Positions 1-64,000 of a stretch of 64,000 nucleotides of DNA are shown one piece after another. Positions within the stretch are counted from its first letter, which is position 1. Each line of letters opens with the position of its first letter. Position numbers and translations under genes: made by a program. Source of the DNA: Thermocoleostomius sinensis A174 (lineage in GTDB: Bacteria; Cyanobacteriota; Cyanobacteriia; Elainellales; Elainellaceae); assembly GCF_026802175.1 (NCBI RefSeq), contig NZ_CP113797.1:4813026-4877025 (forward strand), read 5' to 3'. Under the pieces are notes generated by a model. It ran no database searches and was not told where the DNA came from. It saw nothing but the letters and a program-made list of their open reading frames with translations.

Positions 1-1063
1 ATGAGCAGTAGCCCAACCCTGAGTCTTGGCAAACCTGAGCGATCGTTTCTTGAATGAGCAAAGCAGCGGGGGTCGGATCAACGCACAGCACTGGAGCTAT
101 GCTGATGTCGGTATGGGTAGCTTGGGCGATCGACTGAAGGGTATCTGCCAATTGCTGTTCCATCTCGTTGAGGCAGGCTTCGGACAGATCGCGCATATCC
201 ACCATCAGGTCTACTCGACCGGGCACAATGTTGGCCGCGTTGGGCGAGACATTCAAAAATCCAACGGTGGCGACTGGTTGGCTCGGTTGACGCAGGGCCA
301 TTTGCTGTACAGCTAGGATCACCTGGGCGGCAGCCACCAGCGCATCTTGGCGAGCAGTCATCGGAGTAGTTCCGGCATGGTTTTCTTGTCCAAGGATGGT
401 GATGGAGTGTCGCCGCATTCCTACCACGCCTTGCACCACCCCGATCGCCATCTCGAATTGTTCCAACACTGCCCCCTGTTCGACGTGCAATTCCACAAAG
501 GCGGCCATGTCGCGCTTGGTGCGTTTTGCGGTTGCTAGAGCATCCCAATTGCCGCCAATTGTTTCCAGATGGGCTTCGATCGATCCGCCAATTTTGGGGC
601 GATAACGATCGGGCGCTTGCAGCAGGGCTGTACCAGCCATTGCCTGACAGCCAATCATACTGCTCTCTTCGTCAGTAAACACAATGACCTCGATCGGGTG
701 ATCTAGATGAAGATGTTGTTCGTGCAGGGTTCGCACCATCTCAATCCCTGCCAGTACACCTAATACGCCATCATAGGGACCACCCGACGGCACGGTATCG
801 ATATGCGATCCGGTAGCCAAAGCAGGTGCATCTTCGACTCGGCCAGAATAGCGCCCAATCACATTTCCAGCAGCGTCAATGCGCACCGTCATTCCGGCTT
901 CGCTCATCCACTGCTGCACTAGATAGCGCGCTTGCAAATCTGCGGGCGTGAAGGCCAACCGACAAATATCACCATTCTCCAACTTCCCCACCTTCGCTAG
1001 GCGATCGATGTTAGCATTAAGCCGATCGCCATTGATGGTCAGCTTTTTTGTTAAAACGGTCAT
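1..1063 (-). CDS. M20-family amidohydrolase (N-carbamoyl-amino-acid hydrolase / allantoate amidohydrolase type), partial
   Basis: The reading frame opens at the ATG complementary to 1061-1063 and runs off the left edge, so the C-terminus is missing; about 354 codons are present. The translation carries the metal-binding motifs of the hydantoinase/carbamoylase branch of peptidase family M20: GSHIDTVPSGGPYDG, FTDEES, ELHVEQG and GQENHAGTTPM. Members are cytosolic dinuclear metal enzymes that hydrolyse the ureido or amide bond of N-carbamoyl amino acids, ureidoglycolate or allantoate, releasing ammonia; the exact substrate cannot be read from the sequence. A perfect palindrome lies 26 bp upstream and a GntR-type regulator is encoded divergently. 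The nearby cyclotransferase-fold protein, related to an allophanate hydrolase domain, fits a role in scavenging nitrogen from ureides, which is inference. Confidence 0.85.
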   Translation of the reverse strand, partial: MTVLTKKLTINGDRLNANIDRLAKVGKLENGDICRLAFTPADLQARYLVQQWMSEAGMTVRIDAAGNVIGRYSGRVEDAPALATGSHIDTVPSGGPYDGVLGVLAGIEMVRTLHEQHLHLDHPIEVIVFTDEESSMIGCQAMAGTALLQAPDRYRPKIGGSIEAHLETIGGNWDALATAKRTKRDMAAFVELHVEQGAVLEQFEMAIGVVQGVVGMRRHSITILGQENHAGTTPMTARQDALVAAAQVILAVQQMALRQPSQPVATVGFLNVSPNAANIVPGRVDLMVDMRDLSEACLNEMEQQLADTLQSIAQATHTDISIAPVLCVDPTPAALLIQETIAQVCQDSGLGYCS

Positions 1064-1088
1064 CCTTGAACACTCCCTATCTATGATT

Positions 1089-1105
1089 TTGTATACTGTA
1101 TACAA
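1089..1105. promoter_or_regulatory. Perfect palindromic operator, probable GntR/FCD site
   Basis: TTGTATAC-T-GTATACAA is a perfect 8+1+8 inverted repeat, 26 bp upstream of the amidohydrolase ATG. The TNGTATAC half-site type is common for FCD-class GntR regulators, and such a regulator begins at 1304 on the other strand. A weaker relative, TTGTATTCAA, lies at 1121-1130. Control of the amidohydrolase by the neighbouring regulator is inferred from position and symmetry. Confidence 0.7.
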
Positions 1106-1303
1106 GCTTAACCAAAATTATTGTATTCAATCCTACCGCTAGCACATTTAATGAATTAGGGAGGGTGTGAGGGAGGGCGAGGATGCATGAATCGATATAG
1201 CATGGTGATCCTAGCAGTCTGAAGGGGATCAGCTTTTTCTAGCTGCCCATTATCCCAGCGCCCATCCCCGAGAACACGGTTCATTGTTGACGGAGGCTAC
1301 GCC

Positions 1304-2032
1304 TTGTCCATATCTCTCAACTCAATTCAGCGAAGTAAATCTCTATATGAGCAAACCTATGATGCCCTGCGCACTAGTATTCTCACTGGAGATTTAGAAC
1401 CAGGAGCACGACTAGTAGAAACTCAACTGGCCGAACAGCTTCAAGTCAGCCGCACCCCTATTCGTGAAGCCATTCGACAACTGCAACGGGATAATTTAGT
1501 GACAGCCGATGCAAACGGAAGCTTGCGAGTCACCACAATCTCGATCGCCGATGTGGCTCAGTTGTATGATTGTCGTATTGCCCTAGAACAGTTGTCAGTT
1601 GAAGCAGCTTGTCAAAATGCCACCGCCTTGCAACTGCGACGGCTTGAAGACTTGGTATCACAAGCTGAGCATCTCCAAACCCAACCTTGGGCCCAATCCG
1701 CTCGATCGCCCCGCTCCAGTTCCTATCTGTTGGATTTGGATTACCAGTTTCACCATACGATCGCGGAAAGTTCGCAAAATCGCTGGTTGGTGACGTTGCT
1801 GGAACAAGTGTTCGACCAAATGACCCTGCTGCGGGTGCAAACCACTCGCCACAACCCCAGGGTGTTGGAAATCCGGTTAGAACATCGCCAGATTTTTACT
1901 GCCATAGCCCAACGGGATGTAGTGGCATCCGTGGATGCAATTCGATCGCACCTGATCGCCAGCAAAGCCAGAGTGATTCAAGAAGTGAAGAATTTGCATG
2001 TGGCGATCGGCGATTCAGAGGCAGGAGACTAG
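1304..2032 (+). CDS. GntR family transcriptional regulator, FCD (FadR-like) subfamily
   Basis: A 242-residue protein with an N-terminal winged helix (about residues 10-75, with the typical SRTPIREAIRQLQRDNLV segment) and an all-helical C-terminal FCD ligand-binding domain (about 85-225). The FCD pattern D..FH..I...S.N is visible as LDYQFHHTIAESSQN. These regulators bind small carboxylic or amino acid effectors and usually repress a linked catabolic gene. The start is a TTG: a clear GGAGG at 1292-1296 sits 7-8 nt before it and no ATG is suitably placed. It is divergent from the M20 amidohydrolase and separated from it by a region containing a palindromic operator, so that gene is the likely target. 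The ligand is unknown. Confidence 0.85.
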   Translation: MSISLNSIQRSKSLYEQTYDALRTSILTGDLEPGARLVETQLAEQLQVSRTPIREAIRQLQRDNLVTADANGSLRVTTISIADVAQLYDCRIALEQLSVEAACQNATALQLRRLEDLVSQAEHLQTQPWAQSARSPRSSSYLLDLDYQFHHTIAESSQNRWLVTLLEQVFDQMTLLRVQTTRHNPRVLEIRLEHRQIFTAIAQRDVVASVDAIRSHLIASKARVIQEVKNLHVAIGDSEAGD

Positions 2033-2160
2033 GGCTTGGGGGCTGGGCTTTGCCGTGAGTGTCAGTCGGACGGAATTGGGGATGAAAATTGATTATTCTT
2101 TAGTTCTAAAATTAAATTTCTGAGATCAAGTTTGCCACTAGTCAGGAAGGAGCGACATTC

Positions 2161-2547
2161 ATGCATCGCGTGTTCATTTGTGGGTCAGCATTGCGCGGTC
2201 AGCCCGATCACCAAAATTTGCAATCTGCAATCTTTATTAAGGAAACGAAAACGCTACCGCTCTACCGGCTTCATGCGGCGGAAAATGGCTGGCATCCAGC
2301 AATCTACCAAGTCGAAACGGGTGGCATTTCAATTCCGGGTGAAATCTATGAGCTGACGCCAGAGCAGTTTGAATATTTGGCAACCAATGAACCGCCGCAT
2401 ATGTATCCGGCTGAGGTGAAGTTAGAGGGCAATGAGGTGGCGACGGCGTTTCTCTATCCACAGGAGCTAGTGGAGCAGTATAACTGGCTCGATATCTCTG
2501 ACTATGGCGGTTGGGCTGCCTACAAAAAAGCGACGGCCACCGCTTAG
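2161..2547 (+). CDS. Gamma-glutamylcyclotransferase-fold protein, allophanate-hydrolase-C-terminal-like
   Basis: A 128-residue cytosolic protein opening with MHRVFICGSALRGQPDH, the loop typical of the cyclotransferase (AIG2/GGCT) fold. It continues with GWHPAIYQV and GGISIPGEIYELTPEQFEYL, which match the stand-alone proteins related to the C-terminal domain of allophanate hydrolase. A good ribosome binding site, AGGAAGGAG, ends about 8 nt before the ATG. It lies between the regulator and ispE and may be read with them. In allophanate hydrolase this domain assists breakdown of N-carboxyurea. Whether this small form is an enzyme or a stabilising factor is not known. The ureide-like neighbour at the left edge makes a nitrogen-scavenging link plausible. 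Confidence 0.65.
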   Translation: MHRVFICGSALRGQPDHQNLQSAIFIKETKTLPLYRLHAAENGWHPAIYQVETGGISIPGEIYELTPEQFEYLATNEPPHMYPAEVKLEGNEVATAFLYPQELVEQYNWLDISDYGGWAAYKKATATA

Positions 2548-2586
2548 ACTGGTTGCAGCCGTTTTTATCGCCACCCTGACGCCTGT

Positions 2587-3534
2587 ATGCAATCCTATTC
2601 GCTCCTTGCGCCTGCCAAAATTAATCTCTATCTGGAAATTATTGGCGATCGTCCCGACGGTTATCATGAATTGGCAATGATTCTGCAAAGCATTGCCTTA
2701 GCCGACCGAATTGATTTGCGCGCCAACGGCACCGATCAAATCCGAGTTCACTGCGATGATCCGCAAGTGCCAGCCGATGACAGCAACCTGGCCTATCGAG
2801 CAGCGGCGCTGATGGCAACTCAGTTTCCAGACGCTTACAACCGCTACGGCGGCGTGGATATCACTCTGCACAAGCACATTCCGATGGGAGCAGGGCTGGC
2901 TGGCGGCTCTACGGATGCGGCAGCAGTACTGGTAGGGGTGGACTTGCTCTGGAAACTGGGGCTGACGCAAACAGAAATTCAAGAGTTAGCGGCGCAACTG
3001 GGATCGGATATTCCCTTTTGTGTCACAGGCGGCACTGCCATTGCCACCGGACGCGGAGAGAAACTAGCTCCTTTGCCCAGCCTCGATCGCCTTCATGCCG
3101 TGCTGGCAAAGTATCACAGCATTGGGGTGTCCACTGCTTGGGCGTACAAAACCTATCGCCAACAGTTTCATGATTCCTATGTCACTGATCCGTCCACCTT
3201 ACTGGATCGATCGCGGCGAGTTCATGCGCGGGCGATTGTAGAAGCCATTATGCAGCACGATAATCATTGCATCGGGCAGTTGTTGCATAACGATCTAGAG
3301 CGTGTGGTATTTCCCGCTTATCCTTCCGTCGCTCATCTGAAACAAACCCTGATGCAGTTTTACCCACTGGGCGTGATGATGTCTGGCTCTGGCTCAACGG
3401 TGTTTGCACTGGTAGAAACCGCTGAACAGGCCTATCACCTGCAACAGCAATTGCGGCAGGCCATTTCTGACCCAGATTTGGGTATTTGGACTACACAACT
3501 AATTGCACATGGCGTTCAGTTGATGCATTCTTGA
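2587..3534 (+). CDS. ispE: 4-diphosphocytidyl-2-C-methyl-D-erythritol kinase
   Basis: A 315-residue GHMP-superfamily kinase of the methylerythritol phosphate pathway. It phosphorylates the 2-hydroxyl of CDP-methylerythritol with ATP, on the way to the isoprenoids needed for carotenoids, phytol and quinones. The N-terminus APAKINLYLEIIGDRPDGYHEL is split here as the substrate-binding strand (APAKINLYL) and the DGYHEL loop. The ATP-binding GHMP motif PMGAGLAGGSTDAAA is near residue 100, and the C-terminal MMSGSGSTVFAL motif completes the active site. Length matches the family (about 280-320). It starts 39 bp after the cyclotransferase-fold gene on the same strand, so co-transcription is possible but carries no obvious functional meaning. 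Confidence 0.95.
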   Translation: MQSYSLLAPAKINLYLEIIGDRPDGYHELAMILQSIALADRIDLRANGTDQIRVHCDDPQVPADDSNLAYRAAALMATQFPDAYNRYGGVDITLHKHIPMGAGLAGGSTDAAAVLVGVDLLWKLGLTQTEIQELAAQLGSDIPFCVTGGTAIATGRGEKLAPLPSLDRLHAVLAKYHSIGVSTAWAYKTYRQQFHDSYVTDPSTLLDRSRRVHARAIVEAIMQHDNHCIGQLLHNDLERVVFPAYPSVAHLKQTLMQFYPLGVMMSGSGSTVFALVETAEQAYHLQQQLRQAISDPDLGIWTTQLIAHGVQLMHS

Positions 3535-3545
3535 TGCTGATACCT

Positions 3546-5009
3546 TCACAGCGATCGCAAAAACCGGATCAGAGCAGCGCGATCGGCAGCGGACATAGTT
3601 CTAAATGCTTCTTTGGAGGCTTCTGCTTCACCGCTGTGCCAAAGAATGGCTTCCTCAAGGGTGCGGGCGCGACCATCGTGTAGGTAACTAGAGTAAGGCA
3701 ATACAGTTTGCGTTAAACCAATTCCCCACAACGGAGAAGTTCGCCATTCTGTGCCAGTTGCTTGAAAATCCGATCGATGATCAGCTAATCCATCTCCTAA
3801 ATCGTGTAGCAGCAAATCGGTGTACGGGTGAATTACTTGATTCGTCAGCACTGGAATGGGGTGATTGCCTGTTCGTAATTCCGATACATGGCACGCGGCG
3901 CAGTTAGCAACAGTAAATAACATTTCGCCCCGCTGCACCTCGGGATCGTCGAGCAAGGTGCGGCCCGGAACCGCAAGTGTTTGTACATAGAATGTGGCCT
4001 GGTCGAGGGTAGTGCGATCGATGTCGCTGGAACCGTCTGGGTTGGGAAACAACGGATTGGTAATTCCCATATCGTTGACATAGGCGGCTGCCGATTGTTG
4101 CAGCAGGTTGGGTTGATTTGCCTTTAAGCCAAACCGTCCCAAGGCAGTGGTCTGCTGAACCACATCCCAAACTTGATTGGGGCGACCTGAAATCCCATCC
4201 TGATTTCTGTCTTCTGGGTCTGCCAACGCCAAAATGTCCGTGTCAGGAACGGCTTCTAACAGCCCAAGTCCAAAAACAGGCGGCGGCAACCGCAACGACA
4301 CCTGCACTGACGGTGGCAATGGACTGCCGTCTCGCAAGGTAATGCGAGGTTGCGGTGATCGGAGCCGATAAGGAGTACCATCGCCATACTGTCCTGTCTG
4401 TTCCTGCCACTGAAGGTCTACCGTTGCCTCTGGAGCCTGCCCATAGACTCCGTGATCTTGAATTTGCGTGCCCAAGCCAGGAACCGGCGGGGTACTTTCT
4501 AGATCGACCGTTGCTTCGGGATGATAGTTGGCGATCGGCATTCCAGGTGCATCGGAACTGGATGCTTCAATGGCTGGCAAACTAACACGGGCAAGCAATT
4601 GCCCTGGTTGCGGTAGGCCGCGCCCATTGCGCAAGTGGCATCCTGCGCAAGAAGCATTGTTAAACAACGGCCCTAACCCTGAATTAAGTGGGGCTGGGGC
4701 GGTGACAAACACTGCCTCGAATGCCAGATCACCTTTGAGATGGCGATTCACTTCAGCGGCGCTTAATCCGGCTGAGGGCTGCTCGTAAGCGCTAGAACTG
4801 CGATTTGAAACGGTGGTGGTTCCTCCAGCCATAGGGATTGAAGTTTGGGCTTGGACAACAAACCCGCGATCGAACCCAGGGGAGAAGCCAGCGGAGAACA
4901 GTCCATTGGATAAGAAAATACCAGCGATCAGCGCGATCCCAAACAGCAGTATCAAACGAATCTGCCTAGCCCCAGCCGATCGCCGTCCCATACCTTTGAT
5001 GATGGTCAT
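3546..5009 (-). CDS. Di-heme oxidoreductase (DHOR / DUF1111-type c-type cytochrome)
   Basis: A roughly 487-residue exported protein with an N-terminal membrane or signal segment and two c-type heme attachment motifs, CAGCH in the first third and CAACH in the last third. This is the layout of the DHOR family of putative di-heme thiol oxidoreductases. It follows the imelysin gene by only a few bases and is probably translated from the same message. Imelysin plus DHOR is a recurrent bacterial iron-uptake pairing, so a periplasmic redox role in iron handling is the best guess. The start is uncertain. A TTG at 5025-5027 lies only 2 nt after an AGGAG that overlaps the imelysin stop, whereas the ATG at 5007-5009 has no good ribosome binding site. 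The ATG is used here because it begins just ahead of the signal segment. Confidence 0.85.
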   Translation of the reverse strand: MTIIKGMGRRSAGARQIRLILLFGIALIAGIFLSNGLFSAGFSPGFDRGFVVQAQTSIPMAGGTTTVSNRSSSAYEQPSAGLSAAEVNRHLKGDLAFEAVFVTAPAPLNSGLGPLFNNASCAGCHLRNGRGLPQPGQLLARVSLPAIEASSSDAPGMPIANYHPEATVDLESTPPVPGLGTQIQDHGVYGQAPEATVDLQWQEQTGQYGDGTPYRLRSPQPRITLRDGSPLPPSVQVSLRLPPPVFGLGLLEAVPDTDILALADPEDRNQDGISGRPNQVWDVVQQTTALGRFGLKANQPNLLQQSAAAYVNDMGITNPLFPNPDGSSDIDRTTLDQATFYVQTLAVPGRTLLDDPEVQRGEMLFTVANCAACHVSELRTGNHPIPVLTNQVIHPYTDLLLHDLGDGLADHRSDFQATGTEWRTSPLWGIGLTQTVLPYSSYLHDGRARTLEEAILWHSGEAEASKEAFRTMSAADRAALIRFLRSL

Positions 5010-5032
5010 CTTGCATGCACACCCCAACGCTC

Positions 5033-6274
5033 CTATCCTGCCTGCACCTGGGGGAGTACCTCAGATTGCAGCGTGTTAAAAACTTGCAAAATGGCGGCTT
5101 GAGCCGCTTCCATCTGAGCAATGGTGTCAGCCTCTTCAAGGTTTGTCTCGACCGGCCCTGGAATCGCCGCTACCGCATCGATCGCCGCTTCTAACTCGCG
5201 TTTAATTTGGTCATCTAAAGCAGGATTTTGTTCTGCCACCCATGCACTCAAACTATAGCCCGTATCCGAAGCAGAAATGCTGCCAAGATAAGCATTTCTT
5301 ACACTCAGAAGGTTGTTATGCAAATCATTTAAGGTGGTTTGACTGAAGCGGCTTTCTAAAGTGACTGTATCCTTTGTTTCCAGTGGTTCACCGATCTTCT
5401 CGTTGGCAACTTCGTCTAAGCAACCCAACATTCCCTGCACAATTTCTTCCACTGCTGCATTGGCTGTTAAATAAGCAGGGTTACTGCTGTCGCCGGCTGT
5501 CGCTAGGACCTGACGATACGGCGGATTGCCATCTATTCCCGTTACCCAACTTTGTAAGAGTGCTTTGGCGGTCTGATCAAAGGCGATCGTCGCTGCTTGC
5601 AGATATGCTAGTTCCCGTTCCGAGAAATCATCGACTGTTTTGTCGTTTTCGACTCCAAATAGAATGAATTCAATGGCGTGAAAGCCCTGTTGTGTGGTTT
5701 GCAACGTAGCGATGTATTCAGGTGTTAACTCTTCTTCACTATTGATTACTGCCAGAACATCTGCTTCGTTCACCGGCCAATCATCTAGAGCACCATCGTA
5801 TCCCAGAGAGTCTGCTGGGCCAAAGGCAAAAGCCTCGCTCTGTTCCCACGGAAAACGAGCAGTGATCCAAGACTCGCGGGCAGCTTGCAGGGTTTGATCG
5901 GTGGGATTGCTGATAAAGGCATTGACAGTTGCCACTAGTTCCTCTGATCGAACCACTAGCTCTTCGTAGGTGGCAACAACGACTCGATCGGCAAAATCAC
6001 CGACCAATTGACGACTAGTCGCCTGATCGATACTACGGCTGACAGCTTCAGTCCTGGGATCTTCCGCAGTGATGAACGGTTCCGGTGGGATGGCTGGTGC
6101 GCCCAGGGTCAAAGATTGACGGCTCAAACCACCAAGCAGAGTCAGTAGGCTGGCGGCCAACACCACCTTGGTACACGGCCCAACATATGGCATCGATCGA
6201 GGCAGGAACATCAATGAGAATGGACTTAGATGCATCTTTGAAATATCCACTTTAAAATCTTTCTTAAGAATCAT
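5033..6274 (-). CDS. Imelysin family protein (iron-regulated, peptidase M75 fold)
   Basis: A 413-residue secreted protein of the imelysin (ICMP) family, helical bundles thought to bind iron or a ferric complex in the periplasm. The conserved GxHxxE signature appears as GFHAIE near the middle, followed by FILFG. The N-terminus has a hydrophobic stretch (VVLAASLLTLLGG) consistent with a Sec signal peptide. Several in-frame ATGs lie upstream of that stretch, so the start could be any of the first three; no lipobox is visible. A Fur-box-like site lies about 140 bp upstream and a di-heme oxidoreductase gene follows directly, which supports iron-starvation induction. No classical protease activity should be assumed. 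Confidence 0.88.
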   Translation of the reverse strand: MILKKDFKVDISKMHLSPFSLMFLPRSMPYVGPCTKVVLAASLLTLLGGLSRQSLTLGAPAIPPEPFITAEDPRTEAVSRSIDQATSRQLVGDFADRVVVATYEELVVRSEELVATVNAFISNPTDQTLQAARESWITARFPWEQSEAFAFGPADSLGYDGALDDWPVNEADVLAVINSEEELTPEYIATLQTTQQGFHAIEFILFGVENDKTVDDFSERELAYLQAATIAFDQTAKALLQSWVTGIDGNPPYRQVLATAGDSSNPAYLTANAAVEEIVQGMLGCLDEVANEKIGEPLETKDTVTLESRFSQTTLNDLHNNLLSVRNAYLGSISASDTGYSLSAWVAEQNPALDDQIKRELEAAIDAVAAIPGPVETNLEEADTIAQMEAAQAAILQVFNTLQSEVLPQVQAG

Positions 6275-6413
6275 TCAGATTGCAGCCTCTATCATCAACA
6301 AGCTTGCTGGGAACAGTCTGCATGGTTGCTGAACTTGCAAAGCTTTGCTGCTCAAAGACTAGTATAGGCTTGAGTCAATACAAGCAAGAACGGCAATAAT
6401 CATCCTACACTAT

Positions 6414-6428
6414 TAATAATGATTCTCA
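6414..6428. promoter_or_regulatory. Fur-box-like site upstream of imelysin
   Basis: On the minus strand the 15 bases read TGAGAAT-C-ATTATTA. This matches the 7-1-7 Fur consensus TGATAAT-N-ATTATCA at 12 of 14 arm positions. A further AATAATCAT sits about 20 bp closer to the gene. The position, about 140 bp ahead of the imelysin ATG, suggests iron-dependent repression of the imelysin/DHOR pair. Confidence 0.65.
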
Positions 6429-6495
6429 GCAATTTTGAAACAAGCCACGACCAAAAGCACCTAATTTTACAAAAGCTTGCGAAAGCAAAAGAAAC

Positions 6496-6768
6496 TTAGA
6501 AAAACGCAGCAGAATGATACATTCGATTAAATTTTTCATCTGGGCTTGTCTTTGCACCCGTCCGCCCATCAATCGCTATAGAGGCCGGATCGACAAATTT
6601 TCCCTGGTCGTACCAATACACGGTGCGGATTGGATAGGGAATATTGATGTTCGCTCGATCGCAGGCTTGTTTTAGCGCCATCATCATACTTCTGTTTAGC
6701 AACGCCCCATTCAGTTCGATCGCGCTGAGATGAGTGAACGGATGGTTACGCCATGAAAGCAGATGTGC
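6496..6768 (-). pseudogene. C-terminal remnant of a mechanosensitive (MscS-type) channel
   Basis: An open stretch of about 90 codons without a convincing start. Its core reads MALKQACDRANINIPYPIRT followed by VYWYDQ, which resembles the cytoplasmic C-terminal end of cyanobacterial small-conductance mechanosensitive channels. There, helices of this type precede an IPFPIRTLYFYDQ-like ending. The membrane helices and beta domain are absent and a stop codon lies upstream at 6769-6771. It is therefore read as a degraded fragment rather than a short gene. A TTG at 6702 could start a 68-residue peptide, but no ribosome binding site supports it. Confidence 0.5.
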
Positions 6769-6889
6769 TCAGCTTTGTGACAGTGTGTTTGAAATGATGA
6801 CGGGGCGATCGGAAGTAAAGTTTCTTGAGAATGCATGTAAAGATAGAGCTAATAGAAACAGCCTTGAATCATGATGGTAGGTTGCTGAG

Positions 6890-7468
6890 ATGGCTGCAAT
6901 TATTTTGGATCTCAAACCCTTTGTTGACCTAAGCGATGACCAATTTTATCAACTGTGCCAAAACCACCGTGACCTAAAATTTGAACGGACTTCCCAGGGA
7001 GAATTAGTTATCGTGACGCCAGTTGGAGGAGAAGGAGGCAGCCGTGAGGCAGACTTAATTGGAGATTTGGTGTATTGGAATCGCCGCACCCAACTCGGTA
7101 AGGTATTCAGTTCTTCTACTTGCTTCAAACTTCCAAATGGAGCTAATCGATCACCTGATGTAGCCTGGGTGATGCAGGAGCGGTGGAATCAACTCACACC
7201 AGAGCAACAAAAAAAGTTCCCCCCCCTTTGTCCCGATTTTGTGATTGAGTTGCGCTCTGAGAGTGATGCGCTGGAGCTACTGCAACAAAAGATGCAGGAG
7301 TACATCAATAATGGATTACGCTTAGGATGGCTAATCAATCCTCAAGACCGGCAAGTAGAAATTTATAAAACGAATCAAATGAGACAGGTTCTTGACAATC
7401 CTCAGCAACTAAATGGAAATGATGTGCTGCCGGGATTTATGTTCGATTTATCTCTGATTTGGGATTGA
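6890..7468 (+). CDS. Uma2 family endonuclease-like protein (DUF820)
   Basis: A 192-residue protein of the Uma2/DUF820 family, PD-(D/E)XK-fold proteins that are strongly expanded in cyanobacteria and mostly of unknown function. Family landmarks are ELVIVTPVGGEGGSRE near residue 45, RSPDVAWV near 95, the acidic strand CPDFVIELRSESD near 120, and GLRLGWLINPQDR near 150. The D and E residues in these two strands are the predicted catalytic metal ligands. Length is normal. A run of seven A and a run of eight C lie close together around 7209-7227 inside the gene and could be slippage-prone. It sits among remnants in an AT-rich accessory stretch. Confidence 0.85.
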   Translation: MAAIILDLKPFVDLSDDQFYQLCQNHRDLKFERTSQGELVIVTPVGGEGGSREADLIGDLVYWNRRTQLGKVFSSSTCFKLPNGANRSPDVAWVMQERWNQLTPEQQKKFPPLCPDFVIELRSESDALELLQQKMQEYINNGLRLGWLINPQDRQVEIYKTNQMRQVLDNPQQLNGNDVLPGFMFDLSLIWD

Positions 7469-7494
7469 AATGTAGAAAGATAAAGAGAATGCCC

Positions 7495-7644
7495 TCACTC
7501 GGCTTCACCTAACCAGAAGTTATCAGGTAAAGGCTTGTTGAAGTCTTCTTTTAGCCGATTGAGTAAATTCAATACTTGTAATAGCAATGGCTCTGGTACT
7601 GAGGCTAGCTCACGCACGATCGTCGCTAGAATAGTCGTGGTATG
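7495..7644 (-). pseudogene. Fragment of a small DUF2281-like / antitoxin-like protein
   Basis: In frame to the TGA complementary to 7495-7497 the translation contains TTILATIVRELASVPEPLLL, then VLNLLNRLKEDFN and ends in NFWLGEAE. This resembles the short cyanobacterial proteins (DUF2281 type) often found next to PIN or Uma2-like genes. No ATG, GTG or well-placed TTG precedes it: the codon where an ATG would be expected reads CAT, and a stop lies about 55 bases further upstream. It is probably a decayed antitoxin-like gene, though a non-standard start cannot be excluded. Confidence 0.4.
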
Positions 7645-7650
7645 TAACCT

Positions 7651-8194
7651 ATCAGCCCTATTCTTCCAACTTTGGCACAGTTGCCAAGTTCACTAGGCCA
7701 ATGAGCCAACTTCACCTACAGATCCACAAGCTTATTAAATAGACTGTTAATTACTTTTATTAATACGTATTTACCTAAACACTCCCCTAAAGCTAGACGA
7801 TCGAGTTTGATGGCTGAAGGAGCGATCGATGTTCAGAGATGAGAGGGCATTTTTAGATAAAAGTTAAAGCATTACTTTAACTGAATGTAAATTATCTAAA
7901 TTACATTGACTTTTAGCCGGAGCTTGTGTGTAAGAAGTGTATATCCAATGTGGGAATCTAAGCGTGCTAGAAGGAGTAAAATTTTCTTTTGAAAGAGACA
8001 ATTTAGATTATGATAGGTGATCTCATGCACACACCTGAAACTCAGCGAAGCTACGGAAACTTCTCAAGCAAGAGTTGTCGAAATATTTATTAATACTTCA
8101 TAACACAAAATGACTTAGCCTCTACAGTAGGAGCCGTTTATTTCATCTTTTCTCAGCTTTCAATCCATCTTGAAGCAACTTTTGATAGGGCCTC
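7651..8194. other. AT-rich gene-free stretch upstream of the CHAT cassette
   Basis: About 540 bases with no supportable coding region on either strand. The composition is AT-rich and poor in HIP1 sites compared with the flanking housekeeping genes. No tRNA, terminal repeat or transposase remnant was recognised. The promoter of the CHAT gene must lie near its 3' end, but no unambiguous -35/-10 pair was found. Confidence 0.6.
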
Positions 8195-9319
8195 ATGAAA
8201 GATATTATTACTCCAAAATCAATTTTGTTACTTGCTGCAAATCCTAGAGAAACTAGAAGTTTGCGATTGCAAGAGGAGGAGCGAGAGATTAGAGAACGGT
8301 TACGCCTCGCAGGATATGGAAAAACACCCATCAATTCTACTGGAGCGACTCGATCGCGAGATATTCAGCAAGCGATGCTGGATTTCAAACCACAGATTGT
8401 GCATTTCAGTGGACATGGTGCTGCACAAGAAGGATTGGTCTTTGAGGATGCCGCAGGACAAGGAAAGTTGGTTAACTCGTCAGCATTAGCAAATTTGTTT
8501 AGATTGTTTAATCGCGTCGAATGTGTTGTCTTAAATGCCTGCTATTCAAAGTTTCAAGCTGAGGCAATTGCTCGACATATTGAATATGTTATTGGCATGA
8601 GTCAAAGAATTGGTGATAAAGCTGCTATTGAGTTTTCAGTAGGCTTCTATTCTGCTTTAGGAAGTGGCGAGTCAATTGAATTTGCATATGAACTTGGTTG
8701 TAATGCCATTCAATTAGAAGGATTACCAGAAGAATTAACCCCTGTTCTTTATAAAAAAGGAAAGCTACTTCAAATATACATTGGCAATAGAGTTTTAAGA
8801 ACCGATGAAGCGAATGATGAAGCAAGTCGTGAACTACATCAAGATCGAGTAGAAAAAAATTTAGGTGTTAACACTGTTCCTTCTGAACACGTTTCAGAGC
8901 ACTCAACTCAAACAATCTTGGAAGTACAGAAATCACCTAACAAGGATGCAATCATTCTCAATATACTCAGTAAGCTATTTGATGCGTTGTCTAGTCCTAA
9001 CCGTGAGATAGGTATTCGAAAGTTTGAAGAAATCGCTCATCAATCTCTATTTCAGAATGGTCAGATTGATCCAGCTTTCCGTAAAAATTGCTTCGATGTA
9101 GCAGCTACAAGATTAAATTTGTATAAGCAACCTGCTGAAGTGACTAGAAGTGAAATTACGAGCAGAACAAGGCTTGGTTTAAGAGGTGATAAAGAAGAGG
9201 GTAGGGAAGAAAAGTATGTAATTGCTCGTAAGGAGCAATTAGGAGGATTTAAGGGGCATGTTCGTATCTTTTTTCCTGCTAATGGTAGTTCAGCCAAAGT
9301 GTCGGGCTTAAATCTTTAA
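8195..9319 (+). CDS. CHAT-domain cysteine protease-like protein
   Basis: A 374-residue protein with an N-terminal CHAT (caspase-like) domain spanning about residues 8-190. The catalytic dyad is visible: His74 in HFSGHG and Cys116 in VVLNACYS, spaced as in CHAT and caspase-like peptidases. The second half (about 200-374) is polar, probably helical, and not recognised; it may be the recognition or substrate-binding part. No membrane segment or repeats are seen. It opens a compact run with a zinc-ribbon membrane protein and a defective M48-like protein. CHAT proteases act in bacterial immunity and regulated cell death when paired with sensors or effector substrates, so a defence or stress role is inferred, not shown. 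The gene is AT-rich relative to its neighbours, suggesting transfer. Confidence 0.8.
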   Translation: MKDIITPKSILLLAANPRETRSLRLQEEEREIRERLRLAGYGKTPINSTGATRSRDIQQAMLDFKPQIVHFSGHGAAQEGLVFEDAAGQGKLVNSSALANLFRLFNRVECVVLNACYSKFQAEAIARHIEYVIGMSQRIGDKAAIEFSVGFYSALGSGESIEFAYELGCNAIQLEGLPEELTPVLYKKGKLLQIYIGNRVLRTDEANDEASRELHQDRVEKNLGVNTVPSEHVSEHSTQTILEVQKSPNKDAIILNILSKLFDALSSPNREIGIRKFEEIAHQSLFQNGQIDPAFRKNCFDVAATRLNLYKQPAEVTRSEITSRTRLGLRGDKEEGREEKYVIARKEQLGGFKGHVRIFFPANGSSAKVSGLNL

Positions 9320-9349
9320 TGTCTTTTATGTAACAAGGAGAGCGTCTTT

Positions 9350-9700
9350 GTGAAGTGTTCAAACTGTCAGACTGAAAATCAAAAAGGTTCAAAGTTCTGC
9401 ATCAACTGCGGTGAATCCTTAAAAATCGCTGCACCTATTGATGATGGAATTCGTCAATCTCCATCGTCAAATAAAAGATACGCTCAAGGTAAAAACCCAA
9501 CCCTTGCTGCAATTTTATCCTTCCTAATTATAGGGCTTGGTCAAGTCTACAATGGCGATTTTTTGAAAGGAATAGTTATGTTTATAATTGCAGTCGTTTT
9601 ATTTGTTCCCACCGCAGGATTAAGTTCTTTTCCCATGCTCTTTTGGTCAGTTATTGATGCCTATCAAGTTGCTAAAGGTAATCAAAGATTATGGAAATAA
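9350..9700 (+). CDS. Zinc-ribbon protein with TM2-like membrane hairpin
   Basis: A 116-residue protein starting at GTG (9350-9352) with AAGGAG at 9335-9340. Residues 3-22 form a zinc ribbon, CSNCQTENQKGSKFCINCG, with four cysteines in two CxxC pairs. A linker leads to two hydrophobic segments (about 48-70 and 74-98), with NPTLAAILSFLIIGLGQVYNG and a closing SVIDAYQVAKGN; this resembles TM2-like small membrane proteins. The zinc ribbon would face the cytoplasm. It lies 30 bp after the CHAT gene and overlaps or abuts the start of the next gene, so the three are one transcription unit. It may tether the cassette to the membrane; its function is unknown. Confidence 0.75.
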   Translation: MKCSNCQTENQKGSKFCINCGESLKIAAPIDDGIRQSPSSNKRYAQGKNPTLAAILSFLIIGLGQVYNGDFLKGIVMFIIAVVLFVPTAGLSSFPMLFWSVIDAYQVAKGNQRLWK

Positions 9701-10659
9701 TGAAAATAGAAGGACTTAACCCTCTAGAATATGAGCATCCTTTAGATCAGAAAGGTCTCAATATGTTGGAGAAAACACCAGGCTTAGACTTTTGGGTCAA
9801 TAAGTTCTATGAGCTTGGTGCTGAACGGTTCTTACAACTCCATTTTGTTGGTAGTAACCTTAAAGTAACTTCTAGCAGCCTTCCTGATATCTACGAAATC
9901 TTAGAAAACGTTTGTGAAACTTTGAACTTGAAGACTACACCTGAACTTTACGTTCGACATGATAATTACACGTCTGAGGTACAACCTGTAGCTAATAATC
10001 TTCAAGGGATTACTATAGGAGTCGATCGTCCTCTAATTGCAATTAGTGCTGAATGTATCGAAAGTTTTTCAAGTTCAGAATTAGCATTTATACTTGGCTG
10101 TGAAATAGGTCGCATCAAGAGCAGGCATGTACTCTACAGCAACATTGCTGGTTTGCTTCCATCTGTTAGTGGAGTAATGGCAGGTTTGACGCTTGGAGTC
10201 AATTTAACAAGGCCCGTAATAGATGGATTAAATGTCGCACTAACACAATGGTATAGATGGTCAGAATTTACTGCCGATCGGGCAGGGTTATTAGCCTGCC
10301 AAGATTTAACTACTGCAATGAGATCAATGGCAAAAATTGCAGGACTACCTAGGAAGTATTTTGATTCTTTTGATATTGATGATTTTGTTACTCAGGCAAG
10401 AGAATATGAAGGGTTTGGGGATACTTCTTACGCCAAGCTGCTAAAAATATTTAGTTTAATGTCTAGGAATCAAGCCTTTATTGTTTCACGGGCAAACGAA
10501 CTTCTAAAATGGATAGACTCTGGAGGATATCAAGCAGTATTAGAGCGTAAAACCAAAATCAAACCACCTCCACCCGCTAATTTTTGCCGCCATTGTGGAT
10601 TCAAGCTTGAGCTTTCCAATGCCTTCTGCTCAAACTGTGGACAGCAAACTTCCGCTTGA
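9691..10659 (+). CDS. M48-like protein with destroyed HExxH motif and C-terminal zinc ribbon (pseudo-protease)
   Basis: A 322-residue protein whose fold signatures match cyanobacterial M48 metallopeptidases: SSSELAFILG before the active helix and the downstream SEFTADRAGLLA with the third ligand Glu192. However, the catalytic helix reads CEIGR (Cys137-Glu138-Ile-Gly-Arg141) where active members have HE[IL]GH. Both zinc-binding histidines are gone, so it is probably proteolytically inactive. The C-terminus adds a zinc ribbon, CRHCGFKLELSNAFCSNCG, like the one in the preceding gene. A hydrophobic stretch near residues 155-180 may insert in the membrane. The start may be ATG 9691 or ATG 9700, the latter overlapping the upstream stop as TAATG. 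It is probably a sensor, scaffold or CHAT substrate rather than an enzyme. Confidence 0.75.
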   Translation: MEIMKIEGLNPLEYEHPLDQKGLNMLEKTPGLDFWVNKFYELGAERFLQLHFVGSNLKVTSSSLPDIYEILENVCETLNLKTTPELYVRHDNYTSEVQPVANNLQGITIGVDRPLIAISAECIESFSSSELAFILGCEIGRIKSRHVLYSNIAGLLPSVSGVMAGLTLGVNLTRPVIDGLNVALTQWYRWSEFTADRAGLLACQDLTTAMRSMAKIAGLPRKYFDSFDIDDFVTQAREYEGFGDTSYAKLLKIFSLMSRNQAFIVSRANELLKWIDSGGYQAVLERKTKIKPPPPANFCRHCGFKLELSNAFCSNCGQQTSA

Positions 10660-10713
10660 GATCCTTTCGCCCTCTTACCAGAAAACCCCCGATCGATCAC
10701 TGAGGGTAGAGAC

Positions 10714-10790
10714 GGGTCATGGGTCATGGGTCATCGTGACAGTAGTTAGTACCCATCACCTATCCCCCATCACCCATCACCATCTTCCGC
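10714..10790. repeat. Short tandem repeats GGGTCAT x3 and CCCATCA-type x3
   Basis: GGGTCAT occurs three times head to tail at 10714-10734. A cluster of CCCATCAC-like units follows at about 10751-10790. The two blocks are roughly complementary and may form an imperfect hairpin between the M48-like gene and the convergent small gene. Such low-complexity blocks are common in cyanobacterial intergenic DNA. Confidence 0.6.
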
Positions 10791-10797
10791 TTATCTC

Positions 10798-11046
10798 CTA
10801 CCGATCGACATAGCGCTTATAGATGCGCATAATCTCTCCCGGTTCTCGAATGGTAGCTTGCTGAATCTGGGCATAGGGCAAGGCCCGCGACCAGTGCTCC
10901 ACCCGGCAAAACCCACAGTGATACAGATGGGCGATCGTGTGCTCCACCTCTTCGGGTGGTCCAATCAGCAGCATTTTCACCGATCGCCGAGACGACGCCA
11001 CGGGGCGATCGCAGTCGGTCGGCGGGGTCATAAACTCATCAGCCAT
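10798..11046 (-). CDS. Conserved hypothetical small protein (cyanobacterial)
   Basis: An 82-residue soluble protein with no recognised domain. The N-terminal 20 residues are polar and probably disordered. The rest, with VKMLLIGPPEEVEHTIAHLY, then HCGFCRVEHWSRALP and IREPGEIMRIYKRYV, looks like a compact alpha/beta unit and has the feel of a conserved cyanobacterial family. The ATG is preceded by AAAGGAG at a good distance, and a stable 8-bp hairpin sits just ahead of that site. It is encoded on the same strand as rnpB, downstream of it across a structured 330-base gap. Function unknown. Confidence 0.7.
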   Translation of the reverse strand: MADEFMTPPTDCDRPVASSRRSVKMLLIGPPEEVEHTIAHLYHCGFCRVEHWSRALPYAQIQQATIREPGEIMRIYKRYVDR

Positions 11047-11063
11047 GCTTAAACTCCTTTAGG

Positions 11064-11084
11064 TCTAGGGTAAGAAACCCTAGA
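11064..11084 (-). promoter_or_regulatory. Leader hairpin just upstream of the small gene's ribosome binding site
   Basis: TCTAGGGT and ACCCTAGA form a perfect 8-bp stem around a 5-nt loop. On the minus strand it ends about 6 nt before the AAAGGAG of the 82-residue gene. It could shield or expose the ribosome binding site, or be a processed 5' end. Confidence 0.45.
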
Positions 11085-11153
11085 GACTCGCTCTCAGCAG
11101 ACTCAGACAGCACCAGGCCGCACAAGCTGAAAGCAGGGGCGCTATAATGCACC

Positions 11154-11260
11154 CTAGCCTTTAGACTAGTGGACATAGTCTGAGGTTAGCTAGCTCAGGT
11201 GTTTTGCTTGGTCGGCGGACACCTAGCTAGCGCTAGAGAAGGGGATCTCTAGGTAGCCCG
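11154..11260. ncRNA. Candidate structured RNA between rnpB and the small gene
   Basis: Three hairpins follow one another. A stem at 11159-11185 has the core AGACTA/TAGTCT. A 13-bp stem with one bulge at 11189-11231 pairs GCTAGCT-AGGTGT with ACACCT-AGCTAGC around a 16-nt loop. A 7-bp stem at 11233-11252 closes the loop AGGGGA. On the plus strand a TATAAT (11142-11147) stands about 10 nt before the first stem, as a -10 element would; no clear -35 is visible. On the minus strand the same structures would lie in a long leader of the small gene. Neither strand gives a credible protein, and it matches no RNA family known to me. Confidence 0.4.
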
Positions 11261-11372
11261 GTTACTCTTCCTCTAACAGATGAATAACCATAGTCACCCA
11301 CCCTAGCAGAAGCCGATCGCCGAATCAAGTCATATTTGTTACCGTCTGTTAAAGATTGACGAAGCGTAAAAA

Positions 11373-11774
11373 GGGAAGAGGCGGACATAAGCCGGGTTCT
11401 GTTCCCTAGACGATCGCTCATCCAGAGGGCGGTTATCTATCTGGGATGCCTGTCACCAGACACCTCATGCGGAATACGCAGAAGTGAAACTCACTCCTAC
11501 CCGGAGCCGGAAAAAGACCAACCTTTGCTCCTTCGACCTTGCTTCCAACCGGGGTTTACCGAGCCAACACCTCTCGATGTTGCTGGTGCGCTCTTACCGC
11601 ACCTTTGCACCCTTACCTGTGAAAGGCTCAAGCTGTCCTTTCCATTGGCGGTATGTTTCTGTGGCACTCTCCTCACGCTCGCGCGCACTGGGCGTTACCC
11701 AGCAGGTTCGGTCTTTCGGAAGCCCGGACTTTCCTCAGGCAAAATGCCCGCAACCGCCTGCGCCTCCTCTTCCC
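11373..11774 (-). ncRNA. rnpB: RNase P RNA (M1 RNA)
   Basis: About 402 nt on the minus strand, the catalytic RNA that matures tRNA 5' ends. The universal CR-I element GAGGAAAGTCCGGGCTTC is near the 5' end and the 3' part contains GAACCCGGCTTATGTCC, both hallmarks of bacterial type A RNase P RNA. The terminal P1 helix is visible as GGGAAGAGG (5' side) and CCTCTTCCC (3' side), and these define the ends. A TTTTT directly after the 3' strand of P1 makes it a likely intrinsic terminator. Length agrees with cyanobacterial rnpB. Apparent reading frames across this block are not genes. Confidence 0.95.
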
Positions 11775-11827
11775 TTATTCCCAGTCTACAAGGCGAGGAG
11801 GGGGAAAGGATGAGAGCATTGCTGAAT

Positions 11828-11880
11828 TCAAGTAGGAGTTGCCCTCATCGCCAGGATGAGAAAGGGGAAATGGGTGAATG
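11828..11880. repeat. Dispersed GC-rich intergenic repeat, short copy
   Basis: The stretch shares CAAGT.GGAGTTGCCCT and the following ATC.CC with a copy at about 35690-35715. It belongs to the same loosely conserved family as the copies at 13505-13625, 19379-19480 and 35697-35795. The family combines 'TTGCCCTcAtcccc' with a CTCTCCC/GGGAGAG stem. This copy is degenerate. Confidence 0.45.
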
Positions 11881-12003
11881 AAACGAGGCTAATACTATAT
11901 TCTCTATCTCCCCTTGCTAAGGGAAGAAGCCACAGGCGGTGGGATGAATACGATACAGCCTGACAAAGCATGGATATCATCCTACCTCCTAACCTCCGAT
12001 CGC

Positions 12004-12873
12004 TCATTTCTTCGGATTCCAGGGCAGTTGGTCATACCAAGGCATCTTCAGGACGGTGAATTTACACCAGAGGTAATAGGGACGATCGCTGGTATCTGCT
12101 CCCGTTTCCAATGTATTTAATGTGACAAGTTTTAAGGATAGCCGCAGAAAAAAATCAAAGGTGCGTTTGCGATCGTCGAAGGACGTTAACCGTTTTTCAA
12201 GCTCTTCTCGCACAGCTTTCGGCACGTCCTTATTCTTAGACTTAGCTTTAATCGCTTTGAAATCCAAAATTGGAACCTTGGGTTCCATAATTTGTTTTTC
12301 AGTATTGGGTTTCAGAGTATCTTCAGCGGTAAAGGTAGCGGTGAGCTTGTCGCCTGGAGCCACAAGACTAGGGGGTTGAAATTTGGGTGGTTGCGAGTCG
12401 GCTAAAATCGGATCTTTGTCAGTTGTGAGGCGAACGACTCGTCGAGCCGTGTTGTCATAGTCAGTTAGGCTACAACTATCCCAGTTAATGTAAATATCAA
12501 TGTCTTTCGATTTGTTTTCCACGTTCATGATCAAGAACCGGGGCTGTTCATCTTTGTCATGATCGTCAAGGTCATACTTGTATCGCTTTTTAAATTTGAA
12601 AGAAATACCCAAGATATCTTTAAGCGATCGATCGCCAAACGTCATGCGCTCGAGTTGTTGATCAAACGGCTCTTCTCTCGGTTTAAAGTCCTTAGAAGCA
12701 GGGTCAATGATCTGAGGATCAGGAGCTTTAATTCTAGGATTACTGGTATCTAGCTTGCTGACAAAGTCAACTTTAGTTTGCTTGTCAAGCGATGCGATCG
12801 CCCGGTTCACAATGTAAACCACCGTGAGCAGAAACAAAGTCACAATCACTAAATCCAATGAACTCATGGCCAA
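12004..12873 (-). CDS. Membrane-anchored hypothetical protein
   Basis: A 289-residue protein with a single N-terminal transmembrane segment (about residues 5-23, LDLVIVTLFLLTVVYIV). The rest is a hydrophilic, lysine-rich body without internal hydrophobic stretches, so it is an anchored single-pass protein. Two segments look folded: a beta-rich part around residues 95-190, with RFLIMNVENKSKDIDIYINW, and a C-terminal part ending in LWCKFTVLKMPWYDQLPW. No enzyme motif is seen. Which side of the membrane carries the body cannot be decided. It stands alone, with the nearest gene on the same strand about 130 bp away at 13002-13457. Function unknown. Confidence 0.7.
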   Translation of the reverse strand: MAMSSLDLVIVTLFLLTVVYIVNRAIASLDKQTKVDFVSKLDTSNPRIKAPDPQIIDPASKDFKPREEPFDQQLERMTFGDRSLKDILGISFKFKKRYKYDLDDHDKDEQPRFLIMNVENKSKDIDIYINWDSCSLTDYDNTARRVVRLTTDKDPILADSQPPKFQPPSLVAPGDKLTATFTAEDTLKPNTEKQIMEPKVPILDFKAIKAKSKNKDVPKAVREELEKRLTSFDDRKRTFDFFLRLSLKLVTLNTLETGADTSDRPYYLWCKFTVLKMPWYDQLPWNPKK

Positions 12874-13001
12874 TGAACTTCCCTGCTAGAGATAAAAGAT
12901 TGAAACCAGCGTCGAGTCAGTTTTGTTTGATTGTAGAGCGGATAAGAAAGAACCGATCTAGATATCTGAATTAAGGAAAACCCGATCGCTTGCATAGCTG
13001 G

Positions 13002-13457
13002 TTATTCCATCAACTGAAATTCCTTCAGGGCGGGAACAAAGTTTTTATTTTCGTGCTGCGATCGACTCAACTTGATCAGGGCAAACCGTTGAAGCGGTGT
13101 CAGTGCAGCCCATTGTTCCGGTGTAATGACTGTTTCATATCTCTGAGCTTGAGTTTGTACACTCTCTGGAACGGTTGTAGCATCAAGCCAAGCTGGATGA
13201 GCCTCGATTGACAAATCAGACGGGGTTTCACCCGTGTGTGCTTGAACTAACTGATGTAGCTGCGATCGATACGTCTCAATCTCGGATTGGGTGTTGCAAG
13301 GAGCCGTTGCAAGTGCTTGCCGTTCCGCAGCGGTGAAGTGGTTCCAGTGATGCAGTTTCAGCTTAACGCCGCATGTATCCAGGTTGAATCGCACCTGCAT
13401 GGGAATACAGCGCAAAGAATCAACAAAGTCAGATTCAAATTGAAAGAAGTGGGCCAT
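13002..13457 (-). CDS. Nitrate reductase-associated protein family
   Basis: A 151-residue soluble protein of the cyanobacterial 'nitrate reductase associated protein' family. The landmarks are MAHFFQFESDFVDSLRCIPM at the start and VRFNLDTCGVKLKLHHWN after it, with a helical C-terminus. The family name comes from gene neighbourhoods with narB in other cyanobacteria; its biochemical role is unproven. Here no nitrate assimilation gene is adjacent. The ATG at 13457 is chosen because homologues begin with MAHFFQFE; an upstream in-frame TTG would add eight residues and has no ribosome binding site. Confidence 0.8.
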   Translation of the reverse strand: MAHFFQFESDFVDSLRCIPMQVRFNLDTCGVKLKLHHWNHFTAAERQALATAPCNTQSEIETYRSQLHQLVQAHTGETPSDLSIEAHPAWLDATTVPESVQTQAQRYETVITPEQWAALTPLQRFALIKLSRSQHENKNFVPALKEFQLME

Positions 13458-13504
13458 TAGAGTCAAATTGCCAGGAGACAAAACAGGTCAGAGGCTGATT
13501 GACT

Positions 13505-13625
13505 GGTCACTCTTTGCTCCTTCATCCCCCACTCCCTGCTCCCACGTGAGCAGGGGAGTTGGAGTGGAAGTCGGGTTCTCAAACCTCTCTCTCGTTCTGG
13601 GAGAGGGGTTTGGGATGAGGGCAAT
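13505..13625. repeat. Dispersed GC-rich intergenic repeat with inverted-repeat core
   Basis: The block contains CTCTCTCGTTCTGGGAGAG, whose arms pair as a stem, flanked by GTTTGGGATGAGGGCAATTG. On the other strand it reads CAATTGCCCTCATCCC. This matches the edge of the copies at 11828 and 35697, in reversed orientation. It fills the gap between the 13002 and 13734 genes and encodes nothing credible. Confidence 0.55.
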
Positions 13626-13733
13626 TGCGTTTTGCCAGTCAACCAAGGTTAGAGTTCTAGAGTTTAAATATCTAGATCCGGGTCTTGTTTCATCTTTCTA
13701 GCACTTGCAGCGATCGATCGGGCAGTTTGATCA

Positions 13734-14576
13734 CTAAAGTTGAGCCGATAGCTGTCTACGAATTGTAAAGCTCAGCAAGCGGAGGGGCGCTTTAGAATGG
13801 CGCAATAGTTTCAATCGCAGAAATCTGCCGCTGAGTAGTCGCCCCAATCCGTGCAGGCGGGCTTGGAAACGGGAAATAAAATACGTAGTGTAGGAGGTGT
13901 TGTTGCCTTCTATGGCATAAAGCGGCATGAACGCTAATTTGCCATACAGCACATCAGCCCGATGCGCCGTGCTCAGTCCATGTTGACGATGTTCTGGATT
14001 GGGCCGCCCGCCATGTTCGCCGTAGTTGCGAAAGGGAATGTAGTTTTTGAAGCCCCGATCGCGCAGAAATCGATCGAGGGTGGAATCCCAAGTGGAGTAG
14101 GATTGCCCGAATTTGCGCTCAATGTCTGCCACTAATTCCAATAAGCAGGCGGCGCTTTGCGGTGTGATGATGTAGGCCACCATCGAGGTGGAAAATCCTT
14201 CCGCATAGCCTTCGCTGGAGATGCTGTAGAGTTGTGGTGCACAAAGATAGAGCCACGCGATGCCCATATTAGGCTGTTGTGTAGTGAAAGGTAGCGGCAA
14301 TTGTCCCAGATGCTGCACGGGTACAAAGTCTGCTTCTACAATCAATGTGGGCTTAGTCGCTCGACTGGCCCGTTGCCACGCTCGGCTGTGATTCAGCAAA
14401 CAGCGGTAACTGGGAGACATGTCTTCACCAGTGGATTGAAGTTCCTGCCGCAAAACCTCACAGGGCAGTCCAGTTTGCCGCAGTGCTGCTTCTAGCCGCT
14501 CGGTGGATTCTTGATAGGCAATCACGAAAACATGGCCGATCGCGCCTGCTAGGGAAGTGTGCGGAGGAAGAGGCAT
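13734..14576 (-). CDS. Glycosyltransferase family 25-like (LPS biosynthesis type) protein
   Basis: A 280-residue soluble protein resembling family 25 glycosyltransferases that decorate lipopolysaccharide. The middle shows the family pattern of an SxxH/S-RAW helix, then a hydrophobic strand ending in acidic residues: LLNHSRAWQRASRATKPTLI followed by VEADFVPV. Here the usual DDD/EDD sugar-nucleotide motif is reduced to EAD. A strand YIITPQSAACLLEL follows, then a W-D-LDRFL segment typical of this fold. The C-terminal 50 residues are basic. It would act on cell-envelope glycans, and the acceptor is unknown. There is no polysaccharide cluster around it. Assignment rests on fold pattern rather than strong identity. 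Confidence 0.6.
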   Translation of the reverse strand: MPLPPHTSLAGAIGHVFVIAYQESTERLEAALRQTGLPCEVLRQELQSTGEDMSPSYRCLLNHSRAWQRASRATKPTLIVEADFVPVQHLGQLPLPFTTQQPNMGIAWLYLCAPQLYSISSEGYAEGFSTSMVAYIITPQSAACLLELVADIERKFGQSYSTWDSTLDRFLRDRGFKNYIPFRNYGEHGGRPNPEHRQHGLSTAHRADVLYGKLAFMPLYAIEGNNTSYTTYFISRFQARLHGLGRLLSGRFLRLKLLRHSKAPLRLLSFTIRRQLSAQL

Positions 14577-14672
14577 GACAAGGGAATAGAGTGCAGAAAG
14601 TATCCCGCAGTCTAGGCAATGTTCAGGGCAATGTCATGCGAATTTTTACCGATTTGTCGCAAGCTCTGTCAT

Positions 14673-16163
14673 TCACAGGTCATCCTCAGACAGTGGTTTA
14701 CCCCAAGTAGGGGCCGCTTCAGCCGCGCGTTGCGTGTTGCGACTGGGCCGATCGTAGGGCGATGGCACCAGTTCCAGTTGTCCAGAGAGCGCTGATGAGG
14801 GGGACTGGCGGCGGCGACGGGAAACCCCTTCCTCGGTGGTTTCTTCGGCAACGACTTCATACAAACGCGCAAATTTCTGGGATTTGCCCTTGCGCAATAC
14901 ACGTCCCAACCGCTGAATGTATTCCCGCGCTGATCCCGTTCCCGACAATAAGATGGCCACACTAGCCTCCGGTACATCTACACCTTCGTTGAGTACATGG
15001 GAGGCAACCAGGGTTTTGTACGTGCCGTCTCGAAAGTGTTGCAGAATTTCGTGGCGTTCTTTGACCGGGGTTTGATGAGTAATTGCCGGGATCAGAAATT
15101 CCTGAGAAATGCGATAGACCGTGGCGTTATCGTTAGTAAAGATTAGAGTTTGTTCTGGATAATGTTCCGCCAACAGGTCAGACAAGATGCGCAGCTTGCC
15201 TTCTGTGCCAAGGGCGATCGATCGGGCTTCTCGATGGGCCAACATGGCGCGGCGTCCGGCTTGCGATTGGGCACTGGCCTGCACAAACCGTTGCCAACCC
15301 TGAAGGCTGCCCAGCCAAATATTGTTTTTTTGCAAAAACTCATCCCGAGTCGCAATCAGTGTATTGTAGCGATCGCGCTCCGGCTGCGAAAGCGGCACTT
15401 TGATCTGCACAATTTCGTGATGAGCTAGGGCTTTACCCGCTAGTTCTTCGGCGGTGCGATGATACACCACTCGACCCAATAGCCTATCTAGATCAGCATG
15501 TTTGCCGTCCGAGCGGTCAGGGGTGGCGGTCAAACCCAGGCGATAGGGCGCAATGGCATATTCGGCAATGACGCGATTGAAATCGGTTGGTAAATGATGA
15601 CATTCGTCACAAATCAAGAAAGCATAGCGATTGCCCAAAGACTCGGCGTGAATGGCCGCGCTGTCATAGGTGGCTACTAAAATTGAGGTGCGATCGCGAG
15701 AACCGCCACCCAACAGCCCAATTTCTGCTTCAGGAAAAGCAGAAAGGAGTTGCGCATACCACTGGTGCATCAAATCTAGCGTGGGCACCGTAATCAAGGT
15801 ACTGCACGAAACAGCTTGCATAGCCAGTTGCGCTAGATAGGTTTTTCCCGATGCCGTAGGCAACACCACCACACCACGACGGTTTGACTGATTCCAGGCA
15901 TCTAAGGCTTCTTGCTGATGCGGGTAGGGTTGGCGATCGACCTTCGAGTCCAGCAGCACGGTGGGAAAATCCTGTGCTTCATCTTTAAAGGCAGTAGACT
16001 CTGCTTGCAGCGCAGCAATTAAATCGGGATACTGAATGGCGGGCACGCGAAATCTTTCTACCCGATCGTCCCAGGTGGCATAGTCAATCCAGGTTTTACC
16101 ACGCGGCGGCGGATGCAAAATTAACGTGCCGCGATCGAACTTGAGGGTAGGAATACGACCCAT
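14673..16163 (-). CDS. DEAD/DEAH-box helicase, XPB/Rad25-like
   Basis: A 496-residue superfamily 2 helicase. Motif I reads LPTASGKT (about residue 85), motif II is DECHH (about 180), motif III is LTATP (about 205), and motif VI is QRLGRVLRKG (about 425). The N-terminal 70 residues, with RGTLILHPPP and DRVERFRVPA, resemble the damage-recognition-like region of bacterial XPB proteins, and a DRSDG-containing insert follows motif III. Such proteins use ATP to translocate on or open duplex DNA, probably in repair; the cyanobacterial role is unproven. The first in-frame TTG gives one extra residue, but the ATG at 16163 is the natural start. The downstream neighbour on this strand, the glycosyltransferase-like gene at 13734-14576, lies about 96 bp away. 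Confidence 0.85.
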   Translation of the reverse strand: MGRIPTLKFDRGTLILHPPPRGKTWIDYATWDDRVERFRVPAIQYPDLIAALQAESTAFKDEAQDFPTVLLDSKVDRQPYPHQQEALDAWNQSNRRGVVVLPTASGKTYLAQLAMQAVSCSTLITVPTLDLMHQWYAQLLSAFPEAEIGLLGGGSRDRTSILVATYDSAAIHAESLGNRYAFLICDECHHLPTDFNRVIAEYAIAPYRLGLTATPDRSDGKHADLDRLLGRVVYHRTAEELAGKALAHHEIVQIKVPLSQPERDRYNTLIATRDEFLQKNNIWLGSLQGWQRFVQASAQSQAGRRAMLAHREARSIALGTEGKLRILSDLLAEHYPEQTLIFTNDNATVYRISQEFLIPAITHQTPVKERHEILQHFRDGTYKTLVASHVLNEGVDVPEASVAILLSGTGSAREYIQRLGRVLRKGKSQKFARLYEVVAEETTEEGVSRRRRQSPSSALSGQLELVPSPYDRPSRNTQRAAEAAPTWGKPLSEDDL

Positions 16164-16382
16164 CAATCTTCCATCAATCCTAATGTGTACTCATTTCCAT
16201 GTCCTGATTTCTACTCACACCATAAAACAGTCAGCGACATTTGGCTGCTTTCTTTCACTGTGCTTGTTTAACGCAGATTGGTTGACGCAATTTGCCCAAA
16301 TCTTCGCTCTAATGCTCTAATAAGGTTTCAGATAGCGTTTCAGCTAGAAATTAGAGACACAGGATAAAAAGGATAATCTATT

Positions 16383-16964
16383 GTGGTGCGCATCGATCGG
16401 TTTTGGGGGGTTGTGGGAATTAGTCTATCAATGGCAATAGCGAGTCGATCGCTAGAAGCCTTTGCTCAGCCAGCTGAGGTGTTTTTGCCACATCTTCAGC
16501 ACATCCAAGAGAAAATGCCTCCGCACCAGGTGATGCGCTTGCCCAGAGAGATTTTGCTGAGCGGTTCCGGCGATTTGCATCCCCGCGATCTGATTGTCAA
16601 AATTTTTTCTAGCCAGTCACCACCCCGCTTAACGATCGGCTTGTTCACGTGTGAAAGCGGACCGTTTCCCTGTTTAGTAGGAACGTTGGCAGCGGAAGCA
16701 GCTACCTCGGCGACGGCTCAGCGAGAGTTAGCACGTCATCAAGCCATGCACTTGCCAATCACCCTAGCTAAGGATGTGCGCGGTTATTTGCAGGAAGGCC
16801 CCAACCTTCAACCCCTATCGGATTTTTCCTCGGTAATGTGGGAGCAAGACGGCACAATTTACACGGTGCGGTTTCTGGCAACGGAGCGGCAGAATATTCT
16901 CTTCATGGCCCGATCGATGGCCATTCAACCGCCGATCATGTCGTTGCAAATTGCATCCCCATAG
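16383..16964 (+). CDS. Exported hypothetical protein
   Basis: A 193-residue protein starting at GTG 16383. An N-terminal signal peptide is likely: a basic start (VRIDR), then WGVVGISLSMAIASRS, and a probable cleavage after EAFAQ. The mature part has a possible disulfide pair in FTCESGPFPC near residue 90 and ends with beta-rich sequence such as DGTIYTVRFLA. No known domain was recognised. It stands alone, 330 bp ahead of the ATP synthase beta gene on the same strand. It would be periplasmic or thylakoid-luminal; function unknown. Confidence 0.65.
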   Translation: MVRIDRFWGVVGISLSMAIASRSLEAFAQPAEVFLPHLQHIQEKMPPHQVMRLPREILLSGSGDLHPRDLIVKIFSSQSPPRLTIGLFTCESGPFPCLVGTLAAEAATSATAQRELARHQAMHLPITLAKDVRGYLQEGPNLQPLSDFSSVMWEQDGTIYTVRFLATERQNILFMARSMAIQPPIMSLQIASP

Positions 16965-17008
16965 TAAAGGTGGGATAGGTCGGCTGATGTGAGTATTTAT
17001 CTCGCACC

Positions 17009-17038
17009 ATTAGATCTTGCAGCATTAGATCTTGCAGC
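17009..17038. repeat. Tandem 15-bp direct repeat (two copies)
   Basis: ATTAGATCTTGCAGC occurs twice without a gap, followed by ATTGCTG as the start of a third, degenerate unit. It lies in the 334-base gap between the exported protein and atpD. That gap otherwise shows only C-rich low-complexity sequence at 17080-17180 and presumably the atpD promoter. Confidence 0.8.
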
Positions 17039-17262
17039 ATTGCTGTGAGAGCCAAATGCAGAATGACAGAACTTGACGCCTCAACCACAGAACTCGATCG
17101 CCTCCTCCCAAACCTTATCTCCTCCCATATCCATTTCCGACTGCCGCTTCCCCATTCCCAACGCCCGACTCTCCCCAGAGATATTTCCTCAACATTTCTT
17201 AAGCGACATCTTCAGTGATAAGCTGATGGATGGCAGTTTACAAATATTTAGGCTGTTTTTGA

Positions 17263-18756
<1,494 letters not shown>

Positions 18757-18899
18757 GAGAGTGGGGACTGGACATCGGGGATTAGGGATTGGCAAGATTG
18801 GTCAGTGGGAAAGATGAACAAACAACGCTGACTCTGATCCCCAACCCCGAACTCCCAACCCCGAACCCTGAACCCCTAATTGATACTGAAGAATAAACT

Positions 18900-19310
18900 A
18901 TGCCACTAACTGTACGTGTTATTTCGCCAGACAAAACCGTTTGGGATTCTGCGGCCGAGGAAGTGATTCTCCCTAGCACCACTGGACAACTCGGTATTTT
19001 GTCAGGGCACGCTCCGCTCTTAACTGCGCTAGATATTGGCGTTATGCGAGTTCGGGCTAGCAAAGATTGGCAAGCGATCGCCCTCATGGGTGGATTTGCC
19101 GAGGTTGAAAATGACGAAGTGATCATTTTGGTGAACGGGGCTGAACGCGGAGAAGGCATCGATCGCGAGGCGGCTCGTACGGCTTACTCGGAGGCAGAAA
19201 CCCGTCTGAATCAGGCCCGCTCTAGTGGCAATCGTCAAGAGCAAATTCAAGCAGAAAAGGCAATGCGCCGGGCCCGGGCCCGTTTTCAAGCGGCTGGCGG
19301 TATGGTGTAG
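18900..19310 (+). CDS. atpC: ATP synthase F1 subunit epsilon
   Basis: A 136-residue central-stalk subunit. The N-terminal beta sandwich starts [16 protein letters not shown] and includes [20 protein letters not shown], the most conserved segment of the family. The C-terminal two-helix hairpin, with [14 protein letters not shown] and ending in RARFQAAGG, is the part that inhibits ATP hydrolysis in the dark. It partners with the beta subunit encoded just upstream and couples the rotor to the catalytic head. Length is typical. No terminator with a clear U-tract follows. Confidence 0.97.
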
Positions 19311-19378
19311 AAAGAACTAGAGGCTAAACCACTTTTTTCTGTATTCAATTCTTCGGACAGTTTGTGTGGAACCGCTGT

Positions 19379-19480
19379 CTCCCTTTAGCCCTTACTCTCA
19401 ATCCCTCTCCCAAGTTGAGAGAGGGATGTTGATCTGGCTTCCCGTCGCCCTGTTGGGGAGCAGGGGCTGGGGTATGCAGG
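19379..19480. repeat. Dispersed GC-rich intergenic repeat with inverted-repeat core
   Basis: It contains CCCTCTCCCAAGTTGAGAGAGGG, quoted here by its arms CCCTCTC and GAGAGGG around a short loop. A second stem, CCCTGTTGGGGAGCAGGG, follows. The block belongs to the same loose family as those at 13505 and 35697. It lies between convergent atpC and the SGNH gene and may act as a bidirectional transcription stop. Confidence 0.5.
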
Positions 19481-19521
19481 AGGGCGGTTTGGGATACAAG
19501 TGTCCGAACTATTGTTTATCC

Positions 19522-20820
19522 CTACCTTAGGATATGCCAGGGGATAGTTGGCTCTGTGGCAAGATGCTCAGCGACAGCCGCCGCCCCTGCTTGATTAATG
19601 TGACTGGGGTCAGCAAAGTATTGGTTTTGAATTAGGGTTGGATGCTGCACTAAATCGACGAATTGAAATTGCTCCTGCTGAGCTAGCTGTTGCATATGTT
19701 GTCGAAAGCGCTGCTCATACTGTCTTCGAGGGGCGTCCATATAAGCGGCAGTGAGCGGCAAATTGACAATCACTAACGGAATGTTGAGGGCTTGGGCAGA
19801 TCGCGCTACAGCGATCGTCGCTTGCGTTTGTTCCCCTCCTAAACCAAAGGGCACATAATCCCCGTCAAACGTACCTGGCACTTTGGGAAACTGTTGATAG
19901 TAAGTAGCTGGATCAAATTGCTCAACAATTGCCTGAAATCCATACATATTCAGCACAGATGAGATTTCTTGAGTCGATCCTGCCAACAGGGAATCGGCAA
20001 TTGCTGAATTAATGGAAGCCGTCAAAATCGGTGACTCGTCATAGAAGGCTCGATCGGGAATAGGGCGGTGTCCAGTTTGCAAGCGTTGATAGCCTGGAGA
20101 CGCTACGATTTCGCGGTAGGTCAGGTCAACTCGTCCGTCATTAAAGGCTCGCAGCCCATCTCCCCAAATGATAAGTTTTGGCAACTGCTCCGGCGTCAAA
20201 ATCTCACGCACCACCACATCCACTACTTGGGCAGTAGCGCCATTAACACCAAAATTAAACACTCTTACATTGTCATAGCCTTGAGCAGCTAAGCTTTGCT
20301 GAAGCACACTCGGATCAATTCCTTGCAGCGATCGAGAACTTCCTACAATCAAGACATCTGGTGGGCCGTAGATTCTAAGATAGCGAGCGTAAATTTGCAG
20401 TTCTTCATCGAGCCGCTGGCTATTGAATGAAGGAAAATTATAGGGCGGCAGCAGTAAATCAGGGAGAAGCAGGGGAGGGAGCGGCAACAAGACACTGGAA
20501 AGCAACGGATCACGAATGGCAGGAGCGCTGGTTTCTGGCAGAAGCTCTAAGAATGGCAATGATTCTTCAGTCGCCGATTCAGCAGACGCTTCAAGACTGG
20601 TTTTGCGGCTTGCTTCCACCGCATTTGCCTTTAATGGAATGGCTACATCCGGGACCGCATTTACTATGTCAATATCTACTATGTCAATGGTGCGATTGCC
20701 GATTGCAAATGCAGCGGCGCTGAGTAGTGGCCCGATCGTAAACAGCCCCAACAACCACGGATATCGTTTTGCTACCTTTATCACTCTGATTCTCTGAGAT
20801 GATCGAGTGGGCTTGTGCAT
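19522..20820 (-). CDS. Membrane-anchored SGNH/GDSL-like protein (DUF1574 type)
   Basis: A 432-residue protein with one N-terminal transmembrane segment (YPWLLGLFTIGPLLSAAAFA), a proline- and leucine-rich linker, and an extracytoplasmic SGNH-hydrolase-like domain from about residue 125. The four blocks are visible: DVLIVGSSRSLQGID (serine block), a glycine-containing strand, FNFGVNGATAQ (asparagine block), and DPSHINQAGA near the end (Asp-x-x-His). These are the features of the cyanobacterial DUF1574 family, related to acyl or acetyl transfer enzymes of the cell envelope. The substrate is unknown. The ATG at 20820 is preferred over an upstream TTG, giving a start directly before the basic, membrane-anchoring region. 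Confidence 0.75.
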   Translation of the reverse strand: MHKPTRSSQRIRVIKVAKRYPWLLGLFTIGPLLSAAAFAIGNRTIDIVDIDIVNAVPDVAIPLKANAVEASRKTSLEASAESATEESLPFLELLPETSAPAIRDPLLSSVLLPLPPLLLPDLLLPPYNFPSFNSQRLDEELQIYARYLRIYGPPDVLIVGSSRSLQGIDPSVLQQSLAAQGYDNVRVFNFGVNGATAQVVDVVVREILTPEQLPKLIIWGDGLRAFNDGRVDLTYREIVASPGYQRLQTGHRPIPDRAFYDESPILTASINSAIADSLLAGSTQEISSVLNMYGFQAIVEQFDPATYYQQFPKVPGTFDGDYVPFGLGGEQTQATIAVARSAQALNIPLVIVNLPLTAAYMDAPRRQYEQRFRQHMQQLAQQEQFQFVDLVQHPTLIQNQYFADPSHINQAGAAAVAEHLATEPTIPWHILR

Positions 20821-20832
20821 GGTTATAAGCAA

Positions 20833-21250
20833 CCTAACTTTAGGACACGAACCAGAGTTCAGTACAAGTCTACGAGCCAGGCGGATAGAACCTTTAGAAC
20901 CTTACGTTTCACAACGAGACTAGATAGGGCAACCAGATCCTCAGCCGTAATCTTAAGCTAACTTCAAGAACAATATTAGAGGCTTTACGTAATCTTTCTA
21001 ACTATGCATCAAGTTTTGTAAAAAGTAGCAGGTTTGCGTTGGTATTTACCAAGCCTTAACCTAGATGAGCTAGTCAACCGTTGAAGAAAGTTTAAATTCC
21101 AAAGAAATTCTTAAAATACTTGAAAACGACGATGACCTGGAGGTTTGAGTGGTAATTTTTTCGGTTCTTTTGGGAGTTTCCTCCTTTTTCTAGGTGCTGC
21201 AACTAATTTAGGCGGGTAGCCTAGAAAGTATCTACCTATTCCCCAAGTCT
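20833..21250. other. Gene-free stretch
   Basis: About 420 bases between divergent genes. No coding region, tRNA or strong palindrome was found. The segment 21060-21130 is AT-rich with AAATTC and AAAGAAATTCTTAAAA runs, and a T/C-rich block (TTTTTTCGGTTCTTTTGGG) lies at 21155-21175. It presumably contains both promoters. Confidence 0.5.
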
Positions 21251-21538
21251 ATGGATGCTAGCCACGACCCGTTTAAGCGAGCGAATTACCTGATCCGGAA
21301 AGCTCACTATACCCATTGGCACCGAACCCAGAGTAAGCAGCAGATTTTACGATCGCAACTGGGCTTCAACGAAATTGCCTCAGCGCGTCCCAAAGCCTGC
21401 GCTGGCTGCGAAAATTATCATGGGGTGGCCTACGGCTATAGCCGCATTACACGCACAATATTGATTTGCGGCTTTCATCCCTATGGTTGGAGCGATGACA
21501 CACCTTGTCCAGATTGGAAAGGATCAGGAACACGGTGA
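21251..21538 (+). CDS. Conserved small cysteine-rich protein (cyanobacterial hypothetical)
   Basis: A 95-residue soluble protein. The N-terminal half is basic and helical (DPFKRANYLIRKAHYTHWHR). The C-terminal half carries four cysteines, in KACAGCENYHGVAYG, then LICGFHPYGW and CPDW, together with several histidines. A zinc- or metal-binding knuckle is likely. The pattern recalls short proteins annotated only as hypothetical in cyanobacteria. It stands alone between two minus-strand genes. Function unknown. Confidence 0.65.
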   Translation: MDASHDPFKRANYLIRKAHYTHWHRTQSKQQILRSQLGFNEIASARPKACAGCENYHGVAYGYSRITRTILICGFHPYGWSDDTPCPDWKGSGTR

Positions 21539-21699
21539 ACACAACTACTTGAACACAACTACTAAAGTGCTGAAGAATCCCGAATAAACGCAGATCTAGC
21601 ATGACTGAGTTGATCGCGAAACTTTCATCCACTGTGTCTTGTGTCTATAGATTTTATTGATATCAAGTGATATTAATTGATTAAGTAGGTGCTTACGGC

Positions 21700-22620
21700 T
21701 TACAATCTGGCTCCTGCCCGTTGCAACAGTCTCACTATTTCGGTGTTGCCGCGTTCTTGGGCCAAGGATAGAGGCGATCGACCTTGGACGGAGGTTTGAG
21801 CAGAAGCCCCATAGTTGAGCAACAAGCGCACCATTTCGGTATTTCCGGCTTCCACCGCTTTGTAGAGGGGCGTCATTCCAGCATTGGCTTGGTTAGGTGA
21901 AGCACCGCCTGCGAGTAACAAGCGCACCATTTCGGTATTTCCGGCTTCCACCGCTTTGTAGAGGGGCGGGACAGTTCCGCGAAGATTGGGCGAGGCTCCA
22001 CCTGCGAGCAGCAGCCGCACCATTTCGGTGTTGCCGGCTTCTACAGCTTTGTAGAGGGGAGCAACCCCATTCGTCGGATAGCGATCGGGAGAGGCCCCGG
22101 CTTCTACTAAAACCCTCACCATTTCAGTATTGCCAGCTTCCACAGCCCGTCCCAAGGCCGTCAATCCTTCCCCAGTTGCAACATCTACATTCGCTCCTCG
22201 ATCGACCAACAGCCGCACCATTTGAATATCTCCCCGTTCAGCCGCACGTGTGAGGGGATAGCCAGACCATCGATCGCCCGCATCCACATTTGCGCCACTG
22301 TTGAGGGCAGCTTCTACCCTAGAGAGATCTCCAGCAGACACAGCCTCTAACAGACGGCGAGTGGCACTGTCGCTACGAGTTTGAGCCAAGCGTAAATCAG
22401 CAGATTCAGCAGATTCAGCGTTCACTTGGAACGACGAGGATTGGGAAGACAAAGAGGAGTTAACCGATGCATTCACGGTTGCAGAATGAAGCATCGGTGA
22501 AGGCGGCAGTTGACGGCATCCAATTGAGAGCCAGGCGGTTGACAGGGATAGTCCAACCACAGCGAGTCTAAAGAAATTGCTTGCTATTGCCATAGTGAAG
22601 GGGGGATGAGGTGAGCACAT
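21700..22620 (-). CDS. Ankyrin-repeat lipoprotein
   Basis: About 306 residues. After a possible nine-residue extension, the sequence MAIASNFFRLAVVGLSLSTA leads to a lipobox LSIGC, so the mature protein is probably lipid-anchored. A Ser-rich linker precedes seven ankyrin repeats (about residues 85-305), each near 33 residues with the core EAGNTEMVRLLLAGGASPN. Ankyrin arrays bind other proteins. Three consecutive units are almost identical in both protein and DNA, pointing to recent duplication, and one unit is two residues short. Either ATG 22620 or ATG 22593 may be the start; the second places the signal peptide at the very N-terminus. The partner is unknown. Confidence 0.85.
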   Translation of the reverse strand: MCSPHPPFTMAIASNFFRLAVVGLSLSTAWLSIGCRQLPPSPMLHSATVNASVNSSLSSQSSSFQVNAESAESADLRLAQTRSDSATRRLLEAVSAGDLSRVEAALNSGANVDAGDRWSGYPLTRAAERGDIQMVRLLVDRGANVDVATGEGLTALGRAVEAGNTEMVRVLVEAGASPDRYPTNGVAPLYKAVEAGNTEMVRLLLAGGASPNLRGTVPPLYKAVEAGNTEMVRLLLAGGASPNQANAGMTPLYKAVEAGNTEMVRLLLNYGASAQTSVQGRSPLSLAQERGNTEIVRLLQRAGARL

Positions 22621-22729
22621 CAGAGGTGGCGCATCAAAATCGACGCCAGACCCATCAAAGCAACCCTGCTTAAACCATCATGCCTCAAACTATCCTGACT
22701 ATGCTGCAACGCAGAGGTTCCCTGATGAT

Positions 22730-23722
22730 TTAAGACTCGGGCGAGTCAAAGGGGGTGTAAGTTCCGCCCAGATTTTCCACGATCGTCCGGGTATTTGTCT
22801 CCATCATTTTGACGTAGCTATCCGCATTGCTGCCTGGTGCGCCAATGGAATCGGAATATAGTTCTTCTTCGGCCAACTGAACACCTGCTTCTTCAGCTAC
22901 GGTGGAAATCAACTGAGGGTTAATGGTGGTTTCGGCAAAGATGGCTGGCACTTGCAAATTGCGCAGGCGATCGACCAACTGTTGAATGGTTTGAGCGCTT
23001 GGTTGCTCTTCAGTGCTGATGCCGATTAGGGTTCCTGGCACGGTTAGCCCATAGGCACGGGCATAGTATTGAAAGGCATCATGCGTTGTCACCAGTTGGC
23101 GTTGGTTGGGGGGAATGGTGGCAGTCTGCTGTTGAATCCAGGTATGCAATTGTTCGAGTTCGGCAATGAGGCGATCGGCGTTTTGGTCAAATTCGGCTTG
23201 CTGAGCCGGGGAAAGCTCAATCAAACTATCGCGAATCGCTCCTACCATGACAATTGCATTCTCGGCACTGCCCCACACATGCGGGTCGGGAACCGTCTGT
23301 CCCTCTTGTTCCAGTTGCAAAGGAGTGACCACTTCACCCACTGCCACTTTCACAGCATTGGTTCCAGCCGCATTCATCAAGCGAATTAGCCCAGGTTCCA
23401 AGTTGTAGCCGTTATAGAAAATTAAATCAGCTTCTTCAAACGTGCGGCTATCGCGAGGCGTCGGTTCATATACATGTGGGTCATCGCCAGGATTAAGGAT
23501 ACCTGTCAAGTTAATTTGCTCGCCGCCAATTTGCTCGGCCCAATCGCTCAAGATGGTGCTGGTAGCCACAACATTGGGCTGCTCATTCACAGACGCCGTC
23601 TCAGGAGCATCACAGCCCCCCACTCCTAGCCCGATAATACCGATCGCAACAACGCATAAACCTGAACGAAGGTAAGCTAGGGCACACGAAAATTTAAATG
23701 GAGCACGCAAGGTCTTCATCAT
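22730..23722 (-). CDS. mntC: Manganese (or zinc) ABC transporter substrate-binding lipoprotein, MntC-like
   Basis: A 330-residue cluster A-I metal-binding protein. It has a lipoprotein signal with lipobox GVGGC (about residues 33-37). Metal-ligand regions are visible: GDDPHVYEPTPRD, DPHVWGS, TTHDAFQYYARAYG and the terminal YSDSIG block. The IGISTEEQPSAQT segment is typical. It lacks the long histidine-rich loop of ZnuA, and it resembles Synechocystis MntC, so manganese is favoured; zinc cannot be ruled out. The ATPase and permease are encoded divergently at 23968 and 24787, whereas in Synechocystis all three share one operon. The shared upstream region contains phased TTTCAT repeats, a possible response-regulator operator. 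Confidence 0.85.
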   Translation of the reverse strand: MMKTLRAPFKFSCALAYLRSGLCVVAIGIIGLGVGGCDAPETASVNEQPNVVATSTILSDWAEQIGGEQINLTGILNPGDDPHVYEPTPRDSRTFEEADLIFYNGYNLEPGLIRLMNAAGTNAVKVAVGEVVTPLQLEQEGQTVPDPHVWGSAENAIVMVGAIRDSLIELSPAQQAEFDQNADRLIAELEQLHTWIQQQTATIPPNQRQLVTTHDAFQYYARAYGLTVPGTLIGISTEEQPSAQTIQQLVDRLRNLQVPAIFAETTINPQLISTVAEEAGVQLAEEELYSDSIGAPGSNADSYVKMMETNTRTIVENLGGTYTPFDSPES

Positions 23723-23794
23723 TTCTCTTACTTTTAGATGCTACAACTCTGACTTTTGGCAACTACCGATCGCGGGTGGCATACCTTACGATCT

Positions 23795-23848
23795 TTTCAT
23801 ATTCATTTCATAATCTGCCATAATAGCTTTCATAATCCTTTCATTTTT
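23795..23848. promoter_or_regulatory. Phased direct-repeat array between divergent mnt genes
   Basis: TTTCATATTC (23795), TTTCATAATC (23806), TTTCATAATC (23828) and TTTCATTTTT (23839) are spaced at 11, 22 and 11 bp. A weaker unit, TGCCATAATA, starts at 23816 in the central gap. About five units per helical turn-spaced array is the pattern bound by OmpR-type response regulators. In Synechocystis and Anabaena the OmpR-type regulator ManR controls manganese uptake, so a ManR-like site is the natural inference. Confidence 0.6.
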
Positions 23849-23967
23849 TGCCTGAGCAGCGGCGAGAGTTATCGAGCATTGGACTGCCTTTGACTGCTGC
23901 AACGTGTCGTTTCTGAGTTAGCGTTATTGCTTTGTGTTGATCTGGTTCATTAAGGAGCATCGTTACT

Positions 23968-24777
23968 ATGAATCCGTTGGCTTCCCTCAAACAACCAACT
24001 GCTGCGATTAGACGTTCTATGGACTATTCCACAACGGCTGCCACTCGTACTTTGATGGCTAGCCACCTCAGCGTCAACTATCGTTCGGTACAGGCGTTGC
24101 GCAACGTCAGCTTTACCGTTCAGCCCGGCAACGTGGTGGGAATCTTTGGCCCCAACGGAGCCGGAAAAAGTACCTTAATTCGAGCCATGCTAGGGTTGAT
24201 TCCGTCTACCACTGGCACCACTATCTACCAAGGACAACCGCTAACGCAGCAGCTAGATCGAATTGCCTATGTCCCGCAGCGATCGCAAATTGACTGGTCG
24301 TTTCCGGCTACCGTTTGGGATGTGGTGTTGATGGGGCGGGTGCGCAAGGCGGGCTATTTGCATCGGTTTTCGGCGACGAGTCGGCGTAAAGCGGCTGACG
24401 CATTGGAGCGGGTAGGTCTGACAGACTATCGCGATCGCCCCATTGGGCAGTTATCTGGTGGGCAGCAACAGCGGGTGTTTTTGGCACGATCGTTGGCTCA
24501 GGAGGCCGATTTGCTCTTTTTTGATGAACCCTTTGTTGGCGTGGATCAAAAAACTGAAGATATCCTGTTCCACATCTTTCATGAACTGGCACACCAAGGC
24601 AAAACCGTGATGGTGGTTAATCACGACTTGGGCGAATCAATTCAGCAGTTTGATCAGCTTCTGTTGCTCAATCGCGAGTTAATTGCCAGCGGTAACCGTC
24701 AACAGGTACTGACGGTAGACAACATGACCCGTGCCTATGGAGGACATGTCAGCTTCTTTATGGGAGAGGCAGCCTAG
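23968..24777 (+). CDS. mntA: Manganese ABC transporter ATP-binding protein
   Basis: A 269-residue ATPase of the metal-ion (Mn/Zn/Fe chelate) ABC importer family. Walker A is GPNGAGKST (about residue 63), the Q-loop segment is YVPQRSQIDWSFP, which is characteristic of this subfamily, the signature is LSGGQQQR, and Walker B is LLFFDEP. The first 28 residues are an extra N-terminal extension before the ABC domain begins (MASHLSVNYR), so translation may start later. The permease gene follows after 9 bp. It powers import of the metal delivered by the divergently encoded MntC-like lipoprotein. Confidence 0.88.
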   Translation: MNPLASLKQPTAAIRRSMDYSTTAATRTLMASHLSVNYRSVQALRNVSFTVQPGNVVGIFGPNGAGKSTLIRAMLGLIPSTTGTTIYQGQPLTQQLDRIAYVPQRSQIDWSFPATVWDVVLMGRVRKAGYLHRFSATSRRKAADALERVGLTDYRDRPIGQLSGGQQQRVFLARSLAQEADLLFFDEPFVGVDQKTEDILFHIFHELAHQGKTVMVVNHDLGESIQQFDQLLLLNRELIASGNRQQVLTVDNMTRAYGGHVSFFMGEAA

Positions 24778-24786
24778 GAGTAGGGT

Positions 24787-25641
24787 ATGGAGTTACTGAT
24801 TGAGCCGTTGCAATATGGTTTTATGCAACGATCGCTGCTGATTGCCGTGATTGTGGGGATGATTTGCTCGGTGATTGGCAGTTATCTACTGGTGCGACGA
24901 TTGGCGCTGCTGGGCGATGCAATTAGCCATTCGTTGCTGCCGGGTTTGGCAATCGCCTTTATTTTGGGCGTCAATATTTATCTGGGTGCGTTTGTAGCAG
25001 GAGTGATCAGCGCCGTGCTGATTGGCTGGATTCATACCCGATCGCCCATTAAGGAAGATGCTGCCATGGGCATTGTGTTTTCGGCTTTCTTCTCGCTAGG
25101 CATCATTCTGATTACGATTGTTCAAAAAACCAACAAAATCGACTTAAATCATTTCCTGTTTGGCAATATTTTAGGCGTCACGCTGACGGAAGTGCGTGAT
25201 ACAGCTATCATCGCCGTCTTAGTATTGGCAGCCGTCGCTTTGTTCTATAAGGAATTGCTGTTCTTTTGTTTCGATCCACTGGGAGCACAGGCGGCTGGCT
25301 TACCCGTGAGTTGGTTTAATGCTGGGCTAATGATTTTAGTAGCGCTGACGGTAGTAGCTAGCATGAAAGCGGTCGGTGTGATTTTGGTTCTGGCATTGCT
25401 GATCACTCCTGCGGCGGCGGCCTACCTGTTGGTTCCGCGTTTGCATCAAGTTATGCTGCTGGGAGCGGGTATTGGCGTGGTTTCCAGCATCAGTGGGATG
25501 TATTTCAGCTACTATACCAATGTGCCATCGGGTCCGGCGATCGTCATGGTAGTCTCGGGATTGTTTTTTCTAGCGCTGCTACTTAGCCCCAACTACGGTT
25601 TATTAATGCGCACTCGTCCAAATGCGAAAAGCCAGCCATAG
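24787..25641 (+). CDS. mntB: Manganese ABC transporter permease
   Basis: A 284-residue inner-membrane permease of the ABC-3 (ZnuB/MntB) family with about eight hydrophobic segments. Landmarks are MICSVIGSYLLVRRLALLGD and AISHSLLPG near residues 25-55, the pattern by which this family is recognised, and VGVILVLALLITPAAAAYLL near residue 200. It is preceded by a GGAG-containing spacer (AGGAGTAGGGT) after the ATPase gene and is surely co-transcribed with it. Together with the divergent MntC-like protein it makes a complete importer, probably feeding the manganese cluster of photosystem II. Confidence 0.88.
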   Translation: MELLIEPLQYGFMQRSLLIAVIVGMICSVIGSYLLVRRLALLGDAISHSLLPGLAIAFILGVNIYLGAFVAGVISAVLIGWIHTRSPIKEDAAMGIVFSAFFSLGIILITIVQKTNKIDLNHFLFGNILGVTLTEVRDTAIIAVLVLAAVALFYKELLFFCFDPLGAQAAGLPVSWFNAGLMILVALTVVASMKAVGVILVLALLITPAAAAYLLVPRLHQVMLLGAGIGVVSSISGMYFSYYTNVPSGPAIVMVVSGLFFLALLLSPNYGLLMRTRPNAKSQP

Positions 25642-25835
25642 TCCTCTTTAAGCTTCGATAAAACCGAATGGTTCAAATTCCTACTGTTGATTGAGTAGCA
25701 CCCCCTTCGGACACAATCGCCAAGGGCAATCAGGTTTAGAGAACGCCCTGCGACGCTCTCAAACTATACAAGCCCTTAAACAGTATCTAATTCAAACTAT
25801 CCTGCTAGACAAGGTCAGCTTATTCTGGCGCTGCT

Positions 25836-27392
25836 TCAGTCCGATTCTGGCTCTGCCTCAGACCGAGGGCGCGATCGACCAAATACCTGGGTAATGTGCT
25901 TCAACCGACCACACGTTTCGTCATTCAACGCTTCCGATCGGTAACGCCAACCCCAGTTTCCTTCCAACCGCCCCGGAAAATTCATGCGAGCATTACTTCC
26001 CAAACCTAAAATATCTTGCAGCGGAATAATAGCTAAATTGGCAATCGACCCAAACGCTAGGCGAATCATATCCCAATGAATGCCATCGGAACTAATGCAA
26101 CCCAGATAATCTAGTAGCCGATCGCGTTCGTGATCGGGCAGGGTTTCGTACCAAGCTACCGTGGTGTTGTTATCGTGGGTTCCCGTGTAAACTACGCAAT
26201 TGCGCTTGTCATAGTTAAAGGGCAGGTAAGGGTTGCGAGCATCACCACCAAACGCAAAGTGCAACACTTTCATGCCAGGAAATTCAAAGTGATCGCGCAG
26301 AGCTTCTACTTCAGGAGTCACTGTCCCCAAATCTTCAGCTAAGATGGGCAGCGACCCCAACTTTTGCTTCAAGACTTCAAAGAACTGTTTACCGGGTGCT
26401 TTAATCCAACTGCCGTTTACTGCATTGGTTTCACCTTGAGGAATTGCCCAAAACGATTCAAAACCAATAAAGTGATCGATACGAATCAAGTCTACATAAT
26501 CCAGCATGGCTTCAAACCGCTGAATCCACCACTGAAAATCTGACTGTTGCAAATAGTCCCAGTTGTAAACTGGATTGCCCCACAATTGCCCAGTTTCGCT
26601 AAAGTAATCGGGTGGCGTGCCAGCCATCAGGGCAGGTTCGCCTGTTTCCGAATCTAAGCAGAAATTATCAGGATTTGCCCACACATCCGCACTGTCATGT
26701 GCCACATAAATAGGAATATCCCCAATGATTTGAATTCCCTTAGAGTTAGCGTAGTGTTTTAGGTCACTCCACTGTCGGAAGAACTCAAACTGCAAGAACT
26801 CTTCAAAGAAAATTTCCTCGGCTAGTTCCGATCGAAATTGTTGCAAAGTTGCTTTATCGCGCTTCGCTAACCCCGGTTCCCAAGTATGCCAACTTTGTCC
26901 ATTAAATTTCCGCTTCAGTGCCATAAACAGTGCATAATCTTCCAGCCAATCTGCTTTCTCTTGCTGAAATTGCTGAAAGGCATCGCGTCGTTCTGCGCTG
27001 GCGCTGGTGGCAAAATTACGGCAAGCCTGTTGCAATAGAGGAAACTTAGTAGCTGCTACTCGATCAAAATCAACGTGATCGAGGGGAAAGTCTGGAATGT
27101 GAGCTAAATCCGCGTCGCTGAGCAATCCCTCTCCGTGCAAGAGATCAAGGCTAATCAACAGTGGATTGCCGGCCATTGCCGAATAACTCATATAGGGTGA
27201 GTTACCAAAGCTAGTTGGCCCTAGGGGCAAAATTTGCCACAGATGTTGATCGCTGTCTGCCAGGAAATCAATGAATCGATAGGCTTCCGATCGCAGATCG
27301 CCAATACCAAAGCGGCCCGGAAACGACGTCGGATGCAGCAATATACCACTAACTCGCTGAGAAAAAACTGAGGGATGAGAAGAAGCGTTCAT
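25836..27392 (-). CDS. malQ: 4-alpha-glucanotransferase (amylomaltase)
   Basis: A roughly 518-residue glycoside hydrolase family 77 enzyme that transfers maltosyl or longer glucan segments during glycogen metabolism. Landmarks are SGILLHPTSFPGRFGIGDL at the N-terminus, DIPIYVAHDSADVW, the catalytic nucleophile region DLIRIDHFIGF, the acid/base region LAEDLGTVTPEVEALR, and the transition-state residue region VVYTGTHDNNT. All are intact. Length is typical for bacterial MalQ. An upstream ATG at 27419 would add nine residues; the ATG at 27392 is preferred because family members begin close to the FSQRVSGILLHP segment. No linked glycogen genes are in the window. Confidence 0.93.
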   Translation of the reverse strand: MNASSHPSVFSQRVSGILLHPTSFPGRFGIGDLRSEAYRFIDFLADSDQHLWQILPLGPTSFGNSPYMSYSAMAGNPLLISLDLLHGEGLLSDADLAHIPDFPLDHVDFDRVAATKFPLLQQACRNFATSASAERRDAFQQFQQEKADWLEDYALFMALKRKFNGQSWHTWEPGLAKRDKATLQQFRSELAEEIFFEEFLQFEFFRQWSDLKHYANSKGIQIIGDIPIYVAHDSADVWANPDNFCLDSETGEPALMAGTPPDYFSETGQLWGNPVYNWDYLQQSDFQWWIQRFEAMLDYVDLIRIDHFIGFESFWAIPQGETNAVNGSWIKAPGKQFFEVLKQKLGSLPILAEDLGTVTPEVEALRDHFEFPGMKVLHFAFGGDARNPYLPFNYDKRNCVVYTGTHDNNTTVAWYETLPDHERDRLLDYLGCISSDGIHWDMIRLAFGSIANLAIIPLQDILGLGSNARMNFPGRLEGNWGWRYRSEALNDETCGRLKHITQVFGRSRPRSEAEPESD

Positions 27393-27597
27393 GGAATCAC
27401 AAAGAGGCAAAATTGCCATGAATTTATCAAGTTTTCCAGCCCTTTACCTCCTATCGCAGGGCAGATTTTAGAATTGGCTCGAAATCGGCGTTCTCAGACG
27501 AACAATAAGTGAGTTGCCCCACAGTTTGGTTGGAGAGGAGGTTTCTTAGGACTGGTTGATTTTATACGCTACTTTACAGGCTACAGAGCAAAACGGC

Positions 27598-27625
27598 GAT
27601 CGAGGCGATCGAGGCGATCAATATA
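27598..27625. repeat. Tandem 9-bp repeat GGCGATCGA
   Basis: The unit GGCGATCGA occurs about three times in tandem (CGGCGATCGAGGCGATCGAGGC split over this span). It lies in the 410-base gap between malQ and the transketolase gene and is built on the HIP1 core. Apart from this and the palindrome at 27750, the gap shows no gene. Confidence 0.6.
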
Positions 27626-27749
27626 TTCAAGTATTTGCCTCCTGATTCCCCCATTCCTTATCCTGCTTCGTCCCTCATGCCGTTAGCAACACACCCGTGG
27701 GGGCCGCTGTGCGTGTACCATGAAATGAATATTTGCACTGTTCGTTTGA

Positions 27750-27776
27750 GATAATTTCTCGATCGCAGAAATTATC
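27750..27776. promoter_or_regulatory. Perfect 10+7+10 inverted repeat upstream of the transketolase-family gene
   Basis: GATAATTTCT and AGAAATTATC are exact reverse complements separated by CGATCGC. The repeat ends 54 bp before the ATG of the next gene. As DNA it could be an operator for a dimeric regulator; as RNA it would be a 10-bp hairpin in the leader. There is no U-tract after it, so it is not a terminator. Confidence 0.6.
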
Positions 27777-27830
27777 GCTGCTGTATCAGCCGCATAAACT
27801 GTTAGCCACCTCGTTTAGGAAAATTCAGTC

Positions 27831-29744
27831 ATGACCATTGCGACCGCTACGTTTCCGATCGATCTGGGTGCTTACAAACCGCTAACCCTAGATCCCAGTC
27901 AGTCTACCTTGACGGATGAGCAACGGGAAACTCTGAAAGCCAATATTCAACTCTGCCGCGATGCGATCGTATTTTTCACGGCCACTGGAGCCGCACGGGG
28001 CGTTGGTGGACATACAGGCGGCCCCTATGACACAGTTCCAGAGGTCATGATTCTAGATGCTTTCTTCCGGGGACAGCCAGATCAGTTCGTGCCAATTTTC
28101 TTTGATGAAGCTGGACATCGAGTTGCGACCCAATATCTCATGTCGGTGTTGCGCGGACATATGCCTGCTGAACAACTAATGCGCTACCGAGAAGCGGATT
28201 CCAAACTACCGGGGCACCCGGAATTAAAATTAACGCCCGGTGTTGAGTTTAGTTCTGGTCGGTTGGGGCATATGTGGCCCTATGTGAATGGTGTGGCGTT
28301 AGCGCATCCTGGTAAGGCGGTATTTTGCCTCGGTTCCGATGGGTCACAGCAGGAAGGTAACGATGCAGAAGCAGCCCGCTTGGCCGTGGCGCAACACCTG
28401 AATGTCAAGCTGTTGATCGATGATAATGATGTGACGATCGCCGGCCATCCGTCTAAATATCTCCCTGGGTTCAGCGTTCGGCAAACCCTGGAAGGACACG
28501 GACTGAAAGTGCTAGAAGGCGATGGCGAAGATTTAGACGGACTCTATGCCCGCATCTGTGAAGCCATCAATACGCCCGGACCAGTTGCGGTGATCAATAA
28601 GCGCCCGATGTGCCCTGGCATCGAAGGGTTGGAAGGTTCGAACCACGGACATGACGTAATTTCCGTGAAGCTGGCGTTGCAATACCTGGAAAAGCGCGGT
28701 CACACCGCAGCGGTAGATTACTTTAACCAGATAGAGAAGCCAAAAAATACCTACACGTTTTTGGGCATTGGTGAAAAGTGGGACTCTAATCGCAATGTGT
28801 TCGGCGATGCTGTCAACAGCGTATTAGATAAGATGAGCGAAGCCGATCGCAAAGCCAAGGTGATGGTAATCGATAGTGACTTGGAGGGGTCTTGTGGTCT
28901 GAAAAAAATTCATGATGCTCACCCGGAAGTGTTCATTCCTTCGGGCATTATGGAACGGGGTAACCTGTCAGCCGCGGCCGGATTTGGCATGGAAGAGGGT
29001 AAACAGGGGATTTTTGCTACCTTTGCCGCTTTCTTGGAAATGTGCATTTCCGAAATCACCATGGCGCGGCTCAACTACTCCAATCTGCTCTGTCACTTTT
29101 CCCACTCTGGCATTGACGATATGGCAGACAATACCTGCCACTTTGGTTTAAACAATTTCTTTGCCGATAATGGCTTAGATGATGGCTATGACACCAAGCT
29201 CTATTTCCCTGCCGATGCCAACCAGATGAAGGCTTGTGTGGAAGCAGTTTTCTTTGATCCGGGTCTGCGATTCATCTTCTCGACTCGCTCCAAAACACCG
29301 ATCGTCTTAGACAGCGATGGCAATGAGCTTTTTGGTGGCGACTACAAATTTGTGCCGGGCAAAGATGAAGTGATTCGTGAAGGCACGGCTGGTTATATCG
29401 TCAGCTTTGGCGATGCTTTGTATCGCGCCCTCGATGCGGTAGAGCGCTTGAAGCAAGACGGTCTGGATGTGGGGCTAATCAACAAGCCAACGCTGAATGT
29501 TGTCGATGAAGACATGATGGCAAAACTGGGCAATGCACCGTTTGTGCTGACAGTTGAATGCTTCAACCGCAAAACTGGATTGGGCAGTCGTTTTGGCTCG
29601 TGGCTGCTAGAGCGCGGCTATGCGCCCAAGTTTGCTTATCTGGGCACTCATGAAGAAGGCTGTGGCGGCTTGTGGGAGCAATATCCACATCAGGGACTTG
29701 ATCCTGTCGGTATCATGAATAAAGTGAAACAATTGGTTGGTTAG
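27831..29744 (+). CDS. Divergent transketolase-family enzyme (thiamine diphosphate-dependent)
   Basis: A 637-residue protein with the three-part layout of transketolases. The diphosphate-binding region carries GSDGSQQEGND followed by LLIDDNDVT, in place of the usual GDG...NN. The pyrimidine-binding domain has the activating glutamate in IMERGNLSAAAGFG, where ordinary transketolases read GIREHAMG-like sequence. A C-terminal domain starts near residue 500. It clearly differs from the Calvin-cycle transketolase, which is about 670 residues and more conserved, so this is likely a paralogue with another sugar or aldehyde substrate. It is a single-gene unit with a perfect palindrome upstream. The assignment to the family is strong; the reaction is not known. 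Confidence 0.8.
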   Translation: MTIATATFPIDLGAYKPLTLDPSQSTLTDEQRETLKANIQLCRDAIVFFTATGAARGVGGHTGGPYDTVPEVMILDAFFRGQPDQFVPIFFDEAGHRVATQYLMSVLRGHMPAEQLMRYREADSKLPGHPELKLTPGVEFSSGRLGHMWPYVNGVALAHPGKAVFCLGSDGSQQEGNDAEAARLAVAQHLNVKLLIDDNDVTIAGHPSKYLPGFSVRQTLEGHGLKVLEGDGEDLDGLYARICEAINTPGPVAVINKRPMCPGIEGLEGSNHGHDVISVKLALQYLEKRGHTAAVDYFNQIEKPKNTYTFLGIGEKWDSNRNVFGDAVNSVLDKMSEADRKAKVMVIDSDLEGSCGLKKIHDAHPEVFIPSGIMERGNLSAAAGFGMEEGKQGIFATFAAFLEMCISEITMARLNYSNLLCHFSHSGIDDMADNTCHFGLNNFFADNGLDDGYDTKLYFPADANQMKACVEAVFFDPGLRFIFSTRSKTPIVLDSDGNELFGGDYKFVPGKDEVIREGTAGYIVSFGDALYRALDAVERLKQDGLDVGLINKPTLNVVDEDMMAKLGNAPFVLTVECFNRKTGLGSRFGSWLLERGYAPKFAYLGTHEEGCGGLWEQYPHQGLDPVGIMNKVKQLVG

Positions 29745-30060
29745 TTCAATATAAATTCAGATTTTCACAGCTCATGGGGAATCGGTGATGGGGAATTGTG
29801 GCGAAATATGCCTTCCCACCGATAATCCATGGGCTTATTGTTTAGGTTCTGTCGCGGACATAGTTCAATTGACTTCAGATTTGATGAAGAAAGTATAGAA
29901 ATTCTACTCTTTGCCGGTAGGCTGGGAAAAATGAGCGTAGATTAAAAAATGATGCCGTCCCATAGAGGGTGATCAGGGCGATCGTTTTGCTGGATCTGCT
30001 TGGGATGTCGGGTTTGTGGTTGGATTTGTACTGAGGGAAGGCGACTGAAGGATAATAGCA
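29745..30060. other. Gene-free stretch upstream of the coiled-coil/HNH operon
   Basis: About 316 bases with no supportable gene. It contains only short AT-rich runs and a GGGCGATCG block near 29970. No clear promoter pair was identified, although the operon at 30061 must be transcribed from here. Confidence 0.5.
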
Positions 30061-30645
30061 ATGACACCCAAGGATGAACTCCGAAATACTTTAAAAGAAG
30101 AATTTCGCATTAACAAAAATATTAGTGAATCTCTTAACAAAGCAGAGTGTGAACGGCTGCTGGCTCTTCTGCATCGTGAAGCGAGTGTGGCAAAGCTGGT
30201 GCAGTCTTTTGCAGATAAAAATGCTGAATTAGGTCGTAATAACGCCAACATTGGTAGGGAACGTGGGCGAGCAGAACGTAAACATGCCGAGCTACAGCAA
30301 GAATATGAACGGTTAGAACAATCAATCGCGTCGATCGAAGCAGCTAAGACAGAGCTTGAAACTAAAAAGAGAATGTTGGAAGAGGAGAACCACAAACTAG
30401 AAACCAAAATCCAAGATTTATCCTCTAAAAATCAGTTTCTAGGTTCTCAAGTGCAAACCTTGACCACTCGCAATGATGAACTGATGGTGGCCAATACCCA
30501 GTTGAAGCAAGACAACAAAAATCTGAAGAATATTGTTGATCAAATTAGGCTCCAGTTAGCCAGAGATACAAAAATGCTGCTGGAGCATGAAGATAACGAA
30601 ATTCGTAAAGCGTTGATCCGATTATTTAGATGGACTTTAGGCTAA
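30061..30645 (+). CDS. Coiled-coil protein of unknown function (HNH operon, gene 1)
   Basis: A 194-residue soluble protein. Residues 1-60 are helical and charged, with EFRINKNISESLNKAECERL. Residues 60-170 form a long heptad-rich coiled coil (ERLEQSIASIEAAKTELETK and the following QDLSSKNQFLGSQVQTLTTR). The C-terminus is a short amphipathic or hydrophobic segment, IRKALIRLFRWTLG. No ATPase motif is present, so it is not an SMC fragment with enzymatic activity. It is followed 12 bp later by a small protein and then an HNH nuclease gene, all on the same strand. It may be a sensor or oligomerisation scaffold. Function unknown. Confidence 0.75.
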   Translation: MTPKDELRNTLKEEFRINKNISESLNKAECERLLALLHREASVAKLVQSFADKNAELGRNNANIGRERGRAERKHAELQQEYERLEQSIASIEAAKTELETKKRMLEEENHKLETKIQDLSSKNQFLGSQVQTLTTRNDELMVANTQLKQDNKNLKNIVDQIRLQLARDTKMLLEHEDNEIRKALIRLFRWTLG

Positions 30646-30657
30646 GGAACTCGGCCA

Positions 30658-31089
30658 ATGGCACGTCAGAAACGTACTTTCAATGGCATGAGTTATGCGC
30701 AAGTACAACGCGCTAACTCAGAAAATCGCCGTAAACTGGAAAAAGATGAACAGCAATGGCTAAAGACCAATGGTTATAAGAACGTTGGCTGGAATCATGT
30801 CATTCAACTTTACGAAAAGATTGAGGAGTTTTTAGAGGCATCTCCGCTCAAAGACATGAGCCTCGAGGAATTATTTTTAGAGGCCGATCGCATTGGCAAT
30901 AAATATCTTGAACCAGAAGACATCACAAACTTTAACCAACAGCTAGCGAAAGAAGTTTCTGAGATTGGCGAACTGATTGATCGCCAATTCCCCGATACGA
31001 CGATCGAAGTGATTGACTTTAGCCAACCAACAGCCAAGAAATCCCCAAAAAAACGTAATCAAAAAACCTATCGCACCGCAAAACTTTAG
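30658..31089 (+). CDS. Small protein of unknown function (HNH operon, gene 2)
   Basis: A 143-residue soluble protein. The N-terminus is basic and polar (MARQKRTFNGMSYAQVQRAN). The middle segment, DMSLEELFLEADRIGNKYLE, resembles the first 35 residues of the following nuclease, NLEELFQLADETGKKRYHKL. This suggests a shared small helical module. The C-terminal 25 residues are lysine-rich and probably disordered or nucleic-acid-binding (KKSPKKRNQKTYRT). Its stop codon TAG at 31087-31089 touches the next gene, indicating translational coupling. No known domain is recognised. It may hold the nuclease in check or direct it. Confidence 0.75.
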   Translation: MARQKRTFNGMSYAQVQRANSENRRKLEKDEQQWLKTNGYKNVGWNHVIQLYEKIEEFLEASPLKDMSLEELFLEADRIGNKYLEPEDITNFNQQLAKEVSEIGELIDRQFPDTTIEVIDFSQPTAKKSPKKRNQKTYRTAKL

Positions 31090-31100
31090 TGAGGCATATC

Positions 31101-31550
31101 GTGGAGCTTGAGAATAAAAATCTTGAGGAATTGTTTCAACTCGCAGACGAAACGGGCAAAAAGCGATACCATAAGCTGACTCGCCAAGACTTTGAAGATT
31201 ATAAGAAATTTGACCATTGGCGATACATCAATGGTGATAGCGAGTGTGGAACGACTCAGGAAAGCAAGGACTGGGCCAAAGAGCATTCAGATTTGTATTG
31301 CCCAATTTGTGGAGACAAATTCTCTGAATGTGGTGGCAGAACTATTGACCATAAACTCCCTCGATCGCAGTATCCGTGGCTATCGATGGACTTCAAAAAC
31401 TTTTGGGTGATTTGTCGAGCTTGCAATCAGGAGAAAGGTGAAATGCATTGGTTCGAGTATGAACACTATATGTTCATTCATCACCCTAATCTTCTTCCAG
31501 CAGTACAGGCAGCGCGTCCAATTCAATTATTGAAATCTTTAGAGAAGTAA
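31101..31550 (+). CDS. HNH endonuclease (HNH operon, gene 3)
   Basis: A roughly 149-residue nuclease with an intact zinc-stabilised HNH motif: CPIC, then the catalytic TIDHKLPRSQYPW, then NFWVICRACNQEKG with the second CxxC pair. The N-terminal 35 residues repeat a LEELF-AD-G module seen in the preceding protein. GTG at 31101 is chosen because a GAGG lies 6 nt before it; a GTG at 31089 overlapping the upstream stop would add four residues. HNH nucleases cut DNA and are common effectors in defence and mobile elements. There is no ATPase, methylase or integrase beside it. The conserved three-gene spacing suggests one functional module whose target is unknown. Confidence 0.85.
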   Translation: MELENKNLEELFQLADETGKKRYHKLTRQDFEDYKKFDHWRYINGDSECGTTQESKDWAKEHSDLYCPICGDKFSECGGRTIDHKLPRSQYPWLSMDFKNFWVICRACNQEKGEMHWFEYEHYMFIHHPNLLPAVQAARPIQLLKSLEK

Positions 31551-31582
31551 CGACGACAGCTTAAGGATTGCAAAAACCTTGC

Positions 31583-32785
31583 TTAGTTTAAATTCACGAT
31601 GGCGGAAAGGTCAATTGGTAGGGTGACGGTGAAGGTACTACCCTGTCCAGGTTGAGACTGGACTTCAATCTGCCCTTGCATCAGTGCTACCAATCGTGAG
31701 GTGATCGCCAGCCCCAATCCCGTTCCATCTGCTGTTTGTGACTGTGCTGCTTCGGTACGAATGTAGGGTTCAAAGATGGTGGTTTGCTCTTCCAGAGGAA
31801 TCCCGATGCCATCATCACCAATAGAAATAGACCATTGATTTGGCGACACCGTTTGACATGTTAAGCGAACTGTACCGGCATTACTATAACGAATTGCATT
31901 GCCAAGAAGGTTAGTAAGAATTTGTTGAAGCCTTAGAGAATCCGTGAAGATATAATCTGGCGAACGATCGCAATCCACAATTAATGTTAGGTTTTTGGAG
32001 CGTGCCAATGGTTCTATCATATCTACCGTCAGTTGGATCAACTCGCGCACGTTGGTTTCAGCAAGCTGTAACTTCATCGTTCCAGTACCACAACGAGACA
32101 TTTCTAGGGTGTCATTAATTAACCGCAACAGCAGACGACCGCTCATCAAAACCCGTTCAATGCTTTCCAGATTGGGCGATCGCACTTGCAGATCGGACTG
32201 TTGACGTTGTTGGCGCAGAAACAAGTCGGCATAGCCAATGATAGAAGTTAGGGGGGTTTTCAATTCGTGAGCGAGTTGAGAAAGGTTATCTTTGCTGGCT
32301 CGTACTAACCGAGTTAGCTCTTGATTCGTCAAGCGTAGTTGACTTTGCAGTTGTTCAAGTTCCTGAATGCGACCCTGAGTATAGCTTTCAAAACAGCGGG
32401 CGATCGCCTCATCAATCACGGTGTCAATAAGCCGAACCGCTCGCAGCATTTCTGTTGGGGTCGCCTTCAATAACTCATCCTCTAACACCGAAAAAATAAC
32501 AAACCGCAATAAGCGATATTCTTCAGCAATTTCGGATGGCTCGAATCCTTGCTCGGCTCGAATCTGTCCATGCTTGAGGCTAGCTTGCACCAAGGTTTGC
32601 AAATCACTGGTTTCCCGATCGGACAATACGGTTGAGAGGGCCGTCAGAACACTCGGCAAACTATCGCGAATGGACTTGAAGGTTAATTCCCGCGTAGACT
32701 CGATACGATGATCCTGACAAACCGCTTCAATCCAGCGATCGACAATAGTTTCGCTTCGTTGGGTCAGGGTTTGGCTAAAATCCAT
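31583..32785 (-). CDS. Sensor histidine kinase with RsbRD-like N-terminal domain
   Basis: A 400-residue cytosolic hybrid of a globin-like RsbRD sensing domain (about residues 5-140, with EAVCQDHRIESTRELTF and the helix VIDEAIARCFESYTQGR) and a kinase core. The phosphorylated histidine is His173 in LAHELKTPL. The ATP-binding domain shows the N box (LLGNAIRYS), DDGIGIP, and GTGLGLAI. There is no transmembrane segment, so it senses a cytoplasmic signal. No response regulator gene is adjacent: the neighbours are the HNH operon (convergent) and a DUF456 membrane protein. The partner must be encoded elsewhere. Confidence 0.88.
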   Translation of the reverse strand: MDFSQTLTQRSETIVDRWIEAVCQDHRIESTRELTFKSIRDSLPSVLTALSTVLSDRETSDLQTLVQASLKHGQIRAEQGFEPSEIAEEYRLLRFVIFSVLEDELLKATPTEMLRAVRLIDTVIDEAIARCFESYTQGRIQELEQLQSQLRLTNQELTRLVRASKDNLSQLAHELKTPLTSIIGYADLFLRQQRQQSDLQVRSPNLESIERVLMSGRLLLRLINDTLEMSRCGTGTMKLQLAETNVRELIQLTVDMIEPLARSKNLTLIVDCDRSPDYIFTDSLRLQQILTNLLGNAIRYSNAGTVRLTCQTVSPNQWSISIGDDGIGIPLEEQTTIFEPYIRTEAAQSQTADGTGLGLAITSRLVALMQGQIEVQSQPGQGSTFTVTLPIDLSAIVNLN

Positions 32786-32883
32786 GCTGTTAGAAAGTAA
32801 AGATCGATCCGAGTCTTGGTATCAAGATAGTGTGTTAATCATTACATGTAAACCTTACAAAAGATAGAGATATTTCAGGAACA

Positions 32884-33423
32884 TCACAAAAGAGGAACCA
32901 GCGGATAGGTTAGATACACAAACAGGATTACGGCCAGCACGGCTAACATACCGTCGATGAGATTGCCGATGAAGGAACCAACAATCGTGCCAATACTGGC
33001 TTTCAGTGCAGCATTGATTCTCGATTCATCCGGCTGTTGTTGCCTAAATAGCCATTCTCCGACAAAGGCTCCAAGGAATGGGCCGATAAAGATACCAATA
33101 ATGGGCCCTCCAATCGGCAAGGCCGGCAATAGCCCAACCACTCCCAGAATCAACCCTACGATTGCACCGATTTGCCCCCAGCGACTAGCCCCAAACCGAC
33201 GTGCTCCCCAGGCGGTGGCAAAAAACTCGACGGCGGCACTCAACACCAACAGGGCAAACACAATCATGATCGACCACGTTACCCCAGCAAATTGTGTAAC
33301 GGCAGACCAGATGACGATCGCTGCCAAAATTAAGCTGGCTCCTGGCATTCCTGGAATCAGTTCCCCGATCGCCCCCACCACCATCACAGCTACTAAGATC
33401 CAATACAGCGTGGTTAAATCCAT
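32884..33423 (-). CDS. DUF456 family membrane protein
   Basis: A 179-residue protein with five to six hydrophobic segments. It starts LYWILVAVMVVGAIGELIPG and contains the glycine-rich GGPIIGIFIGPFLGAFVGEW block that marks DUF456. The ribosome binding site GAGGTGAAGG directly precedes the ATG. The family is widespread in bacteria, has a repeated glycine-zipper-like membrane part and has no assigned function. It lies between a sensor kinase and an M48 peptidase gene on the same strand, 49 bp from the latter, so the three may be partly co-transcribed. Confidence 0.88.
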   Translation of the reverse strand: MDLTTLYWILVAVMVVGAIGELIPGMPGASLILAAIVIWSAVTQFAGVTWSIMIVFALLVLSAAVEFFATAWGARRFGASRWGQIGAIVGLILGVVGLLPALPIGGPIIGIFIGPFLGAFVGEWLFRQQQPDESRINAALKASIGTIVGSFIGNLIDGMLAVLAVILFVYLTYPLVPLL

Positions 33424-33472
33424 CCTTCACCTCAGCCTATGTTCTAAGCGATACACCATCAGCCGGCAATGA

Positions 33473-34324
33473 TTAGGGCAAGCGGGGCTGAACTTCTTGT
33501 GCAAACTCCAACTCACCTTCGCGCAATTCTGGCGGAACGCCATTGGGATAAGTTTCTGCAATTAATGCCTCGAGCCGTTCAACTCGGTTGCGAGGATTGG
33601 GATGAGTACTCAAAAACTCAGGTGGTCGCCCGCCTTGTTGAGCCGAGTTGAGGATTTGCATCAGTTCTACGATGCCTATGGGCGTGTACTCAGCTTCGGT
33701 CATAAACTGAAACCCCAACCGATCGCTTTCCAGTTCGTCGGCGCGTCCATAGCGCAAATTGACCAACTGGTTGACAGCTTGTGCAAGGATAGAGGCTTGC
33801 TGGCTACTATTCGGATCATCGCTGGCGGCAATAACAATCGCATTTACCAACGCCCGCCCAAGCTGCTGTCGGGCCAAATGCTCGGAGCCGTGCCGCGCCA
33901 CCACATGCCCCACCTCATGCCCTAACACTCCCGCTAATTGAGCTTCGGTTGTTAAACGACTAAGCAGCGCGACTGTGATAAAAATCTGGCCACCGGGTAG
34001 AGCAAAGGCATTGATTGTTTGTGGATCGTTTAGTACATGAAACTCAAACGGATAGGGTGATTCGCTCGCGATCGAGTCTTGCACCACTATCTGTCCCACC
34101 CGATCGATGTAGTCTTGCACTGTTTCGTCTGGATAAAGCCCGCCAAACTGCGCTGCCATTTCAGCACGAGCTTGTTGTCCCAGCACAATTTCTTGCTCTG
34201 GCGTCAGTTGCACCCGTTGCCGCTCGCCTGTTACTGGGTTTTCAGAGACATTAGTGGCGTAGTTAAACAAGCCGATGACGACAAAAATCAGCGCCAGAAC
34301 GAAACGGATCAGCAATCTAGCCAT
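33473..34324 (-). CDS. M48 family metalloprotease (exported, active-site intact)
   Basis: A 283-residue peptidase with an N-terminal membrane anchor or uncleaved signal (about residues 5-25). The zinc motif HEVGH is near residue 140 (VLGHEVGHVVARHG), and the third ligand lies in ELESDRLGFQFM about 50 residues later. It has no PDZ or TPR domain, so it is the small BepA/LoiP-like form lacking the TPR part. Such enzymes degrade misfolded envelope proteins. It provides a useful contrast to the M48-like protein at 9691, where both histidines are lost. It precedes the DUF456 gene by 49 bp on the same strand. Confidence 0.9.
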   Translation of the reverse strand: MARLLIRFVLALIFVVIGLFNYATNVSENPVTGERQRVQLTPEQEIVLGQQARAEMAAQFGGLYPDETVQDYIDRVGQIVVQDSIASESPYPFEFHVLNDPQTINAFALPGGQIFITVALLSRLTTEAQLAGVLGHEVGHVVARHGSEHLARQQLGRALVNAIVIAASDDPNSSQQASILAQAVNQLVNLRYGRADELESDRLGFQFMTEAEYTPIGIVELMQILNSAQQGGRPPEFLSTHPNPRNRVERLEALIAETYPNGVPPELREGELEFAQEVQPRLP

Positions 34325-34427
34325 TAGAGCACAGCCAACCTTTACAGCAATTTACGTCGAAAGTACTATGTCCGCTGACCTTCGGCATCAGCCCAGCGAG
34401 AGAGGAGTACTATAAAATGGCTAACGA

Positions 34428-34955
34428 TTAATTTGGGCTGGTTGTGCGCACATAATGGACAACGATCGGCGCTAATTTGTCGGTAAGCTGTTCGATAATC
34501 GCCCGATCGAACTCACTCCAAACTCGCGGCTGCCCAAACATGCAAGGTTGCAAAATACCCCAAAGCTGCTGTTCATGACAAATGTGAGCGTGAATCAGCG
34601 CCCGATGGCCAAAGTATTTTCGTTCAAACTCTAGATTCAAAACTTCGGGAGCAGCCGTTTCTACGTCTTCTACATAAATCGAAGGGGCTGTTCGCAGGGC
34701 CGCCGCAAACATCGGATCTTCTTGTTCCCATTCTTGTTCCGGTTGCCAACCTTCGGTACTAGTATCCGGTAGGTCAGGCGATCGTCGCCAACAGATATTT
34801 CGATGCAAGCGCGTCTGCGGATTTCGCACCTCTAGAAAACAACGATCGGTTTGCAAGACTTCACACACCGCAGGCAGCAGTGCCACGAAAATTGCTTCTG
34901 GGTTGGAGTGAGCAAAAGATTGTTCCAGAACAGGAGGTAGTGTCATTGAAGACAT
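34428..34955 (-). CDS. GAF domain protein
   Basis: A 175-residue soluble protein consisting of a single GAF domain (about residues 18-165). It has AVCEVLQTDRCFLEVRNP at the start and the H-x-L/W-G-x-L-x-x strand HEQQLWGILQPCMFGQPRVW at the end. Cysteines at the positions needed to bind a bilin are not evident, so a photoreceptor role is not supported; redox or small-molecule sensing is more likely. There is no output domain, so it would act through a partner. It is 103 bp upstream of the M48 gene on the same strand. Confidence 0.8.
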   Translation of the reverse strand: MSSMTLPPVLEQSFAHSNPEAIFVALLPAVCEVLQTDRCFLEVRNPQTRLHRNICWRRSPDLPDTSTEGWQPEQEWEQEDPMFAAALRTAPSIYVEDVETAAPEVLNLEFERKYFGHRALIHAHICHEQQLWGILQPCMFGQPRVWSEFDRAIIEQLTDKLAPIVVHYVRTTSPN

Positions 34956-35059
34956 GCGTTAATAGTCAAAAACAACAACAATCAGACAGGCATCAGACAG
35001 GCGAGGGAATGGATGAGAACCTATCAGAATCTTGGCAATCGAGCATGGTGATGCATTAG

Positions 35060-35629
35060 TTACGGATATCGCATTCGGATCTGAATTGTGCGGTTGGGTT
35101 CCTCCACAGCAAACACGGCATCGTCAAACTTGGCTGGACCAAAATTGGCAGGTGCATCGTTGGAGAACCCATATCCTTCGGCTGGAATGCCAAATAAAGT
35201 TCGATTCAGTCGTTCATCGCGGTTGCGATCGTGGTAGATGGCAACGGCATAATTTCCCACAGCAAGGTTTTCAAAAGTGTAGCGGAACAGGGGTGCAGTA
35301 TTTTCAGAAGCAGCGTCGATCGCGAGTTCATCAGCCTCAGTTGGCTCAATGGGCTGGTCAATCGCGACACAGGTGCGTTCTAGAGCACTGTCATCGTCAT
35401 TGGGAAAGCCGTCACCACTAGAAAACAACTTTAAGCAAACATTCCCCTCTTGATTCCTCAAGTTGGCTACTTCAACCGTCAGCGTTGTTGTCGATTGAGC
35501 TTCAGTGGGTTGAGCTTCAATTTCTTGAGTTTCGACTTGGGCGATCGCTTGATTTGCCCCGTACAGGCTTCCCATTCCCACCAGCAGAAACAAGCCGAGG
35601 GTGAATTGCCACATAAACTGTCTGTTCAT
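35060..35629 (-). CDS. DUF2141 domain-containing exported protein
   Basis: A 189-residue protein with a signal peptide (QFTLGLFLLVGMGSLYGANQ, cleavage near AIAQ). A DUF2141 beta-sandwich follows, recognised by FENLAVGNYAVAIYHDRNRD and the later FGIPAEGYGFSNDA and FGPAKFDDA segments. The domain is found in periplasmic or outer-surface proteins of unknown role. The ATG at 35629 is preferred over an upstream GTG because it directly precedes the signal peptide and has a purine-rich GAAAAG ahead. An acidic insert of about 35 residues (EPTEADELAIDAASE) interrupts the domain. It stands alone between the GAF gene and a repeat. Confidence 0.85.
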   Translation of the reverse strand: MNRQFMWQFTLGLFLLVGMGSLYGANQAIAQVETQEIEAQPTEAQSTTTLTVEVANLRNQEGNVCLKLFSSGDGFPNDDDSALERTCVAIDQPIEPTEADELAIDAASENTAPLFRYTFENLAVGNYAVAIYHDRNRDERLNRTLFGIPAEGYGFSNDAPANFGPAKFDDAVFAVEEPNRTIQIRMRYP

Positions 35630-35696
35630 GGTCTTTTCTATCACTTGACGTCAAATGCATTGCCATCAAACATATCAGGGCGTTGTTGAATGCAAG

Positions 35697-35795
35697 TCGG
35701 AGTTGCCCTTATCCCCAACCCTTCTCCTTCCAGGAGAAGAGAGCCAGAGCACGAGTTCTCTCGCCTGATGGGGGCGGACTAGGGTGAGGGGGATC
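35697..35795. repeat. Dispersed GC-rich intergenic repeat with inverted-repeat core
   Basis: It starts GGAGTTGCCCTTATCCCC, followed by a CTTCTCCTTCCAGGAGAAG stem. Its closing part, GGGCGGACTAGGGTGAGGGG, resembles the ends of the other copies (11828, 13505, 19379). It occupies the 380-base gap between two minus-strand genes. A plus-strand reading frame at 35784-36035 here shows no protein-like features. Confidence 0.55.
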
Positions 35796-36029
35796 GGTCA
35801 GATTCATAGCTCGATGCAGCCAGGCCCATATCAGAGACAGGGTAACGCATTCTGGACTAGTCATGGGTGGGTGCGTCAAAACAAGGCTAATTGTCAAGCG
35901 TTGCTAATTGGATGGATCTCGTCAGGTGGTTGTGCGAAACGCCCTGACAATTGGGAACAAGGTGGGCCAATCATGCCTGAATTCAGCAACATCCAAGCAG
36001 TTAAATTTAATCAAGTCATTCAAGCGGGG

Positions 36030-36572
36030 TTATAAAAATCCTTGCACCCCGATTTGAACCACGCCAATCGCTACCTGCACCACAACCCAGCCCAATGTAC
36101 AGATGCTAATTGCCTTGCCTCGTTTGAGGCTGCATCCGCTTTGCAACGCCACGATCGCGGCAATAAGGCTCCATACGGCTAATCCAAGCTCGATTGGTCG
36201 TCCTAACAGCGGCACCACCGTAAAAATATTGAACACTTGCGGAGCATAGGTAAAGCCAATCGGATTTAGTAAACGCTTGTAGCGGGGAATTGATGCTTGC
36301 AGCCACACACCAAACTGCCAAATGGTGAATGTCCAGATATAATATCCGGCAACAATACTGGCTGCATTGATTAAAAAGGCCAGCAGTTGTAACCCCAACG
36401 ACGTGTTGTAGGTCAGCAAAATCATGCTACTGCCAACAGTATGGGACAGAGCCGCCACACCAACCACAATCTGCGCCGATCGCAGGGTTCTCCTGGCTCT
36501 AGTGGTTTTTGTATAGAAATCCGTGTCTAGCGTTAGGGCACGCCACCAAGCTTGACCAAGTCGGCAAGGCAA
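36030..36572 (-). CDS. Yip1-like membrane protein
   Basis: A 180-residue integral membrane protein with about five hydrophobic segments after a 30-residue polar N-terminus (LTLDTDFYTKTTRARRTLRS). The pattern of an N-terminal amphipathic stretch followed by a five-helix bundle is that of the Yip1/DUF1282 family, whose bacterial members are uncharacterised. The start is TTG at 36572, preceded by GGAG 8 nt upstream; no ATG occurs before the first membrane helix. It is divergent from the gene at 36654, with only 81 bp between. The family assignment is tentative. Confidence 0.55.
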   Translation of the reverse strand: MPCRLGQAWWRALTLDTDFYTKTTRARRTLRSAQIVVGVAALSHTVGSSMILLTYNTSLGLQLLAFLINAASIVAGYYIWTFTIWQFGVWLQASIPRYKRLLNPIGFTYAPQVFNIFTVVPLLGRPIELGLAVWSLIAAIVALQSGCSLKRGKAISICTLGWVVVQVAIGVVQIGVQGFL

Positions 36573-36653
36573 AAATCATTCTCCAACGGGACGACTATTT
36601 CCAGTATTATCCGATACTAAGAACTGAATAACGTGTTTGTCTAGCTCAATTCA

Positions 36654-37643
36654 ATGTTTACACTGGTAGGAAAGCTACTAGCGGGGTTGCGGAACGGTGG
36701 TTTCATCGTTTTACTATTCACGCTTTTTCTGGTACTAATTTGGGGAACGTTTGCCCCTGTTGGCACACTGGTTTGGTGGCTCGATCGCGGGCAGAAAAAA
36801 TTAGAAGAACGCAGTCGTGAGTTGGAAGCATTACTGGAAGATAATCCGGCTGAAGGAAATGGTAAAACCTGCTATATCGTTTTTTTGACAGGAGTGGGCG
36901 ATCTGTCCGCTGATGAATTGACTGATGGCGAAACCGAATTTCTCGATCGCTTAGAGCAAGACCAACCCCAGTGCGTGACGGTGCGGGATGTGTTTCCCTA
37001 CTCGGCAGCCAACGCCGATGTTAGTGGACAGCAAGTGTTTGATTTTTTGCGGAATGTCACCGAACAGTCCAATGGCTGGTCGGACTTTACTCAATTTCTG
37101 CTCGAAACTCGAAATGTTTGGCGGCTGGCGTTGTCGGCTGATAACCGTTACGGACAGGTTTACAATCCTGCGATCGCTCTAACGATTGTAGAGCGTATGG
37201 AAGCGCAGCAAGACATTCCTGCTTCTAGCGAAACGCCAATTCAACTAGTATTAATGGGAAAAAGCGGAGGCGCGCAAGTGGCACTGGGGGCAACTCCGTA
37301 CCTGCAACGATGGTTAAACGCCAATATCACGATTGTTTCGTTTGGTGGCGTCTTCAATGGCAATGACGGCTTTGATGCAGCAACACACGTTTATCACTTT
37401 CGGGGCGATCGAGACTGGATTGAGAACATCGGCGGTATTGTGTTTCCATCGCGGTGGCGTTGGACAATCGGGTCTCCCTACAATCGTGCCCGTCGAGAAG
37501 ACCGTTATACTGTCCTCAGCAGTGGCTCGCATACCCATCAAGGGGACGAGGGCTATTTTGGGTTAGAGGAAGCTGAAACTGGAAACTCCTATGTGGAACT
37601 AACGGTTGAGCAAACGAATCAACTGCCAATTTGGAACGAGTAA
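36654..37643 (+). CDS. Membrane-anchored alpha/beta-hydrolase-like protein
   Basis: A 329-residue protein with an N-terminal transmembrane helix (residues 14-40, NGGFIVLLFTLFLVLIWGTF) and a soluble domain. This domain contains a GxSxG nucleophile elbow, VLMGKSGGAQVALGA (serine near residue 205), and a candidate acid/histidine region VYHFRGDRDWIENIGG followed by GSHTHQGDEGYF. These features suggest an alpha/beta hydrolase fold, although the overall sequence is not close to a characterised enzyme. It ends 8 bp before the 3' end of the convergent pstB1 gene. The substrate is unknown. Confidence 0.65.
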   Translation: MFTLVGKLLAGLRNGGFIVLLFTLFLVLIWGTFAPVGTLVWWLDRGQKKLEERSRELEALLEDNPAEGNGKTCYIVFLTGVGDLSADELTDGETEFLDRLEQDQPQCVTVRDVFPYSAANADVSGQQVFDFLRNVTEQSNGWSDFTQFLLETRNVWRLALSADNRYGQVYNPAIALTIVERMEAQQDIPASSETPIQLVLMGKSGGAQVALGATPYLQRWLNANITIVSFGGVFNGNDGFDAATHVYHFRGDRDWIENIGGIVFPSRWRWTIGSPYNRARREDRYTVLSSGSHTHQGDEGYFGLEEAETGNSYVELTVEQTNQLPIWNE

Positions 37644-37650
37644 CCAGATA

Positions 37651-38451
37651 CTATCCAAAACGTCCACTGACATAGTTCTTGGTGGTTTCTTGTTGAGGAT
37701 CTTCAAAAATACGAGCCGTTTGATCGTATTCCACCAAATATCCAAATCGATTTCCGCCCTCTGCTTCTTCGGCATTGAAAAAAGCGGTCATATCAGCAAC
37801 CCGCGATGCTTGCTGCATGTTATGTGTCACGATCACGATCGTGTAGTGTTGTTTTAATTGTTGCATCAGTTCCTCAACCCGTAAGGTTGAAATGGGGTCA
37901 AGGGCAGAGCAGGGTTCATCCATCAAGATCACCTCTGGCTTAATGGCGATCGTGCGAGCAATACAAAGCCGCTGCTGTTGTCCACCAGATAGCGATAGAG
38001 CGCTTTGTTGCAAGATATCTTTCACTTCCTCCCAAAGTGCGGCCGATCGTAGCGACTCTTCCACCAAGTCATCTAAGCTACCTTGATGGTCTTGAAGTCG
38101 TGCTCCAAAGGCTACATTGTCATAGATGGTTTTGGGAAATGGATTTGGTTTTTGAAACACCATGCCTACGCGACGACGCACTTCAACCGGATCAACCGAT
38201 TTGTCGTATAGATCGGTGCCGCGATACAAAATGCGTCCTTCGATACGTGTTCCTGGAATCAAGTCATTCATTCGATTAAAACACCGGAGCAATGTACTCT
38301 TGCCACAACCAGATGGGCCAATGAGCGCCGTAATCTTATTTTTGAAGATATCAAGGTAAACGTTGCGCAATGCTAACACAGAACCGTAATGCACCGAAAC
38401 GTTTTCAACATTGAGAACTGTTTGAGTATCTACAGCAGAAGGAGATGGCAT
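37651..38451 (-). CDS. pstB: Phosphate ABC transporter ATP-binding protein (copy 1)
   Basis: A 266-residue PstB ATPase. Walker A is GPSGCGKST, the PstB-typical [11 protein letters not shown] follows it, [20 protein letters not shown] is the Q-loop region, [13 protein letters not shown] is the signature and [13 protein letters not shown] is Walker B. The terminal [11 protein letters not shown] is characteristic of PstB. It is the last gene of the pstS1-pstC1-pstA1-pstB1 run on the minus strand. It couples ATP hydrolysis to phosphate import through PstC/PstA. A second copy at 49965 is closely similar, indicating duplication of the whole operon. Confidence 0.95.
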
Positions 38452-38595
38452 TATAAAACCTCTAACGATCGACTACAATTTTCAATTTCTGTGAATTTGG
38501 GAATGAATGCTGATAGATACAGTCAGTTCAATACAATCAGCACATGAACACCACTGTTCTGTCTAGTTTATCGAGTACTTCTACTGCCAGTTGCG

Positions 38596-39489
38596 CTAGT
38601 ATACCTGTTTCCGTGCCAAGAGACGAGCAATAACGCTGATGATGAGCACAATGCTAAGTAACACTAGCGCCGCTGCCCAAGCTAATTCTTGTTGCGCCCG
38701 AAACGGAATGATCGAGAAGAAGTAAATGAGAACAGGTAAAGTGGCGATCGGTCTAAATAAATCAGTAGACCAGAAGTTGTTGTTTAATGCCGTAAATAGC
38801 AATGGGGCTGCCTCGCCAGCTGCACGAGCAACCGCTAAGGTGACAGCGGTAGCAATTGCCGGTAGAGCCGTCGGTAACACAATACCAACGGCGGTTTGAA
38901 ACCGGGTTGCGCCTAGTCCAACTGCTGCTTGGCGCACTTCACGAGGAATTAACAGTAACCCCTCCTCAGCCGTTCGCATGACGATCGGTAGCATAATTAC
39001 GGCTAGTGACACCCCACCCGCAAAAGCGGAGAAAGAACCTGTTGTTCCCACAACCAGACTGTAGGCAAATAGTCCTGCTAAAATGGCAGGCACTCCTGTT
39101 AACACGTTGGCCGAAAACCGCACCCAGTAGGATACTTTGGAACCACGGCCAAATTCAGATAAATAGATGGCTGCCAAAATACCGATCGGTGCGCTCAGTG
39201 CAATTGCAACCGCCAACGTCATCAGGGTACCAATAATAGCATGACCGAATCCGCCATCACTAAGTCCTGGTGGCGGTGGCAATTCAGTAAAAATTTCTGG
39301 CCTTAATCGCGGTAAGCCTTGTCGAGCAACATCGAAAAGAACAGCGGCGAGAGGAGCCAGAATCAGAAATGTGAAAAAGCCAGCAATGGTGGTCATCGCC
39401 GTATTGAAAATCGATTTGCTGGACGTTTTGGAGCGGGTAAGGTTAATGGGTTCGATCGGTGTAGAATAATCGCCCTGAGTACCGGTCAT
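38596..39489 (-). CDS. pstA: Phosphate ABC transporter permease PstA (copy 1)
   Basis: A 297-residue inner-membrane permease with six hydrophobic segments. It carries the ABC inner-membrane loop (EEGLLLIPREVRQAAVGLGA, then TRFQTAVGIVLPTALPAI), and the PstA-typical PEIFTELPPPPGLSDGGFGH lies in the first periplasmic loop. It lies between pstC1 and pstB1, with about 45 and 144 bp gaps. It forms the phosphate channel with PstC1. The larger gap before pstB1 shows no terminator. Confidence 0.95.
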   Translation of the reverse strand: MTGTQGDYSTPIEPINLTRSKTSSKSIFNTAMTTIAGFFTFLILAPLAAVLFDVARQGLPRLRPEIFTELPPPPGLSDGGFGHAIIGTLMTLAVAIALSAPIGILAAIYLSEFGRGSKVSYWVRFSANVLTGVPAILAGLFAYSLVVGTTGSFSAFAGGVSLAVIMLPIVMRTAEEGLLLIPREVRQAAVGLGATRFQTAVGIVLPTALPAIATAVTLAVARAAGEAAPLLFTALNNNFWSTDLFRPIATLPVLIYFFSIIPFRAQQELAWAAALVLLSIVLIISVIARLLARKQVY

Positions 39490-39534
39490 GAGAAACCCTC
39501 TTTCATTAGTAAAGTGTCAACAGAAATCTTAAAA

Positions 39535-40500
39535 TTACTCGATATTTTGGAACTTCCGAATGATTAATTCAGCGAGGATATTGACAATTAAGGTCAGAAT
39601 CATCAATACCAGTCCGGCATATAGTAATGCGGATACTTGTGTACGGCCTGCCTCGCCAAACTGAGATGCAATTAGGGAAGTAATGGTTGCGCCCGGTTCT
39701 AGTAACGATACGGTGATGCGGTTAGAATTGCCCACTAGCATAGCGGCGACCATTGTTTCGCCCATGGCTCGACCTAGTGCTAGCATAATTGAGCCAATGA
39801 TGCCAGACAATCCAGCAGGAATCAGAACACGAAAAATTGTTTCCCAACGAGTGGCTCCCATGGCCATTGCGCCTTGACGCAGTTCTGGCGGCAGAGAGGC
39901 CAATGTCCCTCGCGATACAGAAATGATGAGTGGGGCAATCATAATAGACAGCACAATTCCCAGAGTCAGCAAACTATACCCTCTAGGAATACCAGCAAAC
40001 AGCGGAATCCAACCTAGCGTATCTGAAAGAAATTGATAGAATGGACGTAGGAACGGAATGAATACAAAAATTCCCCACAACCCTAACACAACGCTAGGAA
40101 TGGCTACAATTAGCTCGATTGCAAAGGCGATCGGTTCGCGAATATATGCCGGAAGAAAATCTTCGCTGAGAAATACTGCTACACCAATGCCCACAGGAAC
40201 AGCAATCACGAGTGCAATAGCAGATGTCACCAGGGTTCCATAGATTTGGGGCAAGGCTCCATACACATTTGTGACAGGGTTCCAAGTGGTTGTTACTATA
40301 AAGCTAAGCCCGAAGGATTGAATGGCCGGCCAAGCTGACATCGCAATTTCAAAAATCACAAACGCCAGAACCGCTGCAACTCCAATCGCCATTACTAGCG
40401 TTAGCCATACAAAACCCTGATCCAAAATTCGTTCCGTTGTAATCTCTTTCTCGATGCTATGTCGGTTGTACAACCTTGTTTCTCGCGCTTCTCCTACCAT
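39535..40500 (-). CDS. pstC: Phosphate ABC transporter permease PstC (copy 1)
   Basis: About 321 residues and six membrane segments. The family loop, ELRQGAMAMGATRWETIFRV, is followed by LIPAGLSGIIGSIMLALGRA and GETMVAAMLVGN. The ATG at 40500 is preferred over an in-frame GTG at 40506 because AGAGG lies 5 nt before it. The 157-base gap to pstS1 shows no terminator or strong hairpin, unlike the pstS2-pstC2 gap. It pairs with PstA1 in the membrane. Confidence 0.95.
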   Translation of the reverse strand: MVGEARETRLYNRHSIEKEITTERILDQGFVWLTLVMAIGVAAVLAFVIFEIAMSAWPAIQSFGLSFIVTTTWNPVTNVYGALPQIYGTLVTSAIALVIAVPVGIGVAVFLSEDFLPAYIREPIAFAIELIVAIPSVVLGLWGIFVFIPFLRPFYQFLSDTLGWIPLFAGIPRGYSLLTLGIVLSIMIAPLIISVSRGTLASLPPELRQGAMAMGATRWETIFRVLIPAGLSGIIGSIMLALGRAMGETMVAAMLVGNSNRITVSLLEPGATITSLIASQFGEAGRTQVSALLYAGLVLMILTLIVNILAELIIRKFQNIE

Positions 40501-40663
40501 GCCCACCTCTATACAAACTCTCTACATCCAGTTCATTCATCGATAAAGTTACCAACCAAGGAGAAGAGTAGGGCAGTGAACAAATAAAGCGATGGTTTCT
40601 CTATCCACTCACCTCCCACTCATCCATCCCTGTACAAGTTCTACTTATCCATGCAGCAAGCCA

Positions 40664-41776
40664 TTACGCTTGTACCTCATCTAACCTTTCTTGAATTCGT
40701 TGAACAACACTATCAGGCATGGGTACGTAATCTAACTCCGCTGTAATATCTCGACCGTCGGTCAGCGCCCACTCCAGCACGTTTCTGAGTGTTTGCCAGC
40801 GTTGTGGATCATCGTATTCAGGATAAACCAGAATCCAAGTTAATCCTGCGATCGGGAATGCCTGGTCGTTCTCTGGGTCAGGAACCAGCAATCCAAAGTC
40901 TTCAGGGATTTCGACATCTTCAAAGGCTGCTGCTGCTGCCTCTGGAGAGGGTTCAATGAAGTTCCCCGATGCATTCTCTAACGTGGCCATTGGAATATCA
41001 TTCAACTTAGCGTAGGCGTATTCTACATAGCCGATCGCTCCTTCATTTTGCTGAATTAATGCTGTCACGCCTTCATTTCCCTGTCCACCTTGTCCTGTAG
41101 GCCAATCTACCGAGGTTCCTACACCAGCTTGCCAATTCGGACAGGCTGAATCTAAATGATTGACGAAGATAAACGTAGTGCCACTACCGTCCGAACGATG
41201 GGCAAAGACAATATCGCGATCGGGTAGGTCGAGTCCTTCATTTTCAGCCACAATCGCCGGATCGTTCCACTGAGTAATTTCGCCTGTGGCAATCCCGCAG
41301 TACGCCTCGCGGGATAATCTCAGTTCTTCACCTTCAACTTCAGGTAGGTTATAGGCTAGTACAACCGCGCCGCCTGCCATCGGCACCTGAATGGGTTCAG
41401 CATTGTACTGCTGTCGGAATGATTCCAATCGATCGCCCTCGATCGGAGCATCGCTGGCCCCAAAATCAACTGTACCGTTAATGTACTGTTCCAGTCCAGC
41501 ACCGCTACCAACCGACTGATAGCTAATTTGCACACCTGAATCCACTTCCCGGTTATAGGCATCAAACCAGCGTTGGTATAAAGGTGCGGGGAAGGTTGCC
41601 CCTGCGCCACTAATTGCCACAGTTTGTCCATCACCCGTTTGAGCCGGGGCATCGCCTGTTCCAGCCGCCGTATCACCCGGAACGGGAGCCTCTGCGGTGC
41701 GTGGCCCACACGCTGCAACACCCATAGAAGCGGCCAGAAGCGTGGCCAAGAGGCCCTTCTTGCTACTCAATGTCAT
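40664..41776 (-). CDS. pstS: Phosphate-binding lipoprotein PstS (copy 1)
   Basis: A 370-residue periplasmic binding protein with a lipoprotein signal (lipobox GVAAC near residue 23). It belongs to the classical PstS group: GAGATFPAPLYQRWFDAY, the phosphate-contacting YQSVGSGAG and NGTVDFGASDAP, then HRSDGSGTTFIF. This differs from the SphX-like group ([17 protein letters not shown]) to which three other binding proteins in this window belong. A tandem 11-bp Pho box lies 86-107 bp upstream, consistent with induction by phosphate starvation. The start is supported by AGGTGA a few bases ahead. It heads the pst1 operon. Confidence 0.95.
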   Translation of the reverse strand: MTLSSKKGLLATLLAASMGVAACGPRTAEAPVPGDTAAGTGDAPAQTGDGQTVAISGAGATFPAPLYQRWFDAYNREVDSGVQISYQSVGSGAGLEQYINGTVDFGASDAPIEGDRLESFRQQYNAEPIQVPMAGGAVVLAYNLPEVEGEELRLSREAYCGIATGEITQWNDPAIVAENEGLDLPDRDIVFAHRSDGSGTTFIFVNHLDSACPNWQAGVGTSVDWPTGQGGQGNEGVTALIQQNEGAIGYVEYAYAKLNDIPMATLENASGNFIEPSPEAAAAAFEDVEIPEDFGLLVPDPENDQAFPIAGLTWILVYPEYDDPQRWQTLRNVLEWALTDGRDITAELDYVPMPDSVVQRIQERLDEVQA

Positions 41777-41861
41777 AAATCACCTCGTCTTATCTGCTGG
41801 TGTTGAAGGTCAATGTTCAACTTGGCCACAGCATGACAACGAAAAATGATTTGAATATGAT

Positions 41862-41883
41862 TGAAGTTTAAGAATACGTTAAG
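41862..41883 (-). promoter_or_regulatory. Pho box upstream of pstS1
   Basis: On the minus strand two adjoining 11-bp units read CTTAACGTATT and CTTAAACTTCA. The cyanobacterial Pho box is built from CTTAACCT-like octamers repeated every 11 bp and bound by SphR/PhoB-type regulators. Position about 90 bp before the pstS1 ATG is suitable for activation of the pst1 operon. Confidence 0.75.
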
Positions 41884-42094
41884 GAAATTTTACAGCACTC
41901 AGCAGCAGAAGAACAAAGTGATAATCATCGATTCGTACTATGGCAACGAATGAGTCAATCAGGAGAATCTCAGGTTGCTGAAACCTGAAATGAATGAGTT
42001 TGAAGGGCAGACCTGTCTGAACCATCCTTCATACCGCTACATCTCATGAAAGCGTATAAAATTTTACTTCTAAAATTATCAAAAATATACTCAA

Positions 42095-43081
42095 CTAAAG
42101 CGGAATGAAACCAACTCGTTCTACAATTTGTTGACCTTGAGGGGATAATGTCATTTCAATAAACTGTTTAACCGCAGGACTTGTTTGTTGTTTTGCGACC
42201 AAATAGACTACGCGGCTAATTGGATAATTCCCTGTTCTCACCGCTTCTCGATCGGTTGGAGAGATATCATTGATGGGAACAATGCGCACCGTTTGTTGAT
42301 TGACAACTTGTTGCACCGTGCTGTAAGTGATGCCGTCCGTTCCTAGCGATCGCAGTAATGGTGTCGTTTCGTCTTGTTGTGCGGTTGTGAAGTTGGGACC
42401 GTCTGCTGCAAACGGTTGCCCCAACAAAACAACATCCTGAAACAAAGTATAGGTTCCACTGTCGGGTGCTCGATTGATCACGCGAATCGGTGCAGGTGAG
42501 CCGCCCACCTCTGACCAGTTTGTAATTTGCCCTTGAAAGATTTGCTTGAGTTGATCCAGCGTCAGGCTGCCTGTGAAAGGATTATCAACTCCAACCACGA
42601 TCGCCAAGGCATCTCTGGCGATTGGCACACCCTGTAAGCCAACATTGGTCTCATCTGGCCGCAGCGGACGGGAACTAGCTGCCATCCACACTTGGTCACG
42701 AATTAAATTTTGAATGCCAGCGTTAGTGCCATTCGGTCTCCCGTCGGGTACACCATAGGTCGTCGGCAGTGACGGATTGACCTGCGTGTAGGCAAGCTGA
42801 AGTTGCTTCATCAACGCCACCATGGTGACACTGCCATCGATCGTCAACACATCTGGATTCGGCAGCGACGGGTCAAGGCGCAATCCCCCAGTTGCTTGAT
42901 TTGGAGAAGGTGTGGGGTCTGGAGATAATGGGGGCTGGTTTGGTTGAGTTGGGGAAGGTGGAGATTGCCCAAGGCTCGAAATCAAATTTCTGCCAAAGAA
43001 CCAGAATCCGGCTGCAATCAACCCCACTGTAATTAGAAAAGCCAGCAACAGGGGAACCGTTTCGTTGTTTTGTCGAGCCAT
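42095..43081 (-). CDS. PstS-like phosphate-binding protein with N-terminal membrane anchor
   Basis: About 328 residues. A membrane segment near the N-terminus (VPLLLAFLITVGLIAAGFWF) is followed by a proline-rich linker and a PBP-like domain. That domain starts LTIDGSVTMVALMKQLQLAY and includes NRAPDSGTYTLF as the phosphate-binding loop. It lacks a lipobox, so anchorage is by the helix. The ATG at 43081 is preferred over a TTG 21 bases upstream. It follows arsC by about 49 bp and could be the last gene of the arsenic unit. It may capture phosphate or sense it; its closest relatives are PstS-family proteins often encoded apart from pst operons. Confidence 0.8.
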   Translation of the reverse strand: MARQNNETVPLLLAFLITVGLIAAGFWFFGRNLISSLGQSPPSPTQPNQPPLSPDPTPSPNQATGGLRLDPSLPNPDVLTIDGSVTMVALMKQLQLAYTQVNPSLPTTYGVPDGRPNGTNAGIQNLIRDQVWMAASSRPLRPDETNVGLQGVPIARDALAIVVGVDNPFTGSLTLDQLKQIFQGQITNWSEVGGSPAPIRVINRAPDSGTYTLFQDVVLLGQPFAADGPNFTTAQQDETTPLLRSLGTDGITYSTVQQVVNQQTVRIVPINDISPTDREAVRTGNYPISRVVYLVAKQQTSPAVKQFIEMTLSPQGQQIVERVGFIPL

Positions 43082-43129
43082 AAAGAGAGAAGAACAGCGC
43101 AACCAAGCGCAACATAGTTCGACTCCAGT

Positions 43130-43540
43130 TTAGCCAATCACAGCCGCATCTTTGACCGATTCAATCAGCTTCTCGACCCGCTCTTTAATTTCATCTCGCA
43201 CACGCGGGAAAATGTCAGGTTGTTCAGCCGGATCATCCAACTGCCAATCCTCAAACACTTCCTGCATCACCCATTCCGGTGGCAAATTTACCCCACAGCC
43301 ACAAAGCGAAATCACCACATCAAACTCGTCTGCCTTGAAATCACTGAGTGGTTTCGAGTATTGATCGCTGATATCAATTCCGACTTCTTTCATCGCCGCG
43401 ATCGCCTCCGGACGTACTTGGCTAGCTTCCAATCCAGAACTCGTCACATCAATTTGGCCCTTACCCAAGGTTTTAGCAAATCCCTCTGCCATTTGCGATC
43501 GAGCCGAATTCTTCTTACAAACAAACATGACTTTTTTCAC
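43130..43540 (-). CDS. arsC: Arsenate reductase ArsC, glutaredoxin-dependent cyanobacterial type
   Basis: A 136-residue low-molecular-weight phosphatase-fold enzyme reducing arsenate to arsenite. The catalytic loop is VCKKNSARSQ with Cys8 and Arg14, and a second redox pair Cys80/Cys82 lies in SLCGCGVN. The same three cysteines serve the Synechocystis ArsC reaction, which takes electrons from glutaredoxin and glutathione. The start is GTG at 43540, preceded by GGAG about 9 nt earlier. It is next to acr3, so arsenite made here is expelled by that pump. Confidence 0.93.
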   Translation of the reverse strand: MKKVMFVCKKNSARSQMAEGFAKTLGKGQIDVTSSGLEASQVRPEAIAAMKEVGIDISDQYSKPLSDFKADEFDVVISLCGCGVNLPPEWVMQEVFEDWQLDDPAEQPDIFPRVRDEIKERVEKLIESVKDAAVIG

Positions 43541-43627
43541 AGCAAGTGTCTCCTTTGTACGTGTATACGTGCGACAGGTAATCGGTAATCAGTAGTTGGT
43601 TTCCCACTCCTGGTTCCCAACTCCCAA

Positions 43628-44776
43628 CTAATTCCATCCACTGGGAACACAACGAGGATCGGGCAACGTTGCTTTTTCTGGCTCACGGGGAAACCAAAAA
43701 GCGGTGCGCTTGCAACACTCAACTAGCATCAGCATCACAGGCACTTCGATTAGCACCCCTACCACGGTTGCGAGTGCGGCTCCAGAGTTTAAACCAAATA
43801 GGGTAATGGCGGTAGCAATGGCAACTTCAAAGTGGTTGCTGGCTCCAATTAAAGCCGCTGGAGCAGCATCTTCGTAAGCTAACTTCATCTTTTGGGCGAT
43901 GACATAGGTGATAAGGAAGATAAAGTTCGTTTGAATGAAGAGTGGAACAGCAATCAGCAGAATATGGAGCGGGTTTCTAACAATGAGTTCACCCTTAAAG
44001 GCGAACAGCAATACTAAGGTAATTAGCATGGCTGTGATGGCTACCGGAGTTAAATACTGCAAAAACTCACGCTCAAACCAAGCTTTACCCTTGTGTTTAA
44101 AAATCCAATATCGGGAATACATTCCTGCGAGCAACGGCAACCCCACATAGATCAAAACCGAAAGCACGATCGTTTGCCAAGGTACGCTCAAGTTATTAGC
44201 AGCTAGCAACCACCGTCCTAATGGTGCATAGAGGAACAACATGGCCAATGAATTCACCGCTACCATCACCAGCGTGTGTCCCTGATTGCTGTAGGATAAA
44301 TAACCCCACATCAACACCATTGCCGTACAAGGAGCAATACCTAGCAGAATTGCTCCCGCAATGTAAGAATCAGCCAACGGAACTGAAACGCCCCGAATCA
44401 ATTCAGTTCCAGCAATGAGTGGACGAAACAACCATCCTAGAAAAAACTGAGCAAATACCACCATTGTGAACGGTTTGATTAACCAATTCACAATTAGCGT
44501 AAGAATTACAGGCTTGGGGGCGCGAACTGCTTGTTTCGCTTGCGAAAAGTCAATCTTTACCATGATGGGATACATCATGAAGAACAGACAAATCGCGATC
44601 GGAATAGATACCTGGTAGATGCTCATAGCGTCTAATGCCACTGCAACGCCCGGAAACAATCGTCCCAGAATCACGCCTGCAATAATGCATAGAAATACCC
44701 ATACCGTCAGATAGCGCTCAAAAAAGCTCAGCTTACCTCCAGCTTGTACCGCAGATGAATTGCTTCGATCGCTCAT
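43628..44776 (-). CDS. acr3: ACR3 family arsenite efflux permease
   Basis: A 382-residue inner-membrane protein with about ten hydrophobic segments. Family landmarks are [20 protein letters not shown] and [15 protein letters not shown], then the conserved cysteine in [18 protein letters not shown] and the late [17 protein letters not shown]3 pumps arsenite out using the proton gradient. It is often called arsB in cyanobacteria although it is unrelated to the E. coli ArsB. A strong AGGAG precedes the ATG by a few bases. It lies 28 bp after the pstS gene at 44805 and 87 bp before arsC, in one unit. Confidence 0.93.
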
Positions 44777-44804
44777 GATGCTCCTCTACGCTTCAAAAAG
44801 TTAA

Positions 44805-45926
44805 TTAATAGGTCTTCTCCCGCTGAAGAAGATCTTCCAGTTTCAAATTTGTTTCCGCAACGCCACCAAAGGCCGTTCCCACCTTGTTTTGCTGCAAGTG
44901 ATCTAGTGCAATCGTATAGACTTCATCGGGTAGGGGCACATAGCCAATGGCTTTGGCAAAGGTTTCAGCATTGAGCAGATAGAACTCGACAAATTCTCGC
45001 AGTTCTGGCTTGTTTTGCAGCGCATCAGTGTTGACGTAGATAAACAGTGGTCGCGCTAGGGGTTGATAATCACCAGCTACAACAGTTTCTGAAGACGGTA
45101 AGACTGGGCCATTCCCGTTGTCGATCGCCACAGGTTTCAGTAACCGCTGGTTCTCTTCATAGTAGGCATAGCCAAAGTAGCCCAAGCCATTGGGGTCAGA
45201 ACGCAGTCCTCGCACCAGTGCTTCATCATCTTCGCTGGCAGTATAATCGCTGCGGCTAGCGCGAGATTCGCCTACGATTGCTTCGGTGAAGTAATCAAAA
45301 GTTCCAGAGTCACTGCCTGCCCCGTACAAGTTAATTGGTTGATTCGGCCAATCCGGGCGAATTTGATTCCAGTTGGTGATCGTTCCCTCAGCCGCAGGTT
45401 CCCATAATCGCTTTAACTCGGCAACGGTCATACTTTCTGCCCACGTATTGGTGGGATGTACCGCGACTGTCAGCGCATCATACGCCACAGGCAGTTCTAC
45501 ATAGTTCACCCCTGCCGATCGACAGGCTTCAATTTCACTGGAGTTGATAGGACGAGAAGCATTGGAAATATCAGTTTCTCCAGCACAGAATTTACGAAAT
45601 CCACCAGTTGTACCGGAGAAAGTGACCGAGAACTCTGCTGTTTCCCGGTTTTCAAACTGGTATTCCTGCACTGCTTCATCAGTGAGGGGATAGACGGTAC
45701 TGGAACCATCGGCAACGATCGTCACCTGCTCAACGGTTCCAGTTGTTTCAGTTTGCGGTGACTGTGAACCTGTTTGAGTGGTTGAAGTTGGAGCAGAACA
45801 GCCCACCGTCAACGCCAGAACACTAAGGGCAACCATCCCGCTGTAGACAGACTGGCGGATGGGTTGGTGAACTTGATGTTGAATCTGGTTTTGATTTTGA
45901 ATAGATTTTTGAATGAATGTGCTCAT
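44805..45926 (-). CDS. PstS/SphX-type binding lipoprotein inside the arsenic operon
   Basis: A 373-residue periplasmic binding protein with a signal peptide and lipobox LTVGC (about residue 43). The mature part shows the SphX-like pattern [40 protein letters not shown] and [13 protein letters not shown]. It differs at several positions from the two close relatives at 52912 and 54324. It is the first gene of the run leading into acr3 and arsC, and the promoter ahead of it contains an ArsR-like operator between -35 and -10. A high-affinity phosphate binder induced by arsenic could favour phosphate over arsenate uptake; this role is inference. Confidence 0.88.
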   Translation of the reverse strand: MSTFIQKSIQNQNQIQHQVHQPIRQSVYSGMVALSVLALTVGCSAPTSTTQTGSQSPQTETTGTVEQVTIVADGSSTVYPLTDEAVQEYQFENRETAEFSVTFSGTTGGFRKFCAGETDISNASRPINSSEIEACRSAGVNYVELPVAYDALTVAVHPTNTWAESMTVAELKRLWEPAAEGTITNWNQIRPDWPNQPINLYGAGSDSGTFDYFTEAIVGESRASRSDYTASEDDEALVRGLRSDPNGLGYFGYAYYEENQRLLKPVAIDNGNGPVLPSSETVVAGDYQPLARPLFIYVNTDALQNKPELREFVEFYLLNAETFAKAIGYVPLPDEVYTIALDHLQQNKVGTAFGGVAETNLKLEDLLQREKTY

Positions 45927-45965
45927 AGCTACTTAATTCCCATGATTGTAGCGAAGGGTACATTG

Positions 45966-45996
45966 CTTATAATTTCAAAAAAAATTGATTTGTCAA
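45966..45996 (-). promoter_or_regulatory. Promoter and ArsR-type operator ahead of the arsenic-operon pstS
   Basis: On the minus strand TTGACA (45991-45996) and TATAAG (45966-45971) are separated by 19 bp. The spacer is almost filled by AAATCAA-TTTTTT-TTGAAAT (45972-45991). Its first half fits the ATCAA-N6-TTGAT pattern of ArsR sites exactly and its second half fits closely. A repressor here would block RNA polymerase. The long 19-bp spacing is unusual. Confidence 0.6.
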
Positions 45997-46068
45997 GTTA
46001 TGGAGAAAACAATCTGTGAAAACAATTGTTAATCTTAAAACGAGGCGATATGGCAGAACGGACTGCTG

Positions 46069-46395
46069 TTACTCTTCCTCATGACAGGTGCGAGACGGTA
46101 GGATTGGGCTGAATCGTCGAAACTCGGCTAGGTACTGCTCTAGAATCACAAATTGAGATAGATTCAGGCTGTAGTAAATCCAACGTCCCTCCTGGCGCGA
46201 TCGAATCAACTTAGCTTCTCTCAGAACTTTCAAGTGGAACGATAGCTTGGACTGCGCCACATTCAGACTCTCGCAGAGATCACACACACATAACTCCTGC
46301 TCTCGCAGCAAATCAACCACCTGCAAGCGCAATGGTTCTGAAAGGGCATGAAATCCAGCACTAATTTCGATCGAGGGAAGAATTGCAAAACCCAT
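46069..46395 (-). CDS. arsR: ArsR family arsenic-responsive repressor
   Basis: A roughly 108-residue winged-helix repressor. The metal-binding helix ELCVCDLCESLNVAQSKLSF contains the Cys-Val-Cys motif that binds arsenite and releases DNA. It is followed by the wing EGRWIYYSLN. The ATG at 46395 is used because homologues start close to the SEPLRLQVVDLL helix. An in-frame extension back to 46470 exists but is basic and unlike the family, and is better read as leader sequence. A second ArsR-like site overlaps the start, pointing to autoregulation. The pstS-acr3-arsC genes follow on the same strand from a separate promoter. Confidence 0.88.
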   Translation of the reverse strand: MGFAILPSIEISAGFHALSEPLRLQVVDLLREQELCVCDLCESLNVAQSKLSFHLKVLREAKLIRSRQEGRWIYYSLNLSQFVILEQYLAEFRRFSPILPSRTCHEEE

Positions 46396-46410
46396 CAATT
46401 TATGTTGAAT
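46394..46410. promoter_or_regulatory. Second ArsR-type operator overlapping the arsR start
   Basis: ATCAA-TTTATG-TTGAAT on the plus strand is an ATCAA-N6-TTGA(T) inverted repeat, like the site in the pstS/acr3 promoter. It covers the preferred ATG of arsR and the bases just upstream. This would allow ArsR to repress its own gene. Confidence 0.5.
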
Positions 46411-46488
46411 TAATTTTTGTTGAAACGTTTCTATCTTAAAACAAACTTTAATTTTCTGCCATACCCTCATCAAGTTTACTCAAACTAT

Positions 46489-46516
46489 AAAAAACCGCCC
46501 CAAATCGCTGGAGCGG
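46489..46516 (-). terminator. Intrinsic terminator downstream of phoX
   Basis: On the minus strand CCGCTCC and GGGGCGG pair around an 8-nt loop and are followed directly by TTTTTT. It lies about 90 bp after the phoX stop codon and separates that gene from arsR. Confidence 0.8.
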
Positions 46517-46602
46517 CAAAGATTAATCTAATCACTCATTCAAGTTTCTAACTGCAAAGAGCGATGCGAACTCTGCTAGACGGCTATTTCTCCAGCAATG
46601 AA

Positions 46603-48852
46603 TCAGCCAGTGATGCTACCGCCATCTAATCGACGAACGGCAATCACGCTGGGTTTAGCCGGATCATTCACCCCTTTGCCCGGCCAGTTAGATCCGATCG
46701 GCACTTCACGAGTTTGTATAAACTCCTGACCATCTGTGGTTCTCATGGCGAATTCACGAGTTTCAGAGGCCATGTTTTGCCGAATTCCGTTATACTCACC
46801 GGGATGCTGAGGTGCTAGGAACAGCGTTTTCTCATCGGCTGAGAGAAACGGACCACAGATTTCACAATCCATTGGCCCATAGGCAAACAGATACGCCTCA
46901 CCTGCATTCGGACCAGACGTAGGAAGATACCAGACTGAGTTGTTACCAAACAAGCCTCGCAAATCAGACTGGCTAACCGCAGAGCCATCCTCTTTAGTGC
47001 GGCTAGGAATGGCTTTGTTGTGCTTGTCTGTAGACATATCTGTCACCATCCAAACATTGCCCTTGGCATCAAACATCAGGTTGTCTGGATTGGAGAAGCC
47101 CAAACCGCCCTCAGCAGGCTCACCACCCGTTGCGAAAATTTCCCAGGTGAAAGTCATAGCTGCCGGATCACCATTGTCATCAATCAGCTTCATAATCCAG
47201 CCGTGCTCATACGGGGTTTCCCCATTCGGTCCTGCAAAAATGCTGGCGTTGGGACCGCCATCGCTACCGCTGGGTGAACCCGAAGTGTAAGCGATGATCA
47301 GCGTTCCATCATCTGAGACATCGGTGTCTTCTGGGCGTGCGCCACAGGTAACGCCCGCAGCATTAGCGGCAAAGTGAGCATCAATGAGAATGGCTCCTTG
47401 CTTTTCCTCGTCACTCCCAACATAGAGATCGCCAAGGGTGCGGAACTGTTGCTTGTAGGCTGCGATCGCCGCATCATCTTCAACTTTAATACTGCCGCCT
47501 GCGGTGCGATCGGGGTTGGGGAGCGTGATGATCCCTCCTACATGCGCACTAGGCAGATCGGGATTAACAGGTGTGTCCAGCGTTAGAGCAATCCACTGCC
47601 CTGTCCCATCAGGATTAAATTTTGCACCGTAAAGCATACCATCTTGCAGTAATCGCGAGTTGGCCTTGTCGGTGGGGTTGCTGACCGCGCCGCTGCTAAC
47701 AAACTTGTAGAGGTGTCCACTACGACGATCGCAAGCGGAATACACCGCCAAGGGCTTGCCCTGTTCGGCTCGGAAGGCAAAGGCTTCGTGGCGATAGCGT
47801 CCTAACCACGTGTGCTTCGTGCCATAATCGTTGGCGTTTGCCGGGTCTACTTCTACTGCCCAACCGTATTTGTTGCCCGCATATCCCAACACGTTTCCTT
47901 GTCCAGCAATGTCTTCGATTTCGCCTTCTTCCCAAACCCAGTTAAAGGGTTTAGCACTAGGGGGAAAGGAAGTTCCATCCGCATACACAGGTTCTGCAAC
48001 TTCACCCTGGAAATTTTCTTCAGCACTAAACACGGTTCCCCAGGGGGTGGTGCCACCTGCGCAGTTCTGGTGCGTCCCAATGATTTTGTCTCCAAGTCCA
48101 TCCAAGTAACCTTGACCACTGGTTTTACGGAAGATAACAGCCGCAGGCCCTGTTACTTTCAGATAATTGCCATCTTCTAGCCCAGAGATACCAGTGATGC
48201 GGCGATCGGTTGCAGCATTGGTGCGCTCCCAAGTTCCATCGGCCTTCTTGCGAATGGAGAGGACAGAAAGTCCTGCATCGTATTGAGCCGCTTTGGAAAT
48301 TTCGTAAATTTGCGCCTTCAAGGGATCGCCATCGGGGAGAGAGAAGGCATCAATTTCACCGTCTGGAGTGGCTTGAATAGCAGCAAGAACTTCATCAAAT
48401 GGCAAAGATTTGCCAATTACTTGCTGATATGCCTGCTTCCAAGACTTCGCGCTAATATACTCATGATTGACGACTAAATATCCTTCATTAGAAGCCGTTT
48501 CAATAAAGGTGACATAGTCGTTGTTGTATCCAAAGTGGTCGTTCTCACCAATGGGATCTCCCCACGAAACAATCACCTGGTAAGTATAACCTTCTGGCAG
48601 TACGACATCATCTTGAACCACAAACTGGCTGTAATCGCTCAGTTGTTTGGACTGATCCATGCCGTCATTCAGCAAAGGCATCGGCCCCCGAATGGGTCGA
48701 AAGAACAGTCCACCTGCTTGAGCGGACGCCGTTTCACCTTGCACGGAAGGAGAAAATAGTTGTCCGTTTCCGTTCTTCATAAAGGGTTGCAGTGCGATCG
48801 AGCCAGCCCCTGCACCCAAGAACATTAAAAAGTGTCTGCGCTTAACCGCCAT
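46603..48852 (-). CDS. phoX: PhoX family alkaline phosphatase
   Basis: About 749 residues. The N-terminus MAVKRRHFLMFLGAGAGSIA is a Tat signal with a KRRHFLMF twin-arginine motif, so the enzyme is exported folded with its Ca/Fe cofactor. The body has PhoX (DUF839) landmarks: GYNNDYVTFI, LVVNHEYISA, GNYLKVTGPAAV, GGTTPWGTVFSAEENFQGE, VDPANANDYGTKHTWLGRYR and GFSNDLNMFD-like GFSNPDNLMFD near the C-terminus. It releases phosphate from organic esters in the periplasm. The ATG at 48852 immediately precedes the Tat motif; an upstream extension to 48918 is unlikely. Three tandem Pho-box units lie about 110 bp upstream and a terminator follows. Confidence 0.93.
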   Translation of the reverse strand: MAVKRRHFLMFLGAGAGSIALQPFMKNGNGQLFSPSVQGETASAQAGGLFFRPIRGPMPLLNDGMDQSKQLSDYSQFVVQDDVVLPEGYTYQVIVSWGDPIGENDHFGYNNDYVTFIETASNEGYLVVNHEYISAKSWKQAYQQVIGKSLPFDEVLAAIQATPDGEIDAFSLPDGDPLKAQIYEISKAAQYDAGLSVLSIRKKADGTWERTNAATDRRITGISGLEDGNYLKVTGPAAVIFRKTSGQGYLDGLGDKIIGTHQNCAGGTTPWGTVFSAEENFQGEVAEPVYADGTSFPPSAKPFNWVWEEGEIEDIAGQGNVLGYAGNKYGWAVEVDPANANDYGTKHTWLGRYRHEAFAFRAEQGKPLAVYSACDRRSGHLYKFVSSGAVSNPTDKANSRLLQDGMLYGAKFNPDGTGQWIALTLDTPVNPDLPSAHVGGIITLPNPDRTAGGSIKVEDDAAIAAYKQQFRTLGDLYVGSDEEKQGAILIDAHFAANAAGVTCGARPEDTDVSDDGTLIIAYTSGSPSGSDGGPNASIFAGPNGETPYEHGWIMKLIDDNGDPAAMTFTWEIFATGGEPAEGGLGFSNPDNLMFDAKGNVWMVTDMSTDKHNKAIPSRTKEDGSAVSQSDLRGLFGNNSVWYLPTSGPNAGEAYLFAYGPMDCEICGPFLSADEKTLFLAPQHPGEYNGIRQNMASETREFAMRTTDGQEFIQTREVPIGSNWPGKGVNDPAKPSVIAVRRLDGGSITG

Positions 48853-48957
48853 AATTGTCAGTGCTCTTCTCTCTGGATAGGTTCGTAATTTGTCAAACAA
48901 TAACCGAATACCACACAATCCTTAAAAAGGATCAAAACCACCCACGAACCTACCAAA

Positions 48958-48990
48958 CGTGTATTAACGATAGATTAAGCAATCGTTAAT
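48958..48990 (-). promoter_or_regulatory. Triple Pho box upstream of phoX
   Basis: On the minus strand three contiguous 11-bp units read ATTAACGATTG, CTTAATCTATC and GTTAATACACG. All carry the TTAA core at the same phase, as required for tandem binding of a PhoB/SphR-type regulator. The array ends about 105 bp before the phoX ATG and abuts the 3' end of the regulator gene at 49045. Confidence 0.8.
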
Positions 48991-49044
48991 AACATCCTGT
49001 TGAATTCTATAGATTTTCTTTTATTTGTTTTCGCCGATGTCGTT

Positions 49045-49797
49045 TTACTGAATACTACCCAAACAATAGCCTTTACCTCGTGCCGTTTTAATGTATTGTG
49101 GAGCTTTCGGATTCGATTCAATTTTCTTGCGCAACCGTTCAATGTAAGCGCGCAGCGTTTTAGGATGAATTTCGCGATCGTTTCCCCAAACCTGTTTGAT
49201 CAGTTCCGCCTGAGTTAAAATCTGCTGGGGATGTTTAAGAAATAGTTGTAAAATCCGAAACTCCTGTAGGGGTAAGTTAACAGGCTGTCCCTGAATTTCA
49301 ACTCGATATTCATCGGGATATAGCCGAATATCGCCAAAGCTTAAAACAGTAGGTTGACAAAGATAATTCAAATGGGAACGTAATAAGCAACGACACCGAG
49401 CAACCAGTTCTCGTAGATGAAATGGTTTTGTTAGATAATCATCTGCTCCCATTTCTAATCCTAAGACTTTATCTTCTTCGCTATTTTTATGACTAATCAT
49501 TAAAATTGGTACAGGATTGCGACGGGCACGAACAAACCGGCAAATTTCCAATCCATTCATTCCTGGTAAAACGGCATCCAGAACAATTAAATGAAACGGA
49601 AAATTTTGTCTATCGCTATGTCTTTGTCGTTCAGCAAGATAAAGCTCTTCCCAGGCAGTTCGCCCATCTGACAAGCAAATTACTTCTAATCCCTCTTCAA
49701 TCAAAGCAAGCCTGACCGTGTCGCAAATAGATTTTTCACTATCAACCAACAAAACTCGTGTGGTTTGATATCCGTTTCGACTGTGCCATTTCTCCAT
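49045..49797 (-). CDS. OmpR/PhoB-family response regulator (SphR-like, orphan)
   Basis: A 250-residue two-domain regulator. The receiver (about residues 13-130) has the acidic start VDSEKS (one of the usual two aspartates replaced by serine), the phospho-acceptor Asp74 in LIVLDAVLPGMNG, the switch serine in LMISHK and the lysine in YLTKPF. The winged-helix domain (about 150-248) carries RILQLFLKHPQQILTQAEL and LRAYIERLRKKIE. It resembles SphR/PhoB and sits between phoX and the pst2 operon, so control of the nearby Pho boxes is likely. No partner kinase is encoded here. Because the acidic pocket is altered, the activation properties may differ. Confidence 0.85.
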   Translation of the reverse strand: MEKWHSRNGYQTTRVLLVDSEKSICDTVRLALIEEGLEVICLSDGRTAWEELYLAERQRHSDRQNFPFHLIVLDAVLPGMNGLEICRFVRARRNPVPILMISHKNSEEDKVLGLEMGADDYLTKPFHLRELVARCRCLLRSHLNYLCQPTVLSFGDIRLYPDEYRVEIQGQPVNLPLQEFRILQLFLKHPQQILTQAELIKQVWGNDREIHPKTLRAYIERLRKKIESNPKAPQYIKTARGKGYCLGSIQ

Positions 49798-49890
49798 TCC
49801 AAGCTACTTATCCAGCCTCTATTCAGCAGGTGAAGCAAAATTCTACTTCATCTCAACATTTCATTCACCCAGCCAAATGCCAAAGTATAC

Positions 49891-49922
49891 CAATCCTACC
49901 CACACGAATGGGGGCAGGATTG
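49891..49922 (-). terminator. Hairpin downstream of pst2 operon
   Basis: CAATCCTACC and GGGGCAGGATTG form an 11-bp stem with one mismatch and a short loop. It lies in the gap after pstB2. There is no U-tract, so it is either a weak terminator or a 3'-end-stabilising hairpin. Confidence 0.5.
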
Positions 49923-49964
49923 CATCAACTAAAATAACAACAACAAAAGATCTAATAAATCGAA

Positions 49965-50768
49965 TTAACCAAAGCGACCACTCACATAGTCTCGTGTAGC
50001 CTGCTCCATTGGATTGTTGAACACTTGCTCTGTGGGTGCATATTCAACCAAGTAACCGATTTTGTTACCACCTTCCGTGGCTTCTGCGTTGTAGAAAGCC
50101 GTATAGTCAGACACACGGGTTGCCTGCTGCATGTTGTGCGTTACAATCACGATCGTGTATTGCTCTTTCAACTCCTGCATCAGTTCTTCCACGCGCAAAG
50201 TTGAAATGGGGTCAAGCGCTGAACAGGGTTCGTCCATCAAAATCACTTCAGGTTCGATTGCAATTGCCCGCGCAATGCACAGGCGTTGCTGTTGTCCACC
50301 CGACAAGCCCAAACCACTCTGCTTCAGCTTGTCCTTCACCTCGTCCCAGATGGCAGCTTTGCGTAGAGAGGTTTCCACCAGTTCATCCATATTGCCCTTG
50401 TAGCCGTTAATCCGAGCACCGAAGGCAATATTTTCGTAGATTGATTTCGGAAAGGGGTTTGGCTTTTGGAACACCATACCAATGCGACGACGCACCTCAA
50501 CCGGGTCAACACCTTTACCGTACAGATCTTTGCCGTGAAACGTAACCTTACCTTCAACCCTCGCTCCAGGGATCAGATCATTGGTGCGGTTGAAGCAGCG
50601 TAGAACCGTACTTTTACCACATCCAGATGGGCCAATAAACGCCACGATTTGGCGCGGAGGAATATCAAGTGACACATCTCGAACCGCCAACGAAGAACCA
50701 TAATAGACATTGAGGTTCTTCGTGCGAAGAACGGTTTCGGTAATAGTAGGATGAGAGGCATTAACCAT
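49965..50768 (-). CDS. pstB: Phosphate ABC transporter ATP-binding protein (copy 2)
   Basis: A 267-residue PstB ATPase. Walker A is [25 protein letters not shown] follows, the signature is [17 protein letters not shown], Walker B is [13 protein letters not shown], and the protein ends [10 protein letters not shown]. It is very similar to copy 1 at 37651 along its whole length, at both protein and DNA level. It is the last gene of pstS2-C2-A2-B2. Two complete Pst systems in one genome are common in cyanobacteria and often differ in affinity; which is which cannot be told here. Confidence 0.95.
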
Positions 50769-50884
50769 AATGGTGAGTTCTGAAATAGATTAAGGTAACA
50801 ACAAAAAACAAATGATGAACAACTGGCCAGGTAGTAATAGCTCTGCAAACTCAATTGATTAATTGGTGAACCGGAAGCATGAAG

Positions 50885-51805
50885 TTAACGAGACTGTTGC
50901 AGTCTATTGCGTAGATAAATTGCCAGCGAGTTCATTAGCAACAGAACCACCATCAATACAATGATGCCTGCTGCTGCTAATTCGTGGAAAGCAGGTTGTG
51001 GACGAGAGACCCAGTTGTAAATTTGAATAGGCAAGGCAGTAAACGAATCGCGAATGCCGCTGGGCAAGAACGAAATAAAAGTCAGCGCTCCGATCGTGAT
51101 TAGCGGAGCCGTTTCACCGATCGCCCGCGATAATGCCAAGATAGTTCCAGTGAGAATACCGGGTAATGCTTGAGGCAGAATGTGCTCGCGTACTACTTGC
51201 CATCGAGTTGCCCCCAATGCAAACCCTGCTTGACGCAAACTACCAGGAACCGCCCGCAACGCCTCACGAGTTGCCACAATTACGATCGGCAACACTAGCA
51301 GGGCCAGTGTTAAACCGCCAGATAGAATGCTCCGACCTCCTGTGATAGGAGCCATAAACCGCACAAATGCCGCTAAACCTAACAAGCCGTAAATAATCGA
51401 GGGGACTCCGGCCAGGTTAGCAATATTGATTTCGATAATGTTTTCCCACCAGCTATCAGTGACAAACTCTTCCAAAAAAATGCCTGCGCCAACTCCAACG
51501 GGAAACGCAACCACAGCCACAATCAGAATCAGCCACAGCGAACCTACCAACGCTGAAAGCAAGCCAGCTTGATCGGGACGACGAGATGGAAATGAGGTCA
51601 AGAAGTTCCAGTTTAGGCGAGGCAACCCATCGACTAGTACATCGATCAACAACCAGGCCAGCACCAACAAGCCAAACAACGTACACACCAGTGCCAGCAC
51701 CGAGAAGATGCTATCTAACTTATAGCGCCCCGCTAAATTTGGTTGAAAAAGACTATCCTTGGGAGCACGCTCATCGTAAAGAATTTGAGAATCTTGGGCA
51801 GTCAT
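50885..51805 (-). CDS. pstA: Phosphate ABC transporter permease PstA (copy 2)
   Basis: A 306-residue permease with six membrane segments and the family loop [37 protein letters not shown]-like sequence ([16 protein letters not shown]) is in the last third. Its start overlaps the stop of pstC2 as TAATG, so the two are translationally coupled. It is less similar to PstA copy 1 than the two PstB copies are to each other, suggesting the operons diverged or recombined. It pairs with PstC2. Confidence 0.95.
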
Positions 51806-52740
51806 TAGTCGTACTTCTCCCGGAAACGGTTGACAAACCAGAAGCTGAACAGGTTCAGAACCAAAGTCATCAAGAACAAGGTCATACCCACTGCGAAGAT
51901 GGTTTTGTAGGCAAGTGACCCGGCGGGTGTATCGCCCAAACTTACCTGTACGATGTAGGCGGTCATTGCCTGCACTGGAACCAGTGGGTTGAAGCCCAAG
52001 CGTGGATTTTGCCCTGCTGCCAGGGTCACGATCATGGTTTCACCGATCGCCCGCGATACCGCCAAGATCACGGAGGCAACAATGCCCGATAGCGCGGCGG
52101 GTAACACAACTGAGGTAATTGTTTCTCGCTTAGTTGTGCCCAACGCATAGGAACCATCCCTCAAACTGCGGGGCACCGAGTAAATAGCGTCTTCACTGAG
52201 AGAAGCGACCAGAGGAATAATCGAAATGCCAAGTACAATTCCAGCACTCAGGGCGTTGAATCCCTGCAATCCTGGGATAAACGCTTGCAGGAACGGTGTC
52301 ACTGTTAATAGGGCAAAGTAACCAAATACAACCGACGGAACCCCTGCCAAAACTTCTAGCGCTGGCTTCAACCACTTGCGGAGTTTGGGACTGGCATATT
52401 CACTGAGATAAATGGCTGCCATTAATCCGAGCGGCACGGCTACCAAAATAGCGATCGCCGAAGTCATAATGGTGGCGCTAATCAGCACGAAAATACCAAA
52501 CTGCTGATTAGAGAACAACGGCGTCCATTGGCGATCGGTTAAAAAGCGCCAAAGCGGAACCGCTCGAAAGAATTCGATCGTCTCGAAAATTAGTGTTAAG
52601 ACAATTCCGATCGTCGTGATGACAGAGACAAAGGCAAAAGCCGCAAAAACGACCTTGACAATATTCTCCATCGTTTTACTCAATTGACGATTAGGCTGCC
52701 ATAAACTGGACGAACCCGGAGTGGGTGAATCAAGAGTCAT
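51805..52740 (-). CDS. pstC: Phosphate ABC transporter permease PstC (copy 2)
   Basis: A 311-residue permease with six membrane segments, the loop [20 protein letters not shown], and [20 protein letters not shown] in its distal part. The ATG at 52740 is chosen. Upstream in-frame starts to 52836 exist, but that extra stretch overlaps a strong RNA hairpin (52812-52844) and adds a hydrophobic leader unlike other PstC proteins. It is followed by pstA2 with a one-base overlap. It binds PstA2 and receives phosphate from PstS2. Confidence 0.93.
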
Positions 52741-52811
52741 CGTAGAAATACTGGGTAGAGAAACTACACAAGCCAGAGAAAACCCGCCAAGTACACCAAA
52801 CAAATGATTTG

Positions 52812-52844
52812 CTGTAGAGGTATCTAACATAGACACCCCTACAG
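52812..52844 (-). promoter_or_regulatory. Stable intercistronic hairpin between pstS2 and pstC2
   Basis: On the minus strand CTGTAGGGGTGTCTA and TAGATACCTCTACAG form a 15-bp stem, two pairs being G-U, around a 3-nt loop. It lies about 70 bp after the pstS2 stop. Such hairpins commonly protect the 3' end of an abundant first cistron and lower readthrough, which fits a binding protein needed in excess over its permease. Confidence 0.65.
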
Positions 52845-52911
52845 TGAGCTACATCAGGACTCAGCCAAGCGGAATAAAGAATATGGCTGTTTGCTGTTTG
52901 CAAACTTAGTC

Positions 52912-53985
52912 CTATTGCTCGGCGGCTAATAGATCGGATAACTTCGTGCCAACCGCAGATCCGCCTTCAAACACCGAGCCAGTTTTTCTATCTTCAATAC
53001 GCTGCACTCGCAGTTCATTGATCTCGTTCGGCATCGGCACATAGCCCACTTCCTGGATCAAGTTGGCATTAGCTGGGTCCATTTGGAAGTCCACAAAGGC
53101 CCGCACAGCCGGATTGTCCAGCGACGTGGTCTTCACATAGATAAACTCCGGACGAGAGAGGGGCTGATAGGTTCCGTCGGCGATCGTCTGTTCGCTAGGA
53201 GCGACACAACCATCCCCTCCATCGATTTCTACCAGTTTTAACCGATCTTGGTTCTCCACATAGTAGGCATAGCCAAAGAATCCAAGTCCACCGGGATCAG
53301 CAGAAACACCCTGCACAATCACGTTGTCGTCTTCACTAGCCGTAAAGTCACCTCGGGTTCCATCTTCGCCCACAATGGCTTCCGCAAAGTAGTCATAGGT
53401 TCCAGAATCGGTTCCGGGGCCATAGAGTCCCAAGTTGAGGCTGGGGAAATCTGGGCGAATCTGATTCCAGTTGTTGATGGTGCCCTGAGCGGCAGGTTCC
53501 CACATCGTTTTCAGTTCGTCTACTGTTAAGCACTGAGCGAAGTCGTTCTCTGGATTAACTACCACCGAAAGACCGTCAAAGGCGATCGGAAGCTCTACAA
53601 ACTCAACACCACCTGCTTCGCAGGCTTCAATCTCTTCCTGCTTAATGGGGCGAGAGGCATTGGAAATATCCGTTTCACCCGCGCAGAACTTCTTGAAACC
53701 ACCGCCTGTGCCTGATACACCGACCGTGACCCGAACACCAGGATTCGCAGCCATGAACTCTTCCGCCATCGCTTCCGAAATGGGGAACACCGTGCTGGAA
53801 CCATCTACTAGCACACTACCAGACACATCACCGCCACCCGCCGTGGTGCCACCTGCCGCTGCCGTGGTGTCGCCCGCAGGACTTTGAGTGGTCGTGGTGG
53901 TGGTGCCGCCACCGCAAGCGGCCACTAAACCAGCCGTCAAGAGAACGGCTCCAAATTGCTTAAGGGATTGATTCAGAAGCGACAT
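52912..53985 (-). CDS. pstS: Phosphate-binding lipoprotein PstS/SphX-type (copy 2)
   Basis: A 357-residue lipoprotein (lipobox LVAAC near residue 24, followed by a Gly/Thr-rich linker). The mature domain opens [20 protein letters not shown] and includes [20 protein letters not shown] and [13 protein letters not shown]. These loops bind phosphate. It heads the pst2 operon and is preceded by a triple Pho box. Its first domain is nearly identical at DNA level to that of the divergent gene at 54324, showing recent duplication. It belongs to the same group as SphX of other cyanobacteria. Confidence 0.95.
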
Positions 53986-54049
53986 AATCCTTTACGGGGT
54001 CTCCTGTTTATCGAAATCATTTGAATTAGCCTCCTGTGAGTTTATAACT

Positions 54050-54082
54050 TATTTGTAAAGGGAAGGTTAAGGACTCAATAAG
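54050..54082 (-). promoter_or_regulatory. Triple Pho box upstream of pstS2
   Basis: On the minus strand three contiguous 11-bp units read CTTATTGAGTC, CTTAACCTTCC and CTTTACAAATA. The middle one contains the exact consensus CTTAACCT. A TATAAA (near 54042-54046) follows at the distance of a -10 box, so the repeats replace a -35 element. The array lies 65-97 bp before the pstS2 ATG. Confidence 0.8.
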
Positions 54083-54252
54083 ACGGTATGAAAACTAACA
54101 AATCTGCGGCTTGTTTTATGCTGAGCAAAGCATAGTTTTTAAATTAACTAATGTTAATGGCGTTGAACTGAGAGTCCGAGGCTGGCGATCGCCACATCAT
54201 AATCAAGTATTAATTTTTTCATAACCTTTGCTCGTTCTAGTTTTTAAAAAAT

Positions 54253-54279
54253 CTTAATCTTAACCAGTTACGTTAACTC
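54253..54279 (+). promoter_or_regulatory. Possible degenerate Pho sites for the divergent pstS
   Basis: CTTAATCT, CTTAACCA and GTTAACTC lie close together on the plus strand, ahead of the pstS-type gene at 54324. Their spacing (6 and 13 bp) does not follow the 11-bp phase of the other Pho boxes. They may be half-sites or chance AT-rich matches. Confidence 0.35.
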
Positions 54280-54323
54280 CTGACGCCTTGTTTATCTTTA
54301 CTCAGCGTCGTGGAGTGTGATGC

Positions 54324-55343
54324 ATGTTAAAGAATGCAGTGAAAGTTAAACCTGGTCGATTCCTGGTAGGAACCTTGGCCGCTACCGTGACTGTGATGGC
54401 AGCTTCGGTGTCTGCGGTGTTGTCTCAAGGCACTTCTGAAATTCAAATCGACGGTTCCAGCACGGTGTTTCCCATTTCAGAAGCGATGGCGGAAGAATTC
54501 CAGGCTGCGAATCCTGGTACACGAGTGACAGTGGGTGTATCGGGTACGGGAGGCGGTTTCAGCCGCTTTTGTGCCGGAGAGACAGCAATTTCCAATGCGT
54601 CTCGTCCCATCAAAGCCGAAGAAATTGCGGCGTGTGAAGCAGCAGGTATCGAATACATTGAGCTACCCATTGCCTACGATGCCCTAACGGTTGTAGTCAA
54701 TCCCAACAACGATTGGGTGGACAGCCTCACGGTCGAGGAACTGAAGACGATGTGGGAACCCGCGGCTCAAGGAACCATCACAAGCTGGAGCCAAATCCGT
54801 GAAGGATTTCCTGATCAACCCATCAATCTCTATGGTCCTGGAACTGATTCTGGTACCTTCGATTACTTCACTGAAGCAATCGTGGGTAAATCGGGGGAGA
54901 GTCGGGCTGACTTTACAGCCAGTGAAGATGACAACGTTCTGGTTCAGGGTGTGGTCAGCGATGTCAATGCGCTGGGTTATTTTGGTCTTGCCTACTATGA
55001 GGCCAATGCAGGTCGGTTAAGGGCTGTTCCAATTGATGGTGGCGATGGCCCGGTTGCGCCAGAGCGGGCTAATGTTGAGAATGGCACCTATCAGCCCCTT
55101 TCTCGCCCTCTATTTATTTACGTTAATGCAGAGGCAGCACAGCGTCCTGAAGTTCAGCAGTTTGTGCAGTTTCATCTCCAGAATCCAGAGTTGGTGACTG
55201 AGGTCGGTTATGTTCCGTTGCCGTCTGAGGCGTATACCCTAGCCCAAGAGCGATTCAACGAAGGACGGACAGGTACCGTGTTTGCCAACCAAAACACGAT
55301 CGGCGTTCAGATTGAGGACTTGTTGCGGCTCGAAGCTCAGTAG
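54324..55343 (+). CDS. sphX: PstS/SphX-type phosphate-binding protein (non-lipoprotein)
   Basis: A 339-residue binding protein with a signal peptide ([20 protein letters not shown]) but no lipobox cysteine, so the mature protein is soluble in the periplasm. It carries the SphX-like pattern [39 protein letters not shown] and [13 protein letters not shown]. It is transcribed away from the pst2 operon, from the shared 338-bp region. GGAG lies ahead of the ATG. Close DNA similarity to pstS2 in the first 250 bp points to recent duplication. The gene name follows its resemblance to SphX; it may feed either Pst permease. Confidence 0.9.
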
Positions 55344-55372
55344 TTTGTATTCGCAATAACAGTCTGCGTTAG

Positions 55373-56383
<1,011 letters not shown>

Positions 56384-56658
56384 ATCGACTTAGATCGATG
56401 TGCTTAACCGCATTTAACACGAGCATGTCCTGAATTCGCTCCCAAGTAGTGGTGACGGATGCTTCAAAGTCCATACTTGGTTCTACCATCGATCGCTCCT
56501 GATCGTAAAATGAAATCTCAATGGTTTTCTCTATCTAGCGTTGAAACGTTGAGTGATTGGCCGCGCTGTTTCACCCTCAGCCGAGGTTGATTCACCATAA
56601 AATTGCTTAAAGTTGCTCAATATCTCAACCCGAGACGACCACCTGTTGTTGAGGTGAC

Positions 56659-57432
56659 ATGATGCCGATTGCTGTAGAACCATCCCTAAGTTTAGAAGTT
56701 AAGCTGTTATCAGGGTTGTTTGCCGTTGGCTTAACGCTGGTGCATCTTTTCGCCGGACAACTCCAATTTCTGGAAACCCTGCCACGCAGTCGTTGGCTAT
56801 CTTTGGCTAGTGGTATTTCAGTTGCCTATGTGTTCGTTCATGTTTTACCTGAATTAAATGCAGCCCAGCAAGGTTTCACTCTTCAACCAATTGGAGGGCT
56901 AGCTTTTCTAGAACATCATGTTTACCTACTGGCGTTGATAGGGTTGGTAGCATTTTATGGACTGGAACGATCGGCCAAGCTGTCCCAGCTACAAAATCGT
57001 CGGGCTGGTAAATCCGAAATGACTACAGTCAGTGTCTTCTGGATTCATATTGCCTCGTTTGCCATTTATAATGCATTGATTGGCTATCTTCTGGTTCACC
57101 GAGAAGAGCCAGAGTTCTTCAACCTAATGCTGTTTTTTATTGCAATGGCAATGCATTTCATTGTCAATGATTTTGGATTACGGGAGAACCATAAGTGGCC
57201 TTATGATCGAGTTGGCCGTTGGGTGCTGGCTGGCGCTGTGCTGATCGGTTGGGCGATCGGGACGCATCTGCGCATTCATCAAGTGCCTATGTCCATTCTA
57301 TTTGCATTTCTGGCGGGGGGAATTGTCCTCAATATTCTCAAAGAAGAACTTCCAGAAGAACGAGAGAGCCGCTTTGGAGCGTTTGCGTTTGGAGCCGCCG
57401 CCTACACGATATTATTACTGCTAGCCGAATAA
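56659..57432 (+). CDS. ZIP-like membrane protein
   Basis: A 257-residue polytopic membrane protein with about eight hydrophobic segments. Polar residues expected in ZIP metal transporters occur in membrane segments: VHVLPELNAA, FLEHHVYLLAL, AMHFIVNDFGLRENHK, and the closing KEELPEERES. The histidine-proline-glutamate pattern supports a divalent-metal channel or carrier, but the sequence is not close to a characterised ZIP. A GAGGTGAC stands just ahead of the ATG, giving a good ribosome binding site. It is a single gene, convergent with the M56 peptidase gene. Confidence 0.55.
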   Translation: MMPIAVEPSLSLEVKLLSGLFAVGLTLVHLFAGQLQFLETLPRSRWLSLASGISVAYVFVHVLPELNAAQQGFTLQPIGGLAFLEHHVYLLALIGLVAFYGLERSAKLSQLQNRRAGKSEMTTVSVFWIHIASFAIYNALIGYLLVHREEPEFFNLMLFFIAMAMHFIVNDFGLRENHKWPYDRVGRWVLAGAVLIGWAIGTHLRIHQVPMSILFAFLAGGIVLNILKEELPEERESRFGAFAFGAAAYTILLLLAE

Positions 57433-57478
57433 CTGACTGAATGCTTCTCACATTAAAGTCCGAATTACACAGCACAAA

Positions 57479-58330
57479 TTAGGTGTGAAATAACACGGTG
57501 AGTAGCGGTAAAAACGCGATCGACAACCCTATCCACGCATGATGAGGACAGCCAACCTCATCCTCTGGATCACTCAGTAGTGCGTCAATGCGCTCTTCTA
57601 GTCGATCGAGGGCTGGATCGGCTCCAAACGCAGCGCTGAAGGCTTGGGACGTTGTCAACGGGGCTTGCATCACTAGTAACAATGATTCGGCCAGTACCAA
57701 CGGATCTACTTGCTGAGCAGCCCAGCGATCGGCCCGCAGTTCTCGTAACAGCAATAACTCTTGCCACAGGGCTTCTGTGCAGGGCAACCAGCCTGTAATC
57801 TGCCGCAGCCAGCCTAACCAAAAGAACCAGAACGTATCGCGATGGTAAGCATGGGCCTGTTCATGAGCCAAGACTGCTTGCAATTGTTCCGCCGTCAAAC
57901 TATCCAACAATCCCTGGCTAATGACCAGTTGCGATCGCCACACCCCTATCTGCGCAGCAAATGGTAACGCCTGATTGATGACTCGTCCGCTCAAGCCGTT
58001 GATCTGACAGCGAGGATATCGCCGCAGATGCCAAGCCGATCGCCAGCCCAGCACGGCTAACCACAGCAGTTGCAAGAGGGAGGCTCCGGTAAACAGCACG
58101 GCTAACCAATAGCCAAACCAGCCAACGGGCAAGCCAAACATGGTGCCCTGTGTGCCCATCGCCAACACGGCTACAGACGTAGACAGCAACAGAAACGGTG
58201 GCAGAAGAAACAGCAGCAACGCCCGGGCCCATCGCTGAGAGTTGAGTCGCTCTGATGAGGTCACTGAACCTGTTAAGAGACGCACACCGTAAGCAAATCC
58301 GATCGCAAACAAAATCAGGCTGAAATGCAT
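57479..58330 (-). CDS. BlaR1-type M56 family metallopeptidase (PetP-like)
   Basis: A 283-residue membrane protein with four hydrophobic segments and a cytoplasmic or interfacial zinc site HEQAH in VLAHEQAHAYHRDTFWFF (near residue 165). The conserved downstream ELRADRWAAQQ contains the further ligand. It lacks the penicillin-binding sensor of true BlaR1. The gene overlaps the stop of the BlaI-type gene as TAATG. In Synechocystis such a pair, PetR/PetP, senses copper: the protease destroys the repressor and switches plastocyanin against cytochrome c6. This pair may do the same; no petE or petJ gene lies in the window to confirm it. Confidence 0.8.
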   Translation of the reverse strand: MHFSLILFAIGFAYGVRLLTGSVTSSERLNSQRWARALLLFLLPPFLLLSTSVAVLAMGTQGTMFGLPVGWFGYWLAVLFTGASLLQLLWLAVLGWRSAWHLRRYPRCQINGLSGRVINQALPFAAQIGVWRSQLVISQGLLDSLTAEQLQAVLAHEQAHAYHRDTFWFFWLGWLRQITGWLPCTEALWQELLLLRELRADRWAAQQVDPLVLAESLLLVMQAPLTTSQAFSAAFGADPALDRLEERIDALLSDPEDEVGCPHHAWIGLSIAFLPLLTVLFHT

Positions 58331-58755
58331 TATGGTGTCTCCCTGGCTTCGCGAACAGCTTTTAAGCGCTGAGCAATGGCTTCTAGTTTCTCAGCACTCG
58401 ATCGATCTAACTCATCGGCAAAGGCTGCAATCACATCGGGATTCCCTACTGCCAAAAAGCGTCGTAGATGATCATGAGCGTGTAAAACCTTGGCTTCTTC
58501 CCGCGATACCAGTGCTCGCCATCGAAAGGCGCGATCGTGCTTGTCACACGCCAACCATCCCTTTTGGGTAAGACGACGCAACACCGTTGTTACGGATGCA
58601 TATGCCAGTTCGCGATCGGGATCTGCCAAAATTCGATCGTGCACATCCTTCACAGTGACTGAACCTAGTGTCCAGACAATTTCTAGAATTTCCGATTCCA
58701 GCGGGCCTAATGAAAGCTGCTTTGGGGTGTGATGGGGCAACGCCATAGCGGACAT
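58330..58755 (-). CDS. BlaI/MecI/CopY family repressor (PetR-like)
   Basis: A 141-residue winged-helix repressor. LGPLESEILEIVWTLGSVTV and VTTVLRRLTQKGWLACDKHD are the DNA-binding core and HDRAFRWRALVSREEAK is the wing. The C-terminal helices form the dimer, and cleavage by a linked protease inactivates such repressors. It is the first gene of a two-gene operon with an M56 peptidase. A perfect TACA-N8-TGTA inverted repeat lies 4 bp upstream of the ATG, making autorepression likely. The copper link is inferred from the similar Synechocystis pair. Confidence 0.85.
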   Translation of the reverse strand: MSAMALPHHTPKQLSLGPLESEILEIVWTLGSVTVKDVHDRILADPDRELAYASVTTVLRRLTQKGWLACDKHDRAFRWRALVSREEAKVLHAHDHLRRFLAVGNPDVIAAFADELDRSSAEKLEAIAQRLKAVREARETP

Positions 58756-58758
58756 TGA

Positions 58759-58782
58759 GCACTACATTGTCCAGTGTAGTGC
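58759..58782. promoter_or_regulatory. Perfect inverted-repeat operator of the BlaI-type repressor
   Basis: GCACTACA and TGTAGTGC are exact reverse complements with an 8-bp spacer. TACA...TGTA is the recognition core of BlaI, MecI and CopY repressors. It ends 3 bases before the start codon, so binding would block transcription or initiation of the whole pair. Confidence 0.75.
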
Positions 58783-58962
58783 AGGTTGTCGCCAATGTTG
58801 AAACTTGGTGCTTCAGGTCTACTACTTTGTCAATTTTAAGGTCAGTACATTTGGGTGCAGATGAGTTCCTGCTAGCAAATTTTGAGCAACCTACTTAGAC
58901 TGTAGGTAGATGCGTTGAACCGCGCTGAATTATGCCTAAGGTGGGCTAGGATTAGGAGTGAT

Positions 58963-60471
58963 ATGACGGTTGGTGTATGGGTTTTAGGCGATCAACTATG
59001 GACAGAACAAGCTGCGCTGCAACCCTGTGCCGATCGCCCGTCGGCAACACCCGTGATTTTGATTGAATCGCTTCAGCATGTGCGCCACCGTCCCTACCAT
59101 CAGCAAAAATTGGTACTGGTGTGGTCAGCCATGCGCCATTTTGCCGAAGAACTGCGCCAAGCTGAATGGCCGGTAACGTATGTAACCGCAGAGGATTTTG
59201 AAGCGCCACTACGACAGTGGATTCGGAACCAGGGTATCACCGATCTACGAATCATGCAACCCGCCGATCGCCCCTTTGCTCAGTTCATTCAGTCGCTGGA
59301 GTTACCTTGTAACCTAACGATTGTGCCCAATAACCACTTTCTCTGGTCGATTGATGACTTTCGGCAATGGGCCAAGGGGCGCAAAAACCTGTTGATGGAG
59401 TATTTTTATCGGGAAGGACGCCAGCGCTTTAATGTGTTGATGGCAGGCAAACACCCAATCGGTGGACGATGGAATTTTGATAAAGAGAACCGTCAACCCC
59501 TCAGGGGCAACCTGAAGCCGCCTACTCCGCACTGGTTTGCGCCAGATTCGATCACTCAAGCTGTGATCGAGCAGGTCAAAACAGGAGACTTTGCCACCTA
59601 TGGACAAGCAGAACCGTTTCGCTGGGCTGTTACTCGATCGCAAGCGCTGCAAGTCTTAGAACACTTTATCGAGCATCGACTTGCTACCTTTGGCCCGTAT
59701 CAGGATGCGATGGTGACGGATGAAGAAACCATGTGGCATGCGCTACTGTCGCCCTATCTTAATCTTGGTTTGCTGCATCCCCTAGAAGTGATTCGATCGG
59801 CTGAACGAGCTTACCACGAAAACAACTTGGCATTGAGCAGCGTAGAAGGCTTCATTCGCCAGGTTTTGGGCTGGCGCGAATATATGTACGGACTTTATCA
59901 CTATGTAGACGAAAGCTATTTTCAGAAAAATTGGTTTCAACATACGCAATCTCTTCCTAGGTTCTTCTGGAATGCAAGCGAAATTGAGATGAATTGCTTA
60001 CGCCAAACGCTATCCCAAGTAGAACGCATTGGTTATGCTCATCACATTCAACGCTTAATGATTTTAAGTAACTTTGCACTGATTTCTGGATTATCACCTC
60101 AGCAAGTAGAGAACTGGTTTCATGCTGCCTTTATTGACGGTTATGATTGGGTCATGCAAACGAATGTCATCGGTATGGGTTTGTTTGCCGATGGTGGTGT
60201 CGTTGGATCAAAGCCCTATGCTTCGTCTGCAAATTACATCAACAAAATGAGTGATTACTGCAAGCAGTGCCGCTACAATCCCACCGATCGCACTGGAGAC
60301 ACTGCCTGCCCATTTAACTTTTTCTATTGGGACTTTCTCGATCGCCATCGTCACGTGCTGCAATCGCAAGGACGCATGAGTTTTATTTTGAGAAACCTAG
60401 ATAAATTCAGCGACACCGAATTGCAGGCGATTCGCCAAAAGGCGAGCGATTGGCATCAACAACATTTATAG
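58963..60471 (+). CDS. Cryptochrome/photolyase-related iron-sulfur protein (FeS-BCP, PhrB-like)
   Basis: A 502-residue flavoprotein of the bacterial iron-sulfur photolyase group, which repairs (6-4) photoproducts in the members studied. The N-terminal alpha/beta domain starts TVGVWVLGDQLW. The FAD-binding helical domain contains VEGFIRQVLGWREYMYGLYH, then HHIQRLMILSNFALISG and YDWVMQTNVIGMG. The cysteines that hold the 4Fe-4S cluster are visible in DYCKQCRYNP and ACPFNFFYW. The start at 58963 is fixed by AGGAG 5-6 nt upstream and by the family's short N-terminus; an upstream TTG would add 16 residues. It stands alone. The family assignment is strong; activity on a given lesion is inferred. 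Confidence 0.92.
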   Translation: MTVGVWVLGDQLWTEQAALQPCADRPSATPVILIESLQHVRHRPYHQQKLVLVWSAMRHFAEELRQAEWPVTYVTAEDFEAPLRQWIRNQGITDLRIMQPADRPFAQFIQSLELPCNLTIVPNNHFLWSIDDFRQWAKGRKNLLMEYFYREGRQRFNVLMAGKHPIGGRWNFDKENRQPLRGNLKPPTPHWFAPDSITQAVIEQVKTGDFATYGQAEPFRWAVTRSQALQVLEHFIEHRLATFGPYQDAMVTDEETMWHALLSPYLNLGLLHPLEVIRSAERAYHENNLALSSVEGFIRQVLGWREYMYGLYHYVDESYFQKNWFQHTQSLPRFFWNASEIEMNCLRQTLSQVERIGYAHHIQRLMILSNFALISGLSPQQVENWFHAAFIDGYDWVMQTNVIGMGLFADGGVVGSKPYASSANYINKMSDYCKQCRYNPTDRTGDTACPFNFFYWDFLDRHRHVLQSQGRMSFILRNLDKFSDTELQAIRQKASDWHQQHL

Positions 60472-60825
60472 AGTATGGGTTCTCTCTATCTCATTCTCAA
60501 CTGTTTTGGAGTAGATTGAAGTATTCTACGATCGCCAACGGATTCATTCCACGTTAAATAATCTTTCCCTTTCCAGTTTGAGCAACCGTCTTGGCTATTC
60601 TTGCAACAGTTCATAGGCGCTGAATCAACCTGCCCACGTGGGGGCAAGAACAACTGCATGATGCTGAATAGCTTTTGGCGATTTCCTAAGAGTTTTCTAA
60701 TCGTTCACTGAGAAACCTGAGAAAATAATCAAGTGGTTTACGAATAATTGGGCATAGGTCATTAGCGTCAAGTCTTTACCTATTGCCGATCGTCAGCACG
60801 AATTCACCATCACCACGCACCTGCC
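60472..60825. other. Gene-free stretch
   Basis: About 354 bases with no credible coding region, tRNA or palindrome. A short C/G-rich motif, CCCACGTGGGG, occurs at 60632-60642 and is a near-palindrome. The promoter of the fusion gene at 60826 must lie at the right end, where ATTGCCGATCG occurs. Confidence 0.5.
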
Positions 60826-62721
60826 ATGACCTCAATCCAGCCGTCTACCTTTTCCTATAATCAAGCCTTGGATGTTGCCATTGCAGCGGCTCAGGCAGCA
60901 GGAAGCCTACTACGATCGGCGTTTCATGGATTGGATAGCAGGGACAGCGGAGCAATCGCCATCGATGCGGAAGCCGAAGCGGTGATTCGCCAAATCCTGA
61001 CCACGGCTTTTCCAAACTATGGCATTCGGGGTGAGGCGTTACGCCATCTCGATCGCACGTTTCAGGATCAGCAACAGCATCTCTGGCTGATTGATCCCAA
61101 TAATGGCACAGCGTCTTTTCTGCGCGGCGAGCGGGGTGCGGCTGTCTCGATCGGACTGCTGCGGGCAACGGTTCCAGTGCTGGGGGTGGTCTATGCCTTT
61201 GCGGCTCCTGATGATGCGGGCGATCTGTTTGCATGGGCAGAGGGCTGTGGCGATCTGAAACGCAATGGTGTGGCAGTGCAGCGCTCACCCTGGGCTACAT
61301 CTCTAGACCCAACCCATACCGTACTAATTTCTCAAGATGGCGATCGCAATTCCAAAGCCAATGCCAAACTGGTAGCTCCTGCTCGCTTTCGCACAGTCCC
61401 TAGTATTGCCTATCGCTTGGCATTGGTCGCTGCCGGAGAAGGAGAAGCGGCTGTTTCTCTCAGTGACCCGTGTGAGTGGGACTATGCAGGGGGTCATGCT
61501 TTGCTGCGATCGAGTGGCGGTGAGTTGTTTGATGCGTCAGGGCAACCCGTCACCTATGCGATCGATGGCCGCAGTGATAGCGGTGGTCGCTGTTTTGGCG
61601 GCTCGGTGTCCATTGCACCGCAATTGTCCCGCAAAAATTGGAGCATTGTGTTTCAGCCCTACAGTTACGACAATCCTTATCCCCTAGCCGTGCTGTCTCG
61701 CGGCGAAGCCATCTCGGAAGTGGGGCTATTGGCCCGGGCGCAAGGCTGTTTGCTGGGGCAATTGGTAGGAGATGCTCTCGGTAGTTTAGTCGAGTTTCAA
61801 ACGGCCCAATCAATTCAGCGCCGCTATCCCCAAGGACTTGACAATCTGGAAGACAGTAGCATCTGGAATACCCTAGCCGGACAGTCAACCGACGATTCAG
61901 AGTTGGCGCTGATGCTAGCCCGAGCGCTAGTGCAAGCCGAATGCTTTGATCAGGCTGCCATTGCTGCGGCTTATGCCTACTGGTATCGATCGCCACCGTT
62001 TGACATTGGTAATACGACCCAGCAAGCTTTATCGGCTGCTGCGCAAGCCATCAGTCGGGGCAGCAACCCTGCCGAGTCCGCCATCCGAGCCGCTACATTG
62101 GATAGTGAAGCGAATGGTGCGCTGATGCGAATTAGCCCTCTGGGCATTTTTGGTCATGCCACCGATGAAGCCCAACTAGCAGAATGGGCACGCCTCGATG
62201 CACAACTAACCCATCCTCATCCGGTTTGTCAGGATGCCAATGCGGTGTTTGTGATTGCCATTCGCCATGCGTTGACGACGGGAGAAGCCCCAGCGGAGGT
62301 CTATCGCTATGCCAAAAGTTGGGCGGCTGAGTCCAATCTGCATCCCCATGTGCAGCAATGGCTAGCGGAGGCGGAAACTCAACCTCCGGCAGACTATATC
62401 GAACGCATGGGATGGGTGCACATTGCCTTACAAAATGCGTTTTATCAGTTATTACATGCCCCCTCTCTAGAGGCAGGGATTGTCACAACGGTGATGCAAG
62501 GCGGCGATACCGATACCAACGGCGCGATCGTCGGAGCTTTACTAGGAGCCGTTTATGGACGTGCTGCCATTCCTTGGCAGTGGCGCGATCGAGTGCTTAC
62601 CTGTCGTCCTATTCAAAAACTGGCAGACGTGAAGCGCCCACGTCCCCAACCCTTCTGGCCGATCGATGCCCTGCAACTGGCTGAACAACTGTTGATTACC
62701 GGCAGGAAAGGAAGCCCCTGA
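60826..62721 (+). CDS. Inositol monophosphatase-like / ADP-ribosylglycohydrolase fusion protein
   Basis: A 631-residue soluble protein made of two known domains. Residues 10-275 are an inositol-monophosphatase-like fold with E70, the motif WLIDPNNGT (D90, N93) and the WDYAGGHALL third motif. The position equivalent to the metal-binding D93 is Asn, so catalysis may be lost. Residues 296-625 are an ADP-ribosylglycohydrolase (DraG/ARH) domain with ARAQGCLLGQLVGDALGS, the Mg-binding QSTDDSELAL and the C-terminal GGDTDTNGAIVGALLG, all intact. This domain removes ADP-ribose from proteins or small molecules. Fusion of the two is unusual; the first domain may bind a nucleotide or sugar phosphate. No ADP-ribosyltransferase is adjacent. 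Confidence 0.9.
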   Translation: MTSIQPSTFSYNQALDVAIAAAQAAGSLLRSAFHGLDSRDSGAIAIDAEAEAVIRQILTTAFPNYGIRGEALRHLDRTFQDQQQHLWLIDPNNGTASFLRGERGAAVSIGLLRATVPVLGVVYAFAAPDDAGDLFAWAEGCGDLKRNGVAVQRSPWATSLDPTHTVLISQDGDRNSKANAKLVAPARFRTVPSIAYRLALVAAGEGEAAVSLSDPCEWDYAGGHALLRSSGGELFDASGQPVTYAIDGRSDSGGRCFGGSVSIAPQLSRKNWSIVFQPYSYDNPYPLAVLSRGEAISEVGLLARAQGCLLGQLVGDALGSLVEFQTAQSIQRRYPQGLDNLEDSSIWNTLAGQSTDDSELALMLARALVQAECFDQAAIAAAYAYWYRSPPFDIGNTTQQALSAAAQAISRGSNPAESAIRAATLDSEANGALMRISPLGIFGHATDEAQLAEWARLDAQLTHPHPVCQDANAVFVIAIRHALTTGEAPAEVYRYAKSWAAESNLHPHVQQWLAEAETQPPADYIERMGWVHIALQNAFYQLLHAPSLEAGIVTTVMQGGDTDTNGAIVGALLGAVYGRAAIPWQWRDRVLTCRPIQKLADVKRPRPQPFWPIDALQLAEQLLITGRKGSP

Positions 62722-62753
62722 AAGACGATAAAAGGAATAAACGACGGCTTAAG

Positions 62754-63629
62754 TTAGGGAACAAACACAGACAAGGCAGAGGGAACCACACGAAAATGGG
62801 CTGGTGTTTGGGCTGTAGATTCGCCATCGGTGTTGATGTCATAGGGCGTAAGGGTGCGGATTTCAACTTCCTGGCATTCAAACCCCTGAATCCACTCTGA
62901 ATAATCACCATACTTGCCCGACCACAGCGCTGGTAAGGTGGGCACAAATTGCCACCAGTGCTCAATATTCAAGCTGCAAATGTGCAATCGTTGATCACAA
63001 ACCGATGCATCCGGCGCGATCGTCAACCGTCCTCCCCAATAGCGCCCATTGGCCACCACAATTAGTACCGACCGCAATCGGTGAACCGTGCCCCCATCCA
63101 ATCGCAATTCCGCCCAAAACGGCGGTGACTCTCGCAAAATCTGAAAACCCGTCATGCCATAGGCCAACACGCCCCAGCGATGTTTTGCTTCTCTAGAAAG
63201 TTTGCGGCTGATTTGTACCGTTAGCCCCAAGCTACCTGTATTGAAGAAATAGCGATTGTTGACCCAGCCTAGATCGATGCGTTGGCAGTTTCCCTGAATG
63301 ATGACATCACAAGCTTCTGGTAACGTTAAGGGAATGCCAAGCGTCCGTGCCAGATCATTGGCCGTTCCCAATGGCAACACGCCCAATGGTAACTGCGTAT
63401 CTAGCAACCCTTCAATTGCCCAGTTCAGCGTGCCATCACCCCCAGCCACAATCACTTGATCGACCTGATTGCGATGCTGCCGAATCGTGTCTGCTAAATC
63501 CCAAGATTGTTCAACCGCTTCAGGAACCACATCTACTCCAGACTGCTGCAATCGTTCGATCGCCTCAGCTAGATCAGCCCCTCCTCGTCGTGCATGACGA
63601 TTCACTAACAGTAATGCCCGTTGAGCCAC
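62754..63629 (-). CDS. YegS/DagK-like lipid kinase family protein
   Basis: A 291-residue diacylglycerol-kinase-catalytic-domain protein. The N-terminus RALLLVNRHARRGGADLAEA is the first strand of the fold, the ATP-binding VAGGDGTLNWAIEGLL lies near residue 65, and LGVLPLGTANDLARTLGIPL near 85. The second beta domain holds FNTGSLGLTVQIS. Family members phosphorylate diacylglycerol or other lipids or are of unknown substrate. It is convergent with the fusion gene, 32 bp apart, and no lipid gene is linked. Confidence 0.9.
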   Translation of the reverse strand: MAQRALLLVNRHARRGGADLAEAIERLQQSGVDVVPEAVEQSWDLADTIRQHRNQVDQVIVAGGDGTLNWAIEGLLDTQLPLGVLPLGTANDLARTLGIPLTLPEACDVIIQGNCQRIDLGWVNNRYFFNTGSLGLTVQISRKLSREAKHRWGVLAYGMTGFQILRESPPFWAELRLDGGTVHRLRSVLIVVANGRYWGGRLTIAPDASVCDQRLHICSLNIEHWWQFVPTLPALWSGKYGDYSEWIQGFECQEVEIRTLTPYDINTDGESTAQTPAHFRVVPSALSVFVP

Positions 63630-63845
63630 AGTGCTCTCCTCTCAGAGAAAATGTTAGAGAAATCTATCAACTATCTATTGATTATCGTTGCTTCTATCAT
63701 CTTCGTGGGACGAGGACCTAATTGTGAACCATTGAATTAAAAATTCCAAACATTCCAACGGTTAGGCAGGATCGCTCCCTTCCCTACATGTAGTTAGTGA
63801 TATAGAGACTTGCTCACTATAGTTATTTTTATTTCTTCTAACGCA

Positions 63846-64000
63846 ATGCAACTGCAACCGGTTAATTCAGATCAAATTTATGCGATCGGGTATGATGCGG
63901 CGATCGAGCGCCTAGTAGTTGTGTTTCAAAACCATCGCATTTATCAATTTTTTGACGTTCCTGCAACGGTGTATCACGAGTTGCTGCGTGCTGGCTCTAA
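63846..64000 (+). CDS. KTSC domain protein, partial
   Basis: Starts at ATG 63846 and runs off the right edge, giving about 51 residues. The translation, with SDQIYAIGYDAAIERLVVVF followed by YQFFDVPATVYHELLRAGS, matches the small KTSC domain, in which a strand, FxVP and a closing lysine-threonine-serine-cysteine motif are typical. The closing motif lies beyond the window. KTSC proteins are small and mostly uncharacterised, with some found near lysyl-tRNA synthetase genes. The C-terminus and context cannot be seen. Confidence 0.7.
   Translation, partial: MQLQPVNSDQIYAIGYDAAIERLVVVFQNHRIYQFFDVPATVYHELLRAGS

Follow-up and report, generated by a model that had tools for sequence, protein, structure and literature searches.

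An M48 pseudoprotease that lacks both zinc-binding histidines, conserved in a modular CHAT and TIR effector operon

The operon and its M48-like protein

The window analysed here is the whole stretch of 64,000 nucleotides from the cyanobacterium Thermocoleostomius sinensis A174, and it carries on its forward strand an operon of three genes encoding an effector, a small membrane protein and a protein of the peptidase M48 family (loci and genomes beyond the window are designated L and G). The effector gene (8195–9319) specifies 374 amino acids, with an N-terminal CHAT protease domain (approximately residues 7–170) and a C-terminal module. The CHAT domain is recognised by Pfam (43.9 bits) and by the PADLOC chat model (64.6 bits), and the protein matches the PDB CHAT chain 8tl0 (E 9e-12), its SGHG and LNAC segments being aligned to IGHG and LNAC. 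The CHAT heads of the operon contain GHG and NAC segments, and we take the His of the former and the Cys of the latter to be the catalytic residues. The window protein differs from SAVED–CHAT effectors, since the PADLOC SAVED_CHAT profile covers residues 51–160 only (profile positions 334–445 of 498) and Pfam reports CHAT alone, with no SAVED domain. For the operon as a whole PADLOC returns only CHAT-type models, Pfam finds no EAD in the three proteins, and MoxR ATPase and vWA are absent from them.

The C-terminal module (8939–9316, forward strand) comprises 126 residues (alignment A3; AF2 model with pLDDT 93.4) and is common to effectors with CHAT, TIR and EAD11 heads. In VIA-align the predicted structure matches many NTF2-like chains (best Z 8.5, rmsd 3.5 Å, 96 residues), scores that are middling and that carry the tool's warning of a mere common arrangement, and Foldseek gives E values no better than 0.045; the module fold is perhaps NTF2-like. 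Pfam gives no match on the module copy of locus L062. The small membrane protein (9350–9700, forward strand; 116 amino acids) has an N-terminal zinc ribbon (Zn_Ribbon_1, 31 bits) and a TM2-like hydrophobic part, where 19-residue hydropathy reaches 2.38. The TM2 model stays under its cut-off of 27.9 both in the window protein (15.2 bits) and in the L062 copy (24.2 bits).

The third gene (9691–10659, forward strand) encodes 322 amino acids and shares 10 nt with the TM2-like gene, as it does in all seven cyanobacterial loci that hold a TM2-like gene; the eighth, L065, has none between effector and M48. The product matches Pfam Peptidase_M48 at 38 bits (E 1.9e-9, cut-off 20.3), compared with 125.7 bits for an intact M48 protein encoded elsewhere in the window (33473–34324, reverse strand). 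The initial annotation had proposed that both zinc-binding histidines are lost, and the alignment bears this out: the segment ILGCEIGRIKSRH stands in register with VLGHEVGHVVARH of the intact protein, so that the HExxH motif of active zinc peptidases, HEVGH in the latter, is replaced by C137-E138-I139-G140-R141 (10099–10113), with codon 137 TGT for Cys (10099–10101), 138 GAA for Glu and 141 CGC for Arg (10111–10113). The third zinc ligand position, the Glu of ExxxD, is present as Glu192 in SEFTADRAG (10264–10266). That the scaffold survives the loss of catalysis, as had also been proposed, agrees with the predicted structure, for which the PDB list is headed by metallopeptidases of the M48 and M56 families (Z 9.6–8.4 over the first eight rows; BepA 6ait at the top with Z 9.6, rmsd 4.6 Å and 166 residues). 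The protein at 33473–34324, put forward as a comparison, is indeed intact, but it is a remote, BepA/LoiP-like relative outside the operon; a nearer intact paralogue (HELGH and AEFTCD, 29% identity) lies elsewhere in the same genome. The window protein ends in a zinc ribbon, C299-x2-C302 and C313-x2-C316 (10585–10638), whose four Cys are invariant in all 13 rows of the M48 alignment A4. Zinc-ribbon models fall under their cut-off here (22.4 against 25 bits) and are passed by the copies at L061 and L063.

A Uma2-family gene (6890–7468, forward strand, 149 bits) lies about 730 nt upstream of the CHAT gene, and downstream of the operon is a class A RNase P RNA gene (11371–11769, reverse strand; RF00010, 240 bits), in whose region the open reading frames called at 11484–11881 are probably spurious.

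Conservation and decay of the zinc site

Close copies of the M48 protein were sought in 386 genomes of the phylum, 36 of the order and 217 of the family of G340, as well as in genome contigs. Seven further copies were found, with 52–68% identity (L061, L062, L063, L064, L065, L081 and L083; L082, L084 and L091 were counted as the same genomes as L063, L065 and L064). Their occurrence is patchy, with two of the 386 phylum genomes, two of the 36 order genomes and four of the 217 family genomes positive when the window's own genome is counted where searched. A scan of the genome contigs with the window protein alone gave no match; with alignment A1 as query it brought up 180 relatives, and the analysis used the best 80 of these.

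Cys137 and Arg141 are present in all eight close copies, window included, and these come from eight genomes, which excludes chance or a sequencing error. Position 138 is Glu in seven of the eight and Gln in L063, and all four zinc-ribbon Cys are present throughout. Glu192, which the initial annotation had described as kept, is kept in the window but is not strictly conserved, for Glu is found in three copies (window, L061 and L081) and Asp in the other five. The same annotation had proposed aligning homologues that neighbour CHAT genes, with a finding of HExxH among them counting against a conserved change; at the five loci whose operon effector has a CHAT head (window, L061, L063, L064 and L083) every M48 protein has Cys137 and Arg141, and HExxH occurs in none. 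Selection was gauged on pairs with at least 60% identity, of which there were 22; dN/dS lies between 0.02 and 0.24 in the ten with computable dS, rough values given that dS is near or past saturation (lowest 0.99, four above 2), and 12 pairs gave no usable dS. The M48 protein is, on this evidence, conserved without its zinc site, and its zinc protease activity is almost certainly dead and selected to be so. That the change is instead a lineage accident, a sequencing error or the mark of a decaying pseudogene could draw on the fact that decayed M48 sites are common in the wider family, also where there is no effector. The same two residues in eight of eight copies, the open frames, the low dN/dS and the complete zinc ribbon rule this out for all practical purposes.

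Cys137, together with Glu138 and Glu192, could also be thought to form another metal or thiol site, re-tooled rather than dead, since Cys137 is found in eight of the eight cyanobacterial copies and Glu138 in seven. We consider this very improbable. Beyond the Gln at 138 in one cyanobacterial copy and the Asp at 192 in five, the Bacteroidota members of the clade described next have Arg at 137, and position 138 is Leu in L087 and Met in L090; as residues vary at 137, 138 and 192, the clade as a whole shares no set of ligands.

A maximum-likelihood tree was built from a selection of 65 rows among the relatives, without the four motif columns (row L029, which was misaligned, was left out, and for L189 and L191, which have stops inside the match, only the open parts were used). 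The eight cyanobacterial rows form one clade (100/98), and together with 12 Bacteroidota rows they form a clade of 20 (99/97), in none of which is the first His retained. All 13 M48 proteins linked to the module fall inside this clade; the 19 rows labelled intact fall outside it, together with the second decayed clade described below and two long-branched degenerate rows from Bacteroidota, L100 and L188. Other long rows are L193, L031, L002 and L030, with L193 and L002 joined by long branches, and the three intact outgroup rows do not form one side of a branch. The tree requires at least seven changes at each of the three ligand positions. L088 has a degenerate M48 (REIGH) with no effector beside it, and a search of its metagenome-assembled genome (MAG) for the module gave nothing; at L089 and L090 the contigs break off. 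Four Bacteroidota proteins, L189–L192, have Arg for the first His, have His, Lys, Gln and Lys respectively at the second, lack the zinc ribbon and have no module within 1.5 kb. L088 and L189–L192 show decay without an effector, whether through its loss or through other use. The second His would, from the tree, have been lost in the cyanobacterial branch (to Arg) and again in L190–L192 (to Lys, Gln and Lys).

Intact relatives with a similar gene arrangement lie outside the clade. In L092–L096 a TM2-like gene stands just before an intact M48 gene and the module is absent, and four of the five have no effector-like neighbour by eye among the genes listed. The exception, L094, is a betaproteobacterial MAG in which a TIR gene (1758–3071; TIR_2, 84.6 bits) without the module directly follows the intact zinc-ribbon M48 gene on the same strand; the arrangement may represent an earlier state of the system, in which the protease was still active. 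In L098 (Heliobacterium) an intact M48 gene is flanked on both sides by TIR-type genes on the opposite strand (3640–5889 and 7769–8893), with TIR_2 at 45.1 bits alongside PDZ in one and at 23.0 bits, below cut-off, in the other. These two loci rule out the idea that decay goes with any effector neighbour. Since intact M48 proteins adjoin TIR genes, an effector neighbour alone is not tied to decay; loss of the first His appears to go with the module clade, not with effector company as such, and TIR effectors may already have accompanied the membrane pair before the protease lost its activity.

Decay of M48 zinc sites occurred independently in a second cyanobacterial clade (21 tree rows, 100/100), which has a WNFLTSW-type tail and no zinc ribbon and to which most M48 genes of L004–L028 and L105–L160 belong. 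In a rough count of 80 distinct sequences sorted by tail words, identical last 270 residues being counted once, both His and the third Glu are kept in four; the second His is Arg in 58, and both His are lost in 28. Glu138 is kept in all 80, and the third ligand Glu has become Lys or Arg in most members. Among 13 loci taken to belong to this clade (L067–L078 and L080) there is no neighbour family common to most, and some families recur in several.

The module and its exchangeable heads

The heads attached to the module differ between loci. Among the cyanobacterial loci the five CHAT heads (recognised by Pfam in the window and L063, and by alignment or reading in L061, L064 and L083) stand beside two TIR heads, in L062 and L065 (TIR_2, 58 and 59.9 bits); the contig of L081 begins inside the effector gene and holds the last 34 module residues only. 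In three loci from Saprospiraceae MAGs, L085, L086 and L087, the module bears a TIR head and a zinc-ribbon M48 gene comes after it; TIR_2 scores are 36.7 bits in L085, 46.6 in L087 and 27.4 in L086, just under the cut-off of 28. In L180 and L181, from genomes of the order to which G597, the source of L085, belongs, the head is EAD11 (51.5 and 55.2 bits), and the effector gene is followed by a membrane gene of the DUF2085 family, with the M48 gene lying about 0.8 kb further along. No TM2-like gene lies between effector and M48 in L085 and L086, and L180 and L181 show only a weak TM2-type match. CHAT as an essential partner was dropped in view of the TIR heads at L062 and L065 and the EAD11 heads at L180 and L181 on one shared module. 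Judged by these gene neighbourhoods, the partner of the M48 protein is the C-terminal module, which carries CHAT, TIR or EAD11 heads, and not CHAT as such.

In the five Bacteroidota module loci (L085, L086, L087, L180 and L181) the first His of the M48 protein is Arg and the second is kept. Thus none of the 13 M48 genes found behind a module gene on the same strand, eight cyanobacterial (Cys) and five Bacteroidota (Arg), retains the first His; these are not thirteen independent cases, as the module clade may have a single origin. When 20 genomes were searched for the module, it was present in five of ten with a degenerate M48 and in none of ten whose listed M48 is intact.

The module is found in four of the 386 cyanobacterial-phylum genomes, in two of which (G004 and G016) it does not adjoin an M48 gene; the start of the G004 gene resembles a signal peptide by eye. 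It is found in six of 248 genomes in the order of G597, among which G642 has no M48 downstream of a module gene that lies at the contig start, and the contig of G665 stops just past the module gene. It was not found in 216 genomes in the phylum of G608 or in 213 in the phylum of G605, in scans run without a positive control, nor did tblastn pick it up in 72,556 plasmid records. The M48 protein matched nine plasmid records (29–34% identity) and one phage record (27%), and a scan of viral contigs with alignment A4 gave no M48 relative. L170 (7294–7809) and L183 (5527–6015) carry a stand-alone module preceded, as judged by eye, by a start resembling a signal peptide, and the contig of L183 ends directly after the gene.

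Directly upstream of the effector gene, a Pepco-domain gene is present in three of the five CHAT loci (L063, L064 and L083); Pepco, a Pfam domain that we take from its name to be linked to peptidase systems, is absent upstream in the window and gave no match in the window's whole genome. Nine flanking proteins scanned in five loci include few defence-like genes; MoxR and vWA are not named among them, and one is an AAA protein.

Other genes with related domains were seen near these loci. About 3 kb upstream of the operon in L063 lies a gene (2500–4587) for an EAD1–CHAT–NB-ARC protein with weak APAF-1-like winged-helix matches. In L086, downstream and on the opposite strand, a stand-alone TIR gene (6977–8569; TIR_2, 56 bits) lies beside a patatin-like phospholipase gene (Patatin, 109 bits); by eye, a similar TIR/patatin pair is present in L087 and L090, and a TIR-like gene in L085, L088 and L089.

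Possible roles of the operon

The loss of the ligands and its conservation, the order and overlap of the genes, the exchange of heads on a constant module and the signs of purifying selection can all be read from the sequences themselves. Going a step further, we favour, with moderate confidence, the view that the conserved M48 pseudoprotease, as the third gene of a modular effector operon, forms part of a sensor or scaffold that controls the effector; the operon probably serves in immunity or cell suicide. This view of the two proteins as a controlling platform follows from the constancy of the platform while heads are exchanged, the gene overlap, a fold kept with its ligands lost, the zinc ribbons on both platform proteins, the links to EAD11 and Pepco and the TIR gene that adjoins the intact pair at L094, together with a published remark on inactive peptidases in conflict systems (PMC7159879). 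Weighing against it are the loci that lack a TM2-like gene (L065, L085 and L086), the degenerate M48 genes with no module nearby, the scarcity of defence-like genes among the flanking proteins scanned and the lack of a Pepco match in the genome of the window.

The operon encodes, in order, an effector (CHAT here, TIR elsewhere) with its putative adaptor module, the TM2-like/zinc-ribbon membrane protein and the zinc-ribbon pseudo-M48. The latter two would assemble at the membrane as a sensor or scaffold, possibly held together by their zinc ribbons. The old substrate cleft of the pseudo-M48 could then bind a peptide or protein signal, for example from phage or envelope damage, without cutting it, and an Arg at one old His position (Arg141 in cyanobacteria, Arg137 in Bacteroidota) may replace the positive charge of the metal. 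Binding would be relayed to the adaptor module, the CHAT or TIR head would be freed or clustered, and the released head would cleave cell proteins or NAD, so that the cell is stopped or killed. The immune step from sensor to effector is plausible, although we hold it more loosely than the controlling role. A shade more tentative is the proposal that the operon represents an undescribed class of cell-suicide or immune device, in which the membrane zinc-ribbon protein and the dead M48, as peptide or protein sensor, form a constant core, and the adaptor module, perhaps NTF2-like, is a socket for CHAT, TIR and EAD11 heads. On this proposal the arrival of the module would have turned a live M48 that had this membrane partner, in one case already next to a TIR gene, into a receptor, and Arg would have come to stand in for the charge of the zinc.

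The pseudo-M48 and the TM2-like protein might instead be a pair of inhibitors that restrain the CHAT or TIR enzyme in the manner of an antitoxin or immunity protein, with no signal being sensed. The gene overlap, and a constant partner beneath a changing head, would agree equally well with a common inhibitor that docks on the module; dominant-negative roles have been proposed for inactive peptidases (a passage in PMC7159879), and an inhibitory role fits nearly as well as an effector-controlling platform. We nevertheless judge it unlikely, because a TM2-like protein is paired with an intact M48 and no module in L092–L096, four of the five without an effector-like neighbour by eye among the genes listed, which favours an older membrane device; a TIR gene adjoins the one remaining module-less pair, L094.

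Those four pairs without an effector-like neighbour could equally be invoked for ordinary envelope or stress regulation, outside immunity altogether. M48 proteins often act in membrane quality control, and such a role would agree with the PADLOC result, confined to CHAT-type models, and with the lack of relatives in the scanned viral contigs. It would leave to be explained why CHAT, TIR and EAD11 heads share a single module, why a TIR gene also adjoins the intact pair of L094 and why close copies are so patchy (2 of 386, 2 of 36 and 4 of 217 genomes, as above), and we rate it a little lower again than inhibition, the TIR gene at L094 having slightly reduced its odds.

Returning to the pseudo-M48 as part of an effector-controlling platform, pseudopeptidases and exchangeable CHAT and TIR effectors are each known, and their combination is new as far as we have searched. 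The window protein resembles the family Peptidase M48 (PF01435; BepA, HtpX, Ste24/ZMPSTE24) in scoring above cut-off and in its predicted fold, and differs in lacking both zinc His, in its C-terminal zinc ribbon and in its place in an effector operon. EAD conflict systems (PMC7159879, PMC8195603) likewise have exchangeable heads, with EAD11 in two loci here, and offer a precedent for inactive peptidases; the core here, by contrast with the systems as treated in those papers' main texts, consists of M48, TM2-like/zinc-ribbon protein and C-terminal module. Neither main text mentions M48 or names Pepco; CHAT does not occur in the first, nor EAD11 in the second. A passage in PMC7159879 places inactive peptidase domains in the effector position of conflict systems and proposes that they are peptide binders or dominant negatives, and one in PMC8195603 describes inactive zincin-like domains in iSTAND2 systems. 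These too are inactive metallopeptidases in a predicted conflict system, but as described there they are effector domains, whereas the M48 here is a stand-alone conserved gene with a zinc ribbon. CHAT and TIR, as in the present operon, are named in PMC10907252 as effector domains of putative defence systems that are targets of diversity-generating retroelements; the architecture is another, and M48 does not occur in that paper. FtsHi, inactive ADAMs and alpha-MPP, as presented in a section of the pseudo-metallopeptidase review PMC11266112, are metallopeptidase scaffolds whose substituted zinc motifs, like that of the window M48, go with use in binding or assembly; M48, HtpX and Ste24 have no occurrence in its main text. 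Among CC-licensed papers in PMC, none was found on M48 with the CHAT domain, on the effector-associated domain with CHAT, TIR and M48, or for phrases on inactive M48, and no operon of this kind is named among the further matches listed. A modular effector operon with a dead M48 is apparently undescribed.

A further related arrangement is that of L092–L096, which share the TM2-like and zinc-ribbon M48 gene pair (M48 identity 39–44%) and differ in having an intact zinc site (HE[VI]GH), no module and, in L094 alone, a TIR neighbour. Intact, half-decayed and fully decayed proteins form an alignable series in which a protease turns into a pseudoprotease next to a new partner in the operon. Should the operon prove to be an immune device, a dead-M48 type of receptor and an adaptor module would be added to what is known of CHAT and TIR effectors, and whether the dead protease binds what the live one cut would become a testable question. 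Beside another intact M48 of the same family, in L099, lies a divergent vWA gene (2610–5681, 29.8 bits) with PP2C-like and kinase-like genes by eye, and genes with the look, by eye, of dynamin-like GTPases lie near intact M48 genes in L097 (2187–5906) and L103 (8043–10124).
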